Of a stretch of 64,000 nucleotides of DNA, positions 1-64,000 are shown piece by piece. The stretch lies in contig JAPOPM010000081.1 of NCBI GenBank assembly GCA_026712905.1, positions 1-64,000 of the forward strand, in the 5' to 3' direction. Position 1 is the stretch's first letter. Every line of letters begins with the position of its first letter. The position numbers were made by a program, and so were the translations under genes. This DNA is from Deltaproteobacteria bacterium. Its GTDB lineage: Bacteria > Desulfobacterota > Binatia > UBA9968 > JAJDTQ01. The notes beneath the pieces were generated by a model that saw only the letters and a list, made by a program, of their open reading frames with translations, was not told where the DNA came from and searched no databases.

Positions 1-1
1 C

Positions 2-205
2 GTGCTCTCCCTCAACGCGGGGCGGGCGGTAACCTTCGATGCCCTGCTGCGCCAGGTGTGGAGCGCGCAGGCGGGCAACGTCGACCTGGTGCGCAACATG
101 GTCAAGAAGCTCCGCGCCAAGCTCGGCGAGGACGCCCAGAAGCCGACCTGGATATTCAACCTGCGCGGCGTCGGTTACCGCATGGCAAGGCCCGACGACG
201 GCTGA
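2..205 (+). CDS. OmpR/PhoB-type response regulator, C-terminal fragment (cut by window edge)
   Basis: The 67 visible residues form the winged-helix DNA-binding end of a two-component response regulator. They show the helix leading into DLVRNMVKKLRAKLGED and the closing beta-hairpin NLRGVGYRMARP, both typical of the trans_reg_C domain. The receiver domain lies upstream of the window, so target genes and the partner kinase are unknown. The gene ends with TGA at 203-205 and no partner kinase gene follows. The family call is firm; the specific regulator cannot be named. Confidence 0.85.
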   Translation: MLSLNAGRAVTFDALLRQVWSAQAGNVDLVRNMVKKLRAKLGEDAQKPTWIFNLRGVGYRMARPDDG

Positions 206-763
206 GGGCCGGCCGGCAATCAGGGACCGGCCGCGCGCACGGCAAGCGGCGGGAAACCGGCGAGGGCGGCGGTGAGACCCGTTCATACCGCAAGTCGGAC
301 CCCGCGATTTCGGCCTCGCTCGTCAATCGGCTTCGTTTCGCGTTCCAGGCGTTGTTATCGTCAACAAGATTCTTGATGCAACGTCGAATCTCTTCTAGCA
401 GGAACACGGCGCTTCCAAGAACTTCCAGCGCGTGAACATTATCAAAAAGCTAGGATACGTCTATGATGAATGCCAAGCGTGCAGTGGGCTCCGAACAAGG
501 CGCGTTCCGAAGCGGTGGAGGGGAGGCAAAACCCGGCTGCTGAATTCCGGCCTAGGGCGCGTACTTCGCGTCGATGCCCGAGATAGGTTCGGGTTCGGTT
601 CCGGCGGGCAGGGGTACGTCCCGGTGGGGCACGTGACTAAGAGGCGTCGAGAGCGTTCGACGCGTTCAGACTGTTGACAGAAGCATATCGCTACGGGGTT
701 GCCGGTGAACGGGAGGAACATCGTATCGGCGTACCAATTGTCACGGGCAGTTTGTCCGCTTAG
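206..763. other. Intergenic stretch with no recognisable gene
   Basis: The 558 bases between the response regulator and the transposase remnant contain only short overlapping frames without family resemblance. A CTAGGGC at 552-558 matches the outer bases of the reverse complement of the IS right end near 1369, so the original left end of that IS could lie here. I cannot recognise transposase N-terminal sequence between 559 and 763 in any frame. Confidence 0.5.
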
Positions 764-775
764 CCGGTACCAGAG

Positions 776-1353
776 ATGCGTGCGTGGAGAGTTACGCCTC
801 TGGACCAGGTCTTCGAGCAACTCCAAAGGGAGCAAATGGTGCGCATCAAGATCGAGGCGGTGTCGATAGACAGCACCATCGTCAAGGTCCATCCCGACGG
901 GACGGGGGCGTCAAAAAAAAACGCCCCCAAGCCATCGGCAAATCCCGAGTAGGCTGGACCACCAAGATTCATATGGTTGCCGCGGATGCTCGAACGGCTA
1001 TCACCTTCGCTCTCTCCCCTGGACAGGCCCACGACGCCCCAGAAGGACGGAAGCGGCTGAATCGCCTTGGTCAGCAGCATGACAGTCCCTCGCTGATCAT
1101 GGACCGTGCGTACGAAGGTAACGAGACGCGCCAGTTGGCTCTGGCTCTAGGGTTCACTCCCGTGGTGCCGCCGTTGTCCACGCGACTCGACCCATGGGTG
1201 TATGATCGCCACATGTACAAGCGACGCAATGAAATCGAATGGTTGTTTCGTCGTCTGAAGGGATTCCGGCGCATCTTCTCCCGCTTCGAGAAGCTCGACG
1301 TCATCTTCCTCGGCTTCATACTCTTCTCGCTCATCATCGAGGCCCTACGATAG
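776..1353 (+). pseudogene. IS5-family (IS427-like) transposase, 5'-truncated, with a -1 frameshift site
   Basis: Two overlapping frames together give the DDE part of an IS5-family transposase. Frame 2 from 776 reads LDQVFEQLQREQMVRIKIEAV and the first catalytic Asp in SIDSTIVKVHPDG. At the A8 run at 915-922 the reading must slip by -1 into the frame that reads RVGWTTKIH, SPGQAHDAP, the second Asp in IMDRAYEGN, and the Glu in RNEIEWLFRRLKGFRRIFSRFEKLD. A slippery A-run is normal in this IS group and may be programmed. The N-terminal helix-turn-helix part is missing or unrecognisable and a stop (761-763) precedes the readable part, so the copy is probably dead. Confidence 0.8.
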
Positions 1354-1369
1354 TGTTAACAGGCCCTAG
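776..1369 (+). mobile_element. IS5-family insertion sequence remnant
   Basis: Transposase codons end at 1353 and are followed at once by TGTTAACAGGCCCTAG, which looks like an IS5-type terminal inverted repeat ending near 1369. No convincing left repeat is seen; only CTAGGGC at 552-558 matches it. The element abuts a degraded integrase and a hydantoinase fragment, so the area has been rearranged more than once. Confidence 0.6.
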
Positions 1370-1483
1370 TCGGCCGCTGGCACACCCTCCCCGGTTCCGT
1401 GCCCGACCCTCCCGTTCGAATCAAACTGTTTGCCAATAGTTTGCCGGCTGCCCACCCGCCCATCTCCCGGCATGAAAAAGCCA

Positions 1484-1932
1484 GGTTGAACAGCTTGCAC
1501 CCGATCTCCAGCGCCCGGTTCGCCTGATACGGAATGTCGCGCAGGTCCAGATACAGCTTCGAGATGTGCTGCTGCTCCACCTCCTCCACCGCAACATGAC
1601 CGTAGGGGGCAGGATGAAGCGCTCCACGACGCTCTTGTACATCTTCCGGGTGTTCGGCTTGCACCGCACCTCGACGTGCTCCTCGAGATAGCGCGCGGCC
1701 AGCTCGGCCACGGTCAGCGCACCCGGAGCCGTCTGCGTCGGCTCCCCGCCGCTCTTGATGCGGGCGATGGTCTCGGCCGCCTGACGCCGCGCCCGGTCCG
1801 CGGAGATCACTCCGTGGCGCCCGATCGTCACCCGCCGCGACCGCCCCTTCATCCGCGTCTGCACGACATAGATCTTCGACCCCGACGGATAGACCCTGAC
1901 GCCAAAGCCCGGAAGCTTGTCGTCCCAGAGTG
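1484..1932 (-). pseudogene. Tyrosine recombinase/phage-type integrase remnant, truncated at both ends and frameshifted
   Basis: Read on the minus strand, the first piece shows an Arm-type DNA-binding domain (LWDDKLPGFGVRVYPSG, then RVTIGRHGVISADRARRQA) and the start of the SAM-like core-binding domain (LTVAELAARYLEEHVE, NTRKMYKSVVERFILP). A frameshift near 1605 moves the reading to YGHVAVEEVEQQHISKLYLDLRDIPYQANRALEIGCKLFNLA, the next part of the same family. Homology then stops before the catalytic R-H-R-Y domain. The 5' end is replaced at about 1930 by a fragment of hydantoinase A. The protein cannot be active. Confidence 0.8.
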
Positions 1933-1992
1933 CCGCCGATGTCGACGCCGACGATGTAACGACCTCGGGAATCACTCATAACTATTTGATAT
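1930..1992 (-). pseudogene. 5' fragment of a hydantoinase A gene fused to the integrase remnant
   Basis: On the minus strand the first 17 codons read MSDSRGRYIVGVDIGGT, nearly the start of the intact hydantoinase A gene at 29,990 (MSDSQGRYMVGVDIGGT). By direct comparison 57 of 63 bases (1930-1992 versus 29,941-30,003) are identical, including about a dozen bases upstream of the ATG. Homology ends abruptly inside the conserved DIGGTFTD motif, where integrase sequence takes over. This is the scar of a second, lost hydantoinase gene or of a recombination between two hyuA loci. Confidence 0.85.
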
Positions 1993-2330
1993 ACCGGAGC
2001 CCGTACGGTCCCGCGACAGGTGCTCACCGTGCACAGGGCTGAAACGATCGGTACGAATGGGCAAGTCGAGACGCACCAAGCTCTGCATCCTGCCTCCCTG
2101 GCCCATCCCGGACCCGTGTCTGACACCCCCGCAAACGGAAGTTCCCTGCTTTTATCGTCTCCCAACACGGCTGTCAAAGCAGTTTGCCGCAAAATTCGCC
2201 ATTTCTTGACGGGAAACGCCGCCCGGTGCTACCACCTTGGCGGAGGCGGCACTCGGCGGCAAGAGGCGGCGTGGCCGGGACGACATCGGGGCACCGTATC
2301 CCGCACGGAAACGCGTTCAGGAGGTTCAAC
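1993..2330. other. Intergenic stretch with no recognisable gene
   Basis: These 338 bases separate the hydantoinase scar from the epimerase gene. Open frames here show no family motifs. The last dozen bases hold the AGGAGG ribosome-binding site (2319-2324) of the epimerase gene. Confidence 0.5.
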
Positions 2331-3161
2331 GTGAGAACTTTGGTGACCGGGGGCTTGGGCAAGGTCGGCGAGCACGTCGTGGACGAGTTGTTGCGCGGCG
2401 GGCACGAAGTGACGGTGCTGGACCGCCTGCCCGGGCCGCGGGACGGTGGCGGCGCCAGGTACCTGGTGGGCGAGGTGCAGGACCTGGGCCAGATGATGGA
2501 AGCGGCCGCGGGGTCCGACGCCATCATCCACTTGGCCGCGATCCACAATCCCCACGTCGCCCCCACCGGCGTGGTCTTCGAGACCAACGTGACCGGCACG
2601 TTCAACGCGCACCACGCGGCGTTCCGGCTGGGCATCCCGCGGGTGGTCTCCACCAGCAGCAACGCCGCCGTGGGATGGGCCTACAGCGAAGGGGCGTTCA
2701 TGCCCGACTACCTGCCCATCGACGAGGAGCACCCGTGCCGGCCCATCGACGCCTACGGCCTGTCGAAGCAGGTAGGCGAGACCATCGCCCACTCCTACGC
2801 GCGCAAGGGCGTGGAGACGGTGGTGATCCGTCCCAGCGGCGTGGTGACCCCGGAGGCGCTGGAGGAGATCCGCCGCGCCGGCGGGCGCGAGGCCGGCGAG
2901 TGGCGCGAGTACAGCTACATCGACGTGCGCGACCTGGCCGTGGCCTTCCGGCTGGCGGTGGAGCGGCCCGTGGCCGGCGGCACGGTGATGTTCGTGGTGG
3001 CCGACGACAGCACCGTGACGGAGCCCCTGTGCAACGTTCTGCCGCGCATCAACCCCGCCATCGGCGACCGCGCGAGCGCGCTCACCGGAGCGGAGAGCGT
3101 CTTCACCAACGCCAAGGCGAAAGAGATCCTCGGATGGAAGCCGCGGCATTCGTGGCGCTGA
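2331..3161 (+). CDS. NAD(P)-dependent epimerase/dehydratase (extended SDR)
   Basis: The 276-residue protein has an N-terminal Rossmann fold with the glycine motif TGGLGKVG (residues 6-13), Ser109-Ser110 before the active site, and the catalytic Tyr142-x3-Lys146 pair in DAYGLSKQ. This is the extended SDR (UDP-sugar epimerase-like) family, which oxidises or epimerises nucleotide sugars or related small molecules in the cytosol. I chose the GTG at 2331 because AGGAGG lies seven bases upstream and the protein then starts directly with the Rossmann strand; the longer frame from 2184 adds unconserved sequence. A 3-hydroxyanthranilate dioxygenase gene follows after 73 bases on the same strand. The substrate is not deducible. 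Confidence 0.85.
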   Translation: MRTLVTGGLGKVGEHVVDELLRGGHEVTVLDRLPGPRDGGGARYLVGEVQDLGQMMEAAAGSDAIIHLAAIHNPHVAPTGVVFETNVTGTFNAHHAAFRLGIPRVVSTSSNAAVGWAYSEGAFMPDYLPIDEEHPCRPIDAYGLSKQVGETIAHSYARKGVETVVIRPSGVVTPEALEEIRRAGGREAGEWREYSYIDVRDLAVAFRLAVERPVAGGTVMFVVADDSTVTEPLCNVLPRINPAIGDRASALTGAESVFTNAKAKEILGWKPRHSWR

Positions 3162-3234
3162 CGCGGGAGTCTCTCGGGTTCAGCAGCGGCCGCGGACCCG
3201 ACGATAGAGACCCCCGTCCCTGAAAGGAGACCAC

Positions 3235-3777
3235 ATGTTCCCACACCTCACCCGCTTCAATCTCAAGCAATGGATCGACGAGAACCGGGGCGACTGGGGC
3301 CGGCGCCGGGTGATCTGGGAAGACTCGGACTTCATCATCTTCGTTACCCGCGGTCCCAATGACCGAACCGACTTCCACATCAATCCGGGCGACGAGATGT
3401 TCTACCAGCTCGAGGGCGAGCTGAACCTTCACTACCTGACCGCGGACCACCAACCCGAGGTCGCGGTGCTCCAGGAAGGCGAGATGTTCCTGCTGCCGCG
3501 CTTTGTGCCTCATTCGCCGCGCCGGCGCGACGGCTCCTGGACCCTCGTGGTGGAACGGGTGCGCCAACCCGGCGAGGACGACCACTTTATCTGGGTGTGC
3601 GGCAACTGCACCCACACCCTCTACGAGACCACCGTACACTTCAACGACCCGGCGGACTCGGTGCAACGGGCTTATGCGGCCATGGCCGCCGACGAGTCCC
3701 TGCGCCGCTGCACGCGCTGCGGCGAGACCGAGGCCGCGGTACGCAGCGAAGGGCCGGCGTTCGTTTGGAAGGGGTAG
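3235..3777 (+). CDS. nbaC: 3-hydroxyanthranilate 3,4-dioxygenase
   Basis: This 180-residue cupin is predicted to open the ring of 3-hydroxyanthranilate in the kynurenine or 2-nitrobenzoate routes, giving 2-amino-3-carboxymuconate semialdehyde. Catalytic iron ligands are His48, Glu54 and His93. The bacterial two-His rubredoxin-like C-terminus is complete, with CGNC (Cys122, Cys125) and CTRC (Cys159, Cys162) binding a second metal. Length matches bacterial family members. ACMSD-like amidohydrolases occur elsewhere in the window, but no kynureninase or other kynurenine gene is adjacent, so the pathway is split or the true substrate is a relative. Confidence 0.92.
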   Translation: MFPHLTRFNLKQWIDENRGDWGRRRVIWEDSDFIIFVTRGPNDRTDFHINPGDEMFYQLEGELNLHYLTADHQPEVAVLQEGEMFLLPRFVPHSPRRRDGSWTLVVERVRQPGEDDHFIWVCGNCTHTLYETTVHFNDPADSVQRAYAAMAADESLRRCTRCGETEAAVRSEGPAFVWKG

Positions 3778-3784
3778 CCTTGGA

Positions 3785-3804
3785 GTTCCCGTCGGCGTGG
3801 GAAC
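3785..3804. terminator. Possible bidirectional terminator hairpin between convergent genes
   Basis: GTTCCC at 3785-3790 and GGGAAC at 3799-3804 form a perfect 6-bp stem with an 8-base loop. It sits between the convergent ends of the dioxygenase and coaBC genes. There is no U-run, so termination is only inferred; it also resembles the TTCCC-N8-GGGAA core of the repeats seen elsewhere. Confidence 0.3.
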
Positions 3805-3825
3805 AACGGCAAGCGTGTCCTCGCT

Positions 3826-5058
3826 TCACGCCGTACGGCGTCGGGACGAGCTCTTGATGCGCCGCGGGGTTTGTTTCTTGTACTGGAGGTACCAGTCGTA
3901 GATGCGGTCGGCGACGGCGTCCTTGCTCATGAGCGGGAGCGGGGTGGCGCTGCCGTCGCGGTCGAGCAGCGTGACCACGTTGGTGTCCACGTCGAAACCG
4001 CTGCCCTCCTGGGTCACGTCGTTGGCCACCAGCAGATCGAGATTCTTCTTGTCCAGCTTGGCGCGGGCGTTGTCCATCAGGGACTCGGTCTCGGCGGCAA
4101 AACCCACTACCACTTGGTGACGCTTGCGAGCGGCCAGCTCGGCCACGATATCCGGATTGGGGACGAACTCCACGCTCAGGGAGCCGTCACCGCGCTTCAT
4201 CTTCCGGGCCGATGTCGCCCGCGGCCGGTAGTCGGCCACCGCCGCCGCCATAAAGACCGCGGTGGTGGTTTCGAACTCCGCCAACACGGCCTGATGCATC
4301 TCTTCGGCCGTGACCACCGGCACGGTCTTCACGCCGGTGGGCGGAGCCAGCGCCGTGGGGCCGCTTACCAGCGTCACCTGGGCGCCGCGTCGGGCCGCGG
4401 CCCGGGCCAGCGCGTAACCCATCTTCCCCGACGAGCGGTTGGAGAGGTAGCGCACCGGGTCCAGAGGCTCCCGGCTCGGGCCCGCGGTGATCAGGATGTG
4501 CTCGCCCGAAAGGTCCTTGGGCCGGAGCAGCGCACGGATCTCCTCGACGATGGCCGGGGGCTCCGGAAGCCGGCCCTTGCCCTCGTAGCCGCACGCCAGC
4601 GAGCCGGAGGCGGACTCCAAGACATGGTAGCCTGCGTCGCGCAGCTTCGCCAGATTGGCCTGAACCAAGGGGTGCGCCAGCATGTGCACGTTCATCGACG
4701 GCACCACCAGCACGGGCGCCTGGGTGGCAAGGACCACGGTGGTGAGGAGGTCGTCGGCGATGCCCGCGGCGAGCTTGCCGACGATGTTGGCGGTGGCGGG
4801 AGCGATCACCATCAGGTCGGCGCTGTCCGCCAGGTTGATGTGGCCGATCTCGGATTCCTGGGTCAGGCTGAAGAGGTCCGTGGCCACGGGGGCGCCCGAG
4901 AGGGTCTGGAAGCTCAGCGGCGTGACGAACTCGGCGGCCCCCCGAGTCATGACGACCCGGACGGTGCAGGAATCCTGCACCAGCAGACGGACCAGTTCCA
5001 GCGCCTTGTAGCAGGCGATGCCCCCGGTAACGCCCAGCACGATGTTCGGCTTCTCCAC
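3826..5058 (-). CDS. coaBC: Bifunctional phosphopantothenoylcysteine decarboxylase / phosphopantothenate-cysteine ligase
   Basis: This enzyme carries out two steps of coenzyme A synthesis: joining cysteine to phosphopantothenate, then FMN-dependent decarboxylation. The N-terminal CoaC half shows GVTGGIACYKALELVRLL, the active-site His in IGHINLADSADLMVIAPATAN, the PSMNVHM motif and the Cys-containing ACGYEGKGRLPEP loop. The C-terminal CoaB half begins at about residue 190 with ILITAGPSREPLDPVRYLSNRSSGKMG and continues through AAVADYRP, KMKR and FAAET. I take the GTG at 5058 as start because it places VEKPNIVLGVTGG at the N-terminus as in the family; an in-frame ATG at 5103 would add 15 unconserved residues. 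It is divergent from mlaA. Confidence 0.95.
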   Translation of the reverse strand: MEKPNIVLGVTGGIACYKALELVRLLVQDSCTVRVVMTRGAAEFVTPLSFQTLSGAPVATDLFSLTQESEIGHINLADSADLMVIAPATANIVGKLAAGIADDLLTTVVLATQAPVLVVPSMNVHMLAHPLVQANLAKLRDAGYHVLESASGSLACGYEGKGRLPEPPAIVEEIRALLRPKDLSGEHILITAGPSREPLDPVRYLSNRSSGKMGYALARAAARRGAQVTLVSGPTALAPPTGVKTVPVVTAEEMHQAVLAEFETTTAVFMAAAVADYRPRATSARKMKRGDGSLSVEFVPNPDIVAELAARKRHQVVVGFAAETESLMDNARAKLDKKNLDLLVANDVTQEGSGFDVDTNVVTLLDRDGSATPLPLMSKDAVADRIYDWYLQYKKQTPRRIKSSSRRRTA

Positions 5059-5210
5059 GGTCTCGTCTTCCCCTCGTCGTGTCGCACTCAAACCAGAAAA
5101 CAAGGTATCCCATCAATAGGTCGTTTACAAACCGCCGGACGTTCGTACCGCGGGTTGCTTTCAAAGGCCTCAGTGGTATTCTTGGGGAACCTCGGCGACT
5201 CCATACACTC

Positions 5211-5960
5211 ATGCGAAAACTGCATTTCCCCCTTCTCTTGCTCCTTCTTCTCCAACTGAGCCTGGCCCAACCCGCGGCTTCTCAGGGAGGATCCGCCGCC
5301 GGCCAGGAGGACGCGCCCGCTGTCAAGGAATTGAGCACGCGCGACCAGCACTACGACCGGATCGAATGGTTCAACGAGAAGATGTTCGCGTTCAACAGCG
5401 CTTTCGACCATTTCGTGTTGAAGCCCGTTGCGCTGACCTATGGCAGCATCCTGCCCACGCCCGCACAGGACGGCGTCCGCAGGGCCATCAACAACCTCGA
5501 CGTGGTTCGGAAGGTCGTCAACAATACCCTTCAAGGCAGACCGGTCAGCGCCAGCCGGGAGCTGGCCCGGTTCCTCATCAACAGCACCGTGGGCATCGCC
5601 GGCATCTTCGACATGGCCACCAAACTGGGCCTGGAACCCAGCGATCAGGACATGGGCATCACGTTGGGCGTATACGGGATCAGCCACGGCGCCTATCTCG
5701 TCTTGCCGCTTCTGCCTCCCACCACGTTCCGGGACGGCGTAGGCATGGCGGCGGACTCGTTGATGAATCCTCTGGGATATTTCGCTCCCTACTATGTGCC
5801 CCTGTCCGTCCGGGGCGTTGACATCGTGAACAATCGCGCCCTCAACAACAAGGTGTTCGAGGAGCTGGAACGCAGCATCGACCCCTACAGCTCGGCGCGG
5901 AACGCATACCTGCAAATCCGGCAGGGCAAGCTCCAGGCAGCGCGCGAAGCGGGGTACTAG
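5211..5960 (+). CDS. mlaA: MlaA/VacJ-family phospholipid transport protein
   Basis: MlaA sits in the outer membrane and feeds mislocalised phospholipids from the outer leaflet to the Mla retrograde pathway. The 249-residue protein has a leucine-rich signal peptide (residues 1-20). The MlaA fold follows: RIEWFNEKMFAFNSAFDHFVLKPVA, the NNLDVVRKVVNNTLQGR stretch, LARFLINSTVGIAGIFDMATKLGL, and YLVLPLLPPTTFRDGVG. Family members normally have a lipobox cysteine; the sequence here around the cleavage site (SLAQPAASQG) has none, so this copy may be soluble or held by protein contacts. No other mla genes are nearby. Confidence 0.88.
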   Translation: MRKLHFPLLLLLLLQLSLAQPAASQGGSAAGQEDAPAVKELSTRDQHYDRIEWFNEKMFAFNSAFDHFVLKPVALTYGSILPTPAQDGVRRAINNLDVVRKVVNNTLQGRPVSASRELARFLINSTVGIAGIFDMATKLGLEPSDQDMGITLGVYGISHGAYLVLPLLPPTTFRDGVGMAADSLMNPLGYFAPYYVPLSVRGVDIVNNRALNNKVFEELERSIDPYSSARNAYLQIRQGKLQAAREAGY

Positions 5961-6026
5961 TGTCGTGTCCCGTAGGGTGCCGTCACGGCGGCACGACCGA
6001 GCTGACGAAAACTCTGCGATGAAGCC

Positions 6027-7139
6027 ATGAGCAAGCCATCCCTCCTTTCGGGGCGGAAGATCGACCCCAAGCCCATCGACGCCGGCACGAGCATCGTCGA
6101 TCTCATCGACGACAACTTCGTCTCCTACAACAGCGGGCGTCTGCGAGAGGCCTGTCAGCTCTTCACCGAGAAGATCCTCGCGGACGACGTGACCGTGGGA
6201 CTCAGCATCACCGGGGCGCTGACGCCGGCGGGGCTCGGCATGACCGCCTTCATCCCGCTCATCGAGCACGGCTTCGTCGACTGGATCGTCAGCACCGGCG
6301 CGAACCTCTATCACGACACCCACTTCGCCATCGGCCTGTCCATGCACCGGGGCACCTTCGAGGCCGACGACGTGGACCTGCGGGAACAAGGCGTCGTGCG
6401 CATCTACGACATCTTCTTCGACTACGACGTGCTCATCTCCACCGACGACTTCTTCCGCGAGATCCTCAAGGCGCCCGAGTTCCAGAAGGAGATGGGGACC
6501 GCGGAGATGCATTACCGCGTGGGCCGCTATCTCGACGAGCGCGAGAAGATCCTGGGGCTGGAGCGGCGCTCGCTCTTGGCCGCCGCCTACCGGAGCGGCG
6601 TGCCGGTATACACCTCCTCGCCCGGGGACAGCTCCATCGGCATGAACGTCGCCGCCCTCGCACTCAAGGGCAACGGCCTGCGCTTCGACGTGTCGCGCGA
6701 CGTCAACGAATCCGCCGCCCTGGTGCTCGAGGCCAAGCGGCGCGGCGGACGCAGCGCCGCGGTCATCCTCGGCGGCGGCTCGCCCAAGAACTTCCTGCTC
6801 CAGACCGAGCCGCACATCCAGGAGGTGTTGGGGCTGGAGGAAAAGGGCTTCGACTACTTCATCCAGGTCACCGACGCGCGCGTCGACACCGGCGGCCTCT
6901 CCGGGGCGACGCCGGCCGAGGCGGTGAGCTGGGGCAAGGTGGACCCGGACCAACTGCCGGACTCCGTGGTCTGCTACGTCGACAGCACCATCGCCGTCCC
7001 GCTGATGACCGCCTACGCCATCAACAAGCACGCGCCGCGCAAGCTGAAGCGCCTCTACGACACACGGGAGGAGGCGCTGGAGCACATCGCCGGCGAGATC
7101 CGCGAGAAGTTCGGCAACGTGCCGCTGGCGCAGCGCTGA
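6027..7139 (+). CDS. Deoxyhypusine synthase-family protein (bacterial DHS-like)
   Basis: This 370-residue protein belongs to the deoxyhypusine/homospermidine synthase fold, which transfers the aminobutyl group of spermidine in an NAD-dependent reaction. Conserved elements include STGANLYHD (residues 89-97), [11 protein letters not shown] (about 198-207), LGGGSPKNF (248-256) and the catalytic lysine in SWGK (Lys304). Bacteria have no eIF5A, so the acceptor is probably a small amine such as putrescine (homospermidine formation) or an unknown protein. It is 67 bases downstream of mlaA on the same strand; moeA follows after 73 bases. Family is firm, substrate is not. Confidence 0.88.
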
Positions 7140-7212
7140 TTCATGGCGCGCAACTCGCCATGAGCATGCCTCAGGCCTCGGGGCCCGAGGCAGCCCCGCC
7201 GAGTTTGGAAAA

Positions 7213-8466
7213 ATGACCACGACAAATGCTCACAAGGCATTTTTCAGGGTGGTGACGCCGGCGGAGGCGTTGGCGGCATTGTGCCAGGTCGACCCCGTCG
7301 AAGCGGAGGCTGTCCCCACCACCGAGGCGCGCGGCCGCGTGCTGGCCGAAGACCTCTACTCGCAAGTGGATCTCCCCCACTTCAACCGGGCCGGCATGGA
7401 CGGCTACGCGGTCATGGCGCGGGATACCTTCGGCGCCAGTCCCGCCCTGCCCGCCTACCTCAGGCTCGCGGGAACCGTGGAGATGGGAGAGGAGGCCACG
7501 CGCCGCCTGGGCGCGCGCGCGGCCGTGCGCATCTCCACCGGCGGCATGCTTCCACCCGGGAGCGACGCCGTAGTCATGGTGGAGCACACCGAGGAGACCG
7601 GCGACGGGTCCGTGGAGATCCACAGGGCCGCCTCCCCCTGGCTCAACGTCATCCAGGTGGGCGACGACATCCGCAAGGGCGATCCCGTGTTCGCGCGCGG
7701 AAGGCGGCTGCGCGCCCATGACCTCGGGGCGCTCACCGGCATCGGCATCGCGTCGGTGCCGGTGTACCGCAAACCGCGGGTGACCCTCATCTCCACGGGC
7801 GACGAGATCGTCGGGGTGGACCGGGAGCCCCGGCCCGGACAGGTGCGCAACATCAACCAGCACTCGCTGGCCGGCCTCATCGCGGAGTGCGGCGCCACGA
7901 TGAACGATCTCGGCGTGGTGCCCGACGAACCGGCGGCGTTGCGGGCCGCGCTGACCGAAGGCCTTGGCTGGGGCGACCTGGTGCTGCTCTCGGGCGGCAG
8001 TTCCATGGGCACGCGGGACATGGCGGTGGAGGTCATTCAATCGTTGCCGGATTCGCTGATCTTCTTTCACGGCATCTCCGTAAGCCCGGGCAAACCCACC
8101 ATCTATGCCCACGCCGCGGGGAAGTCCGTACTGGGACTTCCCGGCTACCCGGTGTCCGCGCTGGTGATATTCGACCTGTTCGCCGCGCCGCTGATCCGCG
8201 CGCTGTCCGGCGAGAGCACGCCCGCCGCGCACACGGGACGGAACACGGTTCGGGCGGTGATGGACACCAACGTTTCGTCGCAGACCGGCCGCGAGGATTA
8301 CGTACGCGTCACCCTCGCGAGCCGCGGCGAAACGGTGTACGCCCTACCGCTGCCCAGCAAGTCCGGCGCCATCTTCACCCTGGTCAAGGCCGACGGCATG
8401 GTGCGCATCGACCTCAACCGCGAGGGACTGGAGCAGGGCGAGGAGGTGGAGGTACTGCTTTTCTGA
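7213..8466 (+). CDS. moeA: Molybdopterin molybdenumtransferase MoeA
   Basis: MoeA inserts molybdate into adenylylated molybdopterin in the cytosol, the last step of basic Moco synthesis. The 417-residue length is normal. Signatures seen are PHFNRAGMDGYAV (residues about 56-68), RISTGGMLPPGSDAVVMVEHTEE, the MoCF-domain STGDEIVG, LLSGGSSMGTRD and FHGISVSPGKPT. A second MoeA-type gene starts 24 bases after its stop, so the two are likely co-transcribed. A molybdopterin oxidoreductase that could use the cofactor is encoded at 33,700-35,754. Confidence 0.95.
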   Translation: MTTTNAHKAFFRVVTPAEALAALCQVDPVEAEAVPTTEARGRVLAEDLYSQVDLPHFNRAGMDGYAVMARDTFGASPALPAYLRLAGTVEMGEEATRRLGARAAVRISTGGMLPPGSDAVVMVEHTEETGDGSVEIHRAASPWLNVIQVGDDIRKGDPVFARGRRLRAHDLGALTGIGIASVPVYRKPRVTLISTGDEIVGVDREPRPGQVRNINQHSLAGLIAECGATMNDLGVVPDEPAALRAALTEGLGWGDLVLLSGGSSMGTRDMAVEVIQSLPDSLIFFHGISVSPGKPTIYAHAAGKSVLGLPGYPVSALVIFDLFAAPLIRALSGESTPAAHTGRNTVRAVMDTNVSSQTGREDYVRVTLASRGETVYALPLPSKSGAIFTLVKADGMVRIDLNREGLEQGEEVEVLLF

Positions 8467-8490
8467 TACGATAAGAAGCGTTGGCAACCG

Positions 8491-10425
8491 ATGGCGCGAA
8501 AACGGTACCTCAAGAAGACCCCGCTGGAGGAGGCGCGCTCTCTCTTCCTGAGCCGCGTCGACCCAACCCTGCTGGAGGCCGAGACGGTGGCGGTGGCCGA
8601 CGCCCTCCACCGGGTCACCGCCGAGCCGGTTTTCGCGAAGATGTCCTCGCCGCACTACCACGGCTCGGCCATGGACGGCATCTGCGTGCGCGCGGAAGAC
8701 ACCTTCGGAGCCACGGAGTTCACGCCGCGGGAGTTGCGGCTGCTCGCGGACGAGGGAGACCCGCAAGGCCGGTTCGCCTACCTGGACACCGGCCAGCCGT
8801 TGCCGTCCTGGGCCAACGCGGTGATCATGATCGAGAACGTGCGCGAGACCGACGTCGCCGCCGTGTCCATCGATCAGGCGGCGACCCCGTGGCAGAACGT
8901 ACGCCTGGTGGGTGAGGACGTCGTGGCCACCGAGCTGCTGCTGCCGCGCAACCACCGGCTGCGGCCCTACGACCTTGGCGCCATCCTGGCGGCGGGCCAT
9001 ACCACGGTGCGGGTCAAGGCGCGCCCGCGGGTGGCCCTCATCCCCACGGGCGACGAGATCACGCAACCGGGAGATTCGGCGCGGCCGGGCGAGATCATCG
9101 ATTTCAACTCCACGGTCCTGGGAGCCATGGTGACGGAGTCCGGCGGCACCCCGGTGACCCTTCCCCCTGTCGCGGACGACCCCGCGCTCCTGAAACACGC
9201 CCTGGACGAAGCGTTGAAGGATCATCACCTCGTAGCGCTCATCGCCGGCTCCTCCGCCGGCGCGCACGACTTCACCGCGGAGGTCATCGACGACGCGGGC
9301 GAGCTTCTGGTGCACGGCATCGAAGTCATGCCCGGAAAGCCGGCCGTGCTGGGGGTCGCCGCGGGCAAGCCCGTCATCGGCATTCCCGGTTATCCTGTAT
9401 CGGCCATCGTCATCGCGCGAGAGATCCTCCAGCCCGCGCTCGCACGGCTGCTGGCCGCGGGCGCCTCATCCCCTCCGAAGGTCCGCGCCGTGGCGCCGCG
9501 CAAGATTCCGTCGCGGCTGGGCCTGGAGGAGTTCGTCCGCGTGACCCTGGGCCGGGTGGAGGAACGCCTCGTGGCCGTGCCGCTGGCGCGCGGCGCCGGG
9601 GTCATCAGCACCATGGTGCGCGCCGACGGATTCCTGCGCATACCGGGAATGGTGGAAGGGATCAACGCCGGCGAGGAAGTCGACGTGGAGTTGCTGCGCT
9701 CGCCGGACGAGGTGGAGCACACCATCCTGTGCACCGGCAGCCACGACCTCTCCATCAGCGTGCTGGAGGACCAGCTCAAGCGCCGGGACCCGCGCCTCAA
9801 GATCGCCGACGCCAACGTCGGCAGCCTGGGCGGCCTGCACGCGATTCGCCGCGGCGAGACCCACATGGCCGGCACCCACCTGCTGGACCCCGACACCGGT
9901 GCCTACAACGTCCCGGACATACGGCGGGTGTTGCCCAAGGCGCCCGTCGTGCTCGTGCACTGCGTCAAGCGGCGTCAGGGACTGCTCGTGCCGCGCGGCA
10001 ATCCCAATGGACTGTCGGGCATCGCCGACCTGGGTCGACGGGACCTCCACTTCGTCAACCGCCAGCCCGGCTCGGGCACCCGAGTGCTGCTGGATTTCGA
10101 ACTGGCGCGGCTCGGCGTGGACCCGGCCGCGGTCCAGGGGTACGAGCACGAAGAGTTCACACACATGGCGGTGGCGGTGGCCGTGGCCAGCGGCCTCGCG
10201 GACACCGGCCTGGGAATCCTCTCCGCGGCCGAGGCCCTCGGGCTGGACTTCATCCCGGTGGGCGACGAGCAGTACGATCTGCTGCTACTGCGGTCATTCC
10301 ACGAATCCCAGGCGGGGGCCACGCTGCTGGCGGTGCTTGGATCGCAGGAGTTCAGGGAAGCGATGGAGTCCCTCGGCGGCTACGACTGCTCCGCCACGGG
10401 GGAGATCCTCTACCAGCAGCGGTAG
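8491..10425 (+). CDS. MoeA-like protein fused to a periplasmic-binding-protein-like domain
   Basis: Residues 1 to about 405 are a second full MoeA unit (HYHGSAMDGICV, TGQPLPSWANAVIMIE, PTGDEITQPG, IAGSSAGAHD, HGIEVMPGKPAVLG). From about residue 412 (HTILCTGSHDLSISVLEDQL) to 644 comes a PBP/LysR-effector-like domain with RQPGSGTRVLLDFEL and a late FIPVGDEQYDLL strand pair. No signal peptide is present, so the domain works in the cytosol, presumably sensing molybdate, tungstate or pterin. Such fusions are known in archaea and some bacteria. Paired with the preceding stand-alone moeA, it may handle a different metal (Mo versus W) or regulate insertion; that role is inference. Confidence 0.9.
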   Translation: MARKRYLKKTPLEEARSLFLSRVDPTLLEAETVAVADALHRVTAEPVFAKMSSPHYHGSAMDGICVRAEDTFGATEFTPRELRLLADEGDPQGRFAYLDTGQPLPSWANAVIMIENVRETDVAAVSIDQAATPWQNVRLVGEDVVATELLLPRNHRLRPYDLGAILAAGHTTVRVKARPRVALIPTGDEITQPGDSARPGEIIDFNSTVLGAMVTESGGTPVTLPPVADDPALLKHALDEALKDHHLVALIAGSSAGAHDFTAEVIDDAGELLVHGIEVMPGKPAVLGVAAGKPVIGIPGYPVSAIVIAREILQPALARLLAAGASSPPKVRAVAPRKIPSRLGLEEFVRVTLGRVEERLVAVPLARGAGVISTMVRADGFLRIPGMVEGINAGEEVDVELLRSPDEVEHTILCTGSHDLSISVLEDQLKRRDPRLKIADANVGSLGGLHAIRRGETHMAGTHLLDPDTGAYNVPDIRRVLPKAPVVLVHCVKRRQGLLVPRGNPNGLSGIADLGRRDLHFVNRQPGSGTRVLLDFELARLGVDPAAVQGYEHEEFTHMAVAVAVASGLADTGLGILSAAEALGLDFIPVGDEQYDLLLLRSFHESQAGATLLAVLGSQEFREAMESLGGYDCSATGEILYQQR

Positions 10426-10509
10426 TGCCGGGAGCCGGACTTGAACCGGCACGGGCTTGCGCCCGCGGAATTTTAAGTCCCGCGTGTCTACCCATTCCAC
10501 CATCCCGGC
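10426..10509 (-). tRNA. tRNA-Leu (anticodon UAA)
   Basis: On the minus strand the 84-nt sequence begins GCCGGGAUGGUGGAAUGGGUAG with acceptor GCCGGGA pairing with UCCCGGC before discriminator A. The anticodon loop is CUUAAAA, giving UAA. A long variable arm (class II) and a GGUUCAAGUCC T-arm follow. CCA is not encoded. It lies tail to tail with the preceding moeA-fusion gene, starting one base after that gene's stop codon. Confidence 0.95.
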
Positions 10510-10589
10510 GCAAGCCGTTTCCATAACTTAGCGCCCTTTTTTCGTCAACCAAACCCTGCCCGACCCGACGCCTACGACTCCTGCCGCCG

Positions 10590-10769
10590 ATGAACGCCGG
10601 AAGCACCAGCGGGAGCACGGACCGGGGCGTGGCGCTGGAAAGGGGGGTACTACTGTTCGATGCCCTTCCGGACGCGGAACTTCACGTCTTCAACCACTGC
10701 GGCCACTGGGCCTTTTGGGACCAGGCGGACCGGTTCAACCGGCTCGTCGGCGACTTCCTGGGAGAATAG
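10590..10769 (+). pseudogene. C-terminal fragment of an alpha/beta hydrolase
   Basis: A 59-codon frame ends LLFDALPDAELHVF, NHCGHWAFWDQADRF, NRLVGDFLGE. This is the characteristic last strand and helix of alpha/beta hydrolases of the meta-cleavage-product type, with the catalytic His in GHW. The nucleophile and core are absent and the first 20 residues are unrelated. It is a gene remnant left beside the tRNA. Confidence 0.65.
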
Positions 10770-10857
10770 CCGTACGGCTGCCGCCGCGGCCCCGGCAGGT
10801 GATGCTCGCGGTAGTTGAACTCACGGACCTTGTCCGCCTCCCCTCCGCGGAGCCGCC

Positions 10858-12354
10858 TCAGCGCTCGCCACCGAAGCTTGCCGTGAGGTCATTGCGTTCA
10901 ATCACCCCGGCCACACCCTCGTGGGAGTCGCCGAAGAAACCGGCGGTGATCCGGCCGGCGTCGCCGCCGGCGCGAACGAGGCTGTTTCCTCGTAGGACGA
11001 CATCGTAAACCAGGTCGCCCTCGCCCCAGTGCGTACCGCTACCCATTGGCCCGGGCGGCTGCCCGCCGGACCAGGACTCCATCGCCGTCAGCCGGAGCGT
11101 ACCGGCGCGCGTGTCGAATCGAATCGTGAGGTCGGCCACACCGGCGACAGTCGCGCCGTCCGGCGTGAACCCAAGGACGCGACCGGACCAAGCGAGACTC
11201 CCCGATCGGGATGGGGCTCTCGCCAGGTCGGCGCGCGCCGCGGGACCGCGAACCCATGGCCGGGCCAAGCCGTTCCGGAGCCCGACGCCGAATGCCACCA
11301 TCGCGCCCGCCGCGTCGAACTCGCCCAGGACGTGCGTCGAGGTGTCCTCCCAGGACTCCAGGGCGCGGGCGATGTCGCCGGGCGTCGCGCCGGGCGCGAG
11401 CCTTCCGTGGACGGCGAGAAGGACCTCGCGGTCCAGCGGATCGAGTATCTCGCCCGGCCTCACCGGTCCGTACACCGGACGCATGACCGATCGGGGGAAC
11501 CGATCCGGGTCGGCGTGCTGGCGCCCGAGCACGTGCAGCATCTCGTGCACCAGGACGTGAAGACGGCCTTCGCCGGTGGCGCGCGCGGGGTCCACCCACA
11601 CTTGGCCCGTCCAATGGGAGCGACGCGGCTCACCCGTGGCGCGTCTCAAGACCCAGCCGTCGAACTCGCCCTGTCCCGAAACATGCGGGGTCTTCGCCGC
11701 GCGTTCGGCCCCCAACCATACTTCCGCGGGCGCGAATCGGACGAAGATCTCCCCGTTGGGTACGGCAGGCCGTTCGCACGGGACACTCTCGCACTCCAAC
11801 GTGCCGAAGCCTTCGGCCGCCTCCATCGGGACGAGAACGTCGTCGAACCGCAACCGGTGTTCCCGCGGCAGTGCCGCGTTGATCCACTGCACCGCGCGTA
11901 CCGTCTGATCGACCAACTCGGAGGTCGCTCCTTCGACCACCCGGACGGTCATCCTCGCTCGGCGCGGCTTGCGGATGCCGGAAGTCTCCTCGGCTTCGAT
12001 CGATAGATATTCGATCAGCTTGCGCGCGCCCACGCCGTCGGCGACACGGCCGTACGCCAGCCGGACGTTTCCATGCTCGCCCACGACGGCCAGGGATCCC
12101 GGCGCGGGTACAACGCCCGGGTTCACGTGCAATGACACGCCATCATGGATGGTGGGAGGGTTCAGCGCATCCGACGGGCGTTGCAGCGGCAACGCGGGAA
12201 CGCGTCTCGGCGGGACGGCGGACGGGGCCGTGGGCCCTGTCGGAGTCGGCGGCGATTCACCTCCCGCGGCGCGTGGCCCCAAGCCCTCGCCAACAGACAG
12301 GACCGCAACGAACCCGGCGACCACGGCCATGGATATGGTCCGGCGCCGCTTCAT
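10858..12354 (-). CDS. Secreted metzincin-like zinc metalloprotease with a C-terminal TbpB-like barrel domain
   Basis: The 498-residue protein starts at the ATG at 12,354 with a positively charged, hydrophobic signal sequence (residues 1-24) and a Pro-rich linker. The zinc motif HEMLHVLGRQH (His270, Glu271, His274, His280) fits the HExxHxxGxxH consensus of matrixin/metzincin proteases. Residues beyond about 390 form repeated short strands (LAWSGRVLGFTP, TIRFDTRAGTLRLTAMESW, ITAGFFGDSHEGVAGVIER, TASFGGER), the pattern of the C-terminal barrel of transferrin-binding-protein-B-like surface proteins. No lipobox is seen. A clear paralogue is encoded at 35,751-37,208. The substrate is unknown. Confidence 0.75.
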   Translation of the reverse strand: MKRRRTISMAVVAGFVAVLSVGEGLGPRAAGGESPPTPTGPTAPSAVPPRRVPALPLQRPSDALNPPTIHDGVSLHVNPGVVPAPGSLAVVGEHGNVRLAYGRVADGVGARKLIEYLSIEAEETSGIRKPRRARMTVRVVEGATSELVDQTVRAVQWINAALPREHRLRFDDVLVPMEAAEGFGTLECESVPCERPAVPNGEIFVRFAPAEVWLGAERAAKTPHVSGQGEFDGWVLRRATGEPRRSHWTGQVWVDPARATGEGRLHVLVHEMLHVLGRQHADPDRFPRSVMRPVYGPVRPGEILDPLDREVLLAVHGRLAPGATPGDIARALESWEDTSTHVLGEFDAAGAMVAFGVGLRNGLARPWVRGPAARADLARAPSRSGSLAWSGRVLGFTPDGATVAGVADLTIRFDTRAGTLRLTAMESWSGGQPPGPMGSGTHWGEGDLVYDVVLRGNSLVRAGGDAGRITAGFFGDSHEGVAGVIERNDLTASFGGER

Positions 12355-12578
12355 GGTTTTGCGCGGCAAACCCTTCCTTCCAACAAAACGGCGACTCAAT
12401 GCGGACCCCGGCCTCATTGCCACGGACACACGCCGCGACCTCAAAGGGGTTTCCCTTATAGGGCGACGATCAAGACGTGTCAAAACGCGCCGGACGCGCT
12501 CTTGCGCGGCGTACCCCTCTTCGCTACCGTGAGCCGTGAGGCCCAGTCAGCCAATGGGTCAATGGCAAGGAGGCGAAC

Positions 12579-13907
12579 ATGAAGCGCGTGGCACACGTCG
12601 TGAACCAGTTCTTCGCCGGTATCGGCGGGGAGGAGAAGGCGGACGTCGCCGCCGGCACCCTCGACACCCTCGCGGGGCCGTCGCGCGGCCTGCAGCGGCT
12701 GCTGGAGGGTCGGGCGGAGGTGGCGCCCACCATCTACTTCGGCGACAACCACTTCCACGAACAGCCGGAGGAGGCGCGGGCGGCGCTTCTGCGGGAGATC
12801 GCGGCGGCCGAGGCGGACGTCGTGGTGCTCGGACCCGCGTTCAACGCCGGGCGCTATGGCCTCGCCTGCGTCGAGATCGGCCACATGGTCGCGGCCGAAC
12901 TGGAGCGCGTGTGCGTGACGGCCATGCACGAGGACAACCCGGCGGTGGACGCATACCGCGAGTACCACGACGCGCGGCTGTTCCTGTTGCCCACCACGGA
13001 GACGGCGGCGGGCATGGGCAAGGCGCTGGAGGAACTCGCCCGTTTCGTTCTCCGGCGGCTCCAGGACGAACCCGTGGGCGCTGCCGAGGACGAGGGCTAC
13101 CTGTCGCGGGGGATCCGCTTCCAGGAGCGCAGCGGGCGGACCGGCGCGGACCGGGCGCTGGACATGCTGTTGGACAAGATCGAAGGGAAGCCCTTCGCCA
13201 CCGAGATCCCCATGCAGACATGGGACCGGGTGACGCCGGCCGCCGCGATCAAGCAGGTGGGCAAGGCCAAGATCGCGCTGGTCACCACCAGCGGCGTGGT
13301 GCCGTGGGGCAACCCGGACGGCTTCAAGACCTTCCGCAACACGTTCTGGCGCAAGTATCCGGTGGCGGAGCTGAAGACCATGGAGCCGGGCACGTGGGAA
13401 GCGGTGCACGGCGGCTACAACGTGGCCAACATGAACGCCAACCCGCTCTACGGCGTTCCCCTGGACGCCCTGCGGGAGCTCCAGCAGGAGGGCAAGTACG
13501 AGGACCTCTACCCCGCCTACTACGTCGTCCCCGGCAACCAGGGCTCACCCGCAGCCATGCAGCGGATGGGCGAGGAGATCGCCGCGGAGCTCAAGGCCAA
13601 CAGCGTGGATGCCGCGCTGTTGGTGAGCACGTGAGGAACCTGCAGTCGCAGCGGAGCTGTGATCAGTAAAGAATTGGACCGTGCCGGAGTTCCCGTGTCG
13701 ATGATCAGCGCCATGTTCCCGCTGGCGGAGCAGGTGGGCGCCAGCCGCATCGTCAAGGGCGTCAAGATCCCCCATCCGTGCGGCGACCCGACCCTGCCGC
13801 CCGAGGTCGACGAGAAGCTGCGCAAGTCCATCGTCGAGACCGCGCTCAAGGCCCTCGAGGAAGAGGTGGAGGAGAGCACCGTGTTCACGCCGGAAACCGC
13901 CTCATGA
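12579..13907 (+). CDS. grdB: Selenoprotein GrdB homologue (glycine/betaine/sarcosine reductase component B), UGA at codon 352 read as selenocysteine
   Basis: In clostridia GrdB is the substrate-binding selenoprotein of glycine, sarcosine and betaine reductases. This gene encodes 442 residues if the in-frame TGA at 13,632-13,634 is Sec352. Residues 1-351 match the family (VNQFFAGIGGEEKAD, LGPAFNAGRYGLAC, LVTTSGVVPWGNPDG). Past the TGA the same frame reads GTCSRSGAVISKELDRAGVPV and then IPHPCGDPTLPPE and STVF, the normal GrdB C-terminus. The redox motif is U-G-T-C; the second Cys of the clostridial UxxCxxC is Ser here. A conventional annotation would stop at 13,634 and split the gene. The start ATG follows AAGGAGG. 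It overlaps the next gene by ATGA. Confidence 0.92.
13645..13663 (+). promoter_or_regulatory. bSECIS-like hairpin directing UGA recoding
   Basis: Ten bases after the UGA an 8-bp stem (13,645-13,652 pairing with 13,656-13,663, two G-U pairs) closes a GGA triloop. Spacing and G-containing apical loop fit the bacterial SECIS element bound by SelB. The element lies inside the coding sequence, as required in bacteria. Folding was done by eye. Confidence 0.65.
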
Positions 13908-15229
13908 GCGGCGCCCGGCACGCCACACCGCTGGAGCTGGCGGAGTTCCCGGTTCGGGATCTCCGCTTCGGCGGGACCCTGCAATACGCCGGCGGCACGC
14001 TGGAGGTGGCGGAAGCGGAGCTGGTGGAACTGGCTTCGCGGGATCCCCGGATCCTCGAGGTCGGGCTCGACATCGTGCGTCCGGGCGAGCGGATACGGGT
14101 CACCGGCATCCGCGACGTGGTGGAACCCAGGGTCAAGGTGGGCGGCGACGCGCAGGTGTTTCCGGGCATCACCAGTCCGGTGGTGCCTGTGGGGCGCGGC
14201 CGCACCCATCGGCTCTCGGGCATGACCCTCATCACCACCGCCGCCTACGAGGGCACCATCCGCACCGGCACCACCGCGCAGCGAAGCGCCATCCTGGACA
14301 TGTGGGGGCCTGGGGCCGACCTCTCGGGCTTCAGCGGTGTTCCGAGTCTGGTGCTGAACCTGCGGCTGCCGCCGGACCTGATCGAGGCCGAGGCGCACCA
14401 GGTGATCCAGGCCGCCGAGTACCGGGTGGCGCAGAGGCTCGCAGAGGCCACGGCCGCGGCCGAACCCGCCACCGTCGAAACGTTCGGCGCGGCGCACGGC
14501 CATGCAAACTTGCCCAAGGCCGTGGTGATCGTGGGCTGCATCACCGAGTCGGAGCATCTGCCGTCCGGCCTCGGGTACTACGGGCTGCCGGTGCGCGAGT
14601 CCCTGGCCACCGTGGTGCACCCCAACGAGATGATGGACGGCGCGGTCACCGGCAACACGCTGAAGACCATCGCCTACTACCCCACCACCTGGGACTGGCA
14701 GAACCAGCCGCTGGCCATGCGCCTGTCCCGGGAACACGGCAAGCGGGTCGATTTCGCCGGCGTGATCCTGCAGCGCATCCGCTTCGAGGCCTTCCGCGAG
14801 AAGGAAGTGGCGGCACACAACGCATCGCAGGTGGCGCGCGCGCTGGGAGCGGAAGCCGCCCTCATCACCTGGCTCGGTTCGGGCAACGCCTTCCTGGAAG
14901 TGATGCTGACGGTACGCGCGTGCGAGGAGCAAGGCGTCCGGACGGTGCTGGTCACGTATGAATACGGTGGCCAGGAGGGCACGGACTCACCGCTGCTCTT
15001 CTACGACACCCACGCCGACGCGGTGGTGAGCACCGGCAGCCGCGACCGCATCCTGGAGCTGCCGCCCGCCGACCGGGTGGCCGGCGCGTACCAGGAACTC
15101 CAGGTGCTCAACTATCCCGGCGCCCCCGTGGTTTCGGCCCTGGACACCATCACGCTGGACGCCACCGACGCCATCATCGGCGCCACCGACCTGTGGGGCG
15201 GCCGCGACTGGACGTGCCGGGCGCACTGA
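13904..15229 (+). CDS. GrdE-like glycine reductase component B subunit lacking the pyruvoyl-forming cysteine
   Basis: The 441-residue protein aligns along its length with GrdE, the proprotein that supplies the alpha and beta subunits of component B: RFGGTLQYAGG, LDIVRPGERIRVTGIRDVVEPRVKV, GRGRTHRLSG, WGPGADLSGFS, NEMMDGAVTGN, LVTYEYGGQEG. In clostridial GrdE, Cys242 in the SGNC motif is cleaved autocatalytically to form the pyruvoyl group that forms a Schiff base with substrate. Here the matching position is Thr252 (TGNT), so normal pyruvoyl formation is unlikely. The ATG overlaps the upstream stop as ATGA, so the two proteins are translationally coupled. No GrdA, GrdC or GrdD gene is nearby. 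Confidence 0.88.
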   Translation: MSGARHATPLELAEFPVRDLRFGGTLQYAGGTLEVAEAELVELASRDPRILEVGLDIVRPGERIRVTGIRDVVEPRVKVGGDAQVFPGITSPVVPVGRGRTHRLSGMTLITTAAYEGTIRTGTTAQRSAILDMWGPGADLSGFSGVPSLVLNLRLPPDLIEAEAHQVIQAAEYRVAQRLAEATAAAEPATVETFGAAHGHANLPKAVVIVGCITESEHLPSGLGYYGLPVRESLATVVHPNEMMDGAVTGNTLKTIAYYPTTWDWQNQPLAMRLSREHGKRVDFAGVILQRIRFEAFREKEVAAHNASQVARALGAEAALITWLGSGNAFLEVMLTVRACEEQGVRTVLVTYEYGGQEGTDSPLLFYDTHADAVVSTGSRDRILELPPADRVAGAYQELQVLNYPGAPVVSALDTITLDATDAIIGATDLWGGRDWTCRAH

Positions 15230-15244
15230 GCGGAAACGTCGGGA

Positions 15245-15569
15245 CGTCATTTCGGCGGAACGGGCTGTATCGAGACTCGGCTCGGATGAGAGATGGCGCG
15301 ACCACCCCGACTCGTCATTCCCGCGGAACAGGCTGTATCAAAACGTCGCCCAGGCAAGAACTGGCGCCAACCCCTCGGGTCGTCATTCCCGCGGAAGCTT
15401 GCCCTCGACCCCGATCGGGGGCGGGAATCCATGCGAGGGTGGTGGGGGAACGCCCCTGTAGTGCCCCGCCACCCCTGGATTCCCGCTTCCGCGGGAATGA
15501 CGACTTGGGGTCGTGGTGCCGTTTCGTAGCCCAGCGGAGTCTCGACACACCCTGTGCCGCGGGTATGAC
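15245..15569. repeat. Composite palindromic repeat (CAGGCTGTRTCAAAAC ends, ATTCCCGCGG core)
   Basis: The gap between the grd genes and the VOC gene is filled by repeat copies. CAGGCTGTATCAAAAC at 15,329-15,344 faces a degenerate inverse (TCTCGACACACCCTG) near 15,540-15,554. Inner arms GTCATTCCCGCGGAAGC (15,382) and GGATTCCCGCTTCCGCGGGAATGAC (15,477-15,503) are inverted. A degenerate half copy starts at 15,245. No gene is seen here. Confidence 0.75.
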
Positions 15570-15594
15570 GTAGGGAACGCACGAGGGAAATACC

Positions 15595-16044
15595 ATGCCC
15601 GTTGAAGTCATCTGTATCGACCACATCTTCATCCCTGTTCGGGATCTGGCCGCGGCCGAGGCGTTCTACGACAAGGTCATGCCGGTTCTGGGCTTCCGCA
15701 AGGGCAGAGCTTCCGACAAGGTGTCGCCGCGGGCGCGCTACGACAACCGGCACCTGACGTACTGGATCGTGGCGCGGGACAGCGCTTCGGTGGAGCCGGG
15801 CGCGAGTCAGGGCGCACCGTCACACCTGTGCTTCCGCGTGGTGGACGAAGAGGCCGTGGACCGGGCTTGCCAAGAGCTCCGCGCGGTCGGCATCGACGCC
15901 ACCGAGCCGCAAGCCTACACGCAGTACTCACCAGACTACTACGCAACCTTCTTCTCCGACCCCGACGGCCTTCTGTTGGAGGTAATCAACTTCAACGGGC
16001 GCCGGCAGCGGCGCATGTTCGATTGGGACACTCATCAAGCTTGA
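15595..16044 (+). CDS. VOC-family (glyoxalase/bleomycin resistance) metalloprotein
   Basis: A single 149-residue vicinal-oxygen-chelate domain with two beta-alpha-beta-beta-beta units. It opens with IDHIFIPVRDLAAAEAFYDKVMPVLGF (metal His9 in IDHIFI) and its second half has SHLCFRVVDEEAVDRACQELRAVGI and YYATFFSDPDGLLLEVINF, with the usual late Glu metal ligand. Family members act as isomerases, dioxygenases or resistance proteins. The substrate is not deducible and neighbours give no help. Confidence 0.85.
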   Translation: MPVEVICIDHIFIPVRDLAAAEAFYDKVMPVLGFRKGRASDKVSPRARYDNRHLTYWIVARDSASVEPGASQGAPSHLCFRVVDEEAVDRACQELRAVGIDATEPQAYTQYSPDYYATFFSDPDGLLLEVINFNGRRQRRMFDWDTHQA

Positions 16045-16101
16045 GGGGGCGCGTCGCCGAGATAGTCATCGACGAAGCGCGACGGAGAGAGAAGCGCACC
16101 A

Positions 16102-16707
16102 TCACCTCAACGCGCCGCGAATGAACGAACAGCCAGCATCGAATTGAAGAAAAAGCTGACAGTTGTGACCGGCGAGCTCCTCGACGACGTTCTGATCGTC
16201 GAAGTCCGTGGCGTTTCGGTTCAGGAAGCAATTCTCCGATGCATGAACTCGCTTGAGGTGAGTAAGAACGGATGAGTAGACTATCGCATCCTGCGCCGAC
16301 AAGCCATGCGTACGCTGATACTGCGTTGCGGCAGCCAACACGGATGTACCAAGCGGCACAACCTCGGCCACGTCAATGAGCCGAGAGCGCACGCTCTCAA
16401 GACGCTGGGATTCTTGCTGCGCAGCGCTGATCAGTAGCGTTGTGAGATCCCTGAACCCGGCGAGCTGTTCTGAGAGTGATGCAGTCCGAGAAAGCTGACG
16501 GAATTCGGCATCCAGCTCTTGCTTCATTCGTCGCCGTTGTTTGTGGCGCCGAGTAAGTGTTTCGTAGGGTTCCGCCAGAGAATAGGCCGGTATGACAAGC
16601 CGTATGCGACTCGCTTCGCAAAGCTGCAGAATTTCCTCACAACTAGCGTATTGCTCCTGTATCAGGGCGAGTTCAAGCACAAAGTTGGACTCGACGTAGA
16701 CGTTCAC
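16102..16707 (-). CDS. PIN-like domain protein
   Basis: The 201-residue protein begins MNVYVESNFVLELAL, the first strand of a PIN-type nuclease fold but with Glu6 where Asp is usual. Other acidic positions expected of the fold are Glu46 (AYSLAEPYE), Asp140 (LSAQDAIVYSSVLTHL) and Asp168 in NATDFDD. PIN proteins cleave RNA, often as toxins or in defence. The GTG start at 16,707 overlaps the upstream gene's stop (GTGA), so the two are coupled. G+C content is visibly below the surroundings, suggesting transfer. Activity is inferred only. Confidence 0.65.
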   Translation of the reverse strand: MNVYVESNFVLELALIQEQYASCEEILQLCEASRIRLVIPAYSLAEPYETLTRRHKQRRRMKQELDAEFRQLSRTASLSEQLAGFRDLTTLLISAAQQESQRLESVRSRLIDVAEVVPLGTSVLAAATQYQRTHGLSAQDAIVYSSVLTHLKRVHASENCFLNRNATDFDDQNVVEELAGHNCQLFLQFDAGCSFIRGALR

Positions 16708-17165
16708 GCCACCGCTTCATACTCGACGCGACCACCCTGTATGGCGGTGCGAAACCCCGACTCGGCGAGCCAGCCATGGTCGTCGGGATATCTGTCAGTG
16801 TTCCTTACTGGCCGAATGATATCACCTAGCCATGCCGCTACGAGCAATTCGAAGGCGTGACTGGTCACTTGCAGGGGGTCCACCTTGGCGCTCTCGAAAT
16901 AGGGAGCAAGTTCTTGCCGCGTGTCCGTTTCAAGGGTCGGCAGAACCACTTGACCCGTGTCCGCCTCAGTGCCCTTCCAAAGATACAGACGGTCTGGCGT
17001 GATGAGCAAAAAGAAATCAGCGTTGTATGGGCCGCCGTGCGCGAGGATGTTTCGTCGCGTTTGGGCTGCCCATTCCCGTGAAGTTCCGAGCTTGTTCTTC
17101 AACTCCACGACCGCAGCCAACCGGCCACTATGGTCGTATAATGCGAAATCCGCGGTAGTGAACAT
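16704..17165 (-). CDS. Predicted PD-(D/E)xK-like nuclease-fold protein, partner of the PIN-like gene
   Basis: From the ATG at 17,165 the 153-residue protein reads MFTTADFALYDHSGRLAAVVELKNKLGTSREWAA. Asp6, Glu21 and Lys23 match the D-(x)n-ExK core of restriction-endonuclease-like folds. Strands FFLLITPDRLYLWK follow. The frame stays open upstream to 17,468 but that part overlaps the divergent oxidoreductase gene and looks unconserved, although LIDRCRLMFTTADF suggests the true start could lie some codons upstream at a non-ATG codon. It overlaps the PIN-like gene by four bases. The pair may be a toxin-antitoxin or defence module; this is inference. Confidence 0.55.
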   Translation of the reverse strand: MFTTADFALYDHSGRLAAVVELKNKLGTSREWAAQTRRNILAHGGPYNADFFLLITPDRLYLWKGTEADTGQVVLPTLETDTRQELAPYFESAKVDPLQVTSHAFELLVAAWLGDIIRPVRNTDRYPDDHGWLAESGFRTAIQGGRVEYEAVA

Positions 17166-17363
17166 AAGCCTGCACCGATCAATGAGTGTTGCATGAAAGT
17201 ATGGTCCCGGATGCGCGGAGTTGTCAACACGCCTCGGCTGATGGTCGGCATCCGGGGTTCGCCATCGGAGCTGACGGTCTGCCGGCGCCGTCCTCCCAGG
17301 CAAACACGCTGCACTCACCCCCTCGCGTTGGCAAAGCCGAGCCCCCTGAGCTAGTGAGATCGT

Positions 17364-18299
17364 ATGAAAGCCGTACGGATACATGAGTTTGGGGGGCTCG
17401 ACAGCCTGCGGGTCGAGGCCGCACCGCGGCCGGAGCCCGGGGCCGGGGAGGTGCTCGTACGAATACACGCCGCGGGCATCAACCCGGTGGACTGGAAGAC
17501 CTGCGCGGGCGAGGGCGTGGCGTCGCGGCTCGACGACCCGTTCCCGTTTATTCCGGGGTGGGACGTCTCGGGTGTGGTGGAGGCGCTGGGGGCGGACATC
17601 GCGGACTTCCGGGTCGGAGACGCGGTGTGCGGCATGGTGCGCTGGCCCTGGCGTGGCGGCGGCTACGCCGAATACGTGGCCGCGCCGAGCGCGGAACTGG
17701 TCGCCAAGCCCGACACAATGGACGATGCGCAGGCGGCGGGGTTGCCGCTGGCGGCGCTGACCGCGTGGCAGGCGCTATTCGACATAGCGGACGTCCAGGC
17801 CGGACAGAAAGTGCTGATTCACGCGGCGGCGGGTGGCGTCGGCCACATCGCGATCCAGTTGGCCATGTGGAAGGGCGCGCACGTGGTCGGCACGGCGTCG
17901 GCGCGCAACGAGGCATTCCTGCGTGAGTTGGGCGTGGATGACGTCATCGACTACAACGCGACGCGCTTCGAGGAGGCGGTGTCCGGCGTGGACGTCGTGC
18001 TGGACGGTGTCGGCGGTGAGGTCCAGGAGCGCTCTTGGCCGGTTATCCGGCGTGGCGGCGTGCTCGCTTCGATTCGCGGGCGTCCCCGCGCGGAGGAAGC
18101 CGCGGCCCGCGGCGTGCGTGCGCAGCACGTGTCGGTCCACGCCGATGCGGCACAGCTCCTGGCCATCGCCGCCTTGGCGGCGGAGGGGCGACTCCAGGTG
18201 CACGTCGATGCGGCGTTCGCGCTGGACGAGGTGCGCAAGGCGCACGAGGTAAGCAAGACCGGGCACGCGCGGGGCAAACTGGTCCTGCGGACGGGGTGA
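17364..18299 (+). CDS. NADP-dependent quinone oxidoreductase-like MDR protein
   Basis: A 311-residue zinc-independent medium-chain dehydrogenase/reductase. The GroES-like half shows VLVRIHAAGINPVDWKTCAGEG and FIPGWDVSGVVEALGADI; the Rossmann half shows LIHAAAGGVGHIAIQLAMWKGAHVVGTAS. Such enzymes reduce quinones or enones with NADPH. It has no Cys/His zinc-binding lobe. It is divergent from the nuclease/PIN module. Substrate unknown. Confidence 0.88.
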   Translation: MKAVRIHEFGGLDSLRVEAAPRPEPGAGEVLVRIHAAGINPVDWKTCAGEGVASRLDDPFPFIPGWDVSGVVEALGADIADFRVGDAVCGMVRWPWRGGGYAEYVAAPSAELVAKPDTMDDAQAAGLPLAALTAWQALFDIADVQAGQKVLIHAAAGGVGHIAIQLAMWKGAHVVGTASARNEAFLRELGVDDVIDYNATRFEEAVSGVDVVLDGVGGEVQERSWPVIRRGGVLASIRGRPRAEEAAARGVRAQHVSVHADAAQLLAIAALAAEGRLQVHVDAAFALDEVRKAHEVSKTGHARGKLVLRTG

Positions 18300-18470
18300 C
18301 GCGATTCGGACGTGATCATTGCCGCACGAGGCCATTGGGTCCGTTTTGGGGTGGCTTCGCGGCTCTCGCCTCGCCCTTGCGTGCGCCGGGGCTTTGGTGC
18401 ATGGTCGCATTTTGGTGCCTGCATCGCACAACGGCAGAACAGTAATTTCGCCAAAGGGAGGGACGTCGTC

Positions 18471-19274
18471 ATGGCGACACGAATCAAGCATCTGGCCATC
18501 GTGAGCGAGAACTACGCCATCGAGGAGAAGTTCTACCAAGCGGTGTTCGGCATGAAGACCGCCGAGCGCGCACGCATCGAGAGCGCATCGGTGGTGAGCG
18601 ACGGCTACGTGGGCATCAACATCAACCCGCGCCGGCCCGGACGCCAGGGCGGCTTCGACCACTTCGGCTTCGAGGTGGACGACGTCGAGGGGGTAGCCGC
18701 GCGCATGGGCGAGAAGTATCCGGAGGTGCACATTCTCAAGCGGCCGAGCAACCGCCCGTTCGCCGGCCTGAGCACGCATGACCCCGCGGGGAACGTGTTC
18801 GACCTTTCCCAGGAAGGGATGGAGAACCGCACCGACGTGTACGTCGACGGCCAGCACGAGGCCGACCGCTACGTCAAGCACTTCGTGCTGCGCGCGGTGG
18901 AACCGGAGCGGGTGGCGCAGTTCTACCGGGACATTTTCGACCTGGTGGAAACCGAGAAGCCCGCGGACGATCCCAACTGCTACCTGACGGACGGACGGGT
19001 CACGCTGATCATCTCGCCGTGGAAGATCTCCGACTACGCCGGCGCCGGCATCGAGCGCCCGGCGCTGGACCACATCGGCTTCAAGGTGGAGAGCGTGCAG
19101 GCGGTCAAGGACCGGCTTGAGGCACTGTCCAAGCGCAACCCCTACCTGAGCCCCGGCCCGGTGGGCGCGGGACCGGAGGCGGAAGCGCGGCTCGCGCTGT
19201 TCGCCAAGTGCAAGTTCGGCGAGTATCAGCTCGCGGATCCCGACGGCGTGATGATCGACATCAGCGAGCACTGA
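18471..19274 (+). CDS. Two-domain VOC protein (extradiol-dioxygenase-like)
   Basis: The 267-residue protein has two VOC units, the first from RIKHLAIVSENYAIEEKFYQAVFG and the second from YVKHFVLRAVEPERVAQFYRDIFDL. The second unit also carries LDHIGFKVES and ends LADPDGVMIDISEH. Metal-binding candidates are the His residues in GGFDHFGFEV, LDHIGF and the terminal Glu. The ATG at 18,471 follows AAGGGAGGGA; the frame open from 18,312 has no better start. Function could be ring cleavage or isomerisation; the substrate is unknown. Confidence 0.8.
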   Translation: MATRIKHLAIVSENYAIEEKFYQAVFGMKTAERARIESASVVSDGYVGININPRRPGRQGGFDHFGFEVDDVEGVAARMGEKYPEVHILKRPSNRPFAGLSTHDPAGNVFDLSQEGMENRTDVYVDGQHEADRYVKHFVLRAVEPERVAQFYRDIFDLVETEKPADDPNCYLTDGRVTLIISPWKISDYAGAGIERPALDHIGFKVESVQAVKDRLEALSKRNPYLSPGPVGAGPEAEARLALFAKCKFGEYQLADPDGVMIDISEH

Positions 19275-19761
19275 CGCGAACCAGGTATCAGCCATCGTTC
19301 CTCATACAAGAACCTACCCATCTTCCCATTGCTGCTGAAGGACAAGAAGATCAGCAAGCTCGCCATGGCGGCGTACCAATCGCAGATGGGGCCTTCCACT
19401 ATCGACAAGTGGCATTGCGCATCGAGCCTGCGCAAAATATACAAGGTGCCCGAACGCTGAATCACGGAAAGAGGCGCCAGCGCCATTTCGCGTTCAAGCG
19501 GTGGCTTCCACGTCACCCTGCCGCTCTTCACCGCGGGCTACGCCTTCGCCTACGGCGCCCGCTGGCGCGTCGCGCTTCTCCTGGGCGCGTTGGCCGAAGG
19601 CTACCTCTATCTGGTATTCGATGAGTTATTGCACGTGTTGTGGCCCGAGCCGCTGCTGATTTCGAGCTGGAGTTGAGGGACGCGGACGACCCGTTCGCAG
19701 GCCCTCGCGCTTGGTAACCGCAACGGTTGCAGGTCACGGACCCGGAAGGAACGTCCGCCGG
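19275..19761. other. Gap with gene fragments
   Basis: Between the VOC gene and the small membrane protein are two short frame remnants on the plus strand. One ends at 19,460 (PIFPLLLKDKKISKLAMAAY, then IDKWHCASSLRKIYKVPER) and is not recognised. The second is a TctB tail, listed separately. The area appears to be a deletion junction. Confidence 0.5.
19500..19676 (+). pseudogene. C-terminal fragment of a TctB-type small permease subunit
   Basis: The frame ending with TGA at 19,674 reads GFHVTLPLFTAGYAFAYGARWRV, ALLLGALAEGYLYLVFDELLHV, LWPEPLLISSW. This resembles the last two membrane helices of TctB, the small subunit of tripartite tricarboxylate transporters. The start and first helices are missing and no TctA or TctC is adjacent. 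It is a remnant of a lost transporter. Confidence 0.55.
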
Positions 19762-20025
19762 ATGGCTAAAGCGAACAGAAAACGACCGCCCACGCGCAAG
19801 CGGAAGCCCCAGGGACGGCGCGGATGGCTGCTGATCCCGGTGATCATCCTGGCGGTGATGCTGGGATGGCTCTACCGGCACGAGATCGTCAATCTCGTGA
19901 GTTTCCGGTTCGAGGGGATCGACTTCTCACGCCGGCCGGCGGAAAACGCTCGGAGCGGCCAGGGCGGAGACGGGATAACGGAGGGGGAACGGAAGGAGTT
20001 GGAGAAGATTCTCCAGAGTCAATGA
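19762..20025 (+). CDS. Small single-pass membrane protein, unknown function
   Basis: An 87-residue protein with a very basic N-terminus (MAKANRKRPPTRKRKPQGRR), one hydrophobic segment at about residues 22-37 (WLLIPVIILAVMLGWLY) and a hydrophilic tail ending in a short charged helix (EGERKELEKILQSQ). The basic head predicts an N-in topology. No family recognised. It lies tail to tail with the amidohydrolase gene. Coding status rests on the clean TM design and length only. Confidence 0.5.
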   Translation: MAKANRKRPPTRKRKPQGRRGWLLIPVIILAVMLGWLYRHEIVNLVSFRFEGIDFSRRPAENARSGQGGDGITEGERKELEKILQSQ

Positions 20026-20080
20026 ACCCGGGAATCCCCTCCCCTCCCGATCCGTGCGGCGCGAGTGTCCTGTCGGATTG

Positions 20081-21160
20081 CTAGAGCCCCGACGGCAGGT
20101 TGTAGAAGCGTTCCGCGTTGCGCGCCAACACCGCGGCCTTGTCATCCTCGCTCAACTCATCGCTGTCCATCACCTCGCCCAGCTCTTCCTTGCAGAACTC
20201 GTTGTTGACCTCGTGGGGGAAGTCCGAGGAGTAGACCCACGGCTTGTTCCCAATCGTGCGGATGGCATGGGCCAGGTCGGGCTCGTGGCCCTCGCAGCCT
20301 ACGAAGATCCGGCCCTCGTCGATGTGCCGCTTCACGTAATCGCTCACCGCCTCGCCGTCCCGAAGCTGCAGGAACTCGCTCCGGGGATCGTGCTGGATGT
20401 GGGTCTCGTAGGAACGGTCGAAGCGTTCCAGGCACATCAGCAGCCACGCCACGCCGCCTTCCAGGAAGCCGATGCGCACGTTGGGGTAGCGGTCGAAGAT
20501 GCCGTTGAAGACGATGCCGCCCATGGAGATCATCTGCCCGAACGGATGGCCGAGGGCGTGCACCGGAGCGTACGGATGCAGGTCGTCCATGCCGAGGTTC
20601 TCGTGCGCGCCGCCGTGGATGCCGAGGCAGCAGCCGAGGCGGTTCGCCTCCTCGTAGATGGGCCAGTAGTACTTGTGGCCGAGGTGCAACTGGATGCCGG
20701 TCGACGGCAGCATGGCGCCGCACATGCCCAGCTCCTCCACCGCCCGGCGCAGTTCCTTCACCGCCTCCGCCGGCTCCTGCAGCGGTATCAGGGCCACCGC
20801 CTGGAAGCGCGGGCTCTTCTGTACGTAGTTCTCGGCGATCCAGTCGTTGTAGGCGCGCGCCAAGTCGATGGCCCAGTCCTGGGCCACCACCTTGCCGTAG
20901 GAAAGTCCCACCGTGGGATAGAGCACGGTCCGGTCAATGCCCACGTCCTCCAGGAACTCCACCCAGCCGTCGTAACCCACCTGCTGAAACGAGCCCTCCG
21001 GGAGCTTGTGCGCGTTGGCCGAATGCAAGTGGTCCAGCGGCGGGAACGGGTTGGACCAGCGCATCTGCTCCTGCACTTCCCGAGGAAAGCGGCTGGTGAT
21101 GGCCTCCATGTCCTCCACCACGTGCCCGTCGCCGTCGATGATCTGATATTTGTTCGCCAT
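20081..21160 (-). CDS. ACMSD-type amidohydrolase family protein
   Basis: The 359-residue TIM-barrel protein begins with the metal motif IIDGDGHVVED, where the usual D-x-H-x-H is reduced to D-G-D-G-H. Later ligands are in GIHGGAHE and the terminal VYSSDFPHEVNN carries the conserved barrel Asp. Relatives decarboxylate aminocarboxymuconate semialdehyde, uracil-5-carboxylate or hydroxybenzoates, or hydrolyse amides. It is one of four such paralogues in the window (see 38,594, 53,329 and 63,042). A GGAGGTTCCC site precedes the ATG. Substrate unknown. Confidence 0.85.
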   Translation of the reverse strand: MANKYQIIDGDGHVVEDMEAITSRFPREVQEQMRWSNPFPPLDHLHSANAHKLPEGSFQQVGYDGWVEFLEDVGIDRTVLYPTVGLSYGKVVAQDWAIDLARAYNDWIAENYVQKSPRFQAVALIPLQEPAEAVKELRRAVEELGMCGAMLPSTGIQLHLGHKYYWPIYEEANRLGCCLGIHGGAHENLGMDDLHPYAPVHALGHPFGQMISMGGIVFNGIFDRYPNVRIGFLEGGVAWLLMCLERFDRSYETHIQHDPRSEFLQLRDGEAVSDYVKRHIDEGRIFVGCEGHEPDLAHAIRTIGNKPWVYSSDFPHEVNNEFCKEELGEVMDSDELSEDDKAAVLARNAERFYNLPSGL

Positions 21161-21358
21161 GGGAACCTCCTGGTCGGCTCTTGTGTAAGGTTGTGCGCAA
21201 GGAACGCGGCGCCGATCTGTTGAACCGTGTCGCGCCGGATGATTCGGGTATTAACCCGCCCCATGGGAGCTTGTCAACAAACGTCATGCGGATCGCGTCT
21301 CACGTCGCGTGGTCCGAATCTTGCGCGCCCGGTCACGTCGCGCTAAACGGTTGAAGCC

Positions 21359-22663
21359 ATGAGCTGGCTCAACCTCGGCTCCCTCGGGGGCCTGATCGCA
21401 TTGGCCTTCCTGGCCTGGGCGGCGGGCGGCTTCCGGAGACCCCTCCCCTGGCGTACGGTGCTCACGGCCGGCGGCCTGATGCTGGTGCTGGGCGCGGCGG
21501 TCTTCTGGATCCCGTGGACCCACACGGCCCTCATATGGATCAACGACACCGTCATCACGATTCTGCGGGCGGGCAACGAGGGCGCGCGCTTCCTCTTCGG
21601 CCCGCTGGCGCTCAACCCGGGCGAGACCACCGCGGGCGGGTCGGCGTCCATCGGCTTCATCCTGGCGGCGCAGGTGTTCCCGGCGGTGGTGTTCTTCGCC
21701 TCGCTCATGGCGGCGCTCTATCACCTGCGCATCCTGCAACCGGTGGTGAAGCTTTTCGCAATCCTCTTTCACCGCACCATGGGGCTCTCCGGCGCGGAGT
21801 CGCTGGCGGGCTCCTCCAACATCTTCATCGGCGTCGAGTCGGCCATGACGGTGCGCCCCTATCTCGACCGCATGACCCGCTCCGAGCTGCTCACGCTCGT
21901 CACCTGCGGCATGGCCACGGTGGCGTCCACCACCCTGGCGCTCTACGTGCTGTTCCTGAAGGACAGCTTCCCGCTCATCGCCGGACACCTCGTGTCCGCC
22001 TCGCTCATGTCCATCCCGGCCGCGGCGCTGGTGTCCAAGCTGATCTTGCCCGAAACGGAGACACCGGACACGCTCGGAGGCGTGCCGCCCATGGCCGAGA
22101 GCGGGCGCAAGCAGAACACCATGGCCGCGCTGATGGACGGCTCCTGGGAAGGCCTCAAGCTGGCGGCGGGCATCGGCACCCTGCTCGTGGCCATCCTGGG
22201 CTTCGTCGCCCTCGTCGACTACGGCCTGCTCAAGGTGACCGCGCCGTTGAGCGACATCCTCGCCGGACCCGTGGACCTGCGGCGCATCCTCGGCTGGATC
22301 TTCACGCCGCTGGCGTGGCTCCTGGGCCTTGCGGAGAGCGATCTCACGGCCGCCGGCCGCCTGCTCGGCGGGCGCGCCATCCTCACCGAGGTCGTCGCCT
22401 ACCAGGAACTGGGCAGGCTCGGAGCCGAGGGCGCGATCTCGCCCCGCGGCATCCTGGTCCTGTCGTATACCCTGTGCGGCTTCGCCCACGTCGCCTCGCT
22501 TGGCATTTTCATCGGCGGCATCGGCGCCCTGGCGCCGGCGCGCCGCGGCGACCTGTCCGCCGTGGGCATCCGCGCCCTGGTGGGCGCCACCCTCGCGACC
22601 CTCATGACCGGCGCGGTCGCGGGCTTCTACTACTACGGGCAGCAAGGGCTGCTGGGCGTATGA
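21359..22663 (+). CDS. NupC/CNT-type concentrative nucleoside transporter
   Basis: A 434-residue inner-membrane protein with about ten hydrophobic segments. It shows the CNT core features: a Gly-Ser-rich hairpin GLSGAESLAGSSNIFIGVESAM (residues about 141-162), the GGRAILTEVVAYQEL region and LSYTLCGFAHVASLGIFIGGIGALAP near the C-terminus. CNT proteins import nucleosides with sodium or protons. The alpha/beta hydrolase gene starts 15 bases downstream, so they are probably one transcript. Confidence 0.85.
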   Translation: MSWLNLGSLGGLIALAFLAWAAGGFRRPLPWRTVLTAGGLMLVLGAAVFWIPWTHTALIWINDTVITILRAGNEGARFLFGPLALNPGETTAGGSASIGFILAAQVFPAVVFFASLMAALYHLRILQPVVKLFAILFHRTMGLSGAESLAGSSNIFIGVESAMTVRPYLDRMTRSELLTLVTCGMATVASTTLALYVLFLKDSFPLIAGHLVSASLMSIPAAALVSKLILPETETPDTLGGVPPMAESGRKQNTMAALMDGSWEGLKLAAGIGTLLVAILGFVALVDYGLLKVTAPLSDILAGPVDLRRILGWIFTPLAWLLGLAESDLTAAGRLLGGRAILTEVVAYQELGRLGAEGAISPRGILVLSYTLCGFAHVASLGIFIGGIGALAPARRGDLSAVGIRALVGATLATLMTGAVAGFYYYGQQGLLGV

Positions 22664-22678
22664 AACGGAGGCAAACGT

Positions 22679-23974
22679 ATGAGTGCTGAAAACGGCGCAT
22701 GGGCGCCCCCCGACTCCATCCCCCGTCCCGAAGTGGTCAAGCTCTCCCGCGAGACCCTCGACCTGCCCGACATCCCGGTGGGGAACCGCGAGGACATCTT
22801 TCGCATCCGCGCCCTGGACATGGACTGGGACATCGGCACCATGACCTACGCGCCGGAGGACCCCGCCCGTATCCCCAAGGCCCCGGACGGCAGGCGCGCC
22901 GGCATCTTCCTGCTGCACGGCGGCACCTCGGACTACAAGTCGCTGGAGCCGGTGGCGCGCATGCTGGCGACGAAGTTCGGCTTCAAGGTCACGCTCATGA
23001 CCTTTCCCGGGCGGCTCTACCTGCTGGACCCCTCCAGGGACTGGCCCGGCGATACCATCGAACCCGACGGCACCGGCCGGACGCCGCTCTGGACCAAGGA
23101 AACGCGCATCACCCGCGACCAATACGACGTGGCGCGCGACGATGCCCGGCGCGAGAGCTACGGCACGGTCATCTCGCTGGTGGCGCGGGAAGGCACCGAG
23201 TTCTACCACCGCATGGCGGCGTGGCCCGTGGCCTTCGAGGAGGCCCTGCGCGAGAGCTGCCGGCGCGAGTTCGACCCGTCCGAGTACGCCCTCTACGTCC
23301 ACGGCCACTCCACCGGCGGACCGTTCGCCATGATCGCCGCCCAACGGGTGGCCAACGTCGACGGCGTGCTCGGCTACGGCTCCTCCACCTTCGCCTACAT
23401 CTACACGGCCACCACCGGCGACCGCTGGGAGTTCCCCTTCAACCACCTGCGCCTGCGCACTTGGCGCGACACGGCGCGCTACCTCTACGAAGGCCTCAAG
23501 GACAAGGGCTACAGCCTGCCCATGCTCATGGAGCTCACCATGGAGAAGTGGGAGATGGGGAAGAAACGCACCAACTTCAAGGCCGAGGACTTCGTCCACA
23601 AGAACGGCGCCGGCGCGCTGGACCAGGCCGCCCGGGTCACCGCCCGGCGCCTGAAGATGAGCGGCACGGACGAGGAGCGCCTCGTCGCCCGCTACCTCGG
23701 CTACCTGCGGGAACTGTCCGGCCCCGATGCCAAGCCGGTGCCGCCCGTGCTCTCCCTTCACGGCCTGGACGACGACACCGTCACCCTCCGGCGCTGCTGC
23801 GACGCCCTGCCGCTCTACGCCGCCATGGACCCCGCCCCCAAGGTAGCCTGCGTCTCCCTGGGCGCCGGCATCCACACCTGGGGCCTCACCTACGACGATC
23901 TCCCGCGCGGCATCATCCCCCCGGTGTGCCGGCTGTGGCACGACGCCATCGTCGGCGGGTTCTTCGCGCGCTGA
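22679..23974 (+). CDS. Alpha/beta hydrolase
   Basis: The 431-residue protein has the oxyanion motif LLHGGTSDYKS (residues about 79-89), the nucleophile elbow HGHSTGG with Ser211, an acid candidate in LHGLDDDTV and a late His in GIHTWG. The long N-terminal part and the region between 115 and 200 form a cap. It sits 15 bases after the nucleoside transporter gene. The frame has no signal peptide. Esterase, amidase or lactonase activity is possible; substrate unknown. Confidence 0.8.
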   Translation: MSAENGAWAPPDSIPRPEVVKLSRETLDLPDIPVGNREDIFRIRALDMDWDIGTMTYAPEDPARIPKAPDGRRAGIFLLHGGTSDYKSLEPVARMLATKFGFKVTLMTFPGRLYLLDPSRDWPGDTIEPDGTGRTPLWTKETRITRDQYDVARDDARRESYGTVISLVAREGTEFYHRMAAWPVAFEEALRESCRREFDPSEYALYVHGHSTGGPFAMIAAQRVANVDGVLGYGSSTFAYIYTATTGDRWEFPFNHLRLRTWRDTARYLYEGLKDKGYSLPMLMELTMEKWEMGKKRTNFKAEDFVHKNGAGALDQAARVTARRLKMSGTDEERLVARYLGYLRELSGPDAKPVPPVLSLHGLDDDTVTLRRCCDALPLYAAMDPAPKVACVSLGAGIHTWGLTYDDLPRGIIPPVCRLWHDAIVGGFFAR

Positions 23975-24036
23975 AGACACAGGCAGGCTGTGTCAAGACT
24001 CCGCTCGGATGAGGATTGGCATCCACGCCCCGATTC

Positions 24037-24266
24037 GTCATTCCCGCGAAACAGGCTGTGTCAAAACTGGTGAGGCACCGCCCCCTGATTAGAGGCAACA
24101 ACCCCCGATTCGTCATTCCCGCGGAAGCGGGAATCCATGGGCGGTGGTGGGGCACTACAAAGGCGTTTCCCCGCCTCGCCGCCCCTGGATTCCCGCTTCC
24201 GCGGGAATGACGAATCGGGGGGCGGCGCCTCACCAGTTTTGACACAGCCTGTTTCGCGGGAATGAC
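24037..24266. repeat. MITE-like nested palindrome with CAGGCTGTGTCAAAAC ends
   Basis: Long inverted arms run inward from GTCATTCCCGCGAAACAGGC (24,037) and its inverse GCCTGTTTCGCGGGAATGAC (ending 24,266), continuing through GTGTCAAAACTGGTGAGGC. Inside lies the ATTCCC-N8-GGGAAT core at 24,115-24,134 and its inverse at 24,188-24,207. A partial copy (CAGGCTGTGTCAAGACT) precedes it at about 23,982. No coding capacity; this looks like a non-autonomous mobile repeat. Confidence 0.8.
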
Positions 24267-24319
24267 GGTTCCCAGGTACGGTAGTCATTTCGCGGTCGGT
24301 GAGTTAGGCTGGAAGCACA

Positions 24320-25216
24320 ATGATCGGCGCGCGTACAGAGGCAGTGCACAAGCCGCCCTGGCTCAAGGTCCGGATCCCGTCCGGCGCCGAGTACAACCGC
24401 CTCAAGGACAACTTCCGTGGGCTCAAGCTGCACACGGTGTGCGAGGAGGCGCGCTGTCCCAACCTGGCCGAGTGCTGGCGTGCGGGAACGGCGACCATCA
24501 TGATCCTCGGGGACGTGTGCACGCGCGGGTGCCGGTTCTGCGCAGTCAAAACGGCCAAGAACGGCGCGCCCGTGGACCCGGACGAGCCCAGGCGGGTGGC
24601 AGAGGCATTGGCACGCATGGAGTTGCGCTACGTGGTCCTCACCTCCGTGGACCGGGACGACCTCGATGATGGGGGCGCCGGCGTGTTCGCCGACACCATC
24701 CGGGAGACCCGGCAGCGGTGCCCGGAGCTGATCATCGAGGCGTTGATCCCGGATTTTCGCGGCGACGTCCGCGCGCTCGGGAAGGTCGTCGACGCCGCCC
24801 CCCAGGTCATCGGTCAGAACATCGAGACCGTCCAGCGCCTCACGCGCTACGCCCGGGACCGGCGCTGCGGCTACGAACAGACCCTGGACGTGCTCACGAA
24901 CGTCAAGGCCCTGGACCGGCGCGTCTACACCAAGAGCGCCATCCTTCTCGGCATGGGCGAGACCCGCGACGAGGTCCTCGCCACCATGCGCGACCTACGC
25001 GCCCGCGGCGTCGACATCCTCACCTTGGGCCAGTACCTCCAGCCCACCCGCAAGCACCTGCCCGTGGCGGAGTTCGTGCACCCCGACCGTTTCCGGCACT
25101 ACGAAGAGCAGGGGTTGGCGTTAGGTTTCCGCTACGTCGCCGCCGGCCCGATGGTACGCAGCTCCTACAAGGCCGCGGAGTTCTTCGTCGAGAAGATGCT
25201 CACCGCTGGACATTGA
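24320..25216 (+). CDS. lipA: Lipoyl synthase
   Basis: LipA is a radical-SAM enzyme that inserts two sulfur atoms into octanoyl groups on lipoyl domains. The 298-residue protein has the auxiliary cluster cysteines Cys41, Cys46 and Cys52 (CEEARCPNLAEC), the radical-SAM cluster CTRGCRFC (Cys67, Cys71, Cys74) and the C-terminal RSSYKA serine motif that ligates the auxiliary cluster. No lipB is adjacent, so octanoyl transfer is encoded elsewhere. Its last 17 bases overlap the convergent downstream gene. Confidence 0.96.
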   Translation: MIGARTEAVHKPPWLKVRIPSGAEYNRLKDNFRGLKLHTVCEEARCPNLAECWRAGTATIMILGDVCTRGCRFCAVKTAKNGAPVDPDEPRRVAEALARMELRYVVLTSVDRDDLDDGGAGVFADTIRETRQRCPELIIEALIPDFRGDVRALGKVVDAAPQVIGQNIETVQRLTRYARDRRCGYEQTLDVLTNVKALDRRVYTKSAILLGMGETRDEVLATMRDLRARGVDILTLGQYLQPTRKHLPVAEFVHPDRFRHYEEQGLALGFRYVAAGPMVRSSYKAAEFFVEKMLTAGH

Positions 25217-25727
25217 GGCGCCGGTGCGCCCCTCCCACGCTAGTTTCGCGGACGGATGGCCGGGCTCGGCGGAGCGCGACGACGGGGATCTCGCGCCGCG
25301 TGCCGGCGCGGTAGGTGCCGAAGCGAGGATTCGCCGCGACCACCCTGTCGTACAGCGTGTCGCGCTCATGTCCCCGGATCACATGGGCCTCGGCGGCGAA
25401 GCGCTCGCCGCCGGTCTCGACGACGACCCTCGGGTCGGCGGCGAGGTTCAGGTACCACGTGGGATGCCGGTCCTGGCCGTAGTTCGAAGCGACGACGACG
25501 AGGTCGCCGGTCTCATCGAAGCGGAAGTACAGTAGGGGCGACAAGCGCCGCTTGCCGCTCTTGCGCCCCATCGTGACGAGAATGAGGACTCCCGTGCCTT
25601 CCAGGCGACCCAGCACGCGGCCGCCCGAGAGGCGGAACAGGAAGGCGTGAACCGGGACGAACAACCACGCGATGAGGAGACGCTTCCAAGCTGGCATCGC
25701 CGGCTCTCCCGAAATGGGTTGGCTCAT
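25200..25727 (-). CDS. Nitroreductase/deazaflavin-dependent (F420-type) oxidoreductase family protein
   Basis: A 175-residue split-barrel protein with GRLEGTGVLILVTMGRKSGKRRLSPLLYF, VVASNYGQDRHPTWYLNLAADPRV and the late FGTYRAGTRREIPVVALRR. This matches the Ddn/Rv3547-like family, in which deazaflavin F420 binds along the GRKSGK and NYG-PxWY strands. An N-terminal hydrophobic stretch (LLIAWLFVPVHAFLF) is typical. F420 use implies the host makes F420, which the window does not show. It converges on lipA with a 17-base overlap. Confidence 0.8.
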   Translation of the reverse strand: MSQPISGEPAMPAWKRLLIAWLFVPVHAFLFRLSGGRVLGRLEGTGVLILVTMGRKSGKRRLSPLLYFRFDETGDLVVVASNYGQDRHPTWYLNLAADPRVVVETGGERFAAEAHVIRGHERDTLYDRVVAANPRFGTYRAGTRREIPVVALRRARPSVRETSVGGAHRRLNVQR

Positions 25728-25761
25728 TGTATACGCCGAGCATGTAAACCACCCGCCAGTC

Positions 25762-27855
25762 TCACGTGACGGCCACCATGTGAGCCTTGAGCAGGGAGTG
25801 GCACGACGGGCAGTATAGCTTCTCGAACAGGTAACGGCCGTGAAGGTCGCTCATTAGCGGACCCGCTTCAGTGGGCGGACACGTGCATCTCTCGACAGCG
25901 CGGTCCGCTTTGTATGCGATCGGGACGCCGGCGGAGCCGCAACGCGAACATGGGCCGACACGGTTTCCGTCGGTACTGCCCGACTCCGGACCTGGCGCAC
26001 TGGATGCGCTGTCCGGTGTTTGGTCTTGTTCGCGCGACGCGCCGTTCCCACCGCCCAAACGTCGGCGTAGCGCCTCGGTTGCCGCGTCATCCACTTCCCG
26101 TGTCTCGGGCTTGAACGCCACCCCGTAGATGTCCCGCGCCGCGTCTTCGGAGACCGCCCCGTCCACCACGTCCGCGCGTACCCGGTCCGGCTCGCGCGTC
26201 AGCGGATCGCCGTAGCCGCCGCCGCTGGCCACGCGCATGTAGAGCACGTCGCCGTCGTTAAAGTCGAAGTTGCAGTACGGGAGGACGCGTTCGGTTCCGC
26301 CCACCTCGTCCAGTTCCACGGCGTTCCGGTCGCGGTTCATGACCTCGCGCACGCGCGTGTTCTCCCGCAGGACGATGACGCTGGGCGCGCCGGGGTAGCC
26401 GCCGTACATGCCGTGGCCGGAGTTCCTGAGTCCGGCCACGCCGTAGGCCACGCCGCCGAGCCGCCCCTCGGGGGCGTCGTGCGGCGTGTGCGCGGTCTCC
26501 ACCGCCAGGCCGCCGCGGAAGCGGCCCGGGCCGGCCGAATCGGTCGCGTGGCGGCGGAACAGGTACAGCACCGGGAAGTTCAGCTCGAACCATTCCGCGT
26601 TGGGGCAGTTCATGTAGTTGCCGCCGGAGTCGATGCCGTCGGCGTGGGCGCGGGCGCCGTTGCCGTCCATGGCGCCGTGGGCAAGATTGAAGACGCAGTA
26701 GCGGCCGGACTGGTTCAACCCCGAGTGCTTGCCGTTTCGGTGGCTGGCGTTGGGAGTGACGATCTCATCGCGCCAGTGTTCGTGGGTGCCGAGCATCTGC
26801 ATCAGCACCGAACTGGCCAGGAACCCGACGCTGAAGCCACAGGAGGTGGTGTTGAGGGACACCGGACCCGGATAGGTGACGTTCACCAGCGTCCCTTCGG
26901 GAGCGATGACTTCCAGCGGCCGAATCACCCCGTGGTTCTTGGGAAGGTCGTGTACCAGCGTGGTCAGCACCGCGGCAAAGCAGAACCCGGCGGTGCCGTG
27001 GAACGGCAGGTTGACGCCGGTCACGGCCTGCGGGTCGGTGCCGGTGAAATCGAAGATGAGCCGGTCTTCGCGTTTGCGTAGCGCCACCTTCATGCGCCAA
27101 GTGTCCTGGGCCTCCAGCGCCAGCTCCTCCGTCCACTCGCCGTCCTCGAACGACGCGATGCGCTCCCGGAAGATCGCCTCGGTGTAGCGGATCATCTCGC
27201 CGGCCACCGCGTCGAGCAACGCGGCGCCGTAATGCGCGTACATCTCCCGCAGCCGCGCCTTTGCCACGTTGTTGGCGGCGATCTCGCACTTGAGGTCCAG
27301 CCCCACCATGCCCGGCTGGCGCGTCATGTTGGTGAGGGTGTCGAAGACATCCTGGCGCAGCACGCCGCGCTCCACCAGCTTGATGCCGGGCACGCGCAGC
27401 CCCTCGTGAAAGATCTCGGTGGCGTCGGGCGAGTCCCCGCCGGGAGACAGCGCGCCCACGTCGTTCACGTGCACGAAGGTGGCGCTCCAGGCCACCAGCC
27501 GCCCGCCATGGTGGATCGGCGAGACCACGTAGATGTCCGACTGGTGGATGGCGGCGAGATAGGGATCGTTCAGCAGGAAGACGTCGTCCTCGAAGATCTC
27601 GTCCGGCGGAAAGCGCTCGATGATGCGTCTCACCGCGTAGCTGGCGCACACCACGTGCTGTCCCAGGGTGGCCCCCGCCGAGAGGATGTCGCCGTCCGGA
27701 CGGTAGAGGGATGCCATGTAGTCCCGTTGCTGGGTGGTGTTGACGGTACCGCCGGTGCGTTCCAGTGTAATGCCCATCTCGCGCGTGACCTGGTGAAGGC
27801 GGTGCGAGAGGATCTCGAAGGTGACGGGGTCGACGCCGTGTATGCGCGTGTCCAT
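25762..27855 (-). CDS. hyuB: Hydantoinase B/oxoprolinase family protein with C-terminal zinc ribbon
   Basis: The 697-residue protein is the B subunit of an N-methylhydantoinase/acetophenone-carboxylase-like ATP-dependent enzyme. It starts DPVTFEILSHRLHQVTREMG and shows the family's NDPYLAAIHQSDIYVVSPIHH, SRPL-type GVNLPF and GGGYGDPLTREPD segments. From about residue 625 the tail is unusual: CSRCG, CTCP and CPSCH pairs suggest a zinc-ribbon domain like the gamma subunit of acetone carboxylase fused at the C-terminus. The ATG lies 17 bases after the hyuA stop. Larger open frame upstream is antisense-frame noise over hyuA. Confidence 0.88.
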   Translation of the reverse strand: MDTRIHGVDPVTFEILSHRLHQVTREMGITLERTGGTVNTTQQRDYMASLYRPDGDILSAGATLGQHVVCASYAVRRIIERFPPDEIFEDDVFLLNDPYLAAIHQSDIYVVSPIHHGGRLVAWSATFVHVNDVGALSPGGDSPDATEIFHEGLRVPGIKLVERGVLRQDVFDTLTNMTRQPGMVGLDLKCEIAANNVAKARLREMYAHYGAALLDAVAGEMIRYTEAIFRERIASFEDGEWTEELALEAQDTWRMKVALRKREDRLIFDFTGTDPQAVTGVNLPFHGTAGFCFAAVLTTLVHDLPKNHGVIRPLEVIAPEGTLVNVTYPGPVSLNTTSCGFSVGFLASSVLMQMLGTHEHWRDEIVTPNASHRNGKHSGLNQSGRYCVFNLAHGAMDGNGARAHADGIDSGGNYMNCPNAEWFELNFPVLYLFRRHATDSAGPGRFRGGLAVETAHTPHDAPEGRLGGVAYGVAGLRNSGHGMYGGYPGAPSVIVLRENTRVREVMNRDRNAVELDEVGGTERVLPYCNFDFNDGDVLYMRVASGGGYGDPLTREPDRVRADVVDGAVSEDAARDIYGVAFKPETREVDDAATEALRRRLGGGNGASREQDQTPDSASSAPGPESGSTDGNRVGPCSRCGSAGVPIAYKADRAVERCTCPPTEAGPLMSDLHGRYLFEKLYCPSCHSLLKAHMVAVT

Positions 27856-27872
27856 GGGAGTCCCTTCCTTCC

Positions 27873-29990
27873 TCATCCGCCGACAAGGAGCCGGATGTTG
27901 CGGTAGGCGTCCATCACCGCCCGGTCCGCCGGATTCACCACGATGGTGGTCACCGGGGTCTCGATAATGGCGGGGCCGGCCATCTCGTTTCCCGGCAGCA
28001 ACGCGTCGAAGTCGTACACCGGGGTGTCCCGGGGTGCGTCGAACTCCTCGAAACAGACCTTGCGGCGGCCCTTGAGCGCACCGTCCGCGGCGGCCGACGA
28101 CAGAGGGTACGACTGGACCCGCGGCTTGTCCAGCACGCCGGTTGCGGTGAGGCGGAAGTTCATGATCTCCTTCCCCGCCTCGCGGTAGCCGGAACCGGGG
28201 CCGTAGGTTCGTTCGTACAGGTCGTCGAAACGTTCGTACACCCCGTTCAACTCCTCCTCCGAAAGGGGCAGCGTGCCCTCGGGCATGACCACGTTCAATT
28301 CGTGCACCTGGTAGCGATAGCGCATGTCGAAGCTGCGCTCGATGCGCACGCCACCGCCCTCGAAACCGGCGCCGGCCAGATCGGCGCGGGCGCGTTGCAC
28401 CAGTTCGTCGAAGGTTCGGTTGACGCGCTCGGGCTCCGCCGGCACCTGCATCCGGTCCGACTTGCCGTACTGGTAAACGACGTCCGAGCCGACCAACCCC
28501 GTGGCGCTGTGCACCGACGCCGTGAGCGGCACCACCACCTGCCTGATGCCCAGCTCCGCGGCGTAACGCGCCGCGTGCACCGGCCCGGCGCCGCCGAAGG
28601 CGAACAGCGTGAAGTCGCGCGGGTCGTAGCCCCGCTCCACCGTGGCACGGCGGATCAAGTCGCTCATGTGCGCGTTGATGATGCGGTAGATGCCGCCGGC
28701 CGCCGCCTCCACCGAGAGGCCCAGGGGTTGGGCGACCTTTTCCTCCACGGCGCGGCGCGCGCGTCCGGCGTCCAGCGACAGGCGCCCGCCCAGGAAGTAG
28801 TCGGGATTGAGGTAGCCCAGCACCAGGTCGGCGTCGGACACCGTGGGCTCGGCGCCGCCCAGGCCGTAACACGCGGGTCCCGGTTGGGCGCCGGCGCTCT
28901 CCGGCCCGACCTTGAGTAGTCCCGTCTTGGGATCGGTCCACGCGATGCTGCCGCCGCCCGCGCCGATGGACTCGACCCAGATCTTGGTGGCGTAGATCTG
29001 GTGGCGCAGCAGCACCGGCTTGTAGTCCTTCTCGATGACCCCGTCCCGGATGACGCTCACCTTGAACGTGGTGCCGCCCATGTCCGTGGCCAGGATGTCG
29101 GGCAGGTCCATGAGCCGGCCGAGCCAGGCGCTCCCCGTGACCCCGGCCGAGGGACCCGACTCGATGGTGCCGATGGCGTTCCGGGCGGTGGCTTCCACCC
29201 CCAGCACGCCGCCGTAGGACTGCATGATCAGAGGTTCGCCCGCCAGCCCGTGCTCCCGCAGCCGTCCGCCCAGGCGGTTGATGTAGGTGGAGATGCGCGG
29301 CCCTATGGAGGCGTTGAAGACTGTGGTGGCGGTGCGTTCGTACTCCCCCAGATAAGGCGCCACCTCGCTGGAGAGGCTGAGAAATATATCGGGGTGGCTC
29401 GCCCCGACGATGCCGGCGATGCCACGCTCGTGGAGGTCGTTGGCGACCGACCAGATGAGGCTCACCGCCACCGCCTCCACCCCGCTCGAAACCAGCTCGG
29501 CCACCACCTTCTCCACCTGCCTCGGATCCAGCCGCACCAACACCGCGCCCTTGTAGTCCACCCGCTCGTCCACCTCCTTGACCAGCGGCCCCGGCACCAT
29601 GGGCGCGGGCTTGTCGAGCCTGGACAGATGAAAGATCTCCGACTCCGGGACCCCGTCCGTGAAACGCCCGCGCATGATGCGAAGAGTGTCGCCAAACCCC
29701 TTGGTGGTGATCAGGCCGGTACGCGCCCCGGATCCAGTGAGAAGCGCATTATCGCCGATGGTGCAGGCGTGGAAGAAAAGGCGGGCGGAGGCGAGCAGTT
29801 CGTCTTCGTCCTTGAACCCGAGGTTCCCGGCCGCATCGCGCACCGCGGCCAGCGCCCCCACCGAGTAGTCGTCCGGCGTGGAAAGCGCTTTCCCCACCGT
29901 CATGGTGCCGCCGGCATCCATGGCGACGCAGTCGGTGAAGGTGCCGCCGATGTCCACGCCGACCATGTAGCGACCTTGGGAATCACTCAT
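27873..29990 (-). CDS. hyuA: Hydantoinase A/oxoprolinase family protein
   Basis: The 705-residue A subunit binds and hydrolyses ATP in hydantoinase, oxoprolinase and acetone-carboxylase type complexes. It has the actin-like phosphate loop VGVDIGGTFTDCV, a second motif LATDMGGTTFKVSVI, and GAGGGSIAW and FAFGGAGPVHAARYA. No Shine-Dalgarno precedes the ATG at 29,990; an internal ATG at codon 9 (29,966) has AAGG upstream and could be the real start. A near copy of the first 17 codons is stranded at 1,930-1,992. Together with hyuB it probably carboxylates or hydrolyses a cyclic amide or ketone. Confidence 0.92.
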   Translation of the reverse strand: MSDSQGRYMVGVDIGGTFTDCVAMDAGGTMTVGKALSTPDDYSVGALAAVRDAAGNLGFKDEDELLASARLFFHACTIGDNALLTGSGARTGLITTKGFGDTLRIMRGRFTDGVPESEIFHLSRLDKPAPMVPGPLVKEVDERVDYKGAVLVRLDPRQVEKVVAELVSSGVEAVAVSLIWSVANDLHERGIAGIVGASHPDIFLSLSSEVAPYLGEYERTATTVFNASIGPRISTYINRLGGRLREHGLAGEPLIMQSYGGVLGVEATARNAIGTIESGPSAGVTGSAWLGRLMDLPDILATDMGGTTFKVSVIRDGVIEKDYKPVLLRHQIYATKIWVESIGAGGGSIAWTDPKTGLLKVGPESAGAQPGPACYGLGGAEPTVSDADLVLGYLNPDYFLGGRLSLDAGRARRAVEEKVAQPLGLSVEAAAGGIYRIINAHMSDLIRRATVERGYDPRDFTLFAFGGAGPVHAARYAAELGIRQVVVPLTASVHSATGLVGSDVVYQYGKSDRMQVPAEPERVNRTFDELVQRARADLAGAGFEGGGVRIERSFDMRYRYQVHELNVVMPEGTLPLSEEELNGVYERFDDLYERTYGPGSGYREAGKEIMNFRLTATGVLDKPRVQSYPLSSAAADGALKGRRKVCFEEFDAPRDTPVYDFDALLPGNEMAGPAIIETPVTTIVVNPADRAVMDAYRNIRLLVGG

Positions 29991-30488
29991 AACTATAGGA
30001 TATTATTGTTGTTTACACGGCCACAAACTGTGGATCGCTGAGGAGTCCCGATCCTCGTCGTAAGCATACTGTAAGCGGATTCATTCCAGTCTGCGCGCGT
30101 TCCAGCGCGGCTCTGTCGCCCAAGGCATCCAACACCGAACTACCCGCACGCCTTTGTGCCATCCCCCTTCCGTTCGACTACAACGCCCGAAGACCACACG
30201 CAAGCCCTTACGAACTGACACCTATAGAGTTTGCAGCCTGCTCCGGAGCGGATATACGGAAATATCGCTAACTTGTGAGTGAGAACGAATTGGGGGGCAG
30301 GTCAGGGGTAGCGACCCCGAGCGCCGACGGGCGCAGTTTGCTAAGTTCAGATTGGCGAGGGGGCCGTCAACTTCTTAAAGATACCGGCCCCCAAGAACAA
30401 TCCCGCAGAGGGTGGTGACGTCGACCAACAGTCCCAGACAGCCACCGTGACGTCAAGGCCCTCTCCTTCCGTGGAGGTCTGATGAACT
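29991..30488. other. Low-GC divergent intergenic region
   Basis: These 498 bases separate the divergent hyuA and HEPN-like genes. Reading toward hyuA, TTGTGG (about 30,030) and TATCCT (about 30,000) with an 18-base spacer resemble a sigma-70 promoter placed almost at the start codon. Toward the HEPN-like gene GGAGGT (30,473-30,478) is its ribosome-binding site. No gene is recognised between them. Base composition drops here relative to the flanking hyu genes. Confidence 0.4.
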
Positions 30489-31691
30489 ATGGCTGCTCGA
30501 AAGCATCTGTTGCTGGAATCGATAGAACTGACCCACATCAATAACCGACCACTACCTCAACCGGCCCTAGGCAAGGCCGTAGTTCGTTTACATCCGAGGC
30601 TGGGGTTCTCCCTTGATTTCGGTGCCTTGCCGACTCACGCTTTACCCTGGGGGAAGCTGTGCCGTATTAGGACAGCCGCGGGAGTCGAGGCGGAAGGATA
30701 CTTCCAGTATAGTCTGAACGCTCCCTTCTATGCCCCGGCATCATTCGTTCTCAGAAAGGCTCCGCATATCGTGATGCCATCCGACGCGGAGATCAAAAAG
30801 CTGGAGTTCCGAATTGTCAATTTTCCCAGCTTCTTTGGCAGGGGAGCCAAGCATTCAACTCGTAAGGGGACAACGCATTTCTTCGGTGCGGCAACTGGAA
30901 GGTTCCGGGGTTTCCGATTCGACATCACGGAACGTTTTGGGTCCACTGGTGTCCGGTATCGACCTGCCCATGGTCATGCGCTGACTCACAACGGAGTGCT
31001 CCGACGGGATGACCGGAAGCCATTTTCTATTGAGGAGGCCAAGGAGAACATGCGGAGGCTACGAGCTTTCCTGTCATTCGCACGTGGAATGGCTTGCGAC
31101 TTGATTCCGGTTCACGCGGTTACGGGAGAGGGCACGGCAGCATTCTCGTGGGGAACGAATTTCGTGGAGCCGGCAAAGCCTGCGGCAACGAGATGGTTCC
31201 CGATGAACAACGGCGGAGACGTGATTGCCGATTTGCTTGGCCCGTTCGACAACCTTTGGCAGCAATGGGGGGAGACGCTGCCCACCGTTGTCGACTGGTA
31301 CACCAACGCCGCCACCAGCCCGGCACACGTGGGGGTGGTACTAACGCAAGCGGCTTGGGAAGCCATGGGGTATCAGATACTGGGAAAGAAAACCAAGGGA
31401 TCCTCGGTGCTTCCCCTCACCCTCAAGAAACTCGGCATTGACGCGAGCATCCCGGCCACATGCGGGACTCTCCAACAGGCATTTCCCGGGAAGGACGGAC
31501 CGACGGCCATTACTCAGCTCAGAAATGAACTGGTACACGCCAAAGCGAATCTCCCCAACATTCCCACATGGGCACACTTTGACGCGAGGAACCTCAGCCT
31601 TTGGTACGTCGAAATGATTCTGTTGAAGCATCTCCGGTTTTCCGGCCGATACTTCGACAGAATGCAGAACAATTACTTGGTATTGCCTTAG
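30489..31691 (+). CDS. HEPN-domain-like protein, possible RNase/defence protein
   Basis: A 400-residue protein in a low-GC patch. The N-terminal 230 residues form a beta-rich domain (RLHPRLGFSLDFG, FVLRKAPHIVMP, GATGRFRGFRFDITERFG) and the C-terminal part is helical. It carries the HEPN ribonuclease signature R-x4-H in TQLRNELVHAK (Arg345-His350), followed by WYVEMILLKHLRFSGRYFDR. This two-part layout resembles ApeA- and YopA-central-domain-like proteins seen singly in accessory islands. No partner gene is obvious. The HEPN call rests on one motif, so it is tentative. Confidence 0.5.
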   Translation: MAARKHLLLESIELTHINNRPLPQPALGKAVVRLHPRLGFSLDFGALPTHALPWGKLCRIRTAAGVEAEGYFQYSLNAPFYAPASFVLRKAPHIVMPSDAEIKKLEFRIVNFPSFFGRGAKHSTRKGTTHFFGAATGRFRGFRFDITERFGSTGVRYRPAHGHALTHNGVLRRDDRKPFSIEEAKENMRRLRAFLSFARGMACDLIPVHAVTGEGTAAFSWGTNFVEPAKPAATRWFPMNNGGDVIADLLGPFDNLWQQWGETLPTVVDWYTNAATSPAHVGVVLTQAAWEAMGYQILGKKTKGSSVLPLTLKKLGIDASIPATCGTLQQAFPGKDGPTAITQLRNELVHAKANLPNIPTWAHFDARNLSLWYVEMILLKHLRFSGRYFDRMQNNYLVLP

Positions 31692-31873
31692 CCCACCTGA
31701 AAGCAGTACCGGTTTGACGACGACACACCGGTCCCGACGCGAGCGGAGAAAACAGCGGCGAAACCACTGCCTCGAGCCCCGTCGGCTTTCGCGGATGGCC
31801 GTGAAGCGGCGCGGACATCGAGCCGTGGGTGATAACCCTCCACCACGCATCGGGACTGGTGAGCCGTCATGGC

Positions 31874-32582
31874 CTACCGGTCGTTGTCTACATCCCGGGC
31901 GCTAAACATCTTCGAAAACGTACTTCCGGTTACCGTATAGCGCTCACCGTTCGACGATACCAGCACAATGACATCGCCCTGCGCATTGAACACAGCCTCT
32001 GGTGACGGAGTGGAAACGTCATCCTCGTCAGTCTCCCTCGCGTCTGCGTAGTTGCCGTCGACAGCCTCGCCGTTCCCGGTAATGAGCACAAAGCTCCGGG
32101 TATCCTGAAGCTGCTTGATGACAATCCGCCTCGGGAGTCGGTGTTTGTCGGTGAACTCAGAGGAAATGATCGAGACCTCGGGACGCAGTCTGCTGGGCCA
32201 ATTCCGTACCGGTACTCGTGTCTGAACCGTGGTGGCTGACTTTCAGGACATCGATATCGTTGCCGCGTGGGATGGCACCCGAGGCTACGACAGCTTCTTC
32301 CGCAGTCGGTTTCTTCCGCTTCTTCTTTCATCTGCCAGAAGTTTGGTCGCCGGTAGTGTAGAACACGAACTCGCCCAGCCGGATGAGCAGCGCGATGCTG
32401 CCCGGATTCTCATCGAAGGACTCCGTCTTGCCTGCCGGGTCGAGGTCAAGGTCGTGCGCGGTCCCATCCGTGTCGCCGCGTACTGTGAGGTGGTCCCGGA
32501 AATCGAACGTGTTGCTAAGATTCAACACCGCCGGTTCTACGGGCCCGGCTTCGGGTCGCAACACATACTCAACGTCACTCAT
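31874..32582 (-). pseudogene. Degraded ComEC-like metallo-beta-lactamase-fold gene
   Basis: Three frames on the minus strand reconstruct one protein. Frame one (from 32,582) reads FDENPGSIALLIRLGEFVFYTTGDQ; the second carries DIDVLKVSHHGSDTST, the hallmark HHGS of ComEC-type hydrolases; the third reads RPEVSIISSEFTDKH, then RRIVIKQLQDTRSFVLITGNG and runs to a stop at 31,874. At least two frameshifts are needed and the N-terminal HxHxDH metal site is missing. The gene is dead. It lies in the low-GC accessory patch with other broken genes. Confidence 0.7.
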
Positions 32583-32930
32583 ACGCTGGTCTCCCTAAAG
32601 CGTTTGTTCCTCGGATGATGCAGACTTCCCAGATGTAGATCCGGGACCCCTAATGTGGGTGGGGAACCCCCCAAGTAGCGCCCGAACGCGGTCTCCGTGC
32701 GCCCTGCCGCGAAAAGCCTCGTAAGGACGAGCGCCCCCATACGCCCGGTCCAAGTCCGCTGACGAATCCTACGGTGGCTATGAGCGGAGATGTGTCGCCG
32801 GATCGCCAGAAATAGAAGCAGGTAATACTTCCATGCACGCCTCGACGCCGAGCTTTGCGCAAGGTTGTGAGCATTCCGTCATCAAGAGAGGCACGGTCTG
32901 CGAGCCTTGCCGCGAGTAGCGTCCAGCCGT
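32583..32930. other. Gap with no recognisable gene
   Basis: These 348 bases between the broken hydrolase gene and higA contain only short frames without motifs. A minus-strand frame at 32,650-32,874 (74 codons) has no family resemblance and I do not call it. Confidence 0.4.
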
Positions 32931-33215
32931 TCAGCGGTCCGCCTGTACCAAACCAACGGTCAGCCGCGTACCCGTCGCCTCCGCGTAGCGGCGCAAGGTA
33001 GTAAAGGACGGTGACACGCCGCCACCCTCCAGCCGCGCGATGGCGGACTGGGTCGTTCCGAGGCGCCGGGCGAGTTCTGCCTGCGTCAGCTTCGCCGCTA
33101 TGCGCGCGCGAATCAATGCCTCGATCAGCTTGAACTCGTCATCGGCCCGCGCGTACTCTTCCCGGAATTCCGGATCTTCCATGAAGCGCTTCTTCAGGTC
33201 CTTCAATCTCGTCAT
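32931..33215 (-). CDS. higA: HigA-type XRE antitoxin
   Basis: A 94-residue protein with a Cro/C1 helix-turn-helix (LTQAELARRLGTTQSAIARLEGG, then SPSFTTLRRYAEATG) at residues about 43-80. The N-terminal leader DLKKRFMEDPEFREEYARADDEF is typical of HigA partners of HigB toxins. The ATG overlaps the toxin stop by ATGA, so it is the second gene of a HigB-HigA pair. The upstream toxin is frameshifted, so the antitoxin now stands alone; it may still repress its own promoter. Confidence 0.88.
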   Translation of the reverse strand: MTRLKDLKKRFMEDPEFREEYARADDEFKLIEALIRARIAAKLTQAELARRLGTTQSAIARLEGGGVSPSFTTLRRYAEATGTRLTVGLVQADR

Positions 33216-33554
33216 GGCGTCACCTGCTTCATCCGTTCCCCGGCCGTCGCGAGCGCTTGCCGCGGTGTCCTCTGCGACTTCTTTGCGAAGACATGCAGGA
33301 CCACTACCCGCCGCCGCACCGCCGTCACGTAGATCCCCCTAGCGATCCCTCCTTGAGCCTTGACCCGTAGTTCCCAAAGCTTGCCGTCTAGACGGCTTGA
33401 CATGCGGCTCACCAAGTGTCTCCAGGCCGACGTTCTCTATCGTCTCCAGCAGCCGCACTAGCCGGGCACGCAACTTCACAGGCAGGGCTTCGATTTCGGC
33501 ATCAACACCGGAGACGGTTTCGACCCTCCACGCCACCCCACCAATATAGCGCAT
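33212..33554 (-). pseudogene. higB: HigB/RelE-type toxin gene disrupted by a frameshift
   Basis: The first frame gives WRVETVSGVDAEIEALPVKLRARLVRLLETIENVGLETLGEPHVK. The normal continuation RLDGKLWELRVKAQGGIARGIYVTAVRRRVVVLHVFAKKSQRTP lies in a different frame of the same strand, so an indel occurred near 33,400. In intact HigB-like toxins these form one RelE-fold mRNA interferase of about 115 residues. Either the toxin has been inactivated or a base-calling error is present. The TGA-free overlap excludes a stop-codon recoding explanation. Confidence 0.8.
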
Positions 33555-33699
33555 TCGCTATGTTCTTTCAAGGGAGGATCGCCTCTCGGAAAACGTGTCA
33601 GACCTCATGGGTAGGCATCGTTCAGGAGCATCGCGGGCGGCCGCCAAGGCGGTCCCGCATCCTATTCAAACATGAGCCGTCCGGCCATAGCGGCTGCCG

Positions 33700-35754
33700 C
33701 TATCGCGCCCGCGCTACCTCGCAGAACGCCTCGTTGCAGCACGCGCCGTCCTCGATGTCGGTGCGGATATCGGCGTCGAGAAGCGCGTTGACGGTCTGGT
33801 CGGTCGGGCTGCCCGACAACCAGACGCCCTTCGGGGAGTAAAGGACACCCGGCAACACAGCATCGGTGATCTTCGCGACGAGACGGGTCTCGCCCCGTTC
33901 GTTGTAGACCCGCAGCATGTCGCCGTCCGCGATACCGCGGGGCTCGGCGTCCGAGGGGTTGATCTCGACTTCCTCCGGTCCGTCCGACTGCGCGCAGTGG
34001 CCGAACGTCGCGTTGGTCCGCTTTGCCGACGAGGGCGAGATGAGGGCGAGCGGCCAGTGGCGCGGGGGCGGCTGGTAGCGCGGCAGGCCGCAGCCGAACC
34101 GGTCATCGAGGTCGCGGCTGAACAGCTCGATTCGGCCCGAAGGGGTCGCTGGCCGCACGGTGGCGCACATGATCGGCTCGGAGCCTTCGGGGGTGGTCAT
34201 GGCGAGCGCCGAATCCACCGGCAGCCGGCTCGGCCGGTATCCGCCGAGCCTCGGGTCGCCGTCCACGAACGCCGCATCCATCAACTCCTCGTCGGACTCG
34301 CGGAACATCGGGTCGTCGAAGCCGAACCGGGCGGCGAGGCGACGGAAGATCTCCGTGTTCGGTACGGATTCCCCCACCGGGGGAATGACCGCTTCCGCCC
34401 GCTGAAGATGCCGATGTCCGTAGGAGCCGTAGACGTCGGCGAACTCGAAGTGGCTCGAAGCCGGCAGGACCACGTCGCAGTATCGCATCGAGTCCGTCAT
34501 CACCACGTCGGCGCCCGCGACGAACACGTCTTCGCGGGCAAGCGCCCGGCGCATGCGGTTCTGATCCGGATGGGTGGCGACCGGGTTGTGGTTGTAGACA
34601 AACAGCGCCCGGATCGGCGGGTCCAGGGCGTCGTCGAGCAGCAGGCGCGACACGTCCACGATGTTGATGGTCCGCGTGCCCTCGGGCACCAGGTCGGGGC
34701 GCTGCAAGCGGTCGGCGGCCCTCGGGTAGATGTGACCCGGCTTGGCGAACACGCCGGCGCCGAGCCGGCCGTGATTGCCGGTCAGCGCCTGTAGCGCCAT
34801 GGCGGCGCGCAGACCGGAGCCGCCGCTCCGGCCGCGCTCGATGCCGTTGCCGACGGAGACCCCGACCGTCTTCGCTTCGCCGTACCAGTCCGCGAACACG
34901 TCGAAGACGTCGCGATCGACACCACAGATTTCAGCCACCATCTCCGGCGTATGCGCCCGGGCGTTGGCCATGTACGCGTCGTACCCGTCGACCCACCGGT
35001 CGATGAACGCGCGGTCGTGGGCACCCCGCCGTGCGAGCTCCGCCGCCAGCGCGAGGGCCAGCACCACGTCGGTGCCGGGGCGAACCTGGATGAACAGATC
35101 GGCCTGCTCGGCTATGCGCGTACGCTTCGGGTCGACGACGATCAGGCGGGCGCCGCCTCGCCTGCGAGCCGCCTGGATCTCCCTCGCGAGGTGCAGGTTG
35201 GACACCGTGACGTTGTTGCCCCACACCACGACGAGATCGGCGTGGCGGATCTGCTCGGGCGGCATCCCCGGCGCGCTACCGTAAAGGCTCGCGTAAGCGG
35301 AGCTGCGCACGATGCCGCAGAGCGGCCCGCGCGCGAGCAGGGACGCCCCGAGCCGGTGGAAGAACCGGCGGTCCATCGAACCGCCGGCAATCTCGCCATG
35401 AGGACCCGCATAGCTGAACGGCAACACCGTTTGCGGGCCGTGCCGTGCGATGGCCCGTGAGATCCCCGCGTGAATCAGGTCGAGAGCTTCCTGCCACGAG
35501 ACGCGCGCGAATGCCCCTCCGCCACGTGGACCCTGGCGCTTCAGCGGGTGCGTGAGCCGCCCCGGGCCATGCACGAACTCGGGGTAGGAGCGCGCGACCT
35601 TGTTGCAGATCACCCCGGCCGTGTACGGATTGGCGTCCGAGCCGCGCACATCGAGGATGCGGATGCCGTCAGTGGTGACCGAGAGGCTGCAGGTGTCCGG
35701 GCAGTCGAGCGGACAGACGCTGGGCCGCTGGTGGCTGGCCTCAGTGGTGCTCAC
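33700..35754 (-). CDS. Molybdopterin-dependent oxidoreductase (DMSO-reductase/formate-dehydrogenase superfamily)
   Basis: The 684-residue protein has an N-terminal [4Fe-4S] motif Cys14-x3-Cys18-x3-Cys22 with Cys50, then bis-MGD binding segments VVVWGNNVTVSNLHLAREI, LIVVDPKRTRIAEQAD and the C-terminal LISPSSAKRTNATFGH and EVEINPSDAEPRGIADGD. Cys146 (GPLCGIV) is near the expected metal ligand. No Tat signal is visible, so it works in the cytosol. Substrate unknown; relatives reduce or oxidise formate, nitrate or S-oxides. Its ATG overlaps the upstream lipoprotein stop as ATGA. Its cofactor could come from the moeA genes at 7,213-10,425. Confidence 0.9.
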   Translation of the reverse strand: MSTTEASHQRPSVCPLDCPDTCSLSVTTDGIRILDVRGSDANPYTAGVICNKVARSYPEFVHGPGRLTHPLKRQGPRGGGAFARVSWQEALDLIHAGISRAIARHGPQTVLPFSYAGPHGEIAGGSMDRRFFHRLGASLLARGPLCGIVRSSAYASLYGSAPGMPPEQIRHADLVVVWGNNVTVSNLHLAREIQAARRRGGARLIVVDPKRTRIAEQADLFIQVRPGTDVVLALALAAELARRGAHDRAFIDRWVDGYDAYMANARAHTPEMVAEICGVDRDVFDVFADWYGEAKTVGVSVGNGIERGRSGGSGLRAAMALQALTGNHGRLGAGVFAKPGHIYPRAADRLQRPDLVPEGTRTINIVDVSRLLLDDALDPPIRALFVYNHNPVATHPDQNRMRRALAREDVFVAGADVVMTDSMRYCDVVLPASSHFEFADVYGSYGHRHLQRAEAVIPPVGESVPNTEIFRRLAARFGFDDPMFRESDEELMDAAFVDGDPRLGGYRPSRLPVDSALAMTTPEGSEPIMCATVRPATPSGRIELFSRDLDDRFGCGLPRYQPPPRHWPLALISPSSAKRTNATFGHCAQSDGPEEVEINPSDAEPRGIADGDMLRVYNERGETRLVAKITDAVLPGVLYSPKGVWLSGSPTDQTVNALLDADIRTDIEDGACCNEAFCEVARAR

Positions 35755-37208
35755 CTCGTGCCACCAAAGCCCGCGCCGAGGTCTTCCCGTACCAGTACGC
35801 CGCCCATTCCTTCGTGACCCGCGCCCAAGAACGCGCCGGTCACGGTGCCGTCATCACCGCCCGTGTCGATGAACGTGTTGCCGCGTACCTGGATGGCGTA
35901 ACTCAGGTCGCCATCGTGCCACGTGCTGCCGGAACCCACTGCTCCGGGTGGCTGTCCGGCCGCCCAATGCTCAAGGGCCGTGAAGTCCGCCGTCCCGGAC
36001 AGCGTGGCCAGATCGACGGTCAAATGGGCGGCGCCCGCCACGGCCTCAGCCGCCGGGGTGAGCCCCAGCAAACGCCCGCTCCAGGCAACACTGCCGGACA
36101 GCGCACGGTTGTCCGCCAGGTTCGAAGACGGAAGCGGGCCCATTGCCCACGGCTGCGACAAGCCGTTCCTCAAGGCGGCGCCGAAGGTGATCTCGTCGCC
36201 GGAAAGGTCGATGGCGCCGTGCACGTGGAGCGAGGTATCCAACCACGGCCCCAATGCATCCGCGAGGCGGTCCGGCGTGACGCCCGATTCCAGCCGGCCG
36301 TAGACCGCGAGCAGCGCCTCGCGATCGAGCGGATGGAGGATGTGCTCGGACAACTCCGCGCTGCCTCCCGCCACCATGAGCGTCATCGGAAACCGTTCGG
36401 GGTCCACGTGGCCGCGACCGAGGAGGTGGATAATCTCGTGAGCCAGCACACCCAGCCGCTCCAGGCCCGTGGTCCGCGCGGGGTCCACCCAGACCTGGCC
36501 GTCGACGATCTCAATCTTGAACGGCGCCATAGGGTCGCCGGTGGGTACTGTGGTGTAACTGGCCACGGCCAACCCGATGTCCTCGCCCCCGGGAGGGGCC
36601 ACATCCGGTGGCCAGTCGCTCTCGGCCGCGAACGTGACGCGAATCTCGCCTTCCGGGGGATCGACGATGTCACCGAGCGCCGGCTCCGTATCGAATCCCA
36701 ACTGCCAGTCCCGCGGCAGGGCGGCGTTGATGGCCTGCACCACGCGCACCGTCTCGTCCACCAGTTCCGGCGGGGTGTCCTCCGCCACGCGGACGGTGGG
36801 AGGCGTCGTCCCGAAACGGAAGACGAGACCATCGGGGAAGAGCGAATCCTCCATGCCATCGCCGTCAGCGCCGTCGTAGGAAGCCGCGTCGGCTTGAAGA
36901 TAGGCAATCACTTCGGCGGCGCCGACCCCGTCGTGCACCGTCCCATGGGAAACCCGGGCTTCCCCGTGCGCGCCGGCCGCCCGTAGCGCGCCGGCCGGCG
37001 GGCCGACATCCGCGCCGACATGCAGCCGGCCATGCAGTTCGACGGTGGGGGCCTGGGATGCGTGACCGGGCGTTTGCAGCGGAAGCGTGGGAGGTTCCGG
37101 AACCTGCGGGGTTCCTCCTTCACCTCCGCATCCGACGAGTATCAAAACCGCAACGATGCCGAAGCAGATGCGCAGTGGCTTCCTAAAGCCTCTCCCATCG
37201 GAACCCAT
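35751..37208 (-). CDS. Metzincin-like lipoprotein metalloprotease with C-terminal TbpB-like barrel
   Basis: The 485-residue protein starts at the ATG at 37,208 with a signal sequence and lipobox LVGC (Cys27), so it is a lipoprotein. The zinc motif HEIIHLLGRGH (His257, Glu258, His261, His267) is HExxHxxGxxH. Strand-rich repeats end SVAWSGRLLGLTP, TADFTALEHW, VTGAFLGAGHEGMGGVLVRED, AGFGGTR. The same order as the protein at 10,858-12,354 shows paralogy, but only this copy has a lipobox. Located between an Fe-alcohol dehydrogenase (12 bases upstream) and a Mo-enzyme (ATGA overlap), it is an odd partner for cytosolic enzymes. Confidence 0.78.
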   Translation of the reverse strand: MGSDGRGFRKPLRICFGIVAVLILVGCGGEGGTPQVPEPPTLPLQTPGHASQAPTVELHGRLHVGADVGPPAGALRAAGAHGEARVSHGTVHDGVGAAEVIAYLQADAASYDGADGDGMEDSLFPDGLVFRFGTTPPTVRVAEDTPPELVDETVRVVQAINAALPRDWQLGFDTEPALGDIVDPPEGEIRVTFAAESDWPPDVAPPGGEDIGLAVASYTTVPTGDPMAPFKIEIVDGQVWVDPARTTGLERLGVLAHEIIHLLGRGHVDPERFPMTLMVAGGSAELSEHILHPLDREALLAVYGRLESGVTPDRLADALGPWLDTSLHVHGAIDLSGDEITFGAALRNGLSQPWAMGPLPSSNLADNRALSGSVAWSGRLLGLTPAAEAVAGAAHLTVDLATLSGTADFTALEHWAAGQPPGAVGSGSTWHDGDLSYAIQVRGNTFIDTGGDDGTVTGAFLGAGHEGMGGVLVREDLGAGFGGTR

Positions 37209-37219
37209 CCTCACCGCCT

Positions 37220-38419
37220 TCACCACGCTTTTTCCAAGACCGCCAGCACCTCCTCCGGATCCGTGACCGGTTTCGGATTGTAGATTATGTTCGGCGACAC
37301 GATGACCTTCCGGGCAATCTCGGGGAGGTCCTCGCGCGGGATGCCCACGTCGCGCAGCCGGGACGGCAACTCCAGATCCCGCACCAGCCCGGCCACGGCG
37401 GCCTGGGCGTTCTCCGCCGCCTCTTCGTCCGTGGCGCCTTCTCCCCCCAGGGCCCGCCCGAGAGCCGCCTGGGCGGAGAGGCTGATGGAACGGTTGAACT
37501 CCATCACGTGGGGCAGGATGACGCAGGAGGTGTGGCCGTGGGAGACGCCGTAGGCGCCGAGCTGCCAGCCGATGACCTGCGACAGCCCCTTGTGCACGCC
37601 GCGTCCGTGGAAACCCACACCCACCAGCGCCACCTGGCACTGGGTGAAGGCCTCCAGGTCCTCGGGGTTGTCCTTGCAGCGCGGCAGGTAGCGGTGCAGC
37701 AGTTCGCCGGCCTTGAGGCACATGTTGTCCACCACGGGGTTGCGGTCCACGGTGTAGAGCTTCTCCACCACGTGCTCCATGGCCTTGATTCCGGTGGCGC
37801 ACCACACGCCGGCCGGGGTGGACGAGGCGATGGCGGCGTCCAGGATCACCGCCTTGGGCACCAGGTCGGGATGGCGCACGTGGTCCTTGAACTTGCGCTC
37901 GGGCCGGTTGATGGTCACCGACCACGTGGCCTCCGAGGCCGACAGGGTGGTGGCGATGGCCACCTGGGGGATCGGCGCCCGCGGCAGCGCGGCCAGCCGC
38001 TGGTTGTCCGGCGAGGCGACGTAGTCGTCCAGTTCCTCGACCGTTTCCAGGCCCTGAGCGAGGATGAAGGCCACGGCCTTGCCCCAGTCCGCCACGCTGC
38101 CGCCGCCCGCGGTGATGATGACGTCGGGCTGAACTTCCCGGGCCTGCCGCGCCGTGTCGAAGCACAGCCAGTCGGGGGTGAACTCGCGGCTGTCGCTCCG
38201 GACCGCCACCAGGAGATTCCCCAACGCCTCCACGATCCGGTCCACCCAGGGGGTGCGCCTCTTGAGCGAACCGCTGGTCAGTAGCAGCGCCCTGCCGCAG
38301 CCCATCTCCTCCAGCAGACTTCGCAGGCGCTCATAAGACCCGGGACCCCAGATCACGTGGTCCGGTACCGCGGCGCGGTCGCGCCACTCTCCCTGGAGAT
38401 CGTGTGCGGCGGTCGTCAT
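37220..38419 (-). CDS. Iron-containing alcohol dehydrogenase
   Basis: The 399-residue protein belongs to the Fe-ADH family (maleylacetate reductase and butanol dehydrogenase relatives). The NAD-binding GGGSVADWGKAVA lies at about residues 95-107, and metal-ligand regions are TGIKAMEHVVEKLYT and VSHGHTSCVILPHVMEFN. It ends ITYNPKPVTDPEEVLAVLEKAW. The ATG at 38,419 has GGAGAAAC upstream. It starts the probable three-gene operon with the metalloprotease lipoprotein and the Mo oxidoreductase, and is divergent from an amidohydrolase gene. Confidence 0.88.
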   Translation of the reverse strand: MTTAAHDLQGEWRDRAAVPDHVIWGPGSYERLRSLLEEMGCGRALLLTSGSLKRRTPWVDRIVEALGNLLVAVRSDSREFTPDWLCFDTARQAREVQPDVIITAGGGSVADWGKAVAFILAQGLETVEELDDYVASPDNQRLAALPRAPIPQVAIATTLSASEATWSVTINRPERKFKDHVRHPDLVPKAVILDAAIASSTPAGVWCATGIKAMEHVVEKLYTVDRNPVVDNMCLKAGELLHRYLPRCKDNPEDLEAFTQCQVALVGVGFHGRGVHKGLSQVIGWQLGAYGVSHGHTSCVILPHVMEFNRSISLSAQAALGRALGGEGATDEEAAENAQAAVAGLVRDLELPSRLRDVGIPREDLPEIARKVIVSPNIIYNPKPVTDPEEVLAVLEKAW

Positions 38420-38593
38420 GGATGTTTCTCCTCTCGGGGTTGGGATGGTGGCACGCCGAATTAACGGCGTCAAATCGGGGCAATCGTTCACGCGCTCGCT
38501 CCCCTTAACGCCTGGATTCCCGCCCCCGATCAGGGTCGCGGGCTTGCCATGTCCGGAACACATGTGAGAGAACGAGGGCCGGAGGAAACGATC

Positions 38594-39724
38594 ATGAGCG
38601 ACCGCATCATCTCGGCCGACGGCCATATGGACCTCTTCTACCTCGACGAGGACACGTTCCGGTCGCGCGCGCCGGCCAACATGAAGGACCGGGTGCCCAA
38701 CGTGCGCATGGTGGAGGACAAGCCCACCTGGGTCGGCGACGGCGCCCACATGGGCGGGCACCGGGCGTGGATGGGACGGCAACCCATGACCAACCATCGG
38801 GGACGGAGGATGCGCGAGGCCGGCTGGGAACCCACGCACCCGTCGGACCCGAAGCTGCGGGCCAAAGACCTGGACATCGACCAGATCGCGGCCGAGGTCA
38901 TCTACGGCATCCGCTTCGTCGAGGACAGCATCAAGGACCCGGACGTCATCACCGCCACCTACCGGGCCTACAACGACTTCATCGCCGAGTTCTGCGAGTA
39001 CGACCCGAACCGCTTCATCGGCATCGCCGACATTCCCGCCCATTCCGCCGACGCCGCGGCCGCGGAGATCCGCCGCATCGGCAAGAATGGGCTCGGGCTC
39101 AAGGGCGCTCTGTTCGACTTTTTCAACGGCCCCGCGCCCATCTGGCACGAGATGTGGGAGCCCATGTGGGCCGCCGCCGAGGAGGAGGAAGTGGCGCTGT
39201 CCTTCCATATCGGCGCGGGCCACGGCACGACCACGGTGGGGCCCCAAAGCGCGGAGGAGAAGCTCAGGGGGGACATCCCGAAGGTTTCCCGGGAGGCGCA
39301 TGTCGCGGTGGTGGCGATGCAGGCCGACGAATGTCTCGTGTCGATCCTCCTGTGCGGCACCCTCGAGCGCCATCCCGCCCTCAAGGTGGTGATGGCCGAG
39401 AGCCACATCGGCTGGATCCCCTACGTGCTGGAGCGGCTGGACACCAAGTTCCGCGAAGGCGAATACGAAGGGATGATCAACACACCGCCCAGCGCGCTGT
39501 TCCGACGCCAGATGTGGGCGACCTTCCAGGACGACAAGGTCGGCGCGCAACTGGCGGAGGAATACGCCCCGGAAAACTTCTGCTGGGCTTCGGACTACCC
39601 CCACCGGGACGGGATCTGGCCCGACTCCCAGGAGTTCATCCAGCAAACCATGGGCGGGTTGAGCGACAAGATGCGCCAGCGCCTTACCGCCGACAACGTG
39701 ACGCGGCTGTACAACATCCAGTAG
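38594..39724 (+). CDS. ACMSD-type amidohydrolase family protein
   Basis: A 376-residue TIM-barrel protein starting MSDRIISADGHMDLFYLDED, with a D-G-H variant of the first metal motif. Later elements are LSFHIGAGHGTTT, VMAESHIGWIPYVLERLD and the terminal FCWASDYPHRDG with the catalytic Asp. I use the ATG at 38,594 because GGAGGAAAC precedes it; the frame from 38,549 is longer. It is a paralogue of the proteins at 20,081, 53,329 and 63,042. Substrate unknown; decarboxylase or amidase activity is possible. Confidence 0.85.
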   Translation: MSDRIISADGHMDLFYLDEDTFRSRAPANMKDRVPNVRMVEDKPTWVGDGAHMGGHRAWMGRQPMTNHRGRRMREAGWEPTHPSDPKLRAKDLDIDQIAAEVIYGIRFVEDSIKDPDVITATYRAYNDFIAEFCEYDPNRFIGIADIPAHSADAAAAEIRRIGKNGLGLKGALFDFFNGPAPIWHEMWEPMWAAAEEEEVALSFHIGAGHGTTTVGPQSAEEKLRGDIPKVSREAHVAVVAMQADECLVSILLCGTLERHPALKVVMAESHIGWIPYVLERLDTKFREGEYEGMINTPPSALFRRQMWATFQDDKVGAQLAEEYAPENFCWASDYPHRDGIWPDSQEFIQQTMGGLSDKMRQRLTADNVTRLYNIQ

Positions 39725-39750
39725 GCGACGGGTTGCGTCAGTCCCGCGGA

Positions 39751-39910
39751 ACAGACTGGGTCAACACGTTGCCGGGACAAGAAGAGCCACCAACGCCCCG
39801 AATCGTCATTCCCGCGGAAGCGGGAAGGTGGATTCCCGCTTCCGCGGGAATGACGATTCGGGGCGTTGGTGGCTCTTCCATGGTCGGGCGGGGTTTTGAC
39901 ACAGCCTGGG
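39751..39910. repeat. MITE-like element containing a perfect 46-bp inverted repeat
   Basis: A GGCTGTGTCAAAAC-type end (CAGACTGGGTCAACAC) starts near 39,751 and its inverse GTTTTGACACAGCCTG ends near 39,910. Inside, 39,781-39,826 is the exact reverse complement of 39,833-39,878, 46 of 46 bases, with a 6-base loop GGTGGA. The ATTCCC-N8-GGGAA core lies at the tip. It fills the gap between the amidohydrolase and acetyltransferase genes. Confidence 0.85.
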
Positions 39911-39941
39911 AAGGCGGAATCCAGGGGTGGTGGAGTGGCGG

Positions 39942-40568
39942 CTACAGGATCCTGATTTTGCCGCGGTTGTAGACCGCCACGGACGCGCTTGACGCGTGGC
40001 TGTCGGGGTACTCCTCGGCGTCGAGACTCCACACCATGGTGTCCCGCAGGCGCCCCTCGGCGTCTGTCTTGTTGCCGTAGAGCGTGGCGCGGTGGACGTA
40101 GCCGAGCTTGTCGGCCACTCGCGCGCTGGGCCTGTTGCGCGGGTCGCAGCGGATCTCGAGCCGCTCGACACGGTTGACCTCGAAGGCCACCCGCGTGAGC
40201 GCGGCGGCGGACTCGGTGGCCAGCCCCTTGTTGGCGTGGGCGCGGCCGATCCAGTAGCCGATCTCGCGCGCGTCCTTGCTCTCGCGGGTGTGCAGGCCGG
40301 TGCCGCCGATGATGCGCAGGCCGTCCGGGGCGAAGATGCCGTAGACGAATTCCCGCCGCGAGAGGAAGTCGTCCCGGAAGTGCCGCAGCCGTTCCGTCTT
40401 CATCTCCAGCGACTCCGGTTCCTGCTGCGCCCAGTCCATCCACGGGCGCAGGTATTCCAGGTTTTCGTTGATCTCCCGCTGCAACAGGTTGGCGTCCGTC
40501 GGATGCCAGCAGCGGAGGATCAGACGCGGCGTGTGGATGCTGTATGCCAGTCCCGGAGAATGAGCCAT
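39942..40568 (-). CDS. GNAT-family N-acetyltransferase (RimJ/RimL-like)
   Basis: From the ATG at 40,568 the 208-residue protein reads YSIHTPRLILRCWHPTDANLL, then GGTGLHTRESKDAREIGYWIG, with the acetyl-CoA-binding segment HANKGLATESAAALTRVAFE and the tail RNRPSARVADKLGYVHRATL. These are the RimJ/RimL type. Substrates may be protein N-termini or small amines. It is tail to tail with the amidohydrolase and is the last of a run of minus-strand genes. The longer frame to 40,658 is not used. Confidence 0.88.
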   Translation of the reverse strand: MAHSPGLAYSIHTPRLILRCWHPTDANLLQREINENLEYLRPWMDWAQQEPESLEMKTERLRHFRDDFLSRREFVYGIFAPDGLRIIGGTGLHTRESKDAREIGYWIGRAHANKGLATESAAALTRVAFEVNRVERLEIRCDPRNRPSARVADKLGYVHRATLYGNKTDAEGRLRDTMVWSLDAEEYPDSHASSASVAVYNRGKIRIL

Positions 40569-40641
40569 GGGCCGAGTCGCCGCCGGGTGGAGGCGCCCCG
40601 ACCCGAAGCTCTTCCCCTCGTTCCCGGAGCGCGGAGTCCCG

Positions 40642-41679
40642 CTACTTCTTGGGCGCAAAGGTCTTCTTGATGGTAGCCAGCAGCTCGGGCTGCAGACCGG
40701 CGACGCCGGCCACGAGCTTGTCCACGTCCTCCCCGGAGACCGGAGTGATGGGGAACCTGGACTTCTTGGCTTCCGCCAGAAGCTCGGGATCCTTCATGGC
40801 CGCGTCGAACGCGCGCCGCAGCACCATCAGCCGGTCCTTGGGAGTTCCCGGAGGCAGCGAGTACGGCCGGTTGAGAGCGCCGCCGATGTCGCGGATCACG
40901 ATGTTCATCACCTGCCGTCCCACGTCGGACTTGATCACGTCGTTGGTGACGGGAATGCCGGCGAGCTCCGAGTGGGGCTCGTCCACGAACTGTGCCAGCA
41001 CGCGCACGTCACCGCTGGCGAGCTGCGAGGCCCAAGGGTTCTTGAGCCCTTCCCAGCTCGCGCACACGCCCGCGACCTCGCCCTTCTCCGCGGCCACCCG
41101 CACCGGCGCCGTGCCGCCGTAGCCCTCGATGAGCCTCATGGGCAGGTCCGTGTGGGCGATGAGGATGCGCGGGATGTCCCACAAGGTAGAGCCCGGCTGG
41201 CTGCCGCCGAACTTGACCGGCTGTTTGGCGGCGCGCCACGTGGCCATGTCGGTCACGCCGCTCGTCTTGTGCGTCATGCATACGTTGGTGATCCGTACGG
41301 GCGCGCCGACCCAGCCCATCTTGGCCGCGTCGAATCGAACCTTCTTGTTGCCCAGGTACTGCTGCAGGATCAGCCCGCCGACCCAATGACCGATGGTAAG
41401 ACCGTCGGGCTTGGCCTTGGCGTACATGAAGTTGGCGGTGATGAGGCCGCCGGCCCCCGGCCGGTTCTGCACGACGACCGTGGGATTGCCCGGAATGTGC
41501 CGCGGCAAGTGGCGCGCCAGAAGGCGCGAGTACGCGTCGAAGCCGCCGCCGGGCGAATAGCCGACCATGATGCGCACGGTCTTGCCCGCGTAGAAATTGT
41601 CCGCGGCATGGGCCGCGATCCCGGACAGGGCCAGAGCCAAGAGCACGGCGAACGTTGAGAGCACGATCTTCCTGGTCAT
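40642..41679 (-). CDS. Tripartite tricarboxylate transporter substrate-binding protein (Bug family)
   Basis: A 345-residue periplasmic binding protein. Signal peptide residues 1-25 (cleavage near AHA-AD). It shows the Bug-family features YAGKTVRIMVGYSPGGGFDAYSRLLARHLPRHIPGNPTVVVQNRPGAGGL and later KFGGSQPGSTLWDIP. Bug proteins bind carboxylates or small organic acids and deliver them to TctAB permeases. No intact tctAB is adjacent; only a tctB fragment at 19,500 occurs in the window. This is an orphan, a common situation in such genomes. Confidence 0.9.
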   Translation of the reverse strand: MTRKIVLSTFAVLLALALSGIAAHAADNFYAGKTVRIMVGYSPGGGFDAYSRLLARHLPRHIPGNPTVVVQNRPGAGGLITANFMYAKAKPDGLTIGHWVGGLILQQYLGNKKVRFDAAKMGWVGAPVRITNVCMTHKTSGVTDMATWRAAKQPVKFGGSQPGSTLWDIPRILIAHTDLPMRLIEGYGGTAPVRVAAEKGEVAGVCASWEGLKNPWASQLASGDVRVLAQFVDEPHSELAGIPVTNDVIKSDVGRQVMNIVIRDIGGALNRPYSLPPGTPKDRLMVLRRAFDAAMKDPELLAEAKKSRFPITPVSGEDVDKLVAGVAGLQPELLATIKKTFAPKK

Positions 41680-41742
41680 GAGGGCCTCCCGTGTCGTCTG
41701 GTGGTTGAACGGATGGGGCTACGCTTTTTCCCTTATAACACT

Positions 41743-42843
41743 TCAAACCCGCGCCGCCACCCAGTCGTGCATGAACGGGAAGATCTCGGCGTGGTTGTCG
41801 TAGGAGCAGTGGACGGCGCCGGGCTCGCCCGTGCGGAGGAAGCGCAGCTCCTTCTCGCACCGGGCCTCCTCGTAGGTCTGATGGGCGCAGCGGGGGTCGG
41901 TGATGATGTCGTCCTCGCCGTGGAGGATGAGCAGCGGGCATTCGACCTTCTCGATGCTGCCGGCGAGGGTGAACCGGCTCAGGCGGCGGCGCACCTCGTC
42001 TTCGCTGTCCGATCCGGTGATCCAGCGGAACTGTCCCCGCAGCGGCTCGTAGTACTCGTAGATGTCGCGGTAGCAGTCGTAGGGGCCGAAGTGGGAAACG
42101 CAGCACCGGACGCGCTTCTCGTAGGCGGCGGCGCGGGTGACGTAGTAGCCGCCCATGCTCATGCCCATGAGGGCGACGCGGTTCATGTCGACGTCGCCGC
42201 GGACTTCGAGGTAGTCCACCATGGCCGTGATCGGCCGCTCGAAGTCGGGGATGGCCAGGCTGTTGCGCAGCCGGAGCATGCCGCCGCGTCCGGGACCGTC
42301 GACGATGAGCAGGGCGAGGCCGCGCTTGGCCGCCTCTGGGCCGCCGACGAAGTAGACCTCCTCGGCGGTGGAGTCGGCGCCGCCGGTGAAGATCAGCACG
42401 GGGGGCTTCTCACCGGCCGAGGCCGGGGCGTGGAAGAAGTAGCCGGGCATGGCGGTGTCCTCGTAGGGCACCTCCACGCGCTCGATGCCGGGCGACAGCG
42501 CCGCGGCCGCCTGGAAGCTGTCGGCGGACTTGCGGTAGGTGGGGACCTTTCGGTCGTCGGTGAAGGGCAGCAGGAATTCGGCCACCCGGTAGTAGTTGGA
42601 GGCCCGGAGGAAGGCCTTGATGGCGCTCTCGGGATGGCCGGCGGCTTGTTGTTCGCGGCCGTGGGCGGCGACCCGTTCAGCGGTCTCGAGCCACTCGGCG
42701 TGCCAGCTCTCGACGTCGCCCGGCTTGATGCGCTGCGTGGTGCGGTGGATATCGTTGAACTCGCCGCCGCCGTAGTAGCTCTCGGCCAGCAGCCGGATGC
42801 ACGCGAAGGACCAGCTTCGGTTCCCCGGGAAGAATTCGAACAT
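41743..42843 (-). CDS. Alpha/beta hydrolase related to 2,6-dihydroxypseudooxynicotine hydrolase
   Basis: A 366-residue hydrolase with a helical N-terminal domain (residues 1-115), a strand opening PVLIFTGGADSTAEE, the nucleophile GMSMGGYY with Ser229, an acid candidate in HGEDDIITDPRC and His in DNHAEI. Layout and length match the DHPON hydrolase / FrsA-like group that cleaves C-C bonds of beta-diketone-type substrates. The gene lies between two binding-protein genes on the same strand, so it may degrade an imported compound. Confidence 0.82.
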   Translation of the reverse strand: MFEFFPGNRSWSFACIRLLAESYYGGGEFNDIHRTTQRIKPGDVESWHAEWLETAERVAAHGREQQAAGHPESAIKAFLRASNYYRVAEFLLPFTDDRKVPTYRKSADSFQAAAALSPGIERVEVPYEDTAMPGYFFHAPASAGEKPPVLIFTGGADSTAEEVYFVGGPEAAKRGLALLIVDGPGRGGMLRLRNSLAIPDFERPITAMVDYLEVRGDVDMNRVALMGMSMGGYYVTRAAAYEKRVRCCVSHFGPYDCYRDIYEYYEPLRGQFRWITGSDSEDEVRRRLSRFTLAGSIEKVECPLLILHGEDDIITDPRCAHQTYEEARCEKELRFLRTGEPGAVHCSYDNHAEIFPFMHDWVAARV

Positions 42844-42892
42844 GGCCCCTCGCGTCGTTCCGGCGCCGCGGTTTCAGACTAGCGGCAAACGC

Positions 42893-43933
42893 CTATTGAT
42901 AAAGCTTCTGAATGCGCGCCTTCCACTGCGCACCGTTCTTGCTCACCTCGCGCGCGATGATCTGCGGCGCCGGGTCGAAGAACTTGACGCCCGTCAATTC
43001 CTTCTTGAGGGCGTCCAGCGGCTCCACGGTCTTGTCGGCGACGAGCAGGCCTTCATCCCTGAAGATGTTCTGGCCCTCGGTGCTCACCAGGAAATCGACG
43101 AACAGCTTGGCCGCGTTGGGATGGGGCGCGTTCTTGTGGATCGCCGCCATGTTGGGCCACCAGATGGCCGGCTCCCGGAAGGTGGAGTAACCGAGGTCGG
43201 GATAACTCCGCCCGAACGTGTAAGGCGTGTAGGGCAACGTGAAGATACCCAGCGAGAACTCCTTGAGTCCTACCGCCGCGTGGAGCTGGCCCCACTTGGG
43301 CTCGTACCGTGCGACGTTGGCCTTGAACTTGGTCCAGTAGTCGGCCCACTTTTCCTCGTTCTCGCCGAACCAAGCGTAGAAGGAAGCGATGTGCACGAGA
43401 TAGTTGGAGCCCAGCCATGGCGTTCGGGAGATGATCTTCCCCTTGTACTCGGGCTTGATCAGATCCTGGATGCTCCGTGGCGCCTTGTCCGGCGGCACCA
43501 GGCTCTTGTTGTAGGAGGCTCCCACCACGTGGTTGAAGAGCGGGATCTGGTTCCACTCCTTCGGGAGCGGCTCCATGACGTGGGCCACTCTCTCGTACCC
43601 CGCGGGCTTGTAGGGCTGGGTCCAGTGGTTGAGCCCGCTCAGCGGACCGGGCGAGGTGGCGAAGACGTCGATGGCGAATATGCCCGCTTGCGATTCCTGG
43701 CTCACCTTGCGGAGAATGTCCGGCGCGCCGACGTAGGTCCCCTCCACCGTGATGCCGTACTTCTTCTCGAAGGTTTGGGCGGCCTTCTTGTAGCTGGAGA
43801 AGATGATGACCCGCAGCTTGCCTTCCTTCTTGGCCGCGGCCACCAGTTCGGCGCTTGAAGCCAGCGCCATGCCGGAAAAGCACAGGGCCGCGCCTAATGA
43901 GAATGCCAACGCCTTTGCAATCAAGCTTCGCAT
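42893..43933 (-). CDS. ABC transporter substrate-binding protein (FbpA/AfuA-like)
   Basis: A 346-residue secreted binding protein of the Fe(III)/organic-ligand class. A signal peptide ends near ALA-SS; mature sequence starts ELVAAAKKEGKLRVIIFSSYKKAAQTFEKKYG and continues with TYVGAPDILRKVSQESQAGIFAIDVFATS and RTPWLGSNYLVHIASFY. ATG at 43,933 gives the shortest signal; the frame from 43,978 adds 15 residues. No permease or ATPase is adjacent. Ligand unknown. Confidence 0.87.
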   Translation of the reverse strand: MRSLIAKALAFSLGAALCFSGMALASSAELVAAAKKEGKLRVIIFSSYKKAAQTFEKKYGITVEGTYVGAPDILRKVSQESQAGIFAIDVFATSPGPLSGLNHWTQPYKPAGYERVAHVMEPLPKEWNQIPLFNHVVGASYNKSLVPPDKAPRSIQDLIKPEYKGKIISRTPWLGSNYLVHIASFYAWFGENEEKWADYWTKFKANVARYEPKWGQLHAAVGLKEFSLGIFTLPYTPYTFGRSYPDLGYSTFREPAIWWPNMAAIHKNAPHPNAAKLFVDFLVSTEGQNIFRDEGLLVADKTVEPLDALKKELTGVKFFDPAPQIIAREVSKNGAQWKARIQKLYQ

Positions 43934-44016
43934 GGAAACCTCCCTTTGCTCGGTCGGGGACCGTGTTGTGCGGCTCACCCTATAGAGCTATGGATTGAGC
44001 GTCAAGACCTTGACAC

Positions 44017-44901
44017 TCACGACACAAACGCCGTCGACAGGTCCACCCTCCCCTCCAGGCGCCCGGTCTCGACGAGCATCTCCATGGTGGCTTCGGCCTC
44101 CTTGCGCTCGGTGTCGGTGAAGGTGAACTCGATCTTGGGGTAGCCGGCGGAGGCGAGAATGTCCTGCTTGTCGCCGCCGTATTTGGCGATGAACTTGTCG
44201 GCGACCTCTTCGAGGTGGGCGTCGCTGTAGGCGATGGACTTGCGGCAGGCGTCGAGGATCTGGCCGGCGAACTCGGGGTGCTCCCGCAGCAGGTCCTCGC
44301 GGGTGGCGAGCATGTGCTTGATGATCTCCGGCAGGCCGTGGAGACCGCGCCAAGCGTCGCCGTCGGTGTAGAGGCAGCGCACGTCGGGGTCCTTCTCGCC
44401 GTGCCAGAAGACCTGGTCGATGAGAGTCACGGCGTCGGCCTTGCGCTCCTTGAGGATGTCCAGGAGCTCCTCCTGGGGATGGGACTCCCAGCGGATGGTG
44501 GAGTCGTCCACCTTGTAGTGCTTGCGCAGGAGGAAGCAGTGCATGGCGTGGGGGTCGGAGTGGTGGCTGGCGATAAGCCGGCCTTCCAGGTCCTTGGGTG
44601 TCTGCACGGGGCCGTCCTTGAGCACGAAGACGCCGTTGCCCTTGGCGGTGGACTTCCACTCGGTGGACAGCCCGACGATGGGGGCGCCGCCGAGCTTGCG
44701 CTTCAAGAAGTTGGGAAGATAGACGTTGGCGAACGCCACCTCGCCCCGGATCAGCACCTCTTCCAGCTCGTGGCTCGGCGGGTCGGCCACCTCGATGACC
44801 TTCAGGTCGAAGCCCTCGGGCCTCACGATGCCCTCCGCCAGGGCATAGTAGGTGCGGAACATGCAAAAGCGGTTGCGGTAGTGTGCGAGTGTCAACTCCA
44901 T
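44017..44901 (-). CDS. NMT1/THI5-like or 4,5-dihydroxyphthalate-decarboxylase-like binding protein, cytosolic
   Basis: A 294-residue periplasmic-binding-protein fold without signal peptide (starts MELTLAHYRNRFCMFRTYYALAEGIVRPEG). It has FDLKVIEVADPPSHELEEVLIRGEVAFANVYLPNF and ASHHSDPHAMHCFLLRKHY. Such proteins are annotated as 4,5-dihydroxyphthalate decarboxylases or SsuA/THI5-like binders. Lack of a signal favours an enzyme or a missed start. Family assignment is moderate. Confidence 0.7.
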   Translation of the reverse strand: MELTLAHYRNRFCMFRTYYALAEGIVRPEGFDLKVIEVADPPSHELEEVLIRGEVAFANVYLPNFLKRKLGGAPIVGLSTEWKSTAKGNGVFVLKDGPVQTPKDLEGRLIASHHSDPHAMHCFLLRKHYKVDDSTIRWESHPQEELLDILKERKADAVTLIDQVFWHGEKDPDVRCLYTDGDAWRGLHGLPEIIKHMLATREDLLREHPEFAGQILDACRKSIAYSDAHLEEVADKFIAKYGGDKQDILASAGYPKIEFTFTDTERKEAEATMEMLVETGRLEGRVDLSTAFVS

Positions 44902-45005
44902 GGGAACTCCCCCGCCGGGGCGCGCTCACGCGCATCCGGCTTCAACGGAAGCGGGCGGCCCGCGCATGACGCGCGGCCGCCCGCCCCTGCCTTGTGCGCC
45001 GCGGA

Positions 45006-46244
45006 TCAGTCCAGGCCGAGCTCCGCGCGAGTCTTGCTGCAGATGTCCAGCGCCGCCAGCGCGTAAACGCTGCTGCAACGCTCCATGTTCCTGATGCCGA
45101 CGCCGCGCCGGGTGCCGGATGGCCGGTCCCATTCGGCGCCGGTCTCCTGCTCGTCCGGGTCCACCAGGTGGGTGCCGAAGCCGGCGCCGTAGGTGATCAC
45201 CGACACGCCGTACTGGTTGATGCGCGAGCCGTCGCTGGTGATGCCGTAGCGCACCGGCTCCGAGAACTCCATGGCGCTGCCGTTGACCTCCTGGTGGGCG
45301 CCGCCCATGGCCTGGACCACGTAGTCGGTCTCGGGAATCTCGTAGCCGCCGGTGGTGAGGTAGAGCTTCACCCGGGTGTCGATGTCCCCCTCTTTCGCCG
45401 CGACGGCGCCGGCGACCTTCTCCAGCTCCCGCTGGATCTTCATGGTGCCCACGTCGGGCAGTGTCTTGACGATGACGTAGATCTTGCACACCGGGTTGGT
45501 GCCGGGCTTGAACGGGTTGCCGCCATCGATGGCGCCGATCTGCACGGTGGGCAGCATGAACGGGTGTGGGAACATCTTCTGGTAGTCCTTCTCCCACTCC
45601 TGGATCGCCTTGCACACCTCGAACGCCTTCATGACGAAGGTCTTGGCCGGCCCCTCCACGGTCACCTCGGCCCACACCAAGCCTGCGTTGCCGATCTGCA
45701 TGCGCAGGCCGGTGGGCTCGCCGATGATGCACATGTCGGCGGTGACGCCGTGGTCCATGAGATAGCGCGCGCCCACGCCCGCGCCGCGGTAGCTCTTGCC
45801 GTAGTAGCGGTTGACCTGCGCCTTCTCGATCTCGCCCACCACGCCCGAGATGACGACGTCGCCCTTGAGCTCCACACCGGCCTTGACGAGCATGTCCACC
45901 GCGGTGATGTAGCAGGGGAACGCGCACTTCATGTTGACAAGGCCGCGGCCGTAGACCCGGTCCTCGGTCACCCGGGTGGGCTCGGGGTTGTCGAAGTGGT
46001 CCATGTGGCCGTTGAACATCAGCGTCGGCCCGCCACCCGACCCGCGCAGCGTGCCGATGACGTTTTTCCGTCCCTCCTCCACCTCCTGGTACTCCACCTC
46101 CATGCCCAAGCGCTCGAACTCGCGTCCCAGGTATTCCGCCACCGGCGTTTCCTCGCCGGTGATGGTGACGATGTCGGCGAGATCCCGTGTCATCTCCACC
46201 AAGTGTGCGCGGTCGAGCTGTGCTAGAACTTGCTTGCTATCCAT
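45006..46244 (-). CDS. M20-family zinc peptidase/deacylase
   Basis: A 412-residue di-zinc hydrolase (ArgE/DapE/CPG2 superfamily). Metal motif FNGHMDHFD (His80, Asp82) is followed by GRGLVNMKCAFPCYITAVDML and the catalytic Glu pair region SGVVGEIEKA. A dimerisation domain lies between about 190 and 320. It removes acyl or amino acid groups from small peptides or N-acyl compounds. The ATG at 46,244 is preceded by GAGGAGGTTCG. It lies 14 bases after the msrB stop. Confidence 0.88.
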   Translation of the reverse strand: MDSKQVLAQLDRAHLVEMTRDLADIVTITGEETPVAEYLGREFERLGMEVEYQEVEEGRKNVIGTLRGSGGGPTLMFNGHMDHFDNPEPTRVTEDRVYGRGLVNMKCAFPCYITAVDMLVKAGVELKGDVVISGVVGEIEKAQVNRYYGKSYRGAGVGARYLMDHGVTADMCIIGEPTGLRMQIGNAGLVWAEVTVEGPAKTFVMKAFEVCKAIQEWEKDYQKMFPHPFMLPTVQIGAIDGGNPFKPGTNPVCKIYVIVKTLPDVGTMKIQRELEKVAGAVAAKEGDIDTRVKLYLTTGGYEIPETDYVVQAMGGAHQEVNGSAMEFSEPVRYGITSDGSRINQYGVSVITYGAGFGTHLVDPDEQETGAEWDRPSGTRRGVGIRNMERCSSVYALAALDICSKTRAELGLD

Positions 46245-46258
46245 GTAATCGAACCTCC

Positions 46259-46654
46259 TCAGTCTTTCTCGTGTTTTAAGGACGCCGAATTGATGCAATA
46301 CCTTAGGTACGTCGGCGCCGGACCATCATCGAAAACATGCCCCAGATGGGCATCACAAACGCCACACAAGACCTCCACCCGGCGCATGCCGAAGGAACGG
46401 TCTTCGTTCGTGGCGACGTTCTCCTCGTTCACCGGCGCCCAGAAGCTCGGCCACCCGGTGCCCGAGTCGAACTTGGCAGCGGCATCGAACAGGTCCGTGC
46501 CGCAGCACACGCAACGGTACATGCCGGGCTCCTTGGAGCCGTTATACTTGCCGGTGAACGGCCTCTCGGTGGCCTGCTTGCGCGTCACCAGGAACTCCTC
46601 ATCGCTGAGCTGCTGGCGCCACTCCTCGTCGGTCTTGACGACTTTGTCTTTCAT
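46259..46654 (-). CDS. msrB: Peptide-methionine (R)-S-oxide reductase
   Basis: MsrB repairs methionine-R-sulfoxide in proteins. The 131-residue protein has the zinc-binding CVCC-type Cys48/Cys51 and Cys97/Cys100, the GTGWPSF motif (residues 65-71), [12 protein letters not shown] and catalytic Cys120 in RYCINSASL. The catalytic residue is Cys, not Sec, even though the genome encodes a selenoprotein elsewhere. It is a standalone cytosolic form. Confidence 0.95.
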
Positions 46655-46739
46655 GGAACGGGGTCCTCCGGGGATATCCTTACCGCGGTCTAAGCTTCCT
46701 GTGGTCTAAACATATAGGGAAACTCTGATCAACTGGAAC

Positions 46740-46865
46740 CGCCCTTCGACCTCGTTTCGCCACGCCTGTTCCGAGCCGGTCGAACGGCTCAGAGCGAACG
46801 GACCGCTCGCGGCCCGGTACTCATCCGCCATGGGCGCAACGAGGTGAAGTCGAAGAGCGCCATCG
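46740..46865. repeat. Inverted repeat of the CCCTTCGACCTCG type
   Basis: CGCCCTTCGACCTCGTTTCG at about 46,741 faces GAGGTGAAGTCGAAGAGCG at about 46,843, forming a degenerate inverted repeat with an inner CGAACGG pair. A related repeat is at 53,180-53,325. It occupies the intergenic gap between the msrB and DMT transporter genes. Confidence 0.5.
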
Positions 46866-46892
46866 CTCCGGGCAATGATCCCAGGTTCCCGA

Positions 46893-47780
46893 TCAGCGCA
46901 CGAAGAACAGCGCCGTGCCTACCACGATGCCCAATGCGCCGACGGTCACCTTCCAGTTGACCGACTCATGGGCCTGGAGGAAGAGCCAGGAAATCAGCAG
47001 CACGAACAGCGGCCGCGACTGCGCGACCGGCTGCACCACCACCACGGGCGCATACTTGAGCGCGAAATAGCCGCAGGTGGTGCCGATGGCGGACACCAGC
47101 CCCACGAGCCAGATGTAGCGCCAGTGCCGCGGCGTCCAGTCCGCCACGCTGCGCAGCGGCCGGTTGGAGATGGCGGGCAGGAAGCTCGGCAACGCGATCA
47201 GGCTGGCGTAGAAGTTGGCCCCCAGGGGCGACGAGAACTCGTGCACCACCAGCCGGGTGAGGGCCGCGGACAGCGCCATGGCGAGCGCGCTGCCCAGGGC
47301 GAAGGCCATGCCGCCGATGTAACGGGTCCAAGCTTGGGAGACGCCGCCCTGGGCGCGGCTCATGGCCACCACCACGCACCCGGCCACCACCAGCAGCGCG
47401 CCGGCCGTCAAGAAATACGTCAGATTCTCCCCCAGGAAGACCACGCCCAGGAACATGGCGAAGAACACGTTGGTGGCGCTGAAGCTGCTGGAACGCGCGG
47501 CGCCGATGTACTTGATGGCGGTGAACAGCGTGGTGCGCCCGATGGTGATGCGCAGGATCCCGGCCAAGCCGATGACGAACAGCGGCCAGCCCCACCCCGG
47601 GAACCCCGCGTGCAGGTCGCCGTTCAGGAGCGCGGCGCCGGTCAACACAACCAGACCGGTAAACGCGGTGGCCGCCGTCCCCAGCACGGGATCGATGCCG
47701 TGGGTAGCCATGCGGCCGAAGACGTCCCGCAACGCCAGGAAGAACGCGGTACCCAACGCATAGACGAGGGCGATGTCCAT
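46893..47780 (-). CDS. EamA/DMT-family permease
   Basis: A 295-residue inner-membrane protein with about ten hydrophobic helices in two EamA repeats. N-terminus MDIALVYALGTAFFLALRDVFGRMA; the second repeat starts near IGGMAFALGSALAMALSAALTRLVV. Ends KVTVGALGIVVGTALFFVR. DMT proteins export or import small metabolites. I use the ATG at 47,780; an earlier one at 47,798 adds six residues. Substrate unknown. Confidence 0.82.
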   Translation of the reverse strand: MDIALVYALGTAFFLALRDVFGRMATHGIDPVLGTAATAFTGLVVLTGAALLNGDLHAGFPGWGWPLFVIGLAGILRITIGRTTLFTAIKYIGAARSSSFSATNVFFAMFLGVVFLGENLTYFLTAGALLVVAGCVVVAMSRAQGGVSQAWTRYIGGMAFALGSALAMALSAALTRLVVHEFSSPLGANFYASLIALPSFLPAISNRPLRSVADWTPRHWRYIWLVGLVSAIGTTCGYFALKYAPVVVVQPVAQSRPLFVLLISWLFLQAHESVNWKVTVGALGIVVGTALFFVR

Positions 47781-47895
47781 GGACGTTAGATGTAGCACGC
47801 CGGATGAGATTCGTAACCAACCCTTCCGTCATGCCCGTCTCCCCCCTCTCCGTCATTCCCGTCTCCCCTTTCCGTCGTTCCGGCTTCTCCCTTTC

Positions 47896-47994
47896 CGTCA
47901 TTCCCGCGAAAGCGGGAATCCAGGCGGGGCGAGGAGGGGAGCACGCCTGTTCGCCCCGCCCCACCCCTGGATTCCCGCTTTCGCGGGAATGACG
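47896..47994. repeat. Palindromic repeat with ATTCCCGCGAAAGCGGGAAT core
   Basis: CCGTCATTCCCGCGAAAGCG at 47,896 is the inverse of CGCTTTCGCGGGAATGACGG ending at 47,994, with a variable spacer. Upstream (47,828-47,895) and downstream (to about 48,090) lie short tandem units of CGTCATTCCCG and GGGAATGACGG type. The 364-base gap between the DMT and coxG genes contains nothing else recognisable. Confidence 0.8.
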
Positions 47995-48144
47995 GAGAGG
48001 GGGGAAGCGGGCATGACGGACAGGGGAAGCGGGAATGACGGAGAGGAGAGGGGGACCCGGGAACGACGGAAAGGGGGAAGCGGGAACGACGATAGTGTGT
48101 TATACCGCACCCAACTTCAACGGGGCGACGGGACGGGAGCGCAC

Positions 48145-48606
48145 ATGAACTTCGAGGGCACCATTACGGTAGAACATCCCAGGGACGCGGTGTGGGACTT
48201 CGTGCTGGACATCGATAAATTCTCGGGCTGCATGCCGGGCCTGGACTCCATCGACAAGGTCAACGACACCACCTTCGACGGCGTCATCAGCGCCAAGGTA
48301 GGGCCCATGTCGGGCAAGTTCAGCTTCCGCTCCACCATTACCGACAGCAACCCCAAGGAATCCCTCACCGTGCGCATCGACGGCAACGACTCCGTGACCA
48401 AGAGCACGGTGGTGGCCGGGGTGGACGCGAGCATGGAGGAGCCGCGGGAGAACTGCACCGAGCTCCGGTACAAGGCACGGGTGGACATCAATGGACGCTT
48501 GGCCATCGTCGGCGACATGATTTTGCGCGCCACCACCTCGCTCATCCTGGAAGAGTTCCGCAAGCGTCTGACCAAGGCGCTGGACGATGAGGCCGCCAAG
48601 GCCTGA
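48145..48606 (+). CDS. CoxG/SRPBCC-family protein (carbon monoxide dehydrogenase subunit G-like)
   Basis: A 153-residue SRPBCC fold: FEGTITVEHPRDAVWDFVLDIDKFSGCMPGLDSIDKV, then KVGPMSGKFSFRSTITDSNP and the terminal helix LEEFRKRLTKALDDEAAKA. CoxG proteins recruit CO dehydrogenase to the membrane or bind small ligands; no cox genes are near, so the role here is open. It is 36 bases upstream of a GMC oxidoreductase gene on the same strand, suggesting a joint role. Confidence 0.82.
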   Translation: MNFEGTITVEHPRDAVWDFVLDIDKFSGCMPGLDSIDKVNDTTFDGVISAKVGPMSGKFSFRSTITDSNPKESLTVRIDGNDSVTKSTVVAGVDASMEEPRENCTELRYKARVDINGRLAIVGDMILRATTSLILEEFRKRLTKALDDEAAKA

Positions 48607-48642
48607 CACACACACACGCCGCGCAAGGAAAGGGTTGATCTC

Positions 48643-50160
48643 ATGGCCGAACACTACGACGTCATCATCATCGGCGGCGGCTCCGCGGGCTGTGCGGCGG
48701 CCAGCCGCCTGTCCGAGGACTCCGGGCGCAAGGTGCTGCTGCTGGAGGCGGGGCCGGACCCGCGTCCCATCCCGGAGATGGTGGCCGAGTCCAAGAACCA
48801 GGTACGGCTCCTGATGGAGACCGACTACCTCGCCATGTACCCGAGCCCGCGGGACCTGGACGGCAGCATCTGCTACAAGCTCGCCGGCCGGATCATGGGC
48901 GGCGGCTCGTCGGTTAACGTCATGGCCGCGCCCCGGCCCATGAAGGCCGACATGGACAACTGGGCGGCCGCCGGCAACCCGGACTGGTCGTGGGACAAGG
49001 TGCTGCCGGTGCTGAAGCGCCTGGAGTCCGACCAGGACTTCCCGGACAGCCCGATCCACGGCAACTCCGGCCCCCTGTACGTGAAGCGCCCCTTCACCTT
49101 CGACACCACGGACGCCGCCGATCCGGTGCAGGCGTTCATTGAGGCCGGCCAGCAAAAGGGGCTGGCGCGCCTGGAGGACACCAACATCCCCGACCCCGAG
49201 GGCATCGGCCACCCGCCGTTCAGCATCAAGGACGGCAAGCGGCAGTCCACGGTGGTGGCCTACCTCGACCCGGCCCGCGGCCGCGCCAACCTCATCATCG
49301 AAGCCGAGGCCGAAGTGATGGGTCTGGACATTTCCGGCAACCGGGTCACGGGCGTGCGCTACGAAAAGGACGGCCGCCAGGAGACCGCCACCGGCAACCA
49401 CGTGGTGGTGAGCGCGGGGGTCTACCACTCGGCCCCGCTGCTGATGCTGTCGGGAGTCGGACGCGCCGCGGACCTGCAAAAGCTCGGCATCCAGGTGGTC
49501 AAGGACCTGCCCGGCGTGGGCCAAAATTACCAGGACCACGCGGTGGTCTACATGACCTTCGCGTGCAAGGAGAATTTCGACGCGGACTGGATCATCCCGC
49601 GCATCCGCTACATCTACAAGAGCCACGCCGACCGCGACTGCGCCAACTTTCACATCGCGCTGCGGCCGCCCACGCAGGTGGAAGGCATCCAGACCACCAT
49701 CCCGCTTTCAGCGGCGTTGCTGGAGCAGATGAACCGCGGCCAGATGTACCTCCAGAGCGCCAACCCCAAGGACCTGCCCGTCATCGAGTCCAAGATGCTC
49801 GAAGACCAGCGCGACATCGACGCCATGACCACGGCCATGGGATTCATCAAGGAGATCGCCGAGACCCCGGCCATGCGGGAGATCTACGGCGAGCTGGTAA
49901 CCCCCACCCCCAGCGAGGACTGGGCGCAATTCGCCCGCGCCACCTACGACAGCTACCACCACGGCGTCGGCACCTGCCTCATGGGCCCGGCGTCCAACAG
50001 CGAGACGGTGGTGGGTGAGAACCTCCAGGTGCACGGCATGGACAACCTGTGGGTGGCCGACGCCTCCATCATGCCCACGGTGGTGCACGCCAACACCAAC
50101 GTCACCTCCATCATGATCGGCGAGCGGCTGTCGGATTTCGTGAAGGCCGCCGGAGGGTGA
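48643..50160 (+). CDS. GMC-family FAD oxidoreductase (choline dehydrogenase-like)
   Basis: A 505-residue flavoprotein. FAD-binding motif YDVIIIGGGSAGCAAASRLSE (residues about 4-24), GMC signature 1 region GRIMGGGSSVNVMAAPRP, and the catalytic region YHHGVGTCLMGP with the active-site His pair near residue 440-445. It ends LWVADASIMPTVVHANTNVTSIMIGERLSD. GMC enzymes oxidise alcohols and amines. The small SRPBCC protein upstream may be its partner. Substrate unknown. Confidence 0.9.
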   Translation: MAEHYDVIIIGGGSAGCAAASRLSEDSGRKVLLLEAGPDPRPIPEMVAESKNQVRLLMETDYLAMYPSPRDLDGSICYKLAGRIMGGGSSVNVMAAPRPMKADMDNWAAAGNPDWSWDKVLPVLKRLESDQDFPDSPIHGNSGPLYVKRPFTFDTTDAADPVQAFIEAGQQKGLARLEDTNIPDPEGIGHPPFSIKDGKRQSTVVAYLDPARGRANLIIEAEAEVMGLDISGNRVTGVRYEKDGRQETATGNHVVVSAGVYHSAPLLMLSGVGRAADLQKLGIQVVKDLPGVGQNYQDHAVVYMTFACKENFDADWIIPRIRYIYKSHADRDCANFHIALRPPTQVEGIQTTIPLSAALLEQMNRGQMYLQSANPKDLPVIESKMLEDQRDIDAMTTAMGFIKEIAETPAMREIYGELVTPTPSEDWAQFARATYDSYHHGVGTCLMGPASNSETVVGENLQVHGMDNLWVADASIMPTVVHANTNVTSIMIGERLSDFVKAAGG

Positions 50161-50164
50161 CAGA

Positions 50165-50370
50165 GGGCGACCGCCGGTCGCCCCTACGGGAAACTGCGGC
50201 GGGACCGCAGCGGATTCCGGTGCTGCGGCGAAACAGCGGCGGGATGGCAGACCGCAACGGATTCCGGTGTAGGGGCGACCCGCCGTCACCCCGCGCGAAA
50301 CTGCGGCGGAACGGCAGACCGCAACGGATTCCGGTGTAGGGGCGACCCGCGGTCGCCCCTGCCGGGAACC
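50165..50370. repeat. Tandem repeat of about 67 bp with GGGGCGACC hairpins
   Basis: ACCGCAACGGATTCCGGTGT starts at 50,251 and recurs at 50,318, a 67-base period; a shorter third unit lies at about 50,189-50,230. Units end in GTAGGGGCGACCCGC, and the array is bounded by GGGCGACCGCCGGTCGCCCC (about 50,165) and GACCCGCGGTCGCCCC (about 50,344), both hairpins. It occupies the convergent gap between the GMC and ettA genes. Confidence 0.75.
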
Positions 50371-50389
50371 CCGCGCCGCACGGCTTCTG

Positions 50390-52075
<1,686 letters not shown>

Positions 52076-52269
52076 GAGCCCTCCGTTGCCGGTTTGTAAA
52101 CCACGCCCGTCAACCCTACTATACAAATCGTCCCCGCGGGTCGGAACCCTCTGTGCTCCGTCATTCCCCGCGGACTCCCCGAATCGTCATCCCCGGGGAA
52201 GCGGCCGTGTCAAAACCACGCTGAAACGGGGAATGGCGCTGACGCTCCGAAGAGTCATTCCCGCGAAGG

Positions 52270-52476
52270 CGAGTGTGTCAAAACACCAGTTGGATGAGAA
52301 CGGGCACCCAACGCCCCGAAGAGTCATTCCCGCGGAAGCGGGAATCCAGGCGGGGTGAGGCGGGGAATACGCCCGGATTGCTCCTCCCCACCCATGGATT
52401 CCCGCTTCCGCGGGAATGACGGGAAGGGGCGTCGGCACCATTTCGTATCCACGCGAAGTCTTGACACAGACTGGGA
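52270..52476. repeat. MITE-like palindrome with TGTGTCAAAACACCAG and ATTCCC-N8-GGGAAT core
   Basis: GTGTGTCAAAACACC near 52,271 and its degenerate inverse GTCTTGACACAGACTG near 52,458-52,473 enclose AGTCATTCCCGCGGAAGCGG (52,322) and its inverse ending at 52,420. A further partial copy (CGTCATCCCCGGGGAAGCGG, CGTGTCAAAACCACG) precedes at about 52,185-52,222. The 433-base gap between ettA and the methyltransferase gene has no other content. Confidence 0.75.
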
Positions 52477-52508
52477 AGCGGCAATAACGTTCGGTGCCGA
52501 GCCGCAAC

Positions 52509-53135
52509 ATGATCACCCACCCGCTACCGCCGCAAGCGTTCGCGCGCATGGACGAGTCACCGGACGAGGAGTTCTACGAAGAACCCCGGCTGGTGACCCA
52601 CATCGACGACCGCGCCATCGCCGCGGTCACCCGGCTCTACCGGGAAACGCTGCCCGCAGGCGGCGCGGTCCTCGACCTCATGAGCAGTTGGATCAGCCAC
52701 CTGCCCCCGGAGATGACCTTTGGTAGAGTCGTGGGGCTGGGGATGAACGAGCGGGAGCTTCAGGCCAATCCCCGCCTCACCGCCTACACCCTGCACAACC
52801 TCAACGACCGCCCCACCCTGCCCTACGCCGACGGCGAGTTCGACGCCGCGTGCATCTGCGTGTCCGTGGACTATCTGGTCAAACCGGTCGCGGTAATCCG
52901 CGACATCGGACGCGTGGTGACCCCCGGCGGGCCGCTCGTCATCACCTTCTCCAACCGCTGCTTCCCCACCAAGGCCGTCGCCATATGGCACCATCTCAGC
53001 GGACAGGGACAACAGCAGCTCGTGGAGTCCTACCTCACCGAGGCCGGCAACTGGGAGCACGTGCGGTCGGCCACGCCCATCGCAGAGGGCGCCGGCGCAG
53101 ACCCGCTGTACGCCGTCCTGGGAAACCGCGCATGA
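52509..53135 (+). CDS. Class I SAM-dependent methyltransferase-like protein
   Basis: A 208-residue Rossmann methyltransferase of a family that lacks the classic GxGxG motif: GGAVLDLMSSWISHLP (residues about 46-62), RVVGLGMNERELQANPRL and the FDAACICVSVDYLVKPVAVIRDIGRVVTPGG core. The expected AdoMet loop E/DLxxGxG is replaced by DLMSSW. Such proteins are common and uncharacterised. ATG at 52,509 chosen. Substrate unknown. Confidence 0.78.
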   Translation: MITHPLPPQAFARMDESPDEEFYEEPRLVTHIDDRAIAAVTRLYRETLPAGGAVLDLMSSWISHLPPEMTFGRVVGLGMNERELQANPRLTAYTLHNLNDRPTLPYADGEFDAACICVSVDYLVKPVAVIRDIGRVVTPGGPLVITFSNRCFPTKAVAIWHHLSGQGQQQLVESYLTEAGNWEHVRSATPIAEGAGADPLYAVLGNRA

Positions 53136-53179
53136 ACCCGCCGGTTGAGCGGAAGCAGGACCGAACCCACGGGAAGCCC

Positions 53180-53325
53180 GCCCTTCGACTTCGCTTGTCC
53201 TGAGCCTTGTCGAAGGACTGAGGACGAACGGTTGGGGCTATTTCGCTGCCATTCGTTCGTAGCGTCTTTTCACCGTTCGTCCTGAGCGTAGCGGAACGCC
53301 AGCGGAGCGAAATCGAAGGGCGCTC
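53180..53325. repeat. Inverted repeat CCCTTCGACTTCGC ... GCGAAATCGAAGGGCG
   Basis: CGCCCTTCGACTTCGCTTGT at about 53,178 faces GCGAAATCGAAGGGCG ending near 53,323. Inside are TCCTGAGC direct copies and GACGAACGGT/ACCGTTCGTC inverses. This type of repeat is common in environmental genomes. It fills the gap between the methyltransferase and amidohydrolase genes. Confidence 0.6.
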
Positions 53326-53328
53326 AAG

Positions 53329-54492
53329 TCACGCCGCGTCCAGATGGAAGAAGCGCACGGCGTTGCCGGCGAGCATCAACTCCCGCTCGTCGTCGGGCAC
53401 GCCGGCGAGCTGTTGCTCCATGATCTCCAGGGAACGGGGCCAGTGGGTGACGATGTGGGGGAAGTCCGTGGACCACATGATCTTGTCCACGCCCACGTGG
53501 TGGCGCAGGTCCACGCCGATGGGGTCGTCGAAGAAGCCCCACAGGGCGTGCTCCTTGAGGTACTCGCTGGGGAGCCGGTCCAGGCGTTTGAGCCCCAGCA
53601 GCCGTTCGGCCCATGGGGCGCTGACCTTATAGGCCTGGTCCATCTGCTGGTAGAAGTACGGGATCCAGCCGATGTTGTTCTCCGCCCAGTAGATGCGCAG
53701 CTTGGGGAAGCGGTCGAAGACGCCGGCGAGCACGAGCTGCGCGGCCTCCACGGCGCCGCAGTGATAGATGCCGTGACGGGCAATACGCTGGAGGAAGTCG
53801 GGCGGACGTTCCTCCCCTTGCGGCTCTCTCGGGTACTTCAGGTGATAGACGTCGCGCCCGCGCGTCCGTTGCGGGAACGAGGTGTGGATGGTGAGGGGCA
53901 TGTCCAGGTCCAGCGCCGCCGCCCAGAAGCGGTCATCCTCGGGCGTGGGATGGCCCTTGCCGCTGGGATAGGTATGCAGCCGCACCGTTTTGAAGCCCTT
54001 CTCGGCGCAGCGTGTCATCTCGGCGATGTCCTCGTCGACCCCGATGTTGGGCAGCACGGCCACGCCGAGAAGCCGGTCCGGCGCCGCCGCGCAGAAATCC
54101 TCGATGAAGTAGTCGTTGAAGGCGCGCACGATGGCCAGAAACGCGTCCTTGTCCCGGATGGCGGTGTTGCGCGCCTCGGTGGCGTAGAGCACCTCGGCAT
54201 CGATGCCGTCGGCGTCCTGCTCCTTGAGCCGCTCCTCGCCCGTGCCCGCGCCACGGGCGCCGTCGAAGTCGAGGCCCACGGGACTGAACTCTTCGGGCGA
54301 CTTGCCCGCGAACTGGTTGGTGCCGCTGTACTCGATGGGCTTGCCTTCCTCGACGATGGCGTCCATGCCGTTGGACAGCTTGATGCGCCGAGGAGCCCGG
54401 TCACGGTATTTCGCCGGAACCCGGGGGGTCCACATGTCCGGGGGCGATTCGAAGTGGCTGTCCGCCGAAATGTAACGATACTGCCGCGCCAT
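53329..54492 (-). CDS. ACMSD-type amidohydrolase family protein
   Basis: A 387-residue TIM-barrel protein starting YRYISADSHFESPPDMWTPRVPAKYRDRAP; the metal motif is DSH. Later IHTSFPQRTRGRDVYHLKYPRE, YWAENNIGWIPYFYQQMDQAY and the catalytic WSTDFPHIVTHWPRS. It is 28 bases downstream of an M29-like aminopeptidase/oxygenase-fold gene, so they form one transcript. A paralogue of the proteins at 20,081, 38,594 and 63,042. Confidence 0.86.
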   Translation of the reverse strand: MARQYRYISADSHFESPPDMWTPRVPAKYRDRAPRRIKLSNGMDAIVEEGKPIEYSGTNQFAGKSPEEFSPVGLDFDGARGAGTGEERLKEQDADGIDAEVLYATEARNTAIRDKDAFLAIVRAFNDYFIEDFCAAAPDRLLGVAVLPNIGVDEDIAEMTRCAEKGFKTVRLHTYPSGKGHPTPEDDRFWAAALDLDMPLTIHTSFPQRTRGRDVYHLKYPREPQGEERPPDFLQRIARHGIYHCGAVEAAQLVLAGVFDRFPKLRIYWAENNIGWIPYFYQQMDQAYKVSAPWAERLLGLKRLDRLPSEYLKEHALWGFFDDPIGVDLRHHVGVDKIMWSTDFPHIVTHWPRSLEIMEQQLAGVPDDERELMLAGNAVRFFHLDAA

Positions 54493-54520
54493 GAACGATC
54501 CTCCGCGTCGATTGAAGCCG

Positions 54521-55702
54521 TCAGCGCGGCGTCTGCAACCACCGCTCCGGTTCCAGCCCCGGCCGGTCGGGATACTTGGCGGCGATCTCCCGCACCTTCG
54601 GATGGCTGGCGGCGGCCGGGCGCCCGTCCTTGTAGATGTAGTTGTCCCCTACCCTGAGAGTGCCGCCGCGCATCTCGCCGGAGATGTGCATGAGGTACGG
54701 GAAGGTCTTGGTGGTGCGGCTGTTGCCCATGTGGAAGTGGAAGCTGCTCCAGTGGTGGTGCTCGACGAAGTGCCGGTAGGGCGTGTTCGGACACTGGTGC
54801 GGCTCCAGGATGGCGGACGGATGCACGCCGCCGTGGAAGCCGCGCACCTCGTACGCCTTCTCCCCCAGGTACTTGGACATGAACTTGTAGAAGCGGGTGA
54901 GGGTATCGGCTTCTTCCCCGCCCTCGAACTTGCGCATGTAGCCGCCTTCGATGTGCACCCGCACCGGCTCCTTGAAGGGACAGGGCACACCGATGTGCCG
55001 GCCCCAGATGACGCCGATCTCGTCGATGATGCCGAGGCCCTCGGCCGCGCTCGACCGGATGGAGGGGAAGACCCCTTCGGGGAACGGGCGGTACAGGCCC
55101 ACGGTGCGGTAGTCGGCGTAGTGCTCCGCGCCCAAGGGCTTCTCGACAATGCCCTCGATGTAGGAGCCGTTGGGATGCTCCATCACCCACTTGGCGCCGG
55201 GGGTCACCAGGGCCGCGGTCTGGATGCGGATCTCGGAGACCAGCTCGTACGGGGTGAGCCCCCAGTTGCTGGCCAGCAGCGGCGCCGTGGTGGCCATGTT
55301 GCGCGCCAGCGGGATGTCGCGCTCCTCCAGGATCTCCGGGATCTCCCGCAGCTCTTCCTCGTAGGTGAAGTCGACGCCGTAGCTGATGAGCACGTCGGCT
55401 CCCTGGATGGCGTTGCGCACCACCTTGGGCACGCGCCACGCCTTGCCCGGGTCGGCGCCGTCGCCCCAGAGCACGGTGGGCCGCACGGGCGTGTCGGTCC
55501 ACAGCACGTAGGGGTCGGCACCGCGCTGCTGCACCGCGGCCTGCACCCACGCCACCGCGTCCTCGTCCACGAGGTTGAGGCCGCCGTAGTTGCCGTCGTG
55601 CACGGCGAGGATCAGCACCTGCATGCCGGGCTGCACGTTGGCGCAGTTGTCCACGAGATCGTTGACCGCGATGGCGGCCTGTCTGGGAATCAATGAAGCC
55701 AT
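54521..55702 (-). CDS. M29 aminopeptidase-fold protein (NicX-like)
   Basis: A 393-residue protein of the thermophilic metalloaminopeptidase (M29) fold, which also includes 2,5-dihydroxypyridine dioxygenase NicX. It starts IAVNDLVDNCANVQPGMQVLIL and has AKWVMEHPNGSYIEGIVEKPLG, the metal-site region GFHGGVHPSAILEPHQCPN and EHHHWSSFHFHMGNSRTTK, a His-rich stretch. The clustering of His and Glu near the C-terminus suits a single Fe or Co site. The downstream amidohydrolase suggests joint catabolism of a cyclic compound. Confidence 0.7.
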   Translation of the reverse strand: MASLIPRQAAIAVNDLVDNCANVQPGMQVLILAVHDGNYGGLNLVDEDAVAWVQAAVQQRGADPYVLWTDTPVRPTVLWGDGADPGKAWRVPKVVRNAIQGADVLISYGVDFTYEEELREIPEILEERDIPLARNMATTAPLLASNWGLTPYELVSEIRIQTAALVTPGAKWVMEHPNGSYIEGIVEKPLGAEHYADYRTVGLYRPFPEGVFPSIRSSAAEGLGIIDEIGVIWGRHIGVPCPFKEPVRVHIEGGYMRKFEGGEEADTLTRFYKFMSKYLGEKAYEVRGFHGGVHPSAILEPHQCPNTPYRHFVEHHHWSSFHFHMGNSRTTKTFPYLMHISGEMRGGTLRVGDNYIYKDGRPAAASHPKVREIAAKYPDRPGLEPERWLQTPR

Positions 55703-55938
55703 GAGAAGGACCTCCCGGCGAGAGTGAGTTGCGTGAACATCCGAAGCTTCAGCACGTATACATCCGGCCGCGAAACCCTGTCAACGCGGCCTCGTGGCAC
55801 CCCCTCCCTCGGCCCGCGGGCTCGTATTGACACCCCCAGGGCGAGTTGATAGCGTGGCGGCCGAGCGAGACGGTTTTCGCCCCGGCCTTCGCCGGTGACC
55901 CGCTCGCATCCCCCGCCCGCCCCAAGAAGGGAGAAACC

Positions 55939-56889
55939 ATGATCCAAGCAAGCGACATCCACGGCGTGATGGCCATGATGCCGTCCTTCACAACCGACGA
56001 CGCCGACTCGCCGCGCGCGAAGGACACGATCAACGTGCCGGAGCTGGAGCGCAGCGTCGACCAGGCGGTGCGCGACGGCATCAACGTGCTCACCACCACC
56101 GGCACCTTCGGCGAGTGCCACACTCTCCTGTGGGACGAGTTCGCGACCCTCACCGAGGCCACCGTCGCCACCGTGAACAGGCGCATTCCCGTGGTCATCG
56201 GCTGCACGAGCCTGAACACGCGCGAAGTGCTGATCAAGATGGACCATGCCGCCAAGGCCGGGGCTGACGCGGTGCTCGTGGGCGTGCCCTTCTACTTCAA
56301 GTCGAGCGTGCCCAACGCCGTGCAGTTCTACTTCGACCTGGCGGACGAGCATCCCGAGCTGGGCATCTTCATCTACCACAACCCGCGCAACCACCACATC
56401 CACATTCCGGTGCCGGCGTTCAAGGAGCTGGTCAGCCGGCCCAACATCGTCGGCATGAAGGACAGCCACCGCACCCCCATGCAGTTCATGCAGCTCATGG
56501 ACATCGTGCGCGGCAAGATCAGCGTCATGACCAACCAGAACCAGATGTTCCCCTACATGACCATGGGGGCCGCCGGATGCTGGTCCATCAACGCGTGGAT
56601 GGGCCCTTCGCCGGTGATCCGGGCCTACCAGGCAGGCCGCGAGGGCCGCTGGGACGAGGTCAAGGAGATCTGCATGGCCATGGCGCGGGTGGGCGGAAAG
56701 GATCCGAGCCTGACCGATCCAGTGGAAGGCAAGATCTCCATCAACGAAGCCGGTTACTGCTACGCCGGGCCGGGCAGACCGCCCTTCCGGGTCACCACGG
56801 ACGAGACCCGGGCGGAGGCCAAGGCCATCGCCCAGCGCTGGCGCAAGCTGTGCGAGACCTACCCGCTGCAAGCCGAGGCCGCGGCCTGA
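55939..56889 (+). CDS. DapA-family aldolase (dihydrodipicolinate synthase/NahE-like)
   Basis: A 316-residue class I aldolase barrel. Schiff-base Lys174 in VGMKDSHRTP, Tyr146 in IFIYHNPRN, and the GTFGEC loop (residues 55-60) are present. Sequence around LTTTGTFGECHTLLWDEFATL is like trans-o-hydroxybenzylidenepyruvate hydratase-aldolase of naphthalene degradation rather than true DapA. ATG at 55,939 has AAGAAGGGAG upstream. A gentisate-dioxygenase-like cupin follows, consistent with an aromatic pathway via pyruvate release. Confidence 0.86.
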   Translation: MIQASDIHGVMAMMPSFTTDDADSPRAKDTINVPELERSVDQAVRDGINVLTTTGTFGECHTLLWDEFATLTEATVATVNRRIPVVIGCTSLNTREVLIKMDHAAKAGADAVLVGVPFYFKSSVPNAVQFYFDLADEHPELGIFIYHNPRNHHIHIPVPAFKELVSRPNIVGMKDSHRTPMQFMQLMDIVRGKISVMTNQNQMFPYMTMGAAGCWSINAWMGPSPVIRAYQAGREGRWDEVKEICMAMARVGGKDPSLTDPVEGKISINEAGYCYAGPGRPPFRVTTDETRAEAKAIAQRWRKLCETYPLQAEAAA

Positions 56890-56959
56890 GGCGCGCGGGA
56901 CGAGTTCGTCGGGATCACGCGCACGGGGGCCGGCAAATCGGACCGAAAAGGATACTGGA

Positions 56960-57982
56960 ATGGCCAAGGTCGCATCCGACAACCAGAAGAGACGTGACGA
57001 GTTGCACGCAAGGTTCGCCGATCTCGGCTTGGTGGGCTACTGGCAGCGCCAGCGCGAGCACCACAATGTCGAGCCCAGGCTCTGGCGCTGGGACGACGTC
57101 CATCCCGCGCTGATGCAAGCCGCCGACGTGATCACCCTCGGCTCGGAGGCTTTCCGGCGCAACGTCGGCCTGGAGACCGCAAGCCGCACCATCATCATGG
57201 GCTACCAGATCGTCATGCCCGGCGAAGCCGCACCCGCCCACCGCCACACCAACACCGCGCTCCGGTTCGTGGTGCAGGGTGGCGGCGCCTACACCACATC
57301 CAACGGCGAGCCCATGACCATGCAGCCGGGGGACCTGCTGATCCAGCCCAACTGGGTGTGGCACGACCATGTGAACGACTCCAAGGAACCCATCATCTGG
57401 ATCGACGCCCTCGACGTCGGCGTGGTCAACTTCCTCGGCGCCTCCCGGTTTCGGGAAGAGTGGTCGGAAGGGGTCCAGCAGCCTCTGACCCGCAAGGAAG
57501 GCGCGTCGCGCCGCCTCTTCGGCCCCATCCGGCAACCCGAAGTGCATTACGAGGGCGCCGCCGGCGTGCCCTACCACTACAAGTGGGACGAAACCCTGGA
57601 GGCCTTGAACACGGTGGCGGACGCTGGCGGCGGCGACCCCCACGACGGCGTCCTCCTCGAATACAAGAACCCCGTTACCGGCGGCCACACGTTCCTGACC
57701 ATGACCTGCCACATCCAGATGCTGCTGCCCGGCCAGACCACCCGCCCGCACCGCCACACGGGCACCACCCACTACCACGCCGTCCAGGGCCAGGGCGTCA
57801 CCGTCGTCGACCGCGACGAGCCCATCGAGCTCGAATGGGACATCAACGACGCCTTCACCCTGCCCCCCTGGCGCTGGCACCACTTCCGCAACGCGTCGGA
57901 AACCGAGCCGGCAATTCTTTTCTCCGTCACCGACCGGCCGATGCTGGAGATGACCGGGCTGGATCGGGAGGAGAGAGCGTAA
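56960..57982 (+). CDS. Gentisate 1,2-dioxygenase-like bicupin
   Basis: A 340-residue protein with two cupin domains. The first has PAHRHTNTALRFVVQGGGAYT (metal-binding His-x-His, residues about 94-114) and WVWHDHVND. The second has TRPHRHTGTTHYHAVQGQGVT and WRWHHFRNAS. Gentisate dioxygenases open gentisate or salicylate rings with Fe(II). Length matches. The preceding DapA-type aldolase supports an aromatic ring-cleavage route. Confidence 0.88.
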   Translation: MAKVASDNQKRRDELHARFADLGLVGYWQRQREHHNVEPRLWRWDDVHPALMQAADVITLGSEAFRRNVGLETASRTIIMGYQIVMPGEAAPAHRHTNTALRFVVQGGGAYTTSNGEPMTMQPGDLLIQPNWVWHDHVNDSKEPIIWIDALDVGVVNFLGASRFREEWSEGVQQPLTRKEGASRRLFGPIRQPEVHYEGAAGVPYHYKWDETLEALNTVADAGGGDPHDGVLLEYKNPVTGGHTFLTMTCHIQMLLPGQTTRPHRHTGTTHYHAVQGQGVTVVDRDEPIELEWDINDAFTLPPWRWHHFRNASETEPAILFSVTDRPMLEMTGLDREERA

Positions 57983-58042
57983 GCCTCGGCGGCACCGCTG
58001 CACACGGACACGGAAACCCGGCCCGAGAAACGGCTCTTCCGT

Positions 58043-58420
58043 TCAGAAGGTGATTCGACGGACGCCTTCGACGGCGTCAAGATGCCTATCGTTGCTTAAT
58101 ACCGGCTGGTTGTGTTGACGGGCCAACGCCGAGATCCAGACGTCATTCGGCGGTATGGGAGTGCCCGAACGCCTGAGTTGGACGCGAATGTCCGCGTAGA
58201 CATCAGCCGTAGCCGACGTCACGGCAGCGATTTCCGTCAGCGGCAAGTACCGGGCAAGCCATTCCTCGTAACGGCTTCGATACCGTGACTGACGGATACC
58301 GAAGTAGTACTCCCCAAGGACAACACTGGGCACCACCAAGCGTTCCGCCGACCGAAGCGCCGCCATGATTTCCGCGCGACCCTCTGCCCAGGCAGACAAG
58401 GCGTTGGTGTCGAGGATCAT
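58043..58420 (-). CDS. vapC: VapC-type PIN toxin
   Basis: A 125-residue PIN nuclease with all four acidic sites: Asp4 (MILDTNALSAW), Glu37 (VVLGEYYFG), Asp93 (PPNDVWISALA) and Asp111 (SNDRHLD). VapC toxins cut tRNA or rRNA. The start overlaps the antitoxin stop by ATGA. All active residues are present, so the module looks functional. Confidence 0.9.
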   Translation of the reverse strand: MILDTNALSAWAEGRAEIMAALRSAERLVVPSVVLGEYYFGIRQSRYRSRYEEWLARYLPLTEIAAVTSATADVYADIRVQLRRSGTPIPPNDVWISALARQHNQPVLSNDRHLDAVEGVRRITF

Positions 58421-58683
58421 GACAGGTCTTCGGAGGAGAGGCGCTCGAACGCCTCCTCAATCACACTGAGAACGCGACGGGTCTCGCTCGAGAGATCCGC
58501 GAGTTCGCCGAACCCGGCCATCCATGGAGGATCCGTTCCGCCGGTGCGGACATCCTTCGTTTGGTTCCGAAGTTGCTCGACGAGCGCTTCAGTGAAAAAC
58601 CGCTTGAGCGTAATACCGCGTGCGGCCGCGACGATCTTCGCCTGCCTAAACACGGCATCGGGGAGCTCGATGGTAGTCTTCAT
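58417..58683 (-). CDS. vapB: VapB-type ribbon-helix-helix antitoxin
   Basis: An 88-residue protein starting MKTTIELPDAVFRQAKIVAAARGITLKRFFTEAL, a ribbon-helix-helix DNA-binding N-terminus. The tail (FGELADLSSETRRVLSVIEEAFERL) would wrap the toxin. It overlaps vapC by four bases and should autoregulate the pair. The ATG at 58,683 is chosen; the frame from 58,779 includes unconserved sequence. Confidence 0.85.
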   Translation of the reverse strand: MKTTIELPDAVFRQAKIVAAARGITLKRFFTEALVEQLRNQTKDVRTGGTDPPWMAGFGELADLSSETRRVLSVIEEAFERLSSEDLS

Positions 58684-58756
58684 GGACCCATATTTCCATA
58701 AATATGGCCTTGACTCAAGCACCTCGACATCCTCCGGTCCCCGTACACGCGGCGAA

Positions 58757-59797
58757 TCAGCGCGCGTTGCCTTGCTCAAGCTCCGGGGCGGAGCCCATCA
58801 ATCCAGCCACCAGTTCGAAGGACCGCAGCCGCTTGGCGTGATCATGGATGTTCGCGGTGATCATGACCTCGTCGGCTCCGGTGCGGTCGACGAAGGCGGC
58901 GATCCCGCGTTCGACCGTAACGGGCGCACCGACGGCGGAGCAGGACAGAGACTCCTGGATCATCGCACGCTCGTGCGGCGCCACTTGATCTTCAAAACCG
59001 GCGACCGGCGGCGGCAGCGTGCCCCGCAGACCGCGGCGCCGGTTGACGAAGGACTGCAGGATCGAGGTCCTGAGGAAGTGGGCTTCCTCGTCGGTATCGG
59101 CGGCGACGACGGTCATCCCCACCATGACATAGGGCCTGTCCAGTTGCGCCGACGGCTCGAAGCGCTGGCGGTAGACGGCGATGGCCTGCATAAGGGCCGC
59201 CGGCGCAAAGTGCGAGGCAAAGGCATAGGGAAGCCCGAGGGCGGCGGCTAGCTGGGCGCCGTAGAGGCTGGAGCCCAGGATCCAGATCGGCACGTTCAGG
59301 CCGGCGCCCGGGACGGCGTGCACGAACTGGTCCGGTGCCGGTTCCTTGAAATAGTGTCGCAGTTCCAGCACGTCTTGCGGGAAGTCGTCAATATTGCCGA
59401 CCAAGGTGCGGCGCAGAGCACGCTCGGTGTTGCGGTCGGTGCCGGGTGCGCGACCCACGCCCAGATCGATCCGGCCTGAAAAGAGCGCCGCGAGGGTACC
59501 GAATTGTTCGGCGATGACGAGCGGGGCATGGTTGGCCAGCATGACCCCGCCGGCGCCGACCCGGATGGTCGCGGTTGCCTGGGCGACCTGGCCGACCACC
59601 ACCGCCGTCGCCGCGCTGGCGATTCCGGCCATGTTGTGATGCTCGGCCAGCCAATAGCGCGTATAGCCCCAACCATCGGCATGACGCGCCAAGTCGATGG
59701 TATTGAGCAACGCCTGGCGAGCGTCGCCGCCCTCGACGATGGGTGACAGGTCAAGAACGGAGAGCGGTGTGTCCAGCATCGGAACACTATAGGCCAT
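58757..59797 (-). CDS. LLM-class (luciferase-like) flavin-dependent oxidoreductase
   Basis: A 346-residue bacterial luciferase-like TIM barrel. It starts [50 protein letters not shown] and has [44 protein letters not shown], the MsnO8-like group signature. It needs reduced FMN. The internal Met at 59,779 is an equally likely start. Substrate unknown. Confidence 0.88.
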
Positions 59798-59854
59798 CGT
59801 CGGCGAAGGGCCAACGCGGCGTTGGCGGCAAATCCCGAACTTTGACCTGAGAAA

Positions 59855-61600
59855 CTACTGCGCGATGGACTGCCCGATGACCTTCCTGCCCGCGATGACG
59901 AAGATCAGGTTGAAGGTGATCAGCACCACCAGCATGGCGGCGGACTCGTTGAAGTGCCCGCCGATGAAGGCCTCGTAGATGATATTCGCCACCAGCACGC
60001 TGCCGGCCGACGCCAGCAGCAGCGCCACGGAGAAGTCCTTGGCGGCGTGCACCAGTACCCAGAGCCATCCGCTGAGAAAGGCCGGGATCAGGAGCCGCAG
60101 CGTGATGCGCAGGAAGGTCTGCAGGTTGTTGGCGCCGCTCGCCTGCGAGGCCTCCTCCAGCTCGTGGTGGAGCTGCAGCATGGCGGAGTGCATGAGCCGG
60201 GTGCCGAAAGCCAAGTAGCGGGCCACGAACGCCAGGGTCAGCAGGATCAGCGTGCCGTAGAGCGGCGTACCCACGAACATGAGGAAGAGCGCCAGGGTCG
60301 AGATGACGCCCGGGATGGCCAAGGGCATGAACGCCACGACGTTGATGAGGTCCGTGAGCCTGGAGGGTCGGCGCACCAACAGCCAGCCGATGAAACTCAC
60401 CAGCAGCATGGTCAGCGTGGCGGCCTCCAGCGCGACGATCAGAGTGTTGACGAAGTAGCTGCCGAAGAAACGGTAGTCCAGGAGCCGCGTGTAGTGGAGC
60501 AGCGTCCAGCGCATGTCCGCGGCGAACTCCAGCACCGGCGGCACGTAGAAGCGCAGGAAGCTCGCGTACAGCAGGATGGCGAACGGCAGCACCACCTTCA
60601 TCAGGATGAAGAGCGCCACCGCGCCCAGGGCCACGTACCGCCAGCGCCCGAGGGGGATGAGCCGGGGGCGGTAGCCCTTGCCCGTGATCACGGCGAACTG
60701 GGAGGTTTGGCGCACCAAGCGAATGTAGATGAGGCTTCCCAGCACCCCCATGGCCAACCCCAGCATGCCGAAGGCCGCCGGAATGCCGTAGTTGACACCC
60801 AGGTCCGCCGAAGGCAGCAGGCTGAAGAAGATCTTGGTGGACAGAAGCTCGATCCCGGCGGTGGGCCCCAGGGCCAGCGGCAACTCCAGGGACTCCAGGC
60901 CGGTGACGAAGAAATAGATGCCCACCGCGGCCACGCCCGGGCGCATGAGCGGCGCGGTCACGGTGCGCAGCACCTGCCAGCGCGAGGCCCCGGACGTTAG
61001 CGCGGCCTCCTCCAGGGCCGGGTCCATCTGGCGCAGCACCGCGGTGAGGAAGAGCCACATGGTCGGAATGATGCCGAGCACGTGGACGAAGACCAGCCCG
61101 GTCATGCTGAAGATGTTGAACGGCCCCTCGCCCGACTCGATGCCGAAGAGCATGCGCAGATACACGTTGACGGTGCCGCCCCGGGGCCCCAGCAGCAGCA
61201 CCCATCCCAGTGCCGTGGCGAACACCGGCGTGCTCATGGGAACGAACATGAGCACGTACATGGAGTTGCGCAGCGGCATGTCCGTGCGCTCGGTGAGGAA
61301 CGCGAATCCGAACGCGATGGGCAGCGCGAACAGCACCCCCAGCCCGGAGTACAGCAGCGTGTCGCGGATGATGGGCGTGAAGTCGGCGCCGGTGAAGGCC
61401 TCGATGTAGGGAGAGACGGTGAAAGGGCCGGGCTCGAGCGGCAGCAGCCCTTCGGGACGGAAGCTCGCCAGCACCATGAAGAACAGCGGCACGATGACCA
61501 GCACCACCAGCACCGCGAGCACGGACAGGGCGCCGGGCTGCCGGAACTGCCGCAGCCGGGACAGGGCCGGCTGCGAATGCGCGCCTGGGGGACTTCCCAT
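59855..61600 (-). CDS. FbpB-type ABC transporter permease (12 TM)
   Basis: A 581-residue permease formed of two fused six-helix halves. EAA loops with the ALEEAALTSGASRWQVLRTVTAPLMRP consensus in the first half and LEEASQASGANNLQTFLRITLRLLIPAF in the second half mark the ATPase contacts. This architecture is typical of Fe(III), thiamine and phosphonate importers. It is 109 bases after the binding-protein gene. No ATPase gene is in the window. It exports nothing; ligand unknown. Confidence 0.88.
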   Translation of the reverse strand: MGSPPGAHSQPALSRLRQFRQPGALSVLAVLVVLVIVPLFFMVLASFRPEGLLPLEPGPFTVSPYIEAFTGADFTPIIRDTLLYSGLGVLFALPIAFGFAFLTERTDMPLRNSMYVLMFVPMSTPVFATALGWVLLLGPRGGTVNVYLRMLFGIESGEGPFNIFSMTGLVFVHVLGIIPTMWLFLTAVLRQMDPALEEAALTSGASRWQVLRTVTAPLMRPGVAAVGIYFFVTGLESLELPLALGPTAGIELLSTKIFFSLLPSADLGVNYGIPAAFGMLGLAMGVLGSLIYIRLVRQTSQFAVITGKGYRPRLIPLGRWRYVALGAVALFILMKVVLPFAILLYASFLRFYVPPVLEFAADMRWTLLHYTRLLDYRFFGSYFVNTLIVALEAATLTMLLVSFIGWLLVRRPSRLTDLINVVAFMPLAIPGVISTLALFLMFVGTPLYGTLILLTLAFVARYLAFGTRLMHSAMLQLHHELEEASQASGANNLQTFLRITLRLLIPAFLSGWLWVLVHAAKDFSVALLLASAGSVLVANIIYEAFIGGHFNESAAMLVVLITFNLIFVIAGRKVIGQSIAQ

Positions 61601-61709
61601 GGCTGCTACAAGGGCCGGGGGTGGGCCACCGAAGCGGGACGGCTCGGCTCGGGATGTGCGCTACACCCCAGCCGCGCCGCAACCGCCGGTGCTCGGAGGC
61701 CGGACCGCC

Positions 61710-62843
61710 CTATTCCGTGATCTTCTTCTTGCTTGCGATTCCGGCCTTCAGAGCGTTGATGGCGGTCTTGCGGTACTTCCCCGCGAGCTTCGCCTGCTCT
61801 TCGGTCCTGGGTCCGGCAACCTGTTCCACGGACTTGATGCCGTGCTGGCGCGCCAACTTCACCAGCGGCAGGCGGTCCGCCTCCTCCTCGTATATGCGGA
61901 ACACTCCCCCGCCGGTGATGGCGGCCTCGGTGTAGTTGCCGTCGAAATGGTTCCAGCCCCAGTAGAGGGCCGCCATGTTGGGATCGTTGACGCCGGGCTG
62001 GATGAGGCAGGAAACCGTGAGGTTGCCCAGCACCATGCCCGCGAAGGTCATGTCGAGCGGCGCGCCCAGCGTTTTCTGCTGCACGACCTGGACCATGGAA
62101 GCCACCGCGATGTCGCCCTCACCCTGGATGAGCGCCTGCAAAACGCCCGAGGTGCCGCCGGAAACCAGCCTGACACCGTTGGCGCCGAGGTTGTGGGCGT
62201 ACACTCGCAGCCGCTCCTCGCTCCAGCCAGGGGCGAACGGCAACACGTACAGGCCCAGCGCGCGCACGTCCCAGACCACCCGGTTGCGCCATTTCTCGTC
62301 CGTCAGGTCCTCGAACCGGATCCCCTTCAGCTCTTCGGGCTTCACCTTCCGGGTGTTGTACACGATCGTCCAGGTCCCCTGCTGGTGGTGCAGGCAATGG
62401 TCGCGCAACGATGCCCCGCCGGCGCTCTTAATGTCCGGGACCGCCGCGCGCAGTTTTCGCGCCAGGGGCCAGCCCTCGTAGACGGCCTCCCACGGCGGCT
62501 GCCGGGTGTGGCCGGCCTTGAACATGCGCAGCACCAGCGGCAGCCCGCCGTCCCACATGTCCACCACGCCGCGGCCCGTCTTGGCCGCCTGCATGATCTT
62601 CACCGGAGCCTTGCGGTGATGGCCGGGCTCCGATTCCAGGCGCAGCTTGAAACCAAAGCGCTTCTGGAAGGCATCTTCCTTGGCGCGAATGATCTCCGGC
62701 GGCACCCCCTCCAGAGTCATGGTGATGACGCCGCTCGACGCCTTGGCCTTGGCCACCAGGTCGTCGAGGGCCGACGCCTCGGCCATGCCGGACAGCGCCC
62801 CGAAGAGAAAGACGGTGGTTGCGACAGAGAGAATAGAACGCAT
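61710..62843 (-). CDS. ABC transporter substrate-binding protein (family 1)
   Basis: A 377-residue secreted binding protein with a signal peptide (residues 1-23; GMAEA-SA) and VAKAKASSGVITMTLEGVPPEIIRAKEDAFQKRFGFKLRLESEPG, then TIVYNTRKVKPEELKGIRFEDLTDEKWRNRVV. This is the Fe/spermidine-like group. It precedes the fused permease gene on the same strand. The ligand is not deducible. Confidence 0.88.
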   Translation of the reverse strand: MRSILSVATTVFLFGALSGMAEASALDDLVAKAKASSGVITMTLEGVPPEIIRAKEDAFQKRFGFKLRLESEPGHHRKAPVKIMQAAKTGRGVVDMWDGGLPLVLRMFKAGHTRQPPWEAVYEGWPLARKLRAAVPDIKSAGGASLRDHCLHHQQGTWTIVYNTRKVKPEELKGIRFEDLTDEKWRNRVVWDVRALGLYVLPFAPGWSEERLRVYAHNLGANGVRLVSGGTSGVLQALIQGEGDIAVASMVQVVQQKTLGAPLDMTFAGMVLGNLTVSCLIQPGVNDPNMAALYWGWNHFDGNYTEAAITGGGVFRIYEEEADRLPLVKLARQHGIKSVEQVAGPRTEEQAKLAGKYRKTAINALKAGIASKKKITE

Positions 62844-62907
62844 GGGATGGCCCTCCTTGTTACCGAGGCTTGGCGCTCGGGGTTCGGGGCGACGACCGCA
62901 TAGACCC

Positions 62908-63004
62908 CGTATTCGTCATTCCCGCGAAACAGGCTGTGTCAAAACGCCATCTGAGAGAGGCAACAACTCCCTGAATCGTCATTCCCGCGAAAGCGGGAAT
63001 GACG
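62908..63004. repeat. Partial copy of the CAGGCTGTGTCAAAAC / ATTCCCGCGAAAGCGGGAAT repeat
   Basis: CGTCATTCCCGCGAAACAGG at about 62,912 is followed by GCTGTGTCAAAACGCC and, after about 25 bases, by ATCGTCATTCCCGCGAAAGC with its inverse GGGAATGACG at about 62,994-63,003. The right half of the larger palindrome seen at 24,037-24,266 is missing. Confidence 0.75.
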
Positions 63005-63041
63005 CTCTGTTACGTAGTTGCCTCATTTCGATTTCGCTTCG

Positions 63042-64000
63042 CTATGCTCCGGTCCCCGTACCCGCCATCATGGCTCCGGGCTCCTTTTCCAGATCGATGG
63101 CGGCATCGAGCCGGAAGAACTCGATGGCGTTGCCCGCCAGCATGGCGTAACGATCCTCTTCGCTCACATCGACGAACGTCTCGTTGATGACGTCCTGGGA
63201 GTGCGGCCAGTTGCCGGTGGCGTGGGCGAAGTCGCTGCCCCACAACAGGATGTTCACGCCGATCTCCTCGCGGCACTTGACGCCCCACGGGTCGCGCATG
63301 AAACCCCACAGGCAGTTGTCGCGCAGGTACTCGCTGGGGCGCCGGGCGGTGGGCTTGATCCCGTAGTCGCGTTCGCCCCAGTAGCGGTTGCGTTCGTAGT
63401 TGTCGTCGATCTGGTCGAAGCTGTACGGCAGCCAGCCGCACTGGCTCTCGGCCCAGTAGACCCGCAGGTCCGGCAGGCGGTCGAAGACCCCGGCCATGGC
63501 CATCTGCAGCGGCGCGATGGGCTGCTCGCCGGCGAAGCGGAACAGCAGCGTCACCGGGTCGCGCTCGGACTTGGCCGCGCCGATGCCGGGGTAGAGGAAG
63601 ACCGGCCCCTTGTTGCCGAGCCGGGTGGTGCCGCCGAAGGTGTGCGAGGCGATGGGCATCTTCAGGTCCACGGCCGCGTCCCAGAAACGGTCGTCCTCGG
63701 GGGTGACGTAGGAGTGGCCGGCGGGAAAGCGATGGAGGTTGACGCCCTTGAGACCGGCCTTGGCGCAGTACTCCATCTCCGCCACGGCGTCGTCCACGCC
63801 CGTGTCCGGGAGGACCCCCATGGCGATGATCCGGTTGGGACTGTAGGCGCAGTACTCCTCGGCCAGCCACTCGTTGTAGGCGCGGATCACCGCCAGGTAG
63901 GCCTCGTCGTCGGAGATGCCGCGCCAGAACATGGGATAGGAGCCGTGGGTGAACAGCACCTCGGCGTCGACCCCGTCCTGGTCCTGCTCCCAAAGCCGCT
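63042..64000 (-). CDS. ACMSD-type amidohydrolase family protein (5' end beyond window)
   Basis: The visible part reads QDQDGVDAEVLFTHGSYPMFWRGISDDEAYLAVIRAYNEWLAEEYCAYSPNRIIAMGVLP and continues through the barrel to ILLWGSDFAHATGNWPHSQDVINETFVDVSEEDRYAMLAGNAIEFFRLDAA. The N-terminal D-x-H motif lies upstream of the window. It is the fourth such paralogue in the window and is closest in wording to the protein at 53,329 (both with LLWGSDF/WSTDFPH ends). Substrate unknown. Confidence 0.85.
   Translation of the reverse strand, partial: RLWEQDQDGVDAEVLFTHGSYPMFWRGISDDEAYLAVIRAYNEWLAEEYCAYSPNRIIAMGVLPDTGVDDAVAEMEYCAKAGLKGVNLHRFPAGHSYVTPEDDRFWDAAVDLKMPIASHTFGGTTRLGNKGPVFLYPGIGAAKSERDPVTLLFRFAGEQPIAPLQMAMAGVFDRLPDLRVYWAESQCGWLPYSFDQIDDNYERNRYWGERDYGIKPTARRPSEYLRDNCLWGFMRDPWGVKCREEIGVNILLWGSDFAHATGNWPHSQDVINETFVDVSEEDRYAMLAGNAIEFFRLDAAIDLEKEPGAMMAGTGTGA

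Follow-up and report, generated by a model that had tools for sequence, protein, structure and literature searches.

The window analysed here, a 64-kb stretch of DNA, corresponds to contig C81 of a 4.8-Mb draft genome that is 98.9% complete. On the forward strand it holds a grdB-like selenoprotein gene (12579..13907), whose ATG lies 5 nt downstream of a Shine-Dalgarno-like AAGGAGG (12567..12573, +) that can be read directly. From this ATG at 12579 the frame runs into an in-frame TGA at 13632-13634, continues for 90 sense codons and stops at a second TGA (13905-13907); the predicted product has 442 residues, with selenocysteine (Sec) at position 352 in the sequence VSTUGTCSRSG. A bSECIS-like hairpin follows the internal TGA (13640..13666, +), and a gene for a GrdE/GrdG-like alpha subunit of component B comes next (13904..15229, +), its start overlapping the distal grdB stop (ATGA). 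The positions that an initial annotation had assigned to gene, TGA and hairpin all hold on direct reading.

Other features of the window deserve mention in their own right. On the near side of the grdB-like gene are found (i) a deoxyhypusine synthase family protein (6027-7139; PF01916, 248 bits), here in a bacterium, (ii) two neighbouring MoeA genes (7213-8466 and 8491-10425), the second of which is fused to a PBP-like substrate-binding domain, and (iii) a 541-residue open frame on the reverse strand (10858-12483), upstream of and divergent from grdB, which has no Pfam match and is preserved in frame among the closest relatives. The window also contains ten copies, against 0.02 expected, of the palindrome TTCCCGCG(A/G)AAGCGGGAA, the first just downstream of the alpha gene at 15480-15497 and the others at 24116, 24190, 39809, 39833, 47901, 47972, 52327, 52399 and 62982. 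They mostly form inverted pairs 24-74 bp apart, and the palindrome resembles a REP or MITE-type element.

Translated through the internal TGA, the grdB-like protein scores 437 bits (cut-off 65.45) against the NCBIfam profile TIGR01918, of whose 431 positions it covers 1-430; the product ending at the TGA reaches 322 bits. The read-through form also matches the Pfam family PF07355 with 367 bits (cut-off 22). As had been proposed, the TGA falls on the UxxC redox motif of GrdB, where it is the U of UGTC (U352 in STUGTC), and the frame goes on as a GrdB C-terminus for 90 codons. Because the profile match spans the full length and exceeds the curated cut-off, and Sec occupies the UxxC site, the protein belongs to the GrdB selenoprotein superfamily (TIGR01918/PF07355), and its identification as a GrdB homologue was correct.

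Mechanical open reading frame calling, on the other hand, yields exactly two pieces, a 351-residue GrdB and a small open frame at 13659-13907, the very split that the initial annotation had foreseen from standard gene calling. This is what one would see if the TGA were a true stop and the gene decayed or divided, a reading that we regard as extremely improbable in view of what lies beyond the TGA. When the window is compared with its six closest relatives, dN/dS is 0.04-0.14 after the TGA and 0.07-0.15 before it, and 91 of the 113 differences fall at third positions, which shows that purifying selection past the TGA equals that before it. The UGTC...G motif, encoded by the codons that separate the TGA from the GTG of the small open frame farther on, is kept in every relative. 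The start of the alpha gene overlaps the distal stop and not the TGA, an arrangement that is sensible only if ribosomes reach the distal stop. A true stop is also at odds with the complete Sec machinery of the host, described below, and with the codon found at this site in other genomes.

Our scan of named genomes retrieved 19 orthologous loci with 57-97% identity, in metagenome-assembled genomes (MAGs) labelled Candidatus Binatia or Deltaproteobacteria and in one labelled Syntrophobacter. At the site each of the 19 carries TGA, never TAA, TAG or Cys, and both paralogues of the window's own genome likewise have UGA and not Cys. Conservation of UGA or Cys among orthologues, the point on which the initial annotation had staked its reading beforehand, is thus borne out. 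More broadly, the full-length matches among 58 relatives carry a TGA inside the gene, with a further stop in a more distant minority. Pseudogene, split gene and sequencing error were all considered as explanations and rejected, because independent MAGs, as well as two single-chromosome assemblies, conserve the same arrangement.

The hairpin consists of an upper stem of 8 bp (13645-13652 with 13656-13663) that begins exactly 10 bases past the TGA and carries a GGA apical loop (13653-13655), just as had been described, to which our analysis adds a CA bulge (13643-13644) and a lower stem of 3 bp (13640-13642 with 13664-13666). It folds with -11.4 kcal/mol, an energy that is mildly unusual for the 31-nt element (z -2.3) and less so for 49 nt (z -1.0). 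We looked for covariation in 24 distinct sequences, drawn from the window clade, from the genome's own two paralogues and from further genomes in the phylum. The upper stem is paired in 91.7% of cells, a level reached by none of 500 shuffles, and double changes occur in 20 cells versus a shuffle mean of 6.5 (again 0/500); slid-stem controls pair in only 19-59% of cells, and in both score and double changes the true stem exceeds all shuffled and slid versions. Pairs switch between C-G and U-A, A-U and U-A, and U-A and G-C. Within the clade, the stem codons +4, +5, +6, +8 and +9 do not differ between sequences that have the same residue, their silent sites being frozen, whereas the wobble position of the loop codon changes freely and the neighbouring codons vary. 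The suggested check against bSECIS models was answered in part: the hairpin does fold, but the Rfam SECIS models give no match to the window copy at gathering or relaxed thresholds, while the paralogue on contig C29 matches SECIS_4 at 47 bits. On the strength of the comparison between genomes, the hairpin is a bSECIS-type element.

The host was predicted to encode SelA, SelB, SelC and SelD, none of them within the 64-kb window, and a search of the whole genome supports both statements. The selA (578 bits), selB (381 bits) and selD (370 bits) genes stand side by side on contig C102, and a tRNA-Sec with anticodon tca (73 bits) is found on contig C263. The selD gene that adjoins selB and selA (G000:C102:16403-17329) has an in-frame TGA of its own. 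What marks a bacterial selenoprotein gene is therefore present, namely a genome that also encodes SelA, SelB, SelD and tRNA-Sec, and a covarying stem-loop immediately 3' of the UGA. The comparative evidence makes it very probable that the TGA at 13632-13634 is a selenocysteine codon and that the gene makes a GrdB-like component B selenoprotein. Automatic annotation would divide this gene and so conceal its catalytic residue.

We also examined the predicted structure of the read-through product. The model (pTM 0.54, moderate; one row of its alignment, L025:4892-6196, was out of frame) puts the Sec352 codon between a strand (345-350) and a helix (353-368), and with moderate confidence Sec352 would thus sit at a strand-helix junction, as expected for a nucleophile. 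The out-of-frame row also lowers the count of invariant columns in that alignment and enters none of the other results. A Foldseek search with the model gave no match at E <= 0.001, only generic Rossmann-like resemblances, and sequence searches with both the grdB-like protein and the alpha subunit found no relatives in the PDB.

The partner encoded at 13904..15229 matches PF09338 with 298 bits, but TGNT replaces the SGNC of the pyruvoyl processing site, a motif that is present in all seven canonical GrdE-like controls of the alignment; its relatives are varied at this site (T, A or other). The alpha subunits of the window clade have conserved cysteines of their own (IVGC/IQGC, RACE and a C-terminal WxC). 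Lacking the processing-site Cys, the protein falls outside the pyruvoyl-type GrdE/GrdG subunits and, as far as its residues tell, is unable to form the pyruvoyl Schiff base through which glycine and sarcosine are processed. Non-pyruvoyl alpha subunits have been described for fluoroacetate reductase (FarE) and betaine reductase (GrdI) (PMC10838667). A fourth GrdE-like alpha subunit of the genome (G000:C189, L034:3626-4957) is 57% identical to that of the window, and no GrdB gene is found near it within the stretch examined.

The kind of GrdB encoded is less easily named. It is unlikely that the window protein is an ordinary but divergent B subunit of a glycine, sarcosine or betaine reductase. 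Its full-length TIGR01918 match is compatible with this, and its best sub-family scores are with GrdF and GrdB (412 bits each); moreover, the betaine-type GrdI also has no pyruvoyl Cys (PMC10838667), and a betaine-like substrate is possible. The scores, however, are far under the curated cut-offs of the glycine GrdB equivalog TIGR01917 (412 of 602 bits), of sarcosine GrdF (412 of 800) and of betaine GrdH (NF040795; 390 of 775). The published glycine-reductase motif (PMC9751293) is absent from the window protein and matches just two controls from the phylum (loci L083 and L085), both in genomes with GrdD (493-507 bits). The partner lacks the Cys that glycine and sarcosine require, and Ser stands at the second Cys of UxxCxxC throughout the window clade, nearly all members of which also have FGD or YGD instead of CGD. 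In a midpoint-rooted tree of 35 rows this clade is separate from the pyruvoyl-type GrdBs with a support of 100/100. From the scores below cut-off, the missing glycine motif and the partner without pyruvoyl Cys it follows that "GrdB homologue" is right and "glycine reductase" wrong.

Could the pair instead be a component of a reductive dehalogenase of the fluoroacetate or another haloacetate type, similar to FarBE? Among curated models FarE ranks second for the alpha subunit, and FarB has no CxxC cysteines and FarE no pyruvoyl Cys (PMC10838667). Yet the FarE score (NF053623) is 104 bits, far under the cut-off of 675 and lower than that for GrdG (202 bits), and neither farA (transporter) nor farC (radical SAM) has a homologue among the genes examined beside the pair. 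We hold this identity to be quite improbable.

Much of the remaining Grd system is encoded elsewhere in the genome, not beside the window pair. Contig C175 carries a GrdA with CFVU, its Sec encoded by UGA, adjoining a GrdC (NF040746, 508 bits, cut-off 450). GrdD has no match in the genome, which thus holds GrdA and GrdC but not a complete Grd system, and none is found over the cut-off in eight relatives, two of them assembled as single chromosomes. It is also not found in three genomes with a pyruvoyl-type GrdE (G033, G088 and G099), and its absence therefore extends beyond the window clade and does not set that clade apart. At three loci of other MAGs (L040, L048 and L049), grdB, alpha, GrdC and GrdA stand in one row, an order that ties GrdA and GrdC to the pair; at the first of these the row is preceded by an NMT1/THI5-like binding protein.

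The setting is not clostridial, as had been noted. The host belongs to a Binatia/"Deltaproteobacteria" lineage that includes sponge-derived MAGs, and its genome encodes a haem-copper oxidase (COX1, 495 bits). Aerobic methylotrophy has been described for sponge-derived Binatota (PMC9999580), and aerobes rarely keep selenoproteins according to a recent review (PMC13188914). The selenoprotein family is already known; what is new is its setting, within a variant Grd system, and the corrected reading carries Sec-dependent Grd chemistry into a Binatia-related lineage. GrdB copies number three in the sponge-associated genus and up to 20 in one groundwater MAG. The latter, G286, is an 8.3-Mb groundwater-type MAG of the same order with 9% contamination, and its 20 GrdB-family matches (e.g. 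on C122, C130 and C409), an unusual expansion, have one in-frame TGA in each of those listed.

In the known Grd chemistry (PMC13188914, PMC10838667), the substrate is bound by component B, whose Sec attacks it at the alpha carbon; the carboxyalkyl group is then handed to the Sec of GrdA, and component C produces an acyl phosphate. We interpret the window pair as the component B of a Grd-type reductase that is GrdD-less and non-pyruvoyl, would follow a logic like that of FarBE or GrdHI and probably acts on a substrate other than glycine. SelB would recognise the hairpin after the UGA at 13632-13634 and deliver Sec-tRNA, giving a single selenoprotein of 442 residues, and the ATGA overlap would couple its translation to that of the alpha subunit, with which it may form the substrate-specific component B. 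The selenol of Sec352, at the start of its helix, could then attack the carbon alpha to the carboxylate and expel the leaving group to give a Se-carboxyalkyl selenoether; as no pyruvoyl Schiff base would form at the alpha subunit, the leaving group would need to be a good one unaided, and primary or secondary amine acids are improbable substrates. The carboxyalkyl group would pass to the Sec of GrdA, and GrdC would release an acyl thioester, possibly handing the acyl group to CoA since GrdD was not found. As to substrate and acyl acceptor, this explanation is tentative, with somewhat less than even prospects of being right.

An arrangement with neither pyruvoyl group nor GrdD suggests a repurposing of the Grd system towards other substrates and another energy outlet, and the many copies make this question testable. 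One might speculate that the lineage has undergone a radiation of Se-dependent, non-pyruvoyl, GrdD-less Grd reductases that cleave C-X bonds of non-amino substrates, for example carboxylates that are halogenated or carry a quaternary amine, and that supply acyl-CoA metabolism in bacteria respiring oxygen, a wider proposal that we find rather doubtful.

Set beside known systems, the locus is similar to each of them in part. Like the GrdB-type bSECIS hairpins (Rfam SECIS_4), its stem-loop lies just 3' of the UGA with an apical loop that starts with GG, at the same position as in the C29 paralogue that Rfam recognises; it differs in containing a G-U pair and in the sequence of its stem, and has no Rfam call. 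With the glycine reductase GrdB/GrdE of clostridial Stickland fermentation it shares the GrdB fold family, STUGTC, the UGA followed by a hairpin, an alpha partner, and GrdA and GrdC in the genome. It departs from it in an alpha subunit without the pyruvoyl Cys, UxxCxxS in place of UxxCxxC, the absence of the glycine motif and of a detectable GrdD, the gene order B-alpha, and a non-clostridial host with a haem-copper oxidase. Betaine reductase GrdH/GrdI likewise combines a GrdB-like selenoprotein with an alpha subunit, GrdI, that is not a pro-protein (PMC10838667), but the GrdH model scores the window protein at about half its cut-off. FarBE of Synergistota differs in that the window pair is below the family cut-offs, has no farA or farC seen beside it and retains the first Cys of UxxC, yet it offers the same combination of a selenoprotein related to GrdB, a GrdE relative that is non-pyruvoyl, and fewer protective cysteines (PMC10838667).

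Follow-up and report, generated by a model that had tools for sequence, protein, structure and literature searches.

The selenoprotein gene pair grdB-grdE in the 64,000-nucleotide stretch of DNA analysed here (the window), which comes from an uncultured bacterium, encodes a GrdB that keeps its selenocysteine (Sec) and a GrdE-family protein without the cysteine that is converted to a pyruvoyl group in processed GrdE. We consider this pair to be, with fair probability, an unprocessed, pyruvoyl-free and substrate-specific protein-B module, comparable to betaine and fluoroacetate reductases and acting on a substrate that needs no Schiff base. This reading draws on the family membership of both proteins, the Sec codon and the SECIS-like stem following it, the absent cysteine, and the presence of GrdA and GrdC in genomes where GrdD was not found. 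The central point is in itself ordinary, as pyruvoyl-free B proteins have already been reported, and it is the scale and architecture that are unusual: in contrast to clostridia, there is a large expansion of Cys-less GrdE proteins, an excess of GrdE over GrdB, linked substrate-binding proteins, and GrdA and GrdC without GrdD. If the reading is right, the pyruvoyl group of glycine reductase would be an option rather than a need across most of the sampled GrdE family, and selenium-dependent C-X cleavage would extend well beyond amino acid fermenters. Among the literature matches listed, no paper joined Binatia or Binatota with glycine reductase.

A coupled gene pair with selenocysteine

The two genes are translationally coupled, the ATG of grdE (13904) overlapping the TGA of the upstream grdB (13905-13907) as ATGA (Table 1). 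In a profile search, PF09338 matched residues 10-435 of the downstream protein (8.5e-89; 298.4 bits vs a cut-off of 22.2, profile positions 3-422 of 426). The upstream protein belongs to the selenoprotein B family (TIGR01918, 437.3 bits vs a cut-off of 65.45), carries an in-frame UGA in its UxxC motif, and has a frame open from 12579 provided that the TGA at 13632-13634 is Sec (U352, STUGTC).

Table 1. Coordinates of the gene pair, its selenium signals and the downstream genes in the window.
Feature	Position	Strand	Evidence
GrdB-type selenoprotein, Sec subunit of protein B, 442 aa with Sec352	12579-13907	+	PF07355 1.6e-109; TIGR01918 437 bits
In-frame UGA read as selenocysteine (STUGTCSRSG)	13632-13634	+	U conserved in relatives; SelB and tRNA-Sec in genome
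SECIS-like hairpin 3' of the UGA, stem TCGCAGC / GCTGTGA	13646-13662	+	Covariation
GrdE-family protein without pyruvoyl-forming Cys, 441 aa	13904-15229	+	PF09338; AlphaFold mean pLDDT 91.6
Site matching DGAxxSGNC of processed GrdE, reads DGAVTGNTL	14636-14662	+	T252 = 14657-14659
VOC (glyoxalase-fold) protein	15595-16044	+	PF00903; retained after the pair in orthologous loci
Medium-chain dehydrogenase / quinone-oxidoreductase type protein	17364-18299	+	Synteny
Two-domain VOC protein	18312-19274	+	Synteny
Amidohydro_2 family protein, convergent end of conserved block	20081-21160	-	Synteny

The stem was assessed in 98 distinct 60-base stretches beginning at the UGA, where the pairs from 15-29 to 20-24 form in 97, 98, 97, 98, 98 and 92 of the 98. 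Two of these pairs show two-sided changes (C-G in 72 and T-A in 25; A-T in 62 and T-A in 33), although one covarying pair tracks the Cys/Ser codon after Sec and its partner varies at the third position of an Ala codon. SelB and tRNA-Sec scored above cut-off in seven of seven genomes, compared with 2 and 5, respectively, of the 14 control genomes. The initial annotation held that the selenoprotein partner keeps Sec, and this is borne out by U352 and by the U that each linked GrdB identified for the clade of 71 sequences to which the window protein belongs (see below) carries in its motif. That motif reads UxxCxxS in the clade vs UxxCxxC in the processed type, and a search of the same strand out to 2.6 kb detected no Sec motif for 26 of the 71 members.

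Decay of grdE, with the loss of cysteine as a mere loss of function, is scarcely credible: one paralogue group of the own genome does lack an adjoining GrdB, but the window gene has a full-length frame, its orthologues are 82-95% identical across all 441 residues, and synteny, UGA and SECIS-like stem are conserved. Single-chain AlphaFold models were also confident for both the window GrdE (pLDDT 91.6) and a relative with SGNC (L007; 89.6), and in both the helices and strands near the site come in a similar order. There was no sequence match of weight to the window protein among solved structures and no Foldseek match at E <= 0.001, and the top rows from VIA-align (Z 8.5) covered the C-terminal part only, which we read tentatively as a common alpha/beta arrangement.

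Absence of the processed cysteine across a large clade

PF09338 proteins were collected from a sample of the phylum (present in 13 of 297 genomes), from the class of the relative G302 (32 of 147 genomes), from ten named records and genomes, and from nine loci; a search of plasmids yielded six records only. Of the resulting 150 distinct sequences, 144 with at least 330 aa were kept and 6 shorter ones dropped before counting. SGNC is carried by 13 of the full-length proteins and TC by two PrdA proteins, leaving 129 with neither.

At the corresponding site, the window protein reads DGAV-TGNT-LK and the processed proteins DGAI-T-SGNC, the window protein being shorter by a gap of one residue. In the alignment of the 144 proteins, the SGNC cysteine (13 of 13 SGNC rows) falls opposite L253, or opposite T252 if the gap is shifted, and the window protein thus has Leu or Thr where a pyruvoyl-forming proprotein has the Cys of SGNC or TC. 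In the 71 clade members both columns are free of Cys, and a motif-pattern count found Cys in 0 of 70 readable members (one row was unmatched in each of the sets of 71 clade, 13 SGNC and 58 other sequences). Residues at the site outside the clade include Y, H, W, F, G, S, D and others; among the other rows, 57 of them readable, two have a Cys within the seven residues after DGA (APSYHC), and two betaine-type rows, one of which adjoins an annotated grdH, carry SGSF. The window protein is thus one of a broad group lacking the Cys, rather than a case of a lone substitution.

The initial annotation had described a Thr in place of the pyruvoyl-forming Cys and proposed an alignment of GrdE-like proteins to inspect this column. 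The absence of Cys stands, but the change is not a one-off replacement of Cys by Thr, given the one-residue gap and a column that takes T, A, V, M or S. Thr is present at T252 in all seven window orthologues (80% identity cluster), which is more than chance. Over the 71-member clade the column is nevertheless variable (T 46, A 22, others 3), reads as relaxed rather than as a swapped catalytic residue, and Thr is therefore not a likely processing site. Cleavage at Thr252 or a nearby residue, to give 2-ketobutyryl rather than pyruvoyl as the keto-acyl group, would fit the seven orthologues and the rank of Thr as the commonest clade residue, but it is highly improbable with Ala in 22 members and V, M and S also occurring, with the SGN beside the site and a second Cys (CDK), both seen in processed proteins, lost as well, and with the pyruvoyl groups of characterised Grd and Prd enzymes derived from Cys (PMC9908766). 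The same paper gives a pyruvoyl peptide of Clostridioides difficile GrdE beginning at residue 242, confirmed by mass spectrometry.

Three other cysteines are characteristic of the clade, namely C340 and C438 (each in 69 of 71 members) and C212 of VGC (62 of 71, the remainder being Y, A, V, S or F), and SGNC proteins have no common Cys in any of these columns. On our alignment, we take residue 242 of the C. difficile protein to be the SGNC Cys. If one of the three had taken over, either in processing or as the redox partner of Sec, their conservation would be accounted for, but this appears quite unlikely, as none of them aligns with the cleavage site: C212 lies about 40 residues upstream, faces L or V in SGNC proteins and is replaced in 9 of 71 members, and the model puts C340 within a predicted helix and C438 three residues short of the C-terminus, which would give no normal C-terminal subunit. 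The possibility of another Cys at the cleavage site, for which C212 had been named, can thus be set aside, and both Thr252 and C212 were rejected as processing sites on account of their variable columns. Together with C212, C340 and C438, the residues W263, W265, Q169, N241 and D429, each present in 71 of 71 members and distinguishing the clade from SGNC proteins, would be places to seek a changed pocket.

A quick LG+G4 tree was built from 98 of the 144 rows (representatives at 80% identity) after the motif columns had been taken out. The SGNC rows grouped together (support 88), the two GrdI-type rows standing next to them (98*), and the window protein fell in a clade (99*) of 46 representatives and 71 sequences, all of them Cys-less. 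Close relatives within this clade are named Candidatus Binatia. The tree needs two changes of state for the Cys and is compatible with either gain in processed GrdE or loss here, with the weaknesses that long branches meet and that PrdA is a distant outgroup. The fewest-change reading also allows Cys as the derived state in processed GrdE, on a weak rooting.

The group nearest to the clade is a paralogue of the own genome (contig C189). Six independent loci of this paralogue showed no GrdB homologue, although L032 and L033 are cut close upstream. The paralogue gene itself (L090, 6659-7960) and its relatives in L093, L029, L031 and L173 are GrdE-like genes without a nearby GrdB, and these five loci keep as neighbours an SDR, a TctC or amidohydrolase, a TauD and a molybdopterin oxidoreductase.

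Known reductases and the GrdA, GrdC and GrdD components

The pair shares with the glycine and sarcosine systems (GrdB/GrdE and GrdF/GrdG) the two protein families, the linked genes, the Sec motif, the SECIS-like stem, and GrdA and GrdC. It differs from their protein B by the absence of SGNC or a processing site, by UxxCxxS in place of UxxCxxC, and by the absence of GrdD in 33 genomes; the sarcosine GrdG model (NF040793) gave 202.2 bits vs a cut-off of 780. Betaine reductase (GrdH/GrdI) resembles the pair in that its GrdE-family subunit also lacks the processed Cys, has an HPNE motif before DGA and is partnered by a Sec-containing GrdB. Betaine is unable to form a Schiff base. The window protein is, however, only 29-30% identical to the GrdI-type rows (L039 and L023), lies in a separate clade from these two rows in the quick LG tree, where GrdI stands beside the SGNC proteins, and hit no NCBIfam GrdI model; an Enterococcus betaine-type locus additionally has a BCCT transporter and grdC-grdD alongside. 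In PMC10838667, GrdI (betaine) and FarE (fluoroacetate) are described as lacking autoprocessing cysteines, GrdI is reported not to be a proprotein, and FarB/FarE are predicted to feed GrdA and GrdC. FarE resembles the window GrdE in missing both autoprocessing cysteines (PMC10838667), but the FarE model (NF053623) gave the window protein 103.6 bits vs a cut-off of 675, and the antiporter and radical SAM gene of the far operon are not among the window neighbours scanned.

The initial annotation proposed that half of the catalytic chemistry is retained and half changed, and that the reaction may be pyruvoyl-free. This is supported in part. Sec is indeed kept and the Cys gone, and as no other Cys occupies the site, a reaction without pyruvoyl is what the evidence favours most; a half-changed chemistry nevertheless has precedents in the pyruvoyl-free pairs reported for GrdI and FarE.

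GrdA was found once in each of the own genome and five related genomes (G000 and G297-G301) and twice in G302, and GrdC (PF19364) once in each of these seven. The GrdA of the own genome carries CFVUTAAG, and its GrdC, the gene of which adjoins grdA, scored 507.7 bits against an NCBIfam cut-off of 450. The cysteine in FCA(A/G)P of GrdC is invariant in nine aligned sequences, including canonical Enterococcus GrdC, and may carry the acyl group, a role suggested by weak similarity to KAS III. In the own genome, this grdC-grdA (L109, 7337-9410 of contig C175) adjoins a dipeptide-type ABC transporter and an FMN-dependent dehydrogenase, again with no grdD.

GrdD makes acetyl phosphate. No match above cut-off to GrdD was found in these seven or in 26 further genomes (33 in total), with a positive control at 551.9 bits both times; weak matches to the GrdD model, of 18-27 bits, resemble PlsX. 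Although the genomes are drafts, an absence from 33 of them is hard to blame on gaps, and the glycine reductase system is accordingly incomplete, with GrdA and GrdC present and GrdD not found.

D-proline reductase (PrdA/PrdB) is a distant homologue of the pair in which PrdA, unlike the window GrdE, retains the TC cleavage site. The pair could work in a similar manner, a dithiol completing the reduction on GrdB with no part for GrdA and GrdC, and both the separation of the pair (12579-15229) from grdA-grdC on C175 and the UxxC pair retained in GrdB would agree with this. Such a working is nonetheless unlikely: the PrdA model (TIGR04480) reached 23.4 bits vs a cut-off of 700, GrdA and GrdC are kept in 7 of 7 genomes tested, and clade members occur in operons with grdC (11 of 71) and grdA (8 of 71) within 4 kb. 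The clade is tied directly to GrdA and GrdC by single runs of grdB-grdE-grdC-grdA in three of its loci (L175, L183 and L069), and partial runs are found in L166, L176, L211 and L188.

Proposed working, subunit numbers and gene neighbourhood

For the preferred reading of an unprocessed, pyruvoyl-free module, we infer the substrate class, the unprocessed state of the GrdE chain and the product route. A small carboxylate or similar compound, with quaternary N, S, halide or another leaving group, would bind between the subunits, GrdE serving as substrate-binding and structural subunit. The GrdB selenolate (Sec352) would displace the leaving group to form an alkyl-Se adduct, which would pass to GrdA (Sec in CFVU), and breakage of the GrdA selenoether on GrdC would then yield an acyl thioester. 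As GrdD, the source of acetyl phosphate, was not found, the acyl group would most likely leave as acyl-CoA or by hydrolysis. The missing GrdD poses the sharp question of whether GrdC alone hands the acyl group to CoA.

Several points count against this reading. The linked genes (VOC, dehydrogenase, amidohydrolase, and Tct- or NMT1-type binding proteins) converge on no one compound, grdA-grdC of the own genome is unlinked to the pair, and the GrdB motif is UxxCxxS, not the UxxCxxC that is said to interact with GrdA (PMC13188914). Furthermore, the lack of a pyruvoyl would not by itself rule out a Schiff base, because, according to PMC10298544, the glycine-binding carbonyl of the known enzyme has yet to be identified, and because it has been proposed that the GrdE pyruvoyl keeps GrdB active rather than binding substrate (PMC9908766).

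In 21 genomes, PF09338 had 117 matches and PF07355 89, fragments included, with GrdE outnumbering GrdB in 18 genomes, equalling it in one and falling below it in two. A GrdB gene lies just upstream of 33 of the 71 clade members by rule, with 6 at an edge and 32 with none; after three were moved by eye on account of over-long frames or a 419-base gap (L172, the L217 copy at 4547-7096 and the L202 copy at 7716-9047), 36 have an upstream GrdB vs 29 without. GrdB genes are fewer than GrdE genes in 10 of 11 loci with at least two full-length GrdE-like genes, L183 and L211 having three GrdE and one GrdB each, and L164 and L215 being short contigs where GrdB may be cut off.

This excess of GrdE suggests swappable specificity subunits, several of which may share a GrdB. 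A wider version is possible, if doubtful, in which GrdE-family proteins of this bacterial group would be swappable, cofactor-less specificity subunits, each with its own uptake binding protein and several sharing one GrdB/GrdA/GrdC, for combinatorial C-X cutting with acyl-CoA as output, the latter because GrdD is missing. The size and modularity of the gene family, together with the lack of the last enzyme, hint that small molecules may be cut apart here in a manner that has received little study. The relative G302 (locus L030) shows an unusual expansion, with 27 PF09338 and 20 PF07355 matches in an 8.3-Mb groundwater MAG, and its 27 GrdE-like copies could be a test bed for leaving groups displaceable by selenolate, halides included.

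Genes for substrate-binding proteins (NMT1, SBP_bac_6 or TctC type) lie within 4 kb on the same strand of 48 of the 71 clade members vs 12 of the 73 other PF09338 genes (Fisher p 4e-10, on rows that are related); in this count, loci end at contig ends and each cluster is named from one representative. Orthologous loci of the window keep grdB-grdE and, where their reach suffices, mostly the VOC, dehydrogenase, second VOC, TctC, TctA and amidohydrolase genes, of which TctC and TctA are missing from the window locus. The substrate could not be read from the neighbours, as VOC, dehydrogenase, Tct, amidohydrolase, hydantoinase, UbiD and others disagree.

Elsewhere in the window, positions 15300-15500, between grdE and the first VOC gene, hold several copies of a ATTCCCGCG-containing motif resembling extragenic palindromic repeats. 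An ORF of 541 aa without a Pfam match (10858-12483, reverse strand) carries a metzincin-like HEMLHVLGRQH motif and has relatives in the same place in L025, L026 and L172. Further upstream (7213-10425, forward strand) are tandem MoeA-type genes, the second of which is fused to a periplasmic-binding-like domain.
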